A stretch of DNA of 64,000 bases, from positions 8,511,672 through 8,575,671 of the forward strand of contig NC_061782.1 in the NCBI RefSeq assembly GCF_022458985.1, in the 5' to 3' direction. The DNA comes from Mugil cephalus (taxonomy: Eukaryota; Chordata; Actinopteri; Mugiliformes; Mugilidae). Positions 1-64,000 of this stretch are shown piece after piece (position 1 is the first letter of the stretch; every line of letters begins with the position of its first letter). The position numbers were made by a program, and so were the translations under genes. The notes under the pieces are model-generated. The model was given only the letters and a program-made list of their open reading frames with translations, did no database searches and was not told the origin of the DNA.

Positions 1-132
1 GAGTGCTACTTTCCAGTTTCGCTCGGCGTAGCGTGGCAGAGAGGCAGCGGGTCGTTTCCAAAGTTGTCGGTTAGCAGGACGCGTGTGAAGGATCGGAATT
101 AAAGGAGCAGTACACCGGCTGTACCCTCAAAC
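1..132 (+). promoter_or_regulatory. egln1: egln1 5' untranslated region
   Basis: This is the leader directly upstream of the egln1 start codon. No splice acceptor with a clear tract is visible before the ATG, so it is probably the first exon. It holds two RCGTG cores (31-35 and 81-85), the minimal hypoxia-response motif; EGLN1 is a known HIF target in mammals, but such short cores are common and this is only suggestive. The true promoter lies outside the window. Confidence 0.5.
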
Positions 133-23335
<23,203 letters not shown>

Positions 23336-23880
23336 GGGGATGCCTGCACCCCCCTGCGAACAGCCTTTAAGTGCTCTGTCCTAAGAAAGTGGCCTATAGA
23401 GAGCATGTGTGTGTGTTTTACATGGCAAAACAGCAGACATTTCCTTGAGAAGGTGACCGTTTCGTGCTTATGGAGACAAAACAAACATTGATTTCTGTTC
23501 ATTTTCAGCCAACCTTGGTAACCCAGCGGACCTTGAATGTCATAACATTGTACTGAAAGGGATTGTATGTTGTTGTTTTTTTGTTTTTTTTGTTTTTGTT
23601 TTTGTTTTGTTTTTTCTTTTCACCTCCTCGGTGGAGAGTGCTTACAGCTGACACTTTCAGAAAATCACTTCAAACAGGAAATGAGTTCAGATAAAATCTT
23701 CATCTTTTCTATATCGCAGTTAATTCCTTAAAGGTACAGTGTTCTGCATATGCGTCATGTGTTATGCTTTTCACATGGAATCGGCTGTTATAATAAGCTA
23801 CTGTATGTGCTTGAGTTTGCAATAATTCGAGGAATGATCTGAATTAAAAACACACTTTTTCTGACAGAAAACTTCTTTGG
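23336..23880 (+). other. egln1: egln1 3' untranslated region with poly(A) signal candidates
   Basis: Downstream of the TAG stop the sequence is T-rich with several TTTTG runs. ATTAAA at 23843-23848 is a plausible polyadenylation hexamer. A later AATAAA at 24515-24520 is an alternative, which would make a 1.2 kb 3' UTR. The choice cannot be made without transcript data. Confidence 0.45.
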
Positions 23881-26153
23881 TCTTAGTTTGAGTTTCTTCC
23901 TCTTGCAGCGCAGCAGACTCTAACCTTTTATTGTCTCATAGCCCTGATACATGAAATATGAGAATTGCCACGAAGTAACCAAGACCCACACGCAGACAGT
24001 GTTTTTCTATCGCATGCTGTCTTGTAGTTTGCACCTTACTTGGTTCAAAGGTTTCTGCTGCCCTCTGCAGGAAACTTCTTCTCCACTGCGTCTACTGTCT
24101 AAGAAAATGAGAGTTTACATTTAAAGAGAAGCTTTATTTAAGAAAACTCTAGTTAACTGCTTTTATTCCTTTACTGTCCAGTATTATCTGCAGTAATCAA
24201 CAACTTGAACTTGTCATAAATCAAATTACTGCACAAAGTTCTCTGCAAATGAATCTTTCTGAGGTTAATTAATGTCCTGCACTATGTACCATAGTTGCCT
24301 GTTTGTTTCAGAATCGTCATATTTAACATGACAAAGCAACTGTGTTCAAATAATCTAATCATCTGTACCATGTTAAATTGGATCCAGAGCATTTCTAAGG
24401 CCAACTTTAGGACAATCTGAGCATGTTCCTATTTTGCAAAGGAGTAATCAGTCACATGCTGTAGTATTAAACGTCCATGGACATATTTAAAAAAAGAAAA
24501 AAAAAGGGCTCCTCAATAAAATGGCTAAAAGTGCAACACGTGTCCGGTCTAGTGGTGTTTTCGTTTTGCTGCGCTGGACGTTCAATGTGCAGGGAAAGGC
24601 AATGAATTTTGTATTTTTATAAAATCCAAGAAGAAGAATTTTAACCATATATAACATGAGTTCTACTCTGATGCTGTACTTCTCTTTCCCAAATCTTTGG
24701 GTCTTTGGTTTCTCTGGGTAGAGGGGAGGGGCCTCTGTGGATCAGATTTGTTCCAGTGCATCCCACAGATACTTGATGAGTTTGGGATCTAGTGAATTTG
24801 GAGGCCAGGTCAACACCTCGTGCTGAGGAACATCCACATGAATCCCAGGTCCAAAAGTTTAACAGCAAAACATTGAATCATTGTCACCTGATGGTCAATG
24901 ATTTACTTCTCCTCTCAGTGGTTTTAACGTTGTGGCTGATCAGTGTATGTCCCAGATTCTGAGAAAAGGGGAAGTAGGACCTTTCTAATAGATGTTTTGT
25001 ATAATTATCCTCCAATCTCTGACATGCAAAACTCTTTCAGTTGCAAGTTGTTGTTTTTTTTTAGGATTTTCACTCGTGCACTGCTTGTTTCACTTCCTTC
25101 CACAACATATAATTAAAATCAGGTCTTACTCTTGGCCCGTCCCATAGAACTACATTACTTCTCTCTGAGACATTTCTGGACCTGCCAGTGTGAGTCTCAG
25201 ATCATTATCCAGCCGAAGTGTCCATTTATTATTCAGCTTTCAGTTTTATATTGTCTTCAAGTTCCCTGATGAATCAATGACTGCCAGCTGCCCTCTCCCT
25301 GAGGCAGTGAACCAAAACCAAACCAAATCATTTACCACTATGCATCACATATGTTTCTTCTACTCTTCAACAAACAAGTCAATGATTTATCTTTCCAGGG
25401 CACATTGTTCCAAAACGCCTGTCCTTAATAAACTGTAGTGTTTTGTTGTGATGTCCTTTTTAGTAGTTGGTCTGTGGTCTTTTTCCATATTTCTTCTGCA
25501 TTTTTACATTTCTTGGGTGGCATTTACTGAGGTGGCCAGTTCTGCATAAATTAGCACCTTGACAGGTACATTGGCATCCACAGCCCTTCTTTCAAATCCA
25601 TAGATATGGTGTGTTCCTGATCTGTGGAGCTCTATGCCATATGTCATTTGTTGCTCAAGGTTTCTTCTCTTTAAAAAGGGTTTTTCCTTCCCACCGTCTT
25701 GTGACGATTTGCCTTGATAGTGGGGACTTCTTCTAATATTATGAATTTGGTGTGATATATGTTGGGGTGTTTTTCATTTTAAAATGAGACTGAAATGTAA
25801 ATTATACGTGTCATTTGCTTCTGTATACCATTTTTATCTGTAGAAACACTTTCAACGAGGATCGAGTTAAAGATCGAATTAAAAAAAAAAAACACCAAAC
25901 AAAAAAATGATTTAAATAAAAAGAGTTAATAGGTCAATGTATGTACAGAGAAGCCTGTTAAGACTAAACTAAATGGTAACAGGTCCATTGTGTAGGTTTT
26001 AGTGACATCTAGTGGTGAAGTTGGATAGCAACCCCTTCCTTTTGTACCTGATAAGAAAAACCTAAGGTGTCTTTAAAAAAAAAAATTAAAAGATAACATC
26101 AAGTATTAGAGCGATATTAAAAATGAATTGTATTTTTTACATGTTATAATATT
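23881..26153. other. Spacer between egln1 and gpr137b (convergent 3' ends), repeats only
   Basis: The two genes converge here. I see no coding exon. It contains a decayed transposon copy (24640-24955) and a scrap with GGTTTCTTCTCTTTAAAAAG near 25660, typical of fish retroelement tails. A short GTGACATCTAGTGGTGAAG motif near 26000, also common in fish repeats, lies in it as well. The remainder is unremarkable. Confidence 0.7.
24640..24955 (-). mobile_element. Non-autonomous Tc1-like fragment, copy 2
   Basis: On the minus strand it begins with TACACTGATCAGCCACAACG, runs through TTTTGGACCTGGGATTCATG and contains GTTGACCTGGCCTCCAAATT, which reads L-T-W-P-P-N, the block preceding the third catalytic residue in Tc1/IS630 transposases. 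It is inverted relative to copy 1, so the pair brackets egln1 exons 3-5. Confidence 0.6.
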
Positions 26154-26504
26154 TTTAATATGAAATAATCATCTCTTCTATATAAACAAATCTGTATGAA
26201 AAAGGACACAGTACGTAAAATAGTAATACAGTACATATTACAAAGGTCAGGAAATATATTAAGCAGTATTCAGTACAAGCTATACATTGAAAAAACGTTT
26301 AAGAGAAGATCAAACTTTGTACAAGGAGAGTGCAAAATTAATGACCCATCAATGGGCCTTCATATACTGGCTGAGAGGAAAGTTAGGTCCTCTTCTCTAG
26401 ACGTATTACTAAGTGAATGATGAGGGCGACTTTAATGCCATGTGCAAAAATATACAGATAAAAAAACAATCCCACAGGTCAGTAGGAGTCAGTATGGACT
26501 CTGG
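26154..26504 (-). other. gpr137b: gpr137b 3' untranslated region (putative)
   Basis: Downstream of the TGA stop (26505-26507) on the minus strand. The reverse complement of 26154-26159 is ATTAAA, a possible poly(A) signal. No AATAAA is visible nearer the stop. Confidence 0.35.
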
Positions 26505-29500
26505 TCAGTAATGGCTGAGCTCTTCGGGAGGAGAAGGGAGGTTGTAACTGTCGTCCCCTCCGATGTAGGCGCCAATGCCGCTGCTTTGGCTCCCCCACTC
26601 GTAACTGTCAGCGGCCAGACTGAAGAGTCAGGAAACACAACCGTTAGACCTCTCTCTTCCTGTTCTGTGTGCAAAACCTTTCCCAGGATTAGGTTATGTG
26701 TTTTTGATTTTTACCTGGCTTGGATGTTCTGTGGCATGACGCTCCACGCGAGATCATCGTCACTGTCGTAGCGTCGTGGGTTGTCAAAGAAATAAGCCCT
26801 AGAGGAGAAGACGTGACCAGGAAGCCCAGAGCCGCTCTGCAGGACAGAAAATACCGGTAAACGTACGATACAATGGTGAATGTTAATGGTCATTTTGATT
26901 TAAGTTTAACAGAATATGACAAGAAAAATAAAGTAAAAACCTGCATCTTGCAACTCTTAATAAAAATGACCCCCAGGGTTTGAAACCACTGTCTTAGGGT
27001 AATTAGCAACTCACCCTGTCTAGGTTAGGCTGTCGCACCCTGAAGAAGAAAACTACTAAAGAGGTGGGGAGCAGCTCCCACACGAATAAAATCACCCCGA
27101 ACACGATGTAGCCCATGTCGCCCAGAGTCGACTGTAAATCTGCCTGTAAAATAAAACAAAACAAAGAAAAAAACGTATCACTACACACGATTTCGACATC
27201 TCCTTTGCCAGGTGAGAAACTATCACAATGGCAAAAGAGTCACACAAATAGTATTCACATTTGAAAATATATTTCTGCCTTAATAAACCATAGCTCTCAG
27301 TAAACATTAGCACATAAGCTTTTAAAATTTCTTAAGTCAAGCATAAACTGGGTGGGGAGATCACCTTACACCTGATCAACTGGTTGGGGGAGTCCAACAC
27401 AAAAACAAGTCTGTCATATAAATGAGAAGAAGAAAACTACTAAGAGGTGGGGAGCTGGGGACATCTTGGCAATCTTGTAAAGACATGGTGAAAGCTTAGG
27501 AAATGTATTTCTTGCATATGAGTTACAGTAAGTAAAGCCACAGTCTGATAGTTTAGCTTGTAACTGCCTTTTTGCAATATGTCAAGATATAACATGTCAA
27601 AGGCTGACCTTCAGAGGGGTTGGTATGTAGATCATTTAGACAGTTCCTTCATGTTGATGCTAGGCTAAGTTAGCGGTGCGGGTGGCTCCGACTTCATATT
27701 TAACATCAAGTGAATCATTTTCCCCTCATCCATCTCGACTCACCTGGTCCGAAACGTTGTACCAGTCGTAGTCAAAGGAGTTAATACTCTTGTTCGAGAG
27801 TCCCAGGACGACCAGATTGTAGCAGGCCCTGGATGCGTACAGGAGGATGACGATGGCCCCTATGACTGTCACCTGGCACACAGACGTCCCCTGAAAATTG
27901 CAAATCAGCCGCAAGTTCACATTCAGGCTGAAAGGAGACGTAATCTGGTGAAAACATCTGTGAAATCATACTAAAAAAACAAAAAAAACAAACAAAAAAA
28001 AACAACTAAAAGGGGCGGAAACACTGTATGATTAAGGAAATTACATAAGAGGCCATTCTGTCTGTTTACAGGCAGATAACATTCATAAAGGATGGTGTCT
28101 TAACTGAACTGTATTCTAAGCCAATAAGTCATGCACAAGAAGTTGCATAATGGTGGTTGGGAACAACGACTACAAGGCATGAAGTAGTGGGTCGTCGCAC
28201 ATGGATGCACAATATTTTTCATGCAAATGACCCTTAAACAAAGATGCGTCTCACCTTGGACTCCAGGTAAATGTTGGCCAGGGACATCTTGGCGATCTTG
28301 TACAGACACAGCGAAAGCGAGACGGCGCACAGGACGAACAGGGTGTCGTTGATCGCCACCCTCACCAGCACGATGGTGTGGGCTTCTGCGAAGGACATCC
28401 TCACCAGCAGGGCACATACCAAATTCACAACTAAAAACACCAGGCTGATGAACAGGAAGAGGAGGTACAGCGGCAGCCTGTGGGTCAGGAAATGAAAACG
28501 CAATATTCAACATAAAAAAACTTTCCATCAAATGGAAATGAAAATCTTCGGCCTGCTACAGCTCTGCTCTTACCTGTACCTCAGGAGTTCTGGTGCATAT
28601 TTCGACTTTGCCTTGAAAACCACCTGTGAAAAGAAAACAGGTGCAAATGCATTTATCGTGCAATGTGTTGTGCTGTTTTGATCAAATAGTTGCCACTTCT
28701 GCATTCTACTAATACGTAAGACACTCTCATGAAACAGGAACCTTCTTTTTTAAAAACAGCTCAGCTTGGGATCGTAGGTATGGTACGTGGGGCTTTGGGC
28801 GTCACTGTCAATATGCAACTGTGATTCACATCAGCGCAAGAGGATTATGCTAAAAATAAGCTGTAGAGGCAGCGGCCAGAGAAGCTATTATTTGATATGC
28901 GGATTATGTAAGCAGTCGAAGAAATGATCCACTGCATCACAGTCTGTGGCAGGTCTGAATGAGAGTCTGCAACAAGTGATACCTACTGGATTTTTAGACT
29001 TCAAGTGCGTACGTGTCCTGAACGTAACACCAGACTGTGTTTTTACAACATTTCAAGCAACTGTTACCAAAAACGAAACCAAATCTGGTTTGATTTTACA
29101 TCTTTTTTTTTGACGTGGGAGAGTGGGGAAACGGTTCGTTGTTCCATTCGTCAGTTTGGTGATTGATGAGTGATTTCAGTTAAGACATTTGAGGTCATTT
29201 CAACTTGTGGTATGAGAACTTGAGAAAGACTCCTTACTTTTTCACATTTTATAGACCAAACCGTGGAGGCCCAAATCTGCCAATGTAAACCAAAAGAATA
29301 TCCTGTACAATACCTAAAAAACATCAACTTCCTCAAACTAATGAAAGAAAAGAAAAAAAAAAAACATGGTGATATTTGCATGGGCCTGTATTTCCTCATT
29401 TCCACCAAAGAACCAGATGCAAGTGAATGAGATGAAGCTCTGCAAACCCAAATATACACGACGCCTCAAGACACCTTGACACGTGCTTTCACGTGTTGTG

Positions 29501-30641
29501 ACATTTTCCCGGTTTTAGAAAGAATCACAATGCACTAAACTAACCATAGAAAGCCCGTAAAACGCCGTGAAAGTTCGAGTTCCGGCTGAGATGAAATTAG
29601 ACAGGTGAAGCCGAAGCGACATCCTTCACTGACCAACCGCGACTAACATCTGGCTAATAGCTCAGCATCACGCTGATGCACCTGAAAGGTTGGTGGACTT
29701 ACAGACAGCGAAAGTGAGTGAGAATTGAGATCGACCTGCACGTCAGTCGTGGTTCAAACTAAAGCCTAAAAATAACTCGATGACTTCAAGGATTTGCTTT
29801 GGCGGAAGTAGGCTCCCGTATCAAACTGAATAAAAACAAATCAATCAGAAGTATTTTTTTTAAAAAAACAATCAAAATTGAATATAAGCTATATAATAAG
29901 CGGTTTTACATTTTGTCCTATTGTTGCACGGTGCCAAAACCTGTTCAGCTCCTAGCTCGAGTGAGGACAAAAACACCTTCCAGGCACGACGTGAAAACAC
30001 TTGACTTGGAATAAGAGTTTATGCCCTGGTGCGTAATTACGTTTCAGAGATGGAAAAAAAAAGAAAAGAAAAGAAAAAGTAGGGGATTGAATGCTGGATC
30101 ACAACTGGCCAGCAGACATGTTGTCATGTCCCAAACTCCTGCACATACGCACTTAAACCAGTGCCAGGCTTTAAAGCAATACCGCTCTCACATGACGAGG
30201 AAGCGGGCGCGGAGAAGTGACCGTGTTGACAGAACTGAACGCCTGACTCACCTGTGCAAAGTAAAGGTTCATGAGGCTTAGTGTGAAGAACTGCAGGCAC
30301 ACGGGAAAGCAGTACAGCAGCCAGAATGGAAAGGGCCCCAGAGTGTTGGCCGTGACGAAGTTCTTGAAGTAGAAGGAGAAGAGCACGGTGCGCAGGGCCG
30401 ACCACAGCAGGCACAGAAACAGGAACGCGGTCTGGTAGCTGAAGCGCTTGTGCCGGTAGCGCAGCACCAGCCAGAGCTGGACGTAGACGAAGATGAAGAG
30501 GAGGGAGTAGAAGACGGTGTAGACCACCGTCAGGCCCAGGGTGACGTACGGAGGAACGGCAGGGCTCAAGGTAGGCAGAGGAATGGTATCGTCCGTGAGA
30601 GAGGGCTCCTGATCCTCCTCTACCACCACCACGGCCTCCAT
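26505..30641 (-). CDS. gpr137b: GPR137B-type seven-transmembrane lysosomal protein, seven coding exons
   Basis: Coding exons in transcript order, all on the minus strand: 30641-30252, 28623-28574, 28477-28255, 27890-27744, 27143-27015, 26836-26715, 26619-26505. They join in phase to 391 residues (human GPR137B 399). The family are orphan seven-helix proteins of the lysosome membrane; GPR137B is reported to aid Rag GTPase/mTORC1 signalling and osteoclast function. Seen: an acidic N-terminus, TM1 around 34-58 ending in [12 protein letters not shown]2-TM3 at 70-130 ([17 protein letters not shown]), TM4-TM5 at 148-207 with [15 protein letters not shown]6 at 226-245, TM7 at 280-306 ([17 protein letters not shown]), and the hallmark tail [20 protein letters not shown] at 325-344. 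The N-terminal ATG follows a GC-rich leader. Gene lies head to head with nid1 and tail to tail with egln1. The GPR137B assignment over GPR137/137C rests on overall resemblance and synteny with NID1. Confidence 0.95.
27426..27494 (-). pseudogene. Chimeric fragment of gpr137b exon 3 fused to exon 5, inside intron 4
   Basis: Plus-strand 27426-27454 repeats about 30 bases of exon 5 (27043-27072; the part encoding PTSLVVFFF) with one deleted base. It is followed directly by 27456-27494, which repeats about 38 bases of exon 3 (28281-28318; encoding [11 protein letters not shown]) with five mismatches. Order and orientation match the parent gene, but exon 4, both introns and the rest of exons 3 and 5 are missing between them. 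The piece is far too short to encode anything and no splice sites frame it. Confidence 0.8.
28624..30251 (-). other. gpr137b intron 1, nothing recognised
   Basis: About 1.6 kb, donor GTGAGT at 30251, acceptor CACAG before 28623. It contains A-rich tracts and unique sequence; I see no repeat family or exon. Confidence 0.75.
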
Positions 30642-31050
30642 GTCCCGCTCTCCCTGGCCGGGAGGGGAGGGCGGGAGGGGAGGGGATGTCAGCCGGTGTT
30701 CGCCGCCGGGTCTCTGGCTTCACAGAGCCAGCTTCTCGGCTGAGGAAAGGAAGAAGAAAAAAAAGTGAGAGCGAAAGCGCAGAAAATAAGGCGAGGGTGA
30801 AGCTGCGAATGGGTCTGTCAAGAGGAGCGAGGGAAGAAAACAAATCTAACTTCCTGCAGCAGAGACGGCCCGAGAAGGAGGCACATGATCAGGGATGAGA
30901 ATGGGCCGCTTGTCATTAGCTGCAACTAGAGGCTCCTCCGTGAGAGGACCAGCCTCCTCCAGCCTCCTCCTCCTCCTCCCCCGACGACGACGACGACGAG
31001 CAGCGGTTACGTGACGCTACGCATCAGCTGACGCACGTCGCTGTACCTTT
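30642..31050 (-). promoter_or_regulatory. gpr137b: gpr137b 5' leader and CpG-rich promoter region
   Basis: Sequence upstream of the gpr137b ATG is GC- and CpG-rich compared with its surroundings. It includes a CCTCC-repeat run and a (GAC)n tract around 30960-31002, and an E-box-like GTCACGTAAC on the minus strand near 31008-31017. This is the typical look of a housekeeping promoter. The transcription start and any 5' untranslated intron cannot be placed by eye. Confidence 0.6.
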
Positions 31051-31499
31051 AACCCTGCGATGGGGCTTCCCACCGGGCAGCTCACAGCCTCTCCACGCAC
31101 ATTTAGTTTTACTTCGATGCGTGACAAGAATTCACATTCATCATGAAACAAAAATAACAAACAAAGAAAAGAATAAGGTAAAAATTCTGAACCAAGTAAG
31201 TGGGCATTTTCGGTACAGCCGAGGCATTAAATCCTACATCGTCTGCAATTAAATATTACACGATTTTACAAAAAAAAAACCTTCCTTGCTACACAACTCA
31301 TAAGCTAAATGAAATAAATGTGTATATTAAATAGAATATTAGCTGATGATATTGTCAAAGGAAGTACAGGAGCTGGAGACAAACATTTGACCCACTTAAT
31401 ATTTATTTAATATTTTCTTTCTTAACCCTTTGTTCTGTCAATACTATTTTTTTTTATCCTGTATCTTAGAAACTCAATAAACAATTTATAATAAAAATA

Positions 31500-31740
31500 G
31501 TAGCTTTTATTTGTACTGCACTTTACATTTTGACAGCGCCACAACTGTTCAAAAAGGGCAATAACAGTTAAAAATGAAGAGCCATTCAGTAAAAAGCATT
31601 TTTTTTAAAGACGGGTTTTAAGGGTCATTCAAAAACATCACTTAAGTGGTTGGGGAGGGAGTTATACAGCCTCGAAGCAGCAGATGAAAAGGCCTGATCA
31701 CCCGTGCTGCAGACCCTGGTCCTTATTTTTCACACGCATG
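31500..31740. mobile_element. Decayed LINE/SINE-type tail
   Basis: Contains TTTATTTGTACTGCACTTTA and, further on, GGTTGGGGAGGGAGTTATAC then AGCCTCGAAGCAGCAGATGA. These phrases resemble the 3' untranslated part of L2-like fish retroelements as I remember them. Assignment is by recall only. Confidence 0.35.
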
Positions 31741-31769
31741 TAAACGCACTGAGGTACATAGTGTTTTGA

Positions 31770-32125
31770 CAGAGAAGTGTAGAGAATCAGAGAATGGAGA
31801 TGGGCCTTCTGAGGGTGTCCTGTGGTGTCTGGCAACGGAAGAGGTTAGTGGGGGCCTTTGTGTCCCATGGGTTGAGGGGAGAGGCCTCTGTGGATCATCC
31901 CACAAATACTTGATCGGTTTAGAAACTAGTGAATTTGGAGGCCAAGTCATTGCTGGGGTGGGAGTGTCTGGTCTTGTCTGGGTGGGTGGTACGTGTCCAA
32001 GTAACATCCACACGATTTCCAGGTCCAGATGTTTCCCAGCAGAACATTGAATCGTCACAAAATAGTCAGTGTTATTTATTTCTCCTGTCAGTGGGTTTAA
32101 TGATGAGGCTGATTAGTGTGTGCAT
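31770..32125 (-). mobile_element. Non-autonomous Tc1-like fragment, copy 3
   Basis: On the minus strand it shows TTCTGCTGGGAAACATCTGG then ACCTGG, TGACTTGGCCTCCAAATTC (T-W-P-P-N) and GAACACCATGG-like remains, in the same order as copies 2 and 4. The 5' end motif is degraded (AATCAGCCTCATCATTAAAC). No open frame. Confidence 0.55.
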
Positions 32126-33105
32126 ATGTTTTGACACACGGCCTCTTTTTAAGGTTATATTATAACAGAATTAGGTTAAATGCCTCTTTATAATTCTACC
32201 ACCAGCTGAGCTGAACATGAAGGGATACATTCAGCCTTGGCAAGAGACATATTTTTAAGCGACCAACAAATGGACAGATTGATGCAACAGAATCCATCAC
32301 ATCCTGAGTTTTAGTTTCTATTATGGTTCAAGGCCCAAAAATACTAAATCCTTCAGCTTCGTGATGTAACTCAGCCTTTTTTTGACTCTCTGCCTGGAAA
32401 ACGCCCACGGCTTCCTAACTTCACAGCTGTATTTTGCAGCTCCGATTTTTTTCCATTAAAATTTTAATGGTTCTGATTATATAATCAGGATTATTTTCTC
32501 AGACTTTGGAGAGCTAAAACCAAGAAAGGTTTTCATAAAATAAAGATTACAACTGGTGACATGTGCTGATCTTCAGAGATTCCCCTTTGATTTCAACATG
32601 GAGTATTTCAGGTCTTCTTTAAATCATAGATTTTTATTTATAACCCAAGAAGAAACTAAAACCTGCACACAAACCCCAGGGAAGTTCGTTCTGTTTGTTA
32701 GCTGAAGGGGTTTTGTTTCACAGGAATGGGGCATGTGAACATGAGAAAGGCCAAGGACAGAGGTCACTCCATCTCACCTTTGACTGTTGTGACACATTAA
32801 TCTTTTATCGCGCACAGGCACCACACAGGATGCTGTCGGCTACAGTATTTCCCTCCCTGGTATGAGACTGAAATTTGGATGTGACTCCTTTCATAGATAC
32901 AAGAGTATGTTTTCTCCTCCCAGATGCATAAGCATAAAAAATGCAGACATGTATTTATTTGTCTTGTCATGCAGACATAACAGAAATGTGTTAATCTGAT
33001 CACGGAGGATGGAGGATGTCGGTGTCTTGGACTGAATTAACACAAATGTTGAATATCATAACCTTCATGAAGCTAATGCTGGTGTACCTAATGAACTGGC
33101 AAGTG

Positions 33106-33124
33106 ATGATATACATATATATAT

Positions 33125-33171
<47 letters not shown>

Positions 33172-33244
33172 TATATATATACAACTCTGGGAATATACAG
33201 TATATATATATATATATATATATACTGTATATTCCCAGAGTTGT
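33106..33244. repeat. (AT)n tract ending in a 64 bp perfect palindrome
   Basis: Interrupted AT dinucleotides from 33106 to 33180 lead into 33181-33244, whose two 32-base halves are exact reverse complements: outer arm ACAACTCTGGGAATATACAG, inner AT run. It can extrude as a cruciform. The tyrosine/isoleucine ORFs across it are artefacts. Confidence 0.95.
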
Positions 33245-35388
33245 CTCAGACAGGCTCCAGACTCACACACTCTTTCTGTCTGTAAATCAAAAGTAACAAT
33301 AATGGAGTGGTGATGAAATAGCACTTCAGTCTGATTATCACGCTACTGTGTCCTGTTATATTCACCAGCCCGCTGGTTACCTGGCAACACGCTGGGAGAA
33401 AACAGACTCACACAGACAGTAACAAGTCACAGCTAATGACATCACTGGCCCCCAGGGTAAATATCCCATCACACAGTGCAACTCCAACAAGGGCCCAATG
33501 TGCATCGCCATTCCAGTGCGGTGAACTATATTTAGCATCCCACACAGCAGCTTTGTAGTCATGATCAATGTGATTTATCTTCTGATAAAAACTGTGCATT
33601 CCTATAGAACTTTAATATGTTGTTAAATAGTAATATAAGCAAAAACACATACATCTGTGTAACCACTGTAGGTTTATGACATTATTTGAATCCATGAAAA
33701 GTGTATAAATGCATGGGGACTGCGTTAATACATCACATGTACAAGCTTTAGCGAATGACCACAAGGTGGCACCATTCAACTGTGTAAAAACAGGAAAGAC
33801 ACTGTTACTGCAAAAGCGATCATGGAGGGAAATGGAGCCAGTTTTAAAGAGTAATATAAACATATTGTAGGTTGTTTAACGTAGGTTTGTTTGCTACGCA
33901 ATTCCGTGGAGGTAATCATTGCACCACAAACCAATGGAAACTAATAGAAGGTCAGCATCAGATCAGCGTCAGCATATAACTCATATCCCTTTCCCTTTAT
34001 ACAAACATTTTAGAAGTGTTTACGTTTACTCGTTAGTTCACATCTTGCCCCAAAATCTTCCCCAAGACAAAGTCCTACCATTTGTCTGTGGGATATTCTT
34101 TTAGTGAGTCAGCGAGATTAAAGCCCCCATCCCAGACACATTACTGTTCCCTCCAGCTGTAGAGGATACTCTAAATACAAGACCGGAGAGAAATTACAAT
34201 CAGGGAAATGAGCCCTACGTGTAAGAGAGAGTTGGAGGAAGACTGCCGGCACTACAAGAAGTCTGAACTTGTGGTGGAAGCTGGGGAACCATGGAAGCCA
34301 AGAACTGTGGGAGCTTTGAAAAGACTAGTTTTTGTTTTATAAGATTATTGGATCTGAAGATTTGAAGAGAATGAATAGAACGAAACTATGAGTAAGAACT
34401 AAGAGTGTAAAGTTTTCTATTTTCCAGGGTGAGCAGAAAGGTCTTCAGCTAAAATATGGGATCCACAGTACACACTGTAACCCATACTGTCAGTTTTGAT
34501 GTTGCTTGTGTAATGAAGTGATAGTCTAGCAGAGGACATAAGAGAGGCACAGTCACCAGAAACACCATGGATGTCATGTGTTATCATATTATATTTTCTG
34601 AAGACATTGCTAAAGACCATGAGTGCCGGTCAAGAAAACAGTTTGGGGTGATGGTAGCTCTACGCAACAAGTCAAAGGTCACTTGAAATCATTTGGTCTA
34701 ATGGGGAACATGAATACCCGACGTCAAAACAGCGTGGTCAACAGTTACTCAGATAACTGGAACAAAGCGGTGGACGGATGACTGACCATCCGTTAGAAGC
34801 AGCTCCAAGTTGTTACCAGCATGCCCCTCATTATCCCAGCTGGAGTGGAGTCTGATAGTCACAGCGGCATGCCTCAGATGATTAGTGCATGGTACAGTGC
34901 TTTATGATATTGTCTTTTACATAATGTTTCAATCAAACCAGGCATGGTCCATGCTCTGATGCCCCTCAGATGTTCACTGGCCCGAGTCCAAACCTACTAA
35001 TACAGCTCCAGTGTTGTCCCACTGGAGACCTCTTCCACAGAAGCCCTTGCATTATAATATCATATAAACGTAGACGGCTGTTTTTTTTTTTTTTTTACTG
35101 TACTGGCTGTAGCAATTAGTTTTAAATAGGAGTATGTGAACATGACTTCTGAGGTTTTCAGTTCTATCACCAACCCTTACAGATGTCTCCTTATCTGTAC
35201 CAGACAACTGAGGCACAGCCTGCCTAATATCTTTTACGAACATCTAGGAAAGAAAAGTATAGGTTACCTCTCATTTTCTCTCCAGACATGAGCGAGTTCT
35301 GCTCCGCCCCCAGCCCCAACGCAGAGCAATACTCTCAGTCGCTCTTCTTACACGGGACTGACCAGCTGCCCCTGAAAGAAGAACAGCA

Positions 35389-38300
35389 ATGGGTTGGCAG
35401 GAGCAAGGATGGCTCTTATGCGCGAGTTTTCTCGGCTTTGTGGCATCGGTTCAGAGCATAACGCGCGACGAACTTTTTCCTTTCGGTCCACACGCAAGAG
35501 ACCAGTTACTGGAACCAGGGAATGACCAAACGCACCGACTTGATCTGGACCAATCAGTGCTTTTTTATGACGGCACTTTGGACAGCATCTTTGTAAGTTG
35601 AACCATAACTTTCGACATGATCATACTAATAATACAAACGCGTTGGATTTGACGGTTAAAAGTGGACTGTCCATCGCTCTTGCGCAATTGCGCGCACAAC
35701 CGAGGAAGAGAAAGAAGGTCAGACTCAGAAGTTACAAATTGAATTCCTCTGAGTTGCAAAATAAAAGTCGGGCGGCAGGAGCTTTTCTGTCGATGGGGAG
35801 AATTTGTAAATATTGATTCACTTATCGTAGATTCTGCTCTATCTTGTTGACTGCATGCGTCAACGCATTCTTACAGCTTCCCCCGGGGTTATCAATTTAC
35901 TGTTGACACAAGGGCCAAGGGACTCGGGGAACATTGTGTTGCAATCCACCCCGAACCCCTCTCGTGTTGAGCTCATAGCTGTGGGGTCTCTAATACAGGA
36001 CGATGTGAACCAAATATATATGTTTCAACTCATTTACAGATACTTTTGATCTTCCAGGCTGTTTACTGTTGCCCTACGGAGCTGCTCCATTGTCTCGCAC
36101 AGACAAGCAGCTCTTTATTCCCTTTAATCCTGGTTTGGAAGAAAAGTTCTACATCTTCGTTTTAATTGTTCTGCTTGTCTATAATGTGCTATCAAAGAGT
36201 AATTACACCGAAAGACAGAGACTTGACATTTGCTAAAGTTGTATATATATGTGCGTGTGTGTATATTTTTTACATTAAATCCATGTGTTTTTTATTAGAT
36301 GTTATCTCAAACATCTTAAGGTGTGGCCAGTCTTAAAGGTTAATGCTGCTAAACTACTTTAATCTGTGAGTTATATTTGTCATTCATCATATTATGTTAA
36401 CAAATCCAGTTTTGCCCAAGGAGCAGAAGAAGCTATGCCTCTAGATTGTGTTTATAAGTTGCTGTTAAAAGAATCTGGGGTTTTTCCCACTGCCGGATAC
36501 CTCCAGGTTATTGCTTATCCCTGCATCACCCACCACAAACATATTTCTCATCTGCAGTCAAGATAGATTTTTGTTTAGGCAAACGTCTGCTCTTGAATTG
36601 TCTGTGCCCTGTGGGGGAACAGTAATGCTTTTTTTCTCTAATTATTCAGGTCGAGAGGTTTTTATCATTCCCTCGTGAGGGATTCGTGTTTTACCAAGCC
36701 CTTGTATGTTTACCACTGACTTCAGAGATCTCTACCACGTTTGTGGGATCAGTCTCCTGATCATTTTCCCAGTTCTATCTTCCATTTTGGCAGGAAGTTT
36801 CTGTAATGAAGATTAGTGTGCAATCTTCGGGCTCTCTGGGGCTGCTTGTCAGGGGCAAGGACAGGAAACAGAACGGCCCGAGCCAGGAATAGTTTTCCTT
36901 TACTCAGGAAGTGAAGGACCCATGTGCACAACGTGTGTTTTTGACATAAGACGCGTTTTTCTTTTTCTTTTTTTTTCTTTTTTTGTTTTACAAGCGTCGC
37001 ATGTGTTCGCATTAAATCACTACAAGTGTGTAAAAGTCCAGATTGTTCGTTTGTGCTCTTGTAGTACACGGCAGCTGACTTGGATCATTAGTCTAATGAG
37101 TCTGAGGTAATGCTCAAAGTGGGTCATGCTGAACTGGGTTTGCTCAGCGGTGAAGCAGTTCTTCAATGCTACAATCATCTCATTTCGGATCAACTTGAGT
37201 TTCTAATTTCAGATCAACACCAATGGTTTTGTGGCCACAACAGAGCCGTCGAGCGAGTCGACGTATCTTGGCAGCATGCCCCCAGAGTTTGGCATGATCG
37301 CAGCTCTGGCAGGAGACCTGGACACGAGTGATGGTGTGGGTAAAGTCTTCTTCCGTCAAGACTCCAGTCCCGGGATTCTGCAACAGGCAGCTTATCACAT
37401 CAACACAGCCTTCCCTGATGACGATGAAGTCGTTCCCACCCATGCTGTGGTGATCACCTGGGTTGATGTCGCCAACCACGAACCTCAAAGCAGCAGCAAC
37501 AAGAAGGTGAGAATCACGCGGTTACTGAATTGATTTTTGGTGCAACTGAGCCTTTACGTTATCTCTCATGTTTTATTACTCAGAGAAACACCTTCCAGCT
37601 GGTCATTGCTTCCTTTGGGACCGCCTCGTATGCTATTGTCCTCTATCCAAGAGACGGGATACAGTTTTCCTCCACACCAGCTGAAGATGGTAATACAGTC
37701 TTGCACGCTGGCTTCAGTAAAGGTGACGTCCAGGGTTTCCTGTATACCAGTCAGGGACCATATCATCGCACCACCAATGATGATGAGGAATCCGTGAGGG
37801 CTTTAGCAGAGTAGGTCAACCAATGCTGGGTAACGTTTCAAGAACAGTCACTGTGAACGTGTTTTCAACCTACAAACTTAAACTCTCTCTTCCTCATAGG
37901 AAAACCAACTCTGGCACGCGAGGTGTGTGGGTGTACGAGATTGGAACCTCTCCCTACTTTACCAATGTGGCTGAAGGTGAGGTCACGGAGCTTCCCACCG
38001 AGGCCACACCACAGGAGCGCTACGAGGAGCCCGCTGATGAAAGGAGGCCTGAGTATTCTGGCCAACAAGTGGAGTACCCTCCTTATGTGCCAGATGGGGA
38101 ACAGATTGAAGTCCATTCGGTTCAGTACCAGCCGCTTCAGCCCCAGAACCCAGAAGTGGTGGTGGTTGACGACACAGATATCGATGTAGATGGTGGGTTC
38201 ATACTTTGGGTTGCATGATTTAGATATCTGGATTTTAATAGTGCTTCACCATTCACCTGATACACAAGAGCTTCAGTGCTTGATGTATGGACAGTGAGGA

Positions 38301-41300
38301 CCAAACCAACAACCTTGTGACTAGTGTAATTCGCTGTATCTCCTGATCCACAGCAGTTCAGTCTAAAAAATGGTTTAAGACATGACGTACTTAAATATAA
38401 ATTGTGTTTTCCTATCAGGGCTGGAGGATAGTAGTTGGCTGTTCCAGTGATGTTGTTCCTGTATTTCTTATTTTCCATGTTTTCAGTGTTTTCATACAAC
38501 CTCGGCTCGTGTGCAAACAATAGAAATAAGTGCTCCCAGTTTGCTGACTGCAAGGACTACCCCGGTGGATACTGCTGCCATTGCAGGCCTGGCTTCTATG
38601 GAAATGGGAAACAGTGTGTGGCAGAAGGTCTGAATTCAGTCTTCATCTTTAAAAAAAACATTTTAAAGAAAGTATCCACACACTAATGCAGTGGAACTAG
38701 CCTCAAAAAATGGCTATAATCCAGAAAGGATAGGTTCTGAAATCTGGCTCTGACACAGTGTCTGAAGCTCATATGGAGTCAATTGGGTAAATCGGTGAGT
38801 TCAAGTCTTTGTGACCAACATTGATGCATTTGTTCATTTGCAGGGAAGCCACAGAGGACAAATGGTAAGATCCACGGGAGAGTGTTTGTGGGAAACTCTC
38901 GTACTCCAGTGGAGTTCAGCAGCAATGACCTCCACTCGTACGTTGTGGTAAATGATGGCCGATCCTACGTCGCCATCAGTGACATCCCTGATTCTGTCGG
39001 GCCCTCGCTGCAGCCCCTGGCGGCTATCGGCGGTGTCATCGGGTGGTTGTTCGCTCTGGAGCAGCCCGGCTTCAAGAACGGCTTCAGCATTATTGGTGAG
39101 AGGGGAAAAAAATAAAACCTGCGTTAGCAATATCTAATAATCTCACATTCAGTAACTTCTCATGCGCTGTTCATTGGTGTTGGTTGGATTTGGAGATAAT
39201 TACATAATGTCAGTCTTCCATACAGCTGCAGCTTCACTCACTGTCCAGATGAATTCCCTTCACATTACTTCAGCTGTGACAGAAGGCAGGGAGCCAAAGT
39301 TCATCCGGGGCCGGGGTCTTAAAGTTAACGTCCTCTTCCCTGTCCTCTGAAGGGGGGGAGCTCACACGGCAGGCTGAGGTGACCTTTCTGCCTGGGAATG
39401 AGAAACTGACCATCAAGCAAGACCTCAAAGGCATTGACGAGCATGACCACCTCGCGTTAAGCACCACCCTGGAAGGCCAGGTCCCTGAGGTGCCCCCTGG
39501 CTCCACCGTCAAGATCAGTCCTTACTCTGAGATCTACCAATACAGCAACAACTGTAAGATACATCTTAAAATGTGCTTTCTGATTCTACAAATGCCTAAA
39601 AGAAGCCATGTCTCCAGTTGTTTATTACATGTATATATTTCCCTTCAGTGATCACCTCATCCTCTACTCGGGAATACTCGGTGACCTTGCCTGACGGATC
39701 CACTGAAACTAGGAAGTATCAGTGGCGTCAGACCATCTCCTTCCAGAGCTGCCAGCATGGCGATGCTTTGAGGGACATGAAGTCTACCGAGATGCTGAGC
39801 GTGGACCAAGTTATGGTCTTGTATGAAGCCAGACATCAACTCATCCGCTTCGCCATGACCAACAAGGTCGGAGACATAAACGGTGAGAACGTGGAGGTTA
39901 TTTAGTCTTGTCGCTCTCATGCGAGCTCGTTTCCTTCCTGCCTTCGCACCATATATTGTAACATCCTGGCAAAGAGATAATTTTAGGCTATTGTCGTTAT
40001 CGTTGAATGGTAAACACTGTCTGGATTTGCACATAAACAAGTTAATAGATTGTTGTAACATGGTCTTACACCTTTCCTTCTCAGGAGGACAGCCAGAGGA
40101 GAACCCATGTTACACCGGAAGACACGGCTGTGACACCAACGCTGTTTGCAGACCGGGACAAGGAAAGGAGTTCACCTGCCAGTGCGCTACTGGTTTCAAT
40201 GGTGATGGTCGCTCATGTTACGGTAAGAATGACAAATAACGTAGTACAAACGAGGACATTTGTTTCTATTGAATGAAGATTACGTTGCAGTATTTTTCTT
40301 TGTCTTTTCTTTTTTTTTTTTGCCTTCAAGTAAACTATTTACCATATCAGTTTTAGATCAATTATTAAAATAACTCCCACTTCCTAAAGCCTTCCTTCCT
40401 GGAGGGACATCACAGTGATGCCAATTAGCAGAGTCCCATGTGGTAAACAAAGTGTATACTCCAATTCCAGGTTAAGATATCTAGTGTGGCCTTCATTCCC
40501 AGGGTCGTATGCGTTCGAGACGAAACAGGAAAAGCCCTCACAGTAGGAGAAGGAAGGAAGCACTTCAGACAGATTCTATCTGTCAAGATATCTAATTAAG
40601 CCCTCTTCCTTGATCTTCCTCTGTCTGATAACGAAGAGCACTGATCTGACAAATCCAGTTTTAAGTACTTGGATCCAGTGTAGGGGATCATTAGCATACA
40701 AATAACAGGCTAATGTCTTTATCAGACATCGATGAGTGCAGAGAGAATCCTCAACTCTGCGGCCCCCACGCTATCTGCAACAATCAGCCCGGGACTTTCC
40801 GCTGCGAATGTGAAGATGGGTACCAATTCGGCAGTGATGGGCAGACGTGTGTTGGTAAGTGGTGTTTGTGTGCTGTCAAGTATAATCACATATTAGGGAT
40901 ATCTTACCTGCAGAGAGATTTAGACATAAACTGTAATAAAATGTATTAAAAAATAAGACCAGGGTTAGCAAGACAAACAGAAGTTTACACATTAATTATA
41001 AGGGCACACATATGACTTTGAACACTGAACCAATTGCATTACAGTGTGTGTGTGTCCTACATCAAATAATACTCACACTACATCATGCATGTCTAGTAAA
41101 GATGGTGTGATCGGTGTGATTGTCACCAGTTGTCAACCGCTACCTATTAACGCAGTAGTTCCACAATTTTGAAAACTTTAGCATTGATCACGTTACCCAT
41201 GATGGTAAACATGAACTAGCCAGCAGCTGATTAGCTTACCTTAACATGTCTTGTCTGAATCATCTCATCAATTCATTTTATTTTAATTGTTCTCTAATCT

Positions 41301-44300
41301 TAAGAATCGCTACTTGTTCTCCTCCTCCTCCCCCTCAGCGGTTAACCGCCCCGTGGACCCGTGTGAGGAAGGCACCCATGACTGTGACATCCCTGAGCGC
41401 GCTCAGTGCAGCTACACCGGAGGCTCGTCCTACATCTGCTCCTGCCTATCGGGGTACCTAGGGGATGGTAGAGTCTGCCAAGGTACACAAAATACATGCT
41501 TTAGATTTTAGGTTACATGAATAAAAGATTTCAGAATATACACTATAAATAACTAGTTACTGTAGTAGTAGTAGTGCTTATGGTGCATTATACACAGTAA
41601 ATTTAAACACATAGCCTACTGCCAAAAGAAGGTGGTTTCCATTTGCTCTTTCTTCTTGTCTTGCGTTTTAGTAAACTGCATATTTAGAGGCATTGGATTC
41701 TTGGTCAGAAAAGTACATCTCTGGTCTTATAAGTTGGTGATAACAGAGTTTGATAATGAAATCATTTAAAAAAAGATAAGACTTTTCAAATCCATGCCAT
41801 GGGCTTGAAGAAGGACTATCATTGTTTAACCATCTGCCTTGAGGTGAGGTTGGTTGCATGACACGTCTGCAGTGGATGAATGGTGAAACATCAAAAGAGT
41901 ATTTCACGTGCATGGTCCTGAGTCTTTTTCTTTTGTCTAGTCAGTCCTCCGTAGCGCTCATTCATAGTTCCCATTCCTTCCGGATCTCTGCTGGATGCTC
42001 TGCGCAGTGTGGCCTGCGTTATGCTGTAGCTCTCTGACCATAAAAGGACGCGAAAACTTGTGCCCTGGGGAGTATTTTAGTTTATTTTAGTTTATTATTG
42101 CTCTGTAATCTAACACGCACTCTCTTATATTCCGCCTGAAGACGTGGACGAGTGCCAGACAAGCAGGTGTCATCAGGATGCTGTGTGTATTAACACCCAG
42201 GGATCGTTTACCTGCCAGTGCAGGCCCGGTTACCATGGCGACGGCATCTACTGTTCTTCAGGTAAATCAGTTTCTGTCATGCAAACAACAGCTTTTTCTC
42301 TGTCTCTTTTTTTTTTTCTTCCGCCGGCTTCATTCTTGTCCCTTTAATTACAACGTCTGCTACTACAAGTTTATTTTGGAAGCATCTGTGACGGAAGTGA
42401 AGAGAGACAGTCCTGTAATGCATTTTTTTAAAAATAGAAAACAGGTCATTTTAATTCAAAGCATTGTTTGCTCTATCCATCTGGGCCAGAAGAGCGTTTC
42501 TCGCCAGACTGTATTGATGCCAGCTGGAACCTGTCTTTCATTTTCTTCTGGAATTTGTCATGCTTTATGAAGCATGCAGACGTTTTTTGTGTGGCTGGGT
42601 TCAAATGAAAGACTAAAAAGCAAATATGCGCTGACTTATGAATAAATTTGTGACATTGTCGCAGCATGTTTGTGTTCACTCTATAGCTTATTTTTTTTTG
42701 GTTTTGTTACAGAGAGGCCAAAAACACTGTGTCAGACCCACAGGGAAAGGGTCCTGGGTGGTGTTCCACGGGGCCCCCGGCCTCCTATTGGCCTATACGT
42801 CCCTTCGTGCGATGAGAATGGGGAATATGAACCGATGCAGTGCCATGGCAGCACAGGGCAATGCTGGTGTGTGGACCGAAATGGACAGGAGCTCCCTGGG
42901 ACTCGCTCTAGAGCTGGCTTAAGACCCAGTTGTGAGTAAATTGCTGAAAATTACAGTCACTTTTTTTTCTTTTTATTGCTTGCAGAGCTGATATGAGGTT
43001 GGCTTTCCCTTCCAAGAACCCCTAATTTTTCAGTGCTTGTCTCAATCAGGCATTGACCACAATACTGTGACGCCACCTGTTGGACCCCGACCTCGACCCG
43101 ACGTGGACTCTCTGCCCCCTGGAACACATCTGTTGTTTGCCCAGAGCGGCCGGATAGAGCACGTCCCACTGGAGGGCAATGATATGAAGAAGGACGATGC
43201 CAAGGCTGTCCTCCATCTCCCTGTGAGTTTCTCTTGATATAGTTTCTCTTTTTTGGCAAAGAAGTGATATTTTCTTAGCATGTTTTTCATGTTTTGGATG
43301 AAATGTGTGTTATGCCATGTCATGAAGAAGTACTCCAAGTTAACCTCAAGAGCAGTTTCCTGTTAGTAGTGTTTGTACCATTAAGATTATAGGAGAGAGA
43401 CTGTTTTTGTGCTTATAGGATTCCTCACTTGTGTATACAATGGCTCAGCCTCTCGCTCCAGTCCGCTTTTTTGCTACTATTGCTCAGTTTCGCTCTGTGA
43501 TTTCCACATCTGCTTCATTCATTCAAGGCTTGCATTTTATTGGAGACACATGGTGACATTCACACTAATTACTAACATCCGTCCGACATCTTTGGAATTG
43601 CAATCCGCATTTTTGGCCCCACTGATTTGCAAACCAGCTGGTCTGAAGTCTGCTTGAGTTGCTCATGCTGCTTGTACTGGTCTGTTTGTTTGGTTGAATG
43701 TCTAGACGTAAATGTCATAAGAACACATCTGCTCCTTGTTGTTTTTTTTCTTTGTGACCATTCTTGTTTGAAGAAAGCGCGCTTCAAAGATTGTCGTTTG
43801 TTGACGCCCTCCACAGGAGACTGTAATTATTGGCGTGGCCTATGACTGCAAGGAGAAAGAGGTGTACTGGACAGATATCAGTTCTCCCTCGATCAGCAAG
43901 GCCAGCATCAATGGAGGAGAACCCACTGCTGTCATTATATCAAGTAACGTTACGTTCATCTTTCACATTTGTGAATCAGGAAGCTTTGTTCTTGAGGTAA
44001 AGAAAATGTGTCCTCCTAACAGATTTGGTCAGCCCAGAGGGTATCACCATCGACTACTTGGGGCGCAAGATGATCTGGACTGACTCTGGGATGGATCACA
44101 TCGAGGTGGCGTCTATGGACGGGTCTCAACGACGTGTCATCATAAACTCTGACCTTGTCAACCCCCGTTCTATTATCACAGACTCTACGGGGTGTGTGTT
44201 TTATTTTATATACCTACATAACTTGTACCAGTCTGTTTCTGGTACACAGAATATGCTTGGAGTTAGCTAGCAATCGTAAAGTTTAAAATTCATTGGAACA

Positions 44301-47068
44301 AATAAGTTCTAAGTATAATCAGTTCTACGGTAAGTGACATATTTAATGGATGAGTTCAACATTTGGAGAACTTGTTTGTTTTTGTCTGATTAAAAGAAGC
44401 TGTTAGCTTAGTTTAGCATAAATGCTAAAAATGTAGTTACTGTTGGTTTGTACATGATTTCAAAAATCCACCTTTTTTTTTTATTTTAGCTTTAGTGTTC
44501 AGGTTTAGTTTATTCTAGCTGTTCCTCCTCTACTTCTTCCTTACTTCTTTATGCTAAGCTACGCTAACCAGCTGCTCTTTGTAGCTTAGTTTTTGTACTC
44601 TGCAGAGTAAGGATCCAGCACTAATTCAAGGAATTCACCCTTTACCTTTAACACTAAAATAAATAGTGAACTCATGACATACCTGTTCCTTACTGCAGTA
44701 ACCTCTACTGGGCTGACTGGAACCGCGAGGCCCCCAAGATTGAGACATCATACATGGATGGATCCAACAGACGGGTGCTGGTTAAAGATGATCTGGGCCT
44801 ACCAAATGCCCTGACTTATGACTCCCTAAGCTCCATGCTCTGTTGGGCAGACGCAGGTAGATTTCAGACAGATGACTCAACTAATAACATATCTGCTTTA
44901 TAATCAGCACTAACTATAACTCATTTGCTTGCAGGCACACATAAACTGGAGTGCATGAATCCTAGCCGGGGTGACCGCAGTAGGGTGTTGGAGGGGGTTC
45001 AGTATCCATTTGCAATGACATCATTCGGGAAGAACATCTACTACACAGACTGGAAAAGGTTTGAAACTGTTAAAACTTTTAATACAAAGCCAGCATATGG
45101 GATTTAAGTGAAAGAAATTAAATGTTCACTATTCCAGTGAATGAAATCTTAGTCTAAATGTACCTCTACAAATATAATGCACTTAAAAATGTGACACAAA
45201 AGAAAGTATTTCCACCACAAGAACATTCCCCCAGGGGCTAGTAAACTCTGTAGGAAGTCACTTTATTTTGAAAGCAAGGGCTGGGGTCTAACTTTGAGAG
45301 GAGTTCAGGGGAAATATCCCAGTTTAGAGGGATTGAGGGTGACTTTTGGGGCACCCAAATAAATTTGACTAAACTACCACTTGGTGTTGGAACTTTAGGG
45401 TGAAGTTGTACAAGTGAACAGTTCTGATTAATTGAGTACTTGCAGCATTTATGTGCCTAATAGTGTGAGTTTGTGTCATTAAATCCCAACAATTGTGTCT
45501 GAAATCAATTTGATTATGTAAAACTAGAATTCCTGTTGTTTTACATTTTTTTCCACTGTAGACTTGACCCCGAATCTCTGCCATGCTTTTTGTTGTTGCA
45601 GTGGCACCATTTGTGATTGTCGTTGTATAGGCTTCTGCATTACTGACACCTATTGGACTGGAGTGGAAGAGAATGGTTTATAGTTATGACGTGTAACGTC
45701 TATTATCGCTTTTTTATGTCTCTGTGGACCAATTTGCCTAATCTAATTTTTAAGTTCCTGGGGCTAAATGGTCCCAACTCCTTGGGTTTAAACTGTGCGT
45801 TCATCAAAGACATAATGCAGCCGTTATCCATGGTCCACTGTGCAATGTAAGAATGCATACCTGTCAAGGCATAGGAAGGAAGGAGAGAGTAGGTCAAAGG
45901 TTGAAATGCTACCCACACTTCAACCCCTTCATGTTCTCCCAGGTTTGCACACTCCCGCCCTGCAACTGTTTGCCTGATTCTATATGTCAGTAACTCCTTC
46001 GCCATTGCAAAAAATACTGGGGTTGGGGGTGTATGTGTGTGTGTGTGTGTGTGTGTGCAGGTCCTAAAATGTGACAGCTGCTTGCAATTTCTCATTCCGG
46101 GCGTCTTTGAATGACCTGCCCAGGGCCTCCCTGTGATCTGTAGCCTCACAAGAGAGGGTTGAAAGGTGGTGGCGGTAGTGGGGGAGGCACGCACTTCAAC
46201 AGTTTACAACAAGCTGTGTCAGCTATGGCTAGGAAAACTAGCCTAGCCCTTATTCATTCTTGACAGACTTTATACAAAACATAAGGAGGCGCAACGATGT
46301 CTCCAGCAGGGATAGTCACGGATTGCTAAATTCTTGTGCTGAATGTGTATTATAACAGGGATGCCATCGTTGTAGTGGACCGCTACGCTAGCAGGGAGTC
46401 TGACGAGTTCCAGCCACAGAAACGGACCAAGCCATATGGGATCGCCACAGCATATTCTCAGTGTCCTTCAGGTACACCACTAAAATGCATGAAAAATACC
46501 CTCAAAATGTTCCCTCTTGAAGTCTTCAAAGTGTTCTGGAGTCATTTTTATACTGCATTCAGCACTGATGTGCAGGAAAGTGTCATTCATACAAATAGCC
46601 TGGCCCCTGTACACACCGATGGGATTATTGCCCATGACCTTGCAGGCCAGTTTGACCTGACAGCAACAGAAGGTATTCTGCAGGAAGAATTTATTAGTAA
46701 GAGATGGGGATGACTAATGTTAAAGCTAAGCACCAGGCTGCATCCTCCCTTCCAGATAAGGCTGCATTCATAAAGCCAGGGAATGTGGAGCCAAGGGAGA
46801 GGGCCTCCAACATCTGGAATTTGCTGTGTTTCTTTTAGATATGTTTAGTGCATGTATACCAAACATTGAAGAGGCGGTTTCCTGCTGCTCCCTGCTATGG
46901 TGTCTCATGATTGATACAAGCGCTGTCGTGTTAATAACAGTTTCTTTTCTAGGAAACAACTACTGTGTTTCCGACAACGGAGGCTGCACTCACTTATGTT
47001 TAGCAACACCGAATGGCCGCTCCTGCAAGTGTCCCGACAACGCAGTGGGTTGTGTGGAGAGAGAATAA
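35389..47068 (+). CDS. nid1: Nidogen-1 (entactin), 20 coding exons
   Basis: Coding exons: 35389-35592, 37213-37506, 37584-37810, 37900-38192, 38487-38627, 38844-39095, 39353-39553, 39649-39882, 40085-40222, 40726-40854, 41339-41482, 42142-42261, 42713-42931, 43050-43222, 43817-43943, 44023-44191, 44699-44856, 44935-45058, 46359-46471, 46953-47068. All junctions keep phase and give 1191 residues (human NID1 1247). Nidogen is a secreted basement-membrane glycoprotein that links laminin gamma-1 to collagen IV and perlecan. Seen: signal peptide 1-23, NIDO domain, EGF, G2F beta-barrel, four EGFs, one thyroglobulin type-1 domain, a YWTD beta-propeller and a last EGF. A single thyroglobulin domain argues for NID1, since NID2 has two. 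The start ATG precedes a clean hydrophobic signal and the conserved DELFPFG. Weak donors occur after exon 5 (GTCTGA). Confidence 0.96.
35593..37212 (+). other. nid1 intron 1, nothing recognised
   Basis: About 1.6 kb between the signal-peptide exon and the NIDO exon. Donor GTAAGT, acceptor TAATTTCAG. No repeats beyond short T-rich and (GT)n tracts. Confidence 0.75.
37213..38192 (+). other. nid1: nid1 exons 2-4: NIDO (G1) domain and acidic linker
   Basis: Residues 69-339. Conserved G1 features include [52 protein letters not shown] (167-186) and [13 protein letters not shown]. After about residue 262 the sequence becomes a tyrosine/glutamate/proline-rich linker ([20 protein letters not shown]), which in human nidogen is the protease-sensitive link between G1 and G2 and carries tyrosine sulfation. 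The exon 3 donor is GTAGGT, directly followed in the unspliced frame by a stop. Confidence 0.9.
38487..39882 (+). other. nid1: nid1 exons 5-8: first EGF and G2F barrel
   Basis: Exon 5 encodes an EGF module ([20 protein letters not shown] ... [15 protein letters not shown]). Exons 6-8 (residues 387-615) encode the G2 fragment, an 11-stranded beta-barrel like GFP that binds perlecan and collagen [99 protein letters not shown]. Length and order match human nidogen. Confidence 0.92.
40085..42931 (+). other. nid1: nid1 exons 9-13: four EGF modules and a thyroglobulin type-1 domain
   Basis: Exon 9 EGF ([16 protein letters not shown]...) ends [12 protein letters not shown]; human NID1 has the integrin motif RGD at this place, here NGD (654-656). 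Exons 10 and 12 begin DIDEC and DVDEC, the calcium-binding EGF signature. Exon 11 gives the [23 protein letters not shown]. Exon 13 is one thyroglobulin type-1 unit (residues 793-865) with [18 protein letters not shown], the family's QC...CWCV pattern. Confidence 0.92.
43050..47068 (+). other. nid1: nid1 exons 14-20: YWTD beta-propeller and terminal EGF
   Basis: Exon 14 links to the propeller ([20 protein letters not shown]). Blades show VYWTDIS, MIWTDSG, LYWADWN, LCWADAG and IYYTDWK in exons 15-18. This LDL-receptor-type six-blade propeller binds the laminin gamma-1 LE module in known nidogens. Exon 18 contains NPSRGDRSR, an RGD at residues 1086-1088. Exon 20 is the last [18 protein letters not shown] ... 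CKCPDN, then stops after VGCVERE. Confidence 0.93.
45059..46358 (+). other. nid1 intron 18 with a (TG)n tract
   Basis: A 1.3 kb intron. A (GT/TG)n run lies at 46029-46058. I see no additional exon; phase from exon 18 to exon 19 is satisfied directly. Confidence 0.75.
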
Positions 47069-47530
47069 GGATACTGAAGAGACGGAGGCTCTGAGAGTTC
47101 GACACTGTTCGGAGGTTTGACCCCCAAATTAGGAGCCACTCAGCGTTACTCAATTCCAACTCCTGAAAATGCCATTGAAAACCAGAGGGGAACTTACCGT
47201 GCCTTTTATTGCTCAGTGTTAATCTTATCTACAATTTATTTTTACAGGTCCCATTTATAAAAATCACAATCGCCTTTGAGAATTGTAAATACAAACACTA
47301 TTACTGTTTTTTGGTTTTTTTTCCTGAGTGCACATAAACCAAGGGACACATAATCTAATGTGAAATCAATCACAGCTATGCATGACTTCCTCATGTGTTA
47401 CACTGTGGCACGTATAAATTATCTCATGGAACTATTATTGTGAAATTGGGTGGAAACGGTTTGTACACGCTGGTGGGACGAGTTTACATGCTGGGCAGCA
47501 AAAAAAGAATAAACTTTTTTTTCTAACGTG
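47069..47530 (+). other. nid1: nid1 3' untranslated region and poly(A) signal
   Basis: Follows the TAA stop. AATAAA at 47508-47513 is a canonical signal, followed by a T-rich stretch and a GTGTTGG element, so the transcript probably ends near 47530. Confidence 0.8.
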
Positions 47531-49980
47531 TTGGACTTTTTCGTTTGTGAATTTAGACAACAGCGACATCGTGTGTTAGGTTGGTTGATTACAAACCGAG
47601 GTGCCAGTAGGTGTCGCCATTGTACACCTTAAACTCAAGCATGATTGAATAAATAAATAATTTATATGTAAAAATGTATCGAAATGTTTTCATTTTATTT
47701 TTTTAAAATTGAGTCGTTATATGTGTCACTAGTTTAATATACTACAGCACAATTTTATAGGTATTTCTAGTAGATTTAATTTTTGTTTGCCTGAATTACC
47801 TAAGGAGGCAATGAAACCTCACACACGGTCGTATTATGTTCCTAAACAAGTATCCTCTTACCAGTCAGGGGGGAAAAAAGAAAGAGACGTGTTTATTATC
47901 CTCACGTGACCTATTTCCAAAATGCACCGGGATACCGGATGACGTTTCTTCTTTGTGAAAGGATCAAAAGGCTGCCACCCACACGTACGAGAGACGTACG
48001 CCAGCGGTGCTTTGACGGAGTCCCAAATAAAATCGGAATATGTAAAATCATCGCAAGAGCTGGAATCTGCTGCTACAACATCCACATCGGAGCCGCAACG
48101 GGAGGTTGTTTTCGTAATTAATTCACGTGCTTGTCTGGATCAATTGATTACCAAGTGTCTAATAACGTGTCAGGTAGAAGGAAAGTGTCTGTTAGTAGTG
48201 GAAATTAATAATTCTGTTTAATGAAACCCTTCGATATTGAATTGTCATTTGATGTTTTTTCCCCTGTCACTTGTTCAACTGCATCATCTCTAGTTTGTAT
48301 GTAGTAGGCCTAACTATAATTGTTGGATGTCGTCTCTGGGACGTACTATTTTAAATTAAATTAAATTTATAAATTTCATGCTTTTTATATATTTACAGAG
48401 ATTCGCAAAACGCACCGCCATTCCTTGTAGGAAACGCTTTGATTGATTGGGAAATTACTTGTGTGTTGTCCAATGGGAAACAGGGCAGGGGTCTGTGGGC
48501 ATGTCACCGGCTGTTAGCGCTTAAGACGATATTCGTGCTGCCTCTGCCCTCAGTGTTGTCTGCGAGGAATAGTATGCCCTTTCAAATCAGAAACAACAGA
48601 CAAAAAGTGTTTATTTTTGCATATGATTAAGGCTACCAAGACTACCATCCGAGCAAACGCAACTAAAAAAAAAATTGTAGTTGTGGGTTATTATTATTAA
48701 GATATCGTCACTTCACTTTAGCCTACTTAAGTGACAGGAAAGAGAAAGGAGGAGGGGAGGTGTCCTTGCAGACTGCGCTGAGGGCTTAAATACAAACAAT
48801 ATCCTGCCCCTGGACGCAGCCTAGCATTAGCTGGCTTTAATTTATGGGAAAGAAAAGAAGGTATGTATGAAATTTAATTCTTTTCACTCTGAATTGGATG
48901 TTGCGAATAAAAGCAACACGGACGTGCGTCGGGGACCTCCTGCTTGTTTTGGTAAAACGCCATTCAGGATGTGCTCCGCTACAGTTTTGACAGCTGCCAT
49001 ACACGGGACGGTGCACAACAGCAAACATTACGAGCGCTGGCCCAAGAGCTACGACTTCGGAGTGTGCATTTTGTTAATTAAAATGCATCAAAGAAGTCTG
49101 TAGGTATAGCATGCCTAAGGTTGACGTGATATTTATCCAGATAATTTGGTTTGTGTTATCGAGCCTGTTTGTTCGTGTCTGCTGTAGTTAAGGCAACTAC
49201 AACAGAAAACCTTGAATTAGAAGAAGTTTCAAAATAAAACATGAAGTGGCGCTAGTTAATTCACTGAATTCGCTAATATGAATGGAGGTATGCCATGTAA
49301 GAGGCTGGAGTGTAACATTTCTAAATTAAAAAATAAATAAATAAAATAAAATAAAATGGTTTGATGGTATATCAAGTGTTAATAGGTTTTCAAGATTATT
49401 ATTTTTGCAAAAGCGTGGCTATCTGTACACCATTGGTGTCAAGGTTAACATTTTTTGATGTTGACGATGAATGTGCTATATACATAACAACTGTCCAGTT
49501 CTGTGGACTCGTGACCTTATCTTATTTGCTTGGTGCTCCATTTACCATGTGTATTGTGTAAGTCCATATCTGATGATCAGTTGTCTTTATAGCCTGCAAT
49601 TATATCTCTTTTCTTGCTTTGTTTTCTCATTTCACCTTCTTCATATTCAATCAATGATTGTCTAAATGTCTTAACTTGACTGAACATTTCCTACAGCCGA
49701 ATATATGTTTCTGTTTATTATGCAAATCATCTTATATGGCAGCTTATAAAGCTGCACTTATCTCTCGCTGCAATTAAATGTTATATAGAAATAAAATGTC
49801 TTATGATTAAATCAGCAGACAGTTTTGTTGTTTTTTTTTAATAGACCGTATATTTATTTGTAAGCCTGTAATGCCATACCGTAATACATTTAAAATCGAC
49901 TAAGGTTTATTTTTTATTAAAAGTGTCTAGTGATATTTTAGCCTTCGGTGCGGTGCTCTTATTTTGAAACCAGAAGCCCG
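47531..49980. other. Spacer between nid1 and the next gene
   Basis: No gene recognised. There is a GC-richer patch at 47890-48120 with a TCACGTGA core and CCGG/ACGT words, and another at 48890-49060 with a short ORF. The rest is AT-rich. Both patches are possible remnants of exons or promoters, but I cannot support a gene. Confidence 0.6.
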
Positions 49981-49999
49981 TACAGGAAATGAGTTTCTT

Positions 50000-50408
50000 C
50001 AATCTCCATGGAAACTTGACGCAGTCTGTCAGATAGCTGGCTAGCTGGCTAGCTGGCTGTGTTAACTGGAGCCCGGTTTGTTTTGGTTAAGCCACAATGT
50101 GTCAGGCTGGTCAGGGGGAAGTTTCGGGTTCAAGCTTAGCACAAGTACGTCCCATTTTAACCATTAGCACTGACCGGGGCGAAAGTGTCTAATTCTCTAA
50201 TGCCTAATCCTTGATACTTTTGTGTTTTCTCTGCAGTTGACAAGTGGCAGAACGGCGCGGTGGAGCCTGAGTCTGCTATGAGAGGACATTTGGGGCTTTA
50301 GTTTCGGGCGATCCGGGGCTCTACCAGCCGCCTGGTGGATCAGGGAGACGGAGAGCTTTATAAATCGCCCACGTCCAGACTTCTGCTGTACCTGGAAGCT
50401 TGGACGAC
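50000..50408 (+). promoter_or_regulatory. Putative promoter and spliced 5' leader of the next gene
   Basis: ATCTCCATGGAAAC at 50002-50015 resembles an RFX X-box (11 of 14 positions against GTTGCCATGGAAAC). AGCTGGCT is repeated three times just downstream (about 50033-50059). A first exon would end at 50144 before GTACGT and be joined to 50237 after TTCTCTGCAG. Across this junction runs a short upstream ORF, ATG 50097 to TGA 50281 (30 codons before the stop). A second tiny ORF starts in the overlapping ATG at 50278. Confidence 0.45.
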
Positions 50409-52108
50409 ATGGCCAGTCCTCAGCAGACTGATCTGACATATGCGTGGGAAAAGTACATGGACTGTAGACTGCAGGGAGCCGATCTGCAGGTATGGAGCAT
50501 CTGGAGGGATCAGCTCAGGGATATTTATCCATGTGCTGATGATAGTGATACTAATATAGAACTACATTAGCGCTGACCTGAAAGAAAACAAATAAACTTT
50601 GAGATGTGTTTTGAATATAGGCTGTAGGTCACAAGTAAAAAATGAATGACTCCGAATATAACAGTCCTGCACTAAATCCTCCTTCATGATTGTTATAATG
50701 TTCAGTTTATGCTGATTTGCTCTGTGCAATCATTTTGGAGGATGCAGTGTGTCATCATTCCAACCTTTTTAGGATCTACCCAAAGTAAATGAACGCTGTT
50801 CATGAACATTTCGGAGCGTATGCATTGTCTTGGTCTCCTTTAAAAGCCAAGACTCAGAAATGACTGTACGTGGTATTGCTCTTGAATAATTAAAATTGGC
50901 ACACAGTTAAACAAAGTAGTTGTTGGGTTCGCCTGATTTTTTTTGTTTTTGTTTTAAAAAAATAAATAACTTATTGGTTGAATCCTATAATGGGTTTGAT
51001 CAATGAATTCATAAGGACAGTAGCCTTCCAACAACATATTGCATGCAGCATTTGCTTAAATACAACTCGTATAGAGCTCTGATTGGTTCAAAAAGCTACT
51101 GCTGTCTCATATATGACCCAGAGGAATGTGAAAGGGTTAAACTGAATTAAACTCCAAAGTGTTTCCGTTAATTAATCTAGCCACTGACTAAAAATGGGCT
51201 TGTCAAAGTAACAACACAATACAATTCAATACTACAGCGAACCACAGCCTCGAAAGTGAAAACACAATTGAATCAACAGCTCACTCAGTTATTTCAAAGA
51301 AACACTGAATGCTATTAGCTTCATGATGATCAGATTCAGTGCAGGACTGTTAAAATGCGTTAAATTTCACTGGTGTACCTAATGAAATGGCAAGTGAGTG
51401 GAAAGGACACTGGTTGTTAAAAATTAATAAATTCAATATTCACGAATTGCAGTTAAATACGTATCTAGTTTCTGATGTGCTTATTGTGATGAAGACAGAG
51501 GATTTGTTTACATCTTTTCGTAGCTGTGAAACTGGTTCCTCCAGTATTTGATTTTAATCCTAGCTCAGTATAATTCTTAATCTTCGCTGCATCATCAGCT
51601 GAGGGATGCCGGGCCTGGTTGCTCGATAAAATGGTAAATGGTGCTATCTAACAATAGAAAACATTGTTCAGAGACATTCTTCCCGCAAATTACTCTAAGG
51701 GTGTTGTCCGAGCTGTCCTTAGGTCGCAGCCAACGGCCAGGAAGAGCCTTTTCCAAAATGCTCTGATATGATGTACACTGATTAATATAGTCTGTAATTG
51801 TGTAACAGGGGTAACCACGGTGTTGAGAATCATTCGATCAATGTCTTTCTGTCCGTGTGGGAGAACTTAGCTGCACGTGCATTTGCTTGGCCAGCAATGA
51901 GTCACCGGACAGAGGTGGGCGCAGGTGTAAAGCATAGATTTTCCATTAGCGTTGCAAGTGTGCTTTCGCGTCTGAGTTTGCAGCGGTGGTTGTGAAATCT
52001 CAGTCAGACCTCTCTGCAGCTCTTTTCATCCCCCTCCTTCTGTCAGAGCAGCAGCCAGATCACGGGACTTGGATTAGAATCAGACTGCAGGCCTAAGAGC
52101 GATCTGCC

Positions 52109-52144
<36 letters not shown>

Positions 52145-55100
52145 CTCGTTCAGCCGTCATCGTAGTCCTTTACTTCTGATCTATCATGTGCAATGTGTCC
52201 TTTTAAAGACAGAAAAGCTATTATCATTTTTAAAGCTAATGAGTGCAGAGGAGGCCTGTGGGCTTTTCCTTTTCTGGAAATAATGACTTCCTTCCTCCGC
52301 AGTCGCCACCATCTCTGATGGTGATGGTGGTGGTGTGCACTACTTTGTGTCTGCACTGGGATATCAGCTGCAGAATCGGTGGTTGCTTTTTTCCTCTGTT
52401 GCCATAGTAATAACACTTTGACTGCGCCAAGCGTTCACTGCGTTTCTATTAATGGTAACTTTTTGTGTCACTTTTTGTTGCGACGACTCTCTCGGGACGG
52501 CCGCGTTTGCTCCTGCACCTGTCAGCTCTGCGGAAATCAAAGCGTTGTGCTGTGGATGAGATGCAGAAAGGCGGTAAAAGTGAGCACAGCTGTATTCTCC
52601 GGTTTCCTGATACTGTAGCTCTCCCTCCTGATTGAACCTGATGGGGACACACAGTGACTGCCTGTAGCACTCGCATGCACTTCTTGGAAATTATGTTTTT
52701 CTCCGGCTCATGCCGTCAGGCCCGTCAGCGCACAAGTGCGTAACATCTGTTACAGACATCAAAGTGACGTCCTCTGTTCATGTATCAGTACGCAGGTAAA
52801 CATGACAAATTAATCATGGGAAAAGTCCAAACACCGACAGCAACGCCCCACTGTTCTGTATCTAATTCGGTGTACAGTGACATATGGATGGCAAACAGAC
52901 TCCTTCACCTGCAGCGGTGAAAATACCAGCCTCTTCTCTCCATTTCTCTGCCTCCTCTATCTTTTATTCTGGTTTCTCATGCCTCCGTTTTCCGTCTTGA
53001 TTTCTGTTATTCTCACTCTGGTATTTCTGTCACTTATTCACAGCACCGTGACGGGTGTCAGTGCTACTGGGTGGGCCAAACATGACTTTGGTTCCCCTTC
53101 TGACATCATTGTCATCAGCCACAAATGGATTCTTTAACTTCTTCAAACGTGTTTCATTTGTTTTTAAGTCACAAGACGGTAAAGTTTTAAAGTAATTAGT
53201 TAAGATCTGAAATTAAGACTAGGATTCAGTTCCTCCTTTGTTTAAGCAGTAACCTCCATGGCTCAAAAATTAACTCCACGCAGGAAGTGCCAAAAATGGC
53301 ACTTAACAGCAGAAATAGACATGGTACCTTAACAGTTTTTGTCTCTATTTCTAATTTATTTAGGTTGAAATTAATGTAACTCAGGTTAAATGCAGTCAAC
53401 ACTTAAAGGTGTCCATGAATTAGGACATAGCTGTTTTTAAATTGACCTGGAGTTGGGTCAAGTCAAGCGCTGCCAAGATGGTGGCTGGTAGTGTCACCAC
53501 ATTGAGCTTCAAAAGTTTTTGAAAACTGTGATATCTATATATATATATAGATATAGATATATATAGATATAGATATAGATATATATAAATAGAAACATAA
53601 TATATATAGAAACATACACACAACAACAACAGTTCAAATATAAGTACAGAAGGTAAATAATAACGACAAAAGAGATAAAGGCACAGGACGATAACACTAA
53701 GAGGATTCAGGAACGAGGGTGTTATATTTTCATAGCAAGTTTTAAGGATCTAAGAAGCATCCTAAATTGCAAAAAAAAAAAAAGTGTGAAAAGTTCGGGG
53801 CTGACTTCGACAACTTTTGTTAGTGGATTTATTACAAATTCTAGGGCGCCGTCCTGTGGAAAACTGAAATAAAAGATAATGTCTTTCAATTTGAATGAGT
53901 GGGTTATTCATTAATACACAGGACGAGATGTTACAATCCCTTGTGCCATGATCTAAGGCAAAACTCTTTTAGATGCCCGGTCCAACTGGAAAACCAACCA
54001 GCAGACCAGTGGTCACCTACTAACTAACGTAGCCAGCGGCAGTAGGTAACAGAGATGATGGGAATGCGACTACACTCAGACCAGACATCTCTTCCTTCCG
54101 CCTATGTCAGAAGCGAGATACAATTAGCCTAGCCACAGAAATAAAACATGCGCAAACAAACAATTATATTAAGAGTTTGAACGAAGTGTGATTCCCAAAA
54201 CTTTTTGGATACATGATATTAAAAAAAAAAAAAAACATACAAGGGACAGTTTCAATTTCATGATTACAAAATGAGAAAGAGGTGTCAATAATTGCAATTA
54301 AACCGTTTGTGGTGTATATCTTGTGTATAAGTTTAAAGTGGACTTCTTCTTTAGCTGTGTTAGGGATTCTAGCTTGGAAAGTGTTCTTCAGGAATCCTAT
54401 GTATACGTCTCAGAGGATTGGTTCATCTTTACAGGCGGTCAGTATTCAGTGTGTATTAATATCCCTTTGAAGCCTTAATTAGCACAGAACTATGATCACA
54501 GTCACTTTTTTGCGTTGTATTTGTTGCATTTTATTAAAGCATATGTGTATTACAGCTGCAGTTTGACAGGATTATTGGCATTAAGACTTGCTCTCTTTTA
54601 TTCAGAATTTCTTCCTTTACAGAGTGACCAATGTCGCTACCATTTTTTCCTTGTCCACACTTTCATTTAAGTATCTGAGGCCACACGCTCTCCTTTGTGT
54701 CCAATCTCTCTGAATCCTGATGAGCAGAGTCAATTTAGTAGAATGGTTGTCTGGCCAGGAGCCAATCAGTAAGAGGCAAGGTTGGCCCGTCGGTTGTTCA
54801 GTTTCACTTTGAGCTAACAGGATGTTTCAAAACACCAAAGTGACATCTTTGAAGCGCTTTGCTTTTTCTGTCACCTTCCACTAAGCAGCGCTGGCTAAAT
54901 GCTCCACATGACTCTTGTATCTCTTCAGCTAAAGACAGTTACAGTCTTGGACTAATGTTAATTCTCGCTCATTTTAGCTTTTTGCACAAAAATGGATGCC
55001 GTACCCTTTCCCTCTGGATGATTAGACTCATGTTGTAAGTACCGTTGTGCAGCTACTCTAACGTTGCTCATGTTTTTTTTGTTTTTTTTTGCAGTTTCTA

Positions 55101-58100
55101 ATTGTAAAGGGCTGTAATGTAAATGATCGGTGGCGTTTCTGACAGCAGATACTTGCGCGTGAAAGCGGGTGAAAAGTGGAGATTTTCTAGACGCGTATTC
55201 CTCCCACATCACATTTCATTACCTTTCCCATATCTGCTCTGTGCTTTCCATTCTGCTTGTGGTAAAGCCTTGAATCCTTGTCTAAAGGAGATTAAACTTG
55301 TCGAGCAAAGCACAAGGCAAAATGCAGCGAATACTAAAGAGGGAGCAAAGATGGCAGTTCCGCTTCACCTTCATTCTCACTGTTTGTTATTGTTTGTTTG
55401 GCTTGTCTGGAACGAACAAAGTGAGGACAGCGTGCGCAATATTTCCCCGAGTGCATAAGCTGATACGTTACGCTGTGCACTTTGTGTGGTATTAATTCAG
55501 CTGTAATGTGTGTAACAGCTTTATCTGTCTTAAGCAATTAACGATGATGTGTACAGATCACGTTCCACATCTGAGCGACTAAGAGCACATTAAAGTGAGA
55601 AAAAGAAATTGCTACATTAATTGCTCTCTCTTTAGTGAGATGGAAAAATTATTCATGATATTATTTGTTTTTGTTTTTTAGATTGGATTACACTGAATGA
55701 CTCCTAATTAGCATTTATTAAAATGCCTGGCTCTGGAAGACAGTGTTTCAGTTTAGCCCCGGCTTATATATTGATGCGTGCATATGGTGTGTAAATGTTC
55801 ATCTGTTAACGTAGCAAAATCCTTCAGTGATGCATAATGTTCAAAGCAGCTACAAATAAATACTTGAGTTCATTTCAGACAAATCACTTTGCAGATAAGT
55901 AACTGTAAATGACAATTACCAGCAACAGTTTGACACCTTTACACAAAGTACTACTGTCTGTCAAAACCACCACCAGTCTTTCACTATTTCTCATTTGCGA
56001 AAGCATAACCGGCAAACTAAAAAAAAATCATCCGGCTCACAGCATGAGGTCTTGTGATCATCGCTCCACTTTGAACTCTGCTTGTTTATTGTTTGAATCT
56101 TACACACTGTCACTTCTGCTAAGTTTTGATCGAGTTGCTTGAAAGTCCTGGGCCTTGTTTCACATCTGCTTTTATTGTTCCACTGTTGGTTTCTCCTCCC
56201 ACTCGCTCTGTCCTCCGGTGCCGTTCCAGACGATTGGCTGAATGGATGAATAATTCATCTCGCTGGTTCTGGGTTGAGTCACACCTCGACCATAGCCCTG
56301 CTTCAGCTTTTTTCCACCCGGTGGCATGTTATTAGGTCAGATTTCTCCTGAAAAACACACACTCTCGGGCTAGAGGGGAAGAAAAAGGCCGGAGCAGGAT
56401 GTGTGGGTTGTAATTTCGACCACAGCAGCTTTACACGCCATCTCCCTGTAATGAAAACAGAAAAAGCAGGCGCTAACTCATTTTCATTTCGTGCACACGG
56501 GCTGTGTTCAAATAAAGGTCACTGCTTGTGGTAGTGTAGGTCTGATACCGGCAAAAACACAAACGCACGTTTTAATAGTGGCCTCCTGACATTTTGTGTG
56601 TATCTTAGTTTAAAAAAAAAAAAAAAATGGTTATTTATGGTGTTGTGCGAAGCGACTCTGCTCTCTGACTCATAGTTGGTTAGGAAATGCGGAACGTTAG
56701 GGGCTCCTCATGATGCTCATCACCCAAATGTCAAATTAGATCAGTAGGGATCTCAAACCGAGAGGAAAAAAAAAAAAAAAAACATTACATAACTGAGGCC
56801 GCATGTACTCTCTCATGAGGACAGGATCACGCCCGCTTTCGCTGCTTCGGCCAAGTCGTAGTCAACCCGATTATCCGAAGAAATCTTGAGAGGAAAGTCT
56901 GTAGCGGTGTGGGTGACTCAGCCATCAGACTCCCATGACTACGTCTCCCATGATCTCCGGGGCTGGATAAAGACACGGGTCACAACCACCGCGTCCGAGA
57001 AATTACTGTCAGGGTTTGAGTTTTGAAACGTGCGTTAACCTCGCCCCAGTTCTGAAATTAATTTCAGGGTTTTTTTTTTTTTTGTGTCTTATCATGGAAC
57101 ACGAGTGTTTACATTTAATTAAATAAGCTTAGACAGCATCAGTTTAGTGGGGAATGTATGAGATTGACAAGTGATATGGGTCAATGATATCAAATGAACC
57201 CTTCTGTCAGCAAGGTGAAAAAAATTAGCTCTCAACATACCAGCCGCAGCATTGGAAATCCATACCAGGACGTCTCAACACACCCAGAGCGATGTGTACG
57301 TGACAAATGAGCGAACGGAGAAGTTCATCACCGCTAAGAAAAGGTTAAAGCCTTCGTTTTATTTACAGAAATGTGCCCGCTGAGCTCCGCGAAACTGTTG
57401 ATTTCTCTCCTAAGTTGCATTAATCCGTATTGGCAGTGTCTCTATTATCAAATCACGCTGGCCGGTTGGTGCAGAGGGCACTGTAATATTGGATTAGAGC
57501 CTCAGAGGAAAAAACAAATCCGTTGCTGGGAAATTAACGTTATCGCGAACCGTTCAGTTTCCCTTTCCCATATGAGGGAAAACAACAGGTACCCGGATAA
57601 CGCACAAGGACAAACCGAGTCATTTTAGATACTCATTTTGGGAGATTAATTTAATAGACCGAGCGCACAGGCCCAGGATTGCCTCGAGGCCTGTTTATTA
57701 AACTAATAACACTTTTGGCAGCTTTGAAGACGTGATCTCTTGCCCAATGCTCCCCCTGTTTTTTTTTATCTCTGCTCTCATCTGTTGCTGTGTTCATTTC
57801 TTCCACCCTTTTGCCAGCTTTTCTGTTTCTCCCCTGTCCTCTCCTGTCTCGCTCATGATCCATGCTTTTCTTTTTTCTTCCCTTTCCCATCTCCTGCGTG
57901 TGACGTTGTCCAGCCCCCCGGTGTGCAGTGACCCACACCCACCTAACCTCCCACCCATCCCATCGCTGCTTGGGCTGGTTCGTTGCCTCAGCTGCTGAAG
58001 CGTCACCCCTCCCCGCCCCTCCCTGACCTGACTCCCGGTGAGTGCGGTCAGCTCTGCGCCTTCATCATCTGGTACCTTCGGATTGCTTCGCTTGAATATG

Positions 58101-60261
58101 TTTAAAAATAACCCTCTCGATTCGTGAATTGAAACGGGAAAATAACTTGAAAAGAAAATTTGACAACAAAACTTGCTTTGACGGTTATGACAGGAAGGAA
58201 GTTGACTCATCATCTAATCCCACAAAAGAGACTAACAGCGAAATCTGACGTTTTACAAAACTGAAGACACCTGAGTAGCCGGCATTATGAAAGTTTCTCC
58301 TCTTGGAGCTTGGGATAATCTGTTAACAACTACTGTTACAGTATGACAATATATTCATGTCTTTAAAGGGATGTTTTACGTCACATGTCTTGTGAATTCT
58401 TTGTGTTTTACTGTGTGCACTGTGGTGAAAACTGTCACTGCAGCTAAATGATTTGCTGTGCTGACGCTGTAACAAAACCTTCTATTTTATAAAGATACCC
58501 TCATGTGCATGATTTGCCTTTTATCTGAGAAATAGCTAATAAATGCACCAACCAGGCGTAACATTATGACCACCGTCAGGAGACGTAAATAACGTTTACC
58601 ATCTTATGACAATGAAATATTCTGCTGGGAAACTTTTGGACCTGACATTCATGTGGTTATTTAGACATGTTCTACCCACCGAGATCAAACCAGAGCATGG
58701 CAGCAGCCATCCCCAGCAGGATGTGGTCTGACACAGACGCACGCACAAAAATGGTTGAAGAACACGATAAGGGGTTGACCTGGCCTCCAATTTCACTAGA
58801 TCCTCATCAAATATCTGTGAGAAGATCCATAACGGCCCCAACCCTCAACACATAAGACCCAAAGCCCCCCCCCCCCCACTGACAACATCCTGTTTCCAGG
58901 CACCACAGAGAAACCTACACAACATTAGGAAGGTGGTCAGAATGTATTGTAATCTTTGATGATTTCTACTAAAGAAAATCTGAACTCCCTCCTTGGCAGC
59001 AAGAAACAACTTGTGTTTACATTCTGCTTTTTTCAGCCAACTTCCTAGTTTGTGATCTTGTGGCCTACTGTATGTTGATTGCATTTCCTTCCTCAAAAAC
59101 TCTTTGTAAAGCCATTGTTTTGAACACGTCAAAACTTGCACCTCTCCCTCTTCCGCTCACTATCTGCAGTTCATCAGTAAAATACCAGCAAGCGTTTGTG
59201 AAGAGTGCGCGTCGTGTCGCTCGTGCACTTTTACACTCACGTGACACATTAACGGACGAAAGCTGCACTTGCATGTACACGTTCTGTATGTCCCGTCGGC
59301 GCCATCGCGGGTCAGACCGCGTGTGGCGTTTTATTCTTCAGCTGCGTGACCCAGACACTCGGGGCAGACGCATCAGTCAGGGATCAGCGTTGCCTGAATG
59401 AATCCAGTCGGTAGCGGTGTCAGATTAGCAGATGAGAAAAGCGAGCTCCGGTGTGGAGTAAGGGACAATGGTACACTGGCTTAGTGTCACACACGTCTGC
59501 CGGGAAGGTATTAACACACTACCCTGGAGCCAGTAATGCAGTTAAAAGCGGTCAGGTGGCTCGTCTCGCTGTTGAGAAAGTCCCAACTGCCTCGCCGGCT
59601 CTGGAGAGAGGTTCCCGCTCTGTGGTCAGGCTGCTACTGCTGCCTGGTTACGAGGCTGATTTCACCTTTATTTGATGTTTGTTTGCAGAGACTGTGGCAT
59701 TATCGTGTGCTTAAAACTTTCACTGCTGATTGTGATTTTAAATAGTTTAGAACTGAGCTGTGCAGCCCCCCTGTTCAAAATAACGAGGCTTTGCTTTGAT
59801 CGTGACTTAAGGGGGTTTGGCGAAAAATAGAAAACATAGTAAAGAAAAAAGACTAGTAAAATACCCTTCGAAGGAGTTTAAAGTGAATCCGTATAAATGG
59901 GTGCCCTTTGGTTAAAGAGAAGAAATAAAATATACCGACACTTGGCACAGCACCTGAAAAATCAATATGGGAGAAATAGTCTCAAATAACTTGCCTAACT
60001 GTCTATGTGTATGTCATTTAGAACAACTGTATAACCTACAATCCTTTACAGAAATGTTTGTGTCACGCATGCTTCATTTCAGTTCCTCTTCAGCGCGGTA
60101 GTGGTAATCTCCATTTGGGTCTTGTTTGCTGTTCTTGTTGCTCATGTGTGCGTCTCCGTCTCTTATCAGGTGAGCCTTCAGAGTCTGGAGAATTTTCTAT
60201 GTCTCTTCCACTATGTGCAGCACCAGCCCAGCCACAGCACCAAAGATGCACTGAAGTTCTG
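50409..60261 (+). CDS. Unrecognised membrane protein, N-terminal part (incomplete)
   Basis: I do not recognise this gene. Two coding exons fit together in phase: 50409-50489 (27 residues, MASPQQTDLTYAWEKYMDCR...) and 60083-60261 (about 60 residues). The first ATG has G at -3 and +4. The second exon begins FLFSAVVVISIWVLFAVLVA, a clear single membrane segment (residues 28-52), followed by QSLENFLCLFHYVQHQPSHS. The exon ends in phase 2 before GTAAGC, so the gene continues past the window. With no N-terminal signal before the segment, a signal-anchor protein is likely (inference). Inside the second exon, TATCAG|GTGAGC would also make a good donor, so an alternative shorter exon is possible. In human the gene downstream of NID1 is LYST, but the translation does not resemble what I recall of LYST. 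Confidence 0.6.
50755..51140 (+). mobile_element. piggyBac-type miniature element, copy 1
   Basis: About 380 bp clearly related to 62034-62426. Shared blocks include ACCCAAAGTAAAT, GCTGTTCATGAACATTT, GGTCTTGGTCTC-like words, AAAGCCAAGACT, GAGCTCTGATTGGTTCAAAA and CATATATGACCCAGAG. The right end is AAAGGGTTAA; the left end is degraded. Confidence 0.65.
52110..52143. repeat. (CA)n microsatellite
   Basis: A run of about fifteen CA units in the intron of the unrecognised gene. Confidence 0.9.
53530..53605. repeat. AT/GATATA simple repeat
   Basis: Alternating ATATAT and AGATATAG words. The tyrosine/isoleucine ORFs here are artefacts of this repeat. Confidence 0.85.
58557..58960 (+). mobile_element. 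Non-autonomous Tc1-like fragment, copy 4
   Basis: Begins GTAACATTATGACCACC, the left end of this family, then TTCTGCTGGGAAACTTTTGG and ACCTGACATTCATG, then TTGACCTGGCCTCCAATTTC (L-T-W-P-P) and CAGGCACCACAGAGAAACCT. The transposase 5' half is absent, suggesting an internally deleted copy. It is the most complete of the four at its left end. Confidence 0.65.
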
Positions 60262-62033
60262 GTAAGCTCATATCATTGTGTTAACTTTCCTGAATAAAAA
60301 ATGTAATGGAGTTCTTTTTTTTCATGTAAGGTGGGAAAGAGGTTGCCATTATAAGGAACTGTATAATGATAACCTTTATCGGTAGGTGGATAGTACTGTG
60401 AACTCAAAGTCTGTGCAAATGAGCAATATTTAAACCGCACTAGTTAAGCTTCGGCTAGCCTCTATCAAAATAAACACTAATGGCAGTCCCAACTTGGGCT
60501 GCAAACACACCTGCGGCTACTTCAGCCTTCTTTTCTTGTCTCAACACAAAAAAAATCTGCAGAAATGTCAAGTTTATTTTCATCGTTTTATTCCCCATCT
60601 CTGTTGGAAATTTTGCAGACATTATGTAATCATGGTGCATTAGTTTCTGGAGTACCTCACTGCATAGATTTACATAGTGATGAGGAAAATTGTGGGGCGT
60701 TGGGGACCTTGAGTACCTCTTGTTTGTATTCGGCTGAGTGTAAATAAGTCACACACACACGCACTCTGTACCTAGAATTAAGTGGGTGCATTAGCATTCG
60801 TGAGCCATGTGTTCCTTCAGCTGAAAAGTGATTAGTTTGAATGGGACTTTGGTTAAAACACTTAAAACAATGTCCTTGTTTAAAGATGAGCTTAAGGCAG
60901 GGTAATGTTTTTTTTTTTTTTTTTTTTCCTCCATCCTCCACTGAATGCTCATTGGCTGGGTTGCCAAGTCTTTAATTTGCAATAATAAAGCAGTAATGGG
61001 TGTTATAGACATTTAAAATACAGTTCTTCAAATTGTAGATTAATATTGCAATTATACTTTTTTAAAATGTTTTTTAAATATTCAGAAGATGAGAAGGAAC
61101 ATGACATTTTATTAATACTGAATATTGACTGCAGTCTTTTAAAAGGAGTTCTGAATTGTGCAGAACAGAAAATAAATGAATCTCTCAAACATGACTTAAT
61201 CAAAGGGCTTCTTGTGGCATAAATCTAAGCGCGCAATAATTAAACAGACTTCAGCTTAAATCAACTCGGAGAAAAACATCCACAGGGAATAAAAATCTCT
61301 GCAAATTCACATCTTGCGTGTGCGGACCATAAATCTTATATTGTTTAGTAGATGCAGTCGATGGCTTGGTGGTTTTTACACCATTTAAAAACTACTTCTT
61401 CTTCCTGAAAGTTAAGACAACCGAGACAACATTTCAGTGATGGACTGTAGTGAAGCATGAACATATTTCTGTATTCTGGAGGGTTAGCTGGTGCCTAAAA
61501 GAAAGAAATGCAGTTGACATCAACTGAAACGTGAAGTGGAGAACCATAAAAAAGTGAAATGCAAACTCTTTATTTGCAGATTCTCTTATCTTTTAATAGC
61601 ATCAAACCTCTTGAAACGTGTTGCATATTTGCGTCATTATTTTACATATGTGCTCAGGAATGTGTGACTCCACTGTGGTGGGAATCATCACTCAAACCAT
61701 ATCTCTGGATTTTAATGTCATAACAAAAACTTCATTTAACAGTCAAATGTAGTCGAGCTACATTTATGTTCAGCCCCATGCTTCGGCTACAGAGCGAAGA
61801 GTGTGCGGCTCAACAAAGTCTCTCCTGTAAATAACCGGGATGGAGTGAAGAATATCACTATAATTGGCCTGAGGGGAAACGCCAAATTTGAGATCTGCAG
61901 CAGAGAGATGTTTTTATTGCAGTGGGGAGATATCCCGGAAACCGTAAACGCTGTTTACTAACTTTTTAATCACTGTCTTGTGGTAGTGGTGAAGAGGGCA
62001 ACACTGGTGAAGCAATTAGATAAAATAATAGCA

Positions 62034-62426
62034 TTAACCTCTTATCGTCCCAGCCTTTTTGCCAGAAAACGCCTATTTACTTACCCAAAGTAAATTGAAT
62101 GCTGTTCATGAACATTTTGGAGCTCATGCATGGTCTTGGTCTCTTCTGAAAGCCAAGACTTCTATCACTAAAGGGGTTTTGTTGTTGAGTACACAGTTAA
62201 AAAATAAGAAGTTGTTTGGTTTGCCTGAATTTTTTTGTTTTGAAAAAAATGTGTTCGTTGTCTCGACTCCGTTAAGTCCTTTAATGACTTGTGTCAATGA
62301 AATCAGAAGAAAATCACACGTTGCATGCAGCATTTACTCAAACACAACACGTGTGCAGAGCTCTGATTGGTTCAAAAAAAGCTACTGCTGTCCCATATAT
62401 GACCCAGAGAAACGTTAAAGGGTTAA
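62034..62426 (+). mobile_element. piggyBac-type miniature element, copy 2
   Basis: Bounded by TTAA on both sides (62034-62037 and 62423-62426), the piggyBac target. Inner ends TTAACCTCTTATCG and the reverse complement of CGTTAAAGGGTTAA agree at 11 of 14 positions. About 393 bp, no ORF, so non-autonomous. Same orientation as copy 1. Confidence 0.65.
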
Positions 62427-62507
62427 GAAATGACAAGTTAGGGCCCTGAAGGCCGCTTATTTCTTATTTATTTATTTTTTTTTCCCCTCAACCCAATTTT
62501 TTGACAG

Positions 62508-63280
62508 ACAGTACTGTGCAAAAGTTTTAAGCAGGTGTGTAGGTGAGGGGAGAAGCTGTATACAAAGAATGCTTTCAAAAATATAAATAAGGATTATTAT
62601 GGTCATTTTTATTAATTATCAATTATTATTGATGTTTATTTTTAGCAAATTACAAAATGCAGAGTGAGCCAGCAAAAGAAAAGTCACATCAATATTTGGT
62701 GTTACTACCCTTTACCTTCAAACCAACATCACTCCTTATAGGTACACTTGAACAAAGTCAGGTATTTTTTCGGATCATAATGGTCGGCCGAGGAAACTAA
62801 GTGCAGCAAGATCAAAAACTTAGCAAGCTAATTTCTCAGAAGAATCAGAAGATGTCCAGCAGAGCCAACTGGCCAGAAGTGGTCTTCATGGAAGAGTTGC
62901 AGCCACACATCCATATCTCTGACATGGAGACAAGGCCAAGATACTCAACTATGCATGAAAACATAGGAACTGGGCTGCAGAAAAATGGCAGCAGGTTCTC
63001 TGGACTGATGAGTCCAACTTTGAAATATGTGGCTGTAATAGAAAGCGTTACAATAATGAGTGTCTGTGGGCAACAGTGAAGCATGGTGGGGGTTCCTTGC
63101 AAGTTTGGGGCTGCATTTCTGCAAATGGAGTTGGGTGTTTGGTCAGGATTAATGGTGTCCTCAGTACTGAGAAATACAAGCAGATACTTGTCGATCATGC
63201 AGTACAATCAGGAAAATCTATTCTGCGGCACGACAAAGACCCCAAACATACAGCCCAGGTCATGTTGCCTTGAAGGCATT
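62508..63280 (+). pseudogene. Decayed Tc1-like transposase with one terminal repeat
   Basis: Starts with CAGTACTGTGCAAAAGTTTT, matching as I remember a fish Tc1 end. From about 62970 a frame reads NWAAEKWQQVLWTDESNFEI then TVKHGGGSLQVWGCISANGV and LRHDKDPKHTAQ, with the first two catalytic Asp residues. It stops at a TGA near 63270, before the third acidic residue. The upstream DNA-binding half is frameshifted and the right end is not found, so the copy is dead. Confidence 0.8.
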
Positions 63281-64000
63281 TTTACTACGGTAACAATGTA
63301 CAAATTACGGTACTGTACAAATGACGATTTGTTGGTTTTAAAGTCACTGCATCTCGCTCTAAGCTGACTGTGTGTCTGAGCATTTACGGATAAAGATGAA
63401 GAAGTATAGGTTTTTTGATCGAAGGCTACTCTATACAGTCAGAGGCAACTAATGAAAACAAATGCTTCCTTACGTAAAAGGTTAGCTTCATGAGAGTTAT
63501 GATGTTCAACATGTCTGTTACATTAGAATGCATTCATTTTCACTAGTGTAGCTTATGAAGTGGCCTGTGAGTGTATAGTGTAGTTGTCTTGGATAATACA
63601 GTGGAGACACTAGGCTTGCTATAAATTACTATCTATTATCTATCACCCCTGACGTAGGAGGACTAAAGCATGGCAAGGGCACATTGTCTCTGCTTCACTG
63701 ACGCACAATAACTCATGTCTCCCTCGTCACATTGCTATTCAATAAAATGTGTATACACTGCCTATAAAGCAGCAGTGAACGGATGTGATGTTGTGCCAGA
63801 TTAAATAGGGCTGCGATCATACGCACTAAAAGCATGTCAAAGCTTTTATACGTGTATCTGGGCCTGATGGAGGGTGACCTGCGACCTAAATAAGCTGTTT
63901 CACCCGGACTAAAGCTGAATTATCATGGTGAGTGAGGACTTGAACTGAGATTATACAGCAGCACTAAATGCTAAGTAGTGCGGCACAGTTTTTCAGAAGG

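Follow-up and report, generated by a model that had tools for sequence, protein, structure and literature searches.

Short copies of exons 5 and 3 lie side by side in intron 4 of gpr137ba in Mugil cephalus

Results

The 64-kb window (the whole stretch of Mugil cephalus DNA that was analysed) contains a gpr137ba gene on its minus strand, modelled as seven coding exons that together encode a protein of 391 amino acids in an open frame. Among the matches listed, the top relatives of this protein are teleost G protein-coupled receptor 137Ba proteins, with that of Thunnus albacares sharing 91% identity. No Pfam family is recovered for the protein itself at E ≤0.01, though PF27607 is present on listed homologues, and no relative is found in the PDB at E ≤0.001. 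Some annotated fish gpr137ba proteins (P0010, P0017, and P0028) have 6 or 18 additional residues at the exon 4/5 junction, perhaps as a result of alternative acceptors or annotation errors; these residues are unrelated to the intronic sequence described below.

Within intron 4 lies a patch of 70 bases made up of two short copies of the gene's own exons, which stand in parental order and in the same orientation as the exons they match (Table 1).

Table 1. Positions in the window of the intronic patch, its donors, and the surrounding parts of gpr137ba
Feature	Position	Strand	Basis or remark
Exon 5 of gpr137ba	27015-27143	-	Gene model; donor stretch 27042-27072
Hairpin in exon 5	27067-27079		Perfect 6-bp stem, 1-base loop (GGGAGC-A-GCTCCC); donor breakpoint 27072|27073 at its centre
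Intron 4 of gpr137ba (recipient)	27144-27743	-	Gene model; 600 bases; ends GTGAG and TTTTACAG
Copy of part of exon 5	27426-27455	-	30/31 columns match 27042-27072 (CDS 882-912); one base deleted
TG between the copies	27456-27457		Two bases; neither donor matched in simple alignment
Copy of part of exon 3	27458-27495	-	33/38 match 28281-28318 (CDS 600-637); five mismatches
Exon 4 of gpr137ba	27744-27890	-	Gene model; absent from the patch
Exon 3 of gpr137ba	28255-28477	-	Gene model; donor stretch 28281-28318

When intron 4 was used as a blastn query against the window, the two exon matches were the top results after the self match, the exon 5 copy aligning over 31 columns with 0 mismatches and 1 gap (E = 1.2e-7) and the exon 3 copy over 38 columns with 5 mismatches (E = 4e-7); the other rows had E values of 0.009 or worse and were mostly A-rich. 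By Smith-Waterman comparison with the gpr137ba coding sequence (CDS), the exon 5 copy scores 55 and the exon 3 copy 51, elsewhere in intron 4 the best sense piece reaches 19 and the best antisense piece 20, and the five remaining introns of the gene give at most 29. As controls, 5000 dinucleotide shuffles of intron 4, compared with the sense CDS only, gave a maximum of 36, and a set of 174 overlapping segments of 600 bases, drawn from the rest of the window and compared with the CDS on both strands, gave a maximum of 33. With none of the 5000 shuffles and none of the 174 segments coming near 55 or 51, chance similarity is ruled out for each of the two copies on its own score. The adjacent exon 5 and exon 3 copies that an earlier note on this DNA had described are thus confirmed, and they stand clear of the shuffled-intron comparison that it had named as the challenge to its claim. 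The further diverged exon pieces that it had suggested looking for in intron 4 did not emerge, the scores of 19 and 20 being within the shuffle range. That note had also argued that two exonic segments in the correct order cannot be chance; here the conclusion stands but the argument does not, as the case against chance is carried by the similarity scores, while order and orientation, which by our own estimate would agree by chance roughly 1 time in 4 to 1 time in 8, lend it a small added weight. A self-comparison of the window yielded 20 non-identical pairs at E 1e-3, in which the two patch pairs are among the lowest-scoring and the remaining 18 resemble dispersed repeats, local duplications, or palindromes. 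No tandem repeats were found at the patch, and a search of a phage collection gave no match.

The junctions of the patch were also inspected. The earlier note had placed the seam between the copies at a shared CCC/GGG, but no clean junction of this kind is seen, because TG intervenes and is unmatched in either donor. The two outer junctions likewise show no clear shared bases; the age of the patch may have erased junction microhomology. On the donor side, the exon 5 breakpoint falls at the centre of a perfect hairpin (Table 1), a position held by 8 of the 2201 boundaries placed across 26500-28700. As DNA, this hairpin has a folding energy of -5.5 kcal/mol (z = -2.95); among 200 shuffles, 3 match its stability. 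The other five of the six breakpoints have stems of just 1-2 bases, and neither the exon 3 donor region (z = 0.89) nor the insert (z = 0.13) folds better than its shuffles. Template switching at the exon 5 hairpin, a structure that was spotted post hoc, is plausible. A strand switch at this hairpin would yield exactly the TG, since GGGAGCTG is the reading of the complementary strand at that point; as the source of these two bases it is offered only as a suggestion, a chance fit being expected 1 time in 16.

No function is supported for the patch, and we infer that it has none. Antisense pairing with the exons, which the earlier note had raised, cannot occur: both copies run in the same direction as the exons, so the intron RNA repeats the exons instead of complementing them. 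Its other proposal, an effect on splicing, finds no support either. On a weight matrix, the best donor-like sites score 6.4 downstream of the patch and 6.9 upstream of it, as compared with 7.5-12.5 for the six real donors of the gene, and the AG sites up to the start of the patch are preceded by 5-9 pyrimidines of 15, a count taken for these sites only. The reading frame is open through both halves of the patch and meets a stop a few codons beyond it, and of the 1084 homologues found, the 120 that were listed contain none of five test peptides taken from this frame. Given the weak donor-like sites, the early stop, and the absence of these peptides, a cryptic exon is judged unlikely. No RNA family reaches its gathering score in the 64-kb window; within 26400-30800 five matches have E ≤1, all of them outside intron 4 and each short of the gathering score for its family.

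Discussion

We favour, at about even odds (a probability of roughly 0.5), the reading that the patch is an inert, old composite templated insertion, formed during break repair or template switching in what was probably a single event, with DNA as template and two donors in the same gene. In such an event, a break or stalled fork would have arisen in intron 4, and a polymerase would have copied ~31 bases from a stretch of exon 5 at a distance of 384 bp, left that exon at the centre of the short hairpin, and then copied ~38 bases from exon 3, at a distance of 823 bp, before the end was rejoined to the intron, with DNA serving as the template throughout. The patch would then have drifted as ordinary intron sequence. 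Its traceability to a template argues for this reading, with both donors intact in exons of the open 391-residue gene, as do the sharply bounded short copies in place of whole exons, the lack of more exon pieces in intron 4, the location of both donors less than 0.9 kb from the insertion site, and the hairpin at the exon 5 breakpoint. Against it stand the position of the donors on opposite sides of that site and the wholly exonic nature of both pieces, which random local DNA donors would produce with a chance of 5-8% (over three choices of region), along with the lack of clear microhomology at the outer junctions and the post hoc recognition of the hairpin. Among the three origins offered in the earlier note, template switching is therefore the one we prefer. 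The others were a local duplication with a 1.2 kb deletion, less favoured as it has left no remnants, and a cDNA scrap that later lost exon 4, which persists as a rival although no exon-exon junction is present; neither the 1.2 kb deletion nor the loss of exon 4 is necessary, because two separate templated copies produce an identical layout, though either may have occurred.

Templated insertions of this sort are an already known kind. Those mediated by Pol theta have reportedly been studied in C. elegans. In the study in question, composite Pol theta inserts are described as error-rich, with about 1 error in 30 bases, and 16 of 17 of them drew on one flank; the inserts as a whole are mostly under 25 bp (PMC5068794). 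The gpr137ba patch resembles these in being composite, in having errors, and in being copied from sequence near the presumed break, but Pol theta copies from a few bases off the junction and, in composite inserts, mostly from one flank, whereas here 31 + 38 bases derive from both sides and from hundreds of bases away (PMC5068794). Microhomology-mediated templated insertions (MMB-TI), which have been described in human cells as germline events combining as many as five templates, are similar in their small and nearby templates, sometimes several per insert, and in their occurrence as germline variants (PMC8421209). However, the software of that study searches for inverted copies whose templates lie no more than 100 bp away, in contrast to the direct copies and the more distant donors found here, and microhomology was present at 80% of the junctions analysed, with none being clear in the patch (PMC8421209). 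Class 2 templated sequence insertion polymorphisms, as outlined in PMC5110952, share the lack of a target-site duplication and poly(A) and commonly stem from transcribed sequences, but their source is distant in the genome and they are longer (73-414 bp for experimental inserts), while the patch is drawn from its own host gene. In short-range template switching, the polymerase likewise moves to a nearby template, and the switch loci have unusual secondary structure, though the work concerned compared great ape genomes and the patch is described from a single fish genome (PMC7954356). In transcript-templated break repair, the RNA of a transcribed gene can be used as a repair template, but the scar described is the deletion of a whole intron, whereas here an intron has gained exon sequence without an exon-exon junction (PMC12065846). 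At the level of the titles and abstract openings listed, at most 20 per search, the literature yielded no case of exon scraps in an intron of their own gene, although such a case may be in print.

The main rival to a DNA template is an RNA template, whereby a break in intron 4 was filled by copying a transcript of the gene, or its cDNA, with an enzyme that skipped 244 nt of mRNA in passing from exon 5 to exon 3; we regard this as possible, if doubtful. With donors that are exclusively exonic (the same 5-8% outcome for local DNA) and with transcript order and relative orientation preserved, a transcript template is favoured on those points. Copying from exon 5 to exon 3 would also follow the direction of reverse transcription, and both transcript-templated repair (PMC12065846) and RNA-derived patches (PMC5110952) are on record. 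However, the exon 3 piece stops 26 bases short of that exon's end and the exon 5 piece starts 71 bases into its exon, with no exon-exon junction being crossed, which denies proof of an RNA template but not the mechanism itself. The 244-nt jump is a further requirement, DNA templates are taken as commoner in our prior view, and inspection of the junctions by eye found neither poly(A) nor a target-site duplication; as for the marks of a retrocopy or LINE-mediated (class 1) insertion, the 70 bases have no directly flanking duplication, and neither of their ends carries an A or T tract. In a more specific form, the gene's own spliced transcript would have patched its own intron in the germline, with an RNA hairpin as the point at which the enzyme leapt from exon 5 to exon 3. 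We think this unlikely; if true, it would provide a natural case, in a vertebrate, of repair by a gene's own mRNA that adds exon sequence to an intron instead of deleting the intron.

Improbable, in our estimation, is a larger duplication spanning exon 3 to exon 5 that was placed in intron 4 and later deleted almost entirely, down to these two scraps. It would account for the parental order and orientation, but at least three deletions would be needed, and no other trace of exons 3, 4, or 5, or of further parts of the gene, is detected in intron 4 (next scores 19 and 20). The pieces are short and bounded inside exons, and the rest of the intron is at background, which argues against the decay of a whole duplicated region. 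Differences between the copies could instead point to two separate insertions, or to a different coding copy, for instance gpr137bb, as the source of the exon 3 piece: substitutions number 5/38 in the exon 3 copy and 0/30 in the exon 5 copy (Fisher p = 0.06), 4 of the 5 changes in the former lie at codon third positions (p = 0.045), and the homologues listed include second fish copies (P0020 and P0072 in Pungitius are examples). However, neither p value is better than marginal, both being post hoc, the pieces lie two bases apart, and the same local gene explains both best, leaving either course very unlikely. Given the third-position bias, part of the divergence may be later synonymous change in the parent exon, in which case the copy may be old. 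An assembly error is scarcely credible, since a misjoin normally gives identical sequence and these copies differ from their donors by five substitutions and an indel.

As a composite templated insertion, the patch would be a compact fossil of two-step copying within one gene, and one in which the choice of template is directly readable because the donors are still intact. If relatives were to show an empty site together with an early form bearing an exon-exon junction, RNA-templated repair in the fish germline would be documented. Otherwise, the patch would amount to a mutational scar of the ordinary sort and a warning against taking every exon-like piece in an intron for an exon.

The window holds several neighbouring features of other kinds. 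A Tc1/mariner-type transposon at 18650-20260 is possibly young; its flanking inverted repeats of 206-207 bases are 98% alike, and its minus-strand open frame of 356 aa (18868-19938) matches Sleeping Beauty HTH, Tc3_2, and DDE_3. A diverged dispersed repeat family is present at 24699-24949, 31807-32122, 58546-58908, and 21456-21538, in both orientations and with members 72-84% alike. Short shared segments at 33038-33106, 51350-51400, and 63482-63573, which are 80-96% alike and also in both orientations, perhaps form one repeat family. Local direct duplications (17155-17262/17669-17769 and 17360-17590/17759-17997) have 76-78% identity at a spacing of ~400-500 bases, and a perfect palindrome of 64 bases that includes an alternating TA stretch occupies 33181-33244. 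On the plus strand, a 254-aa open frame at 103-864 encodes a MYND zinc finger, and a G2F-domain open frame with an adjoining EGF-domain frame lies at 39280-40236, ~9 kb from gpr137ba, an arrangement that we take to be that of a nidogen gene.
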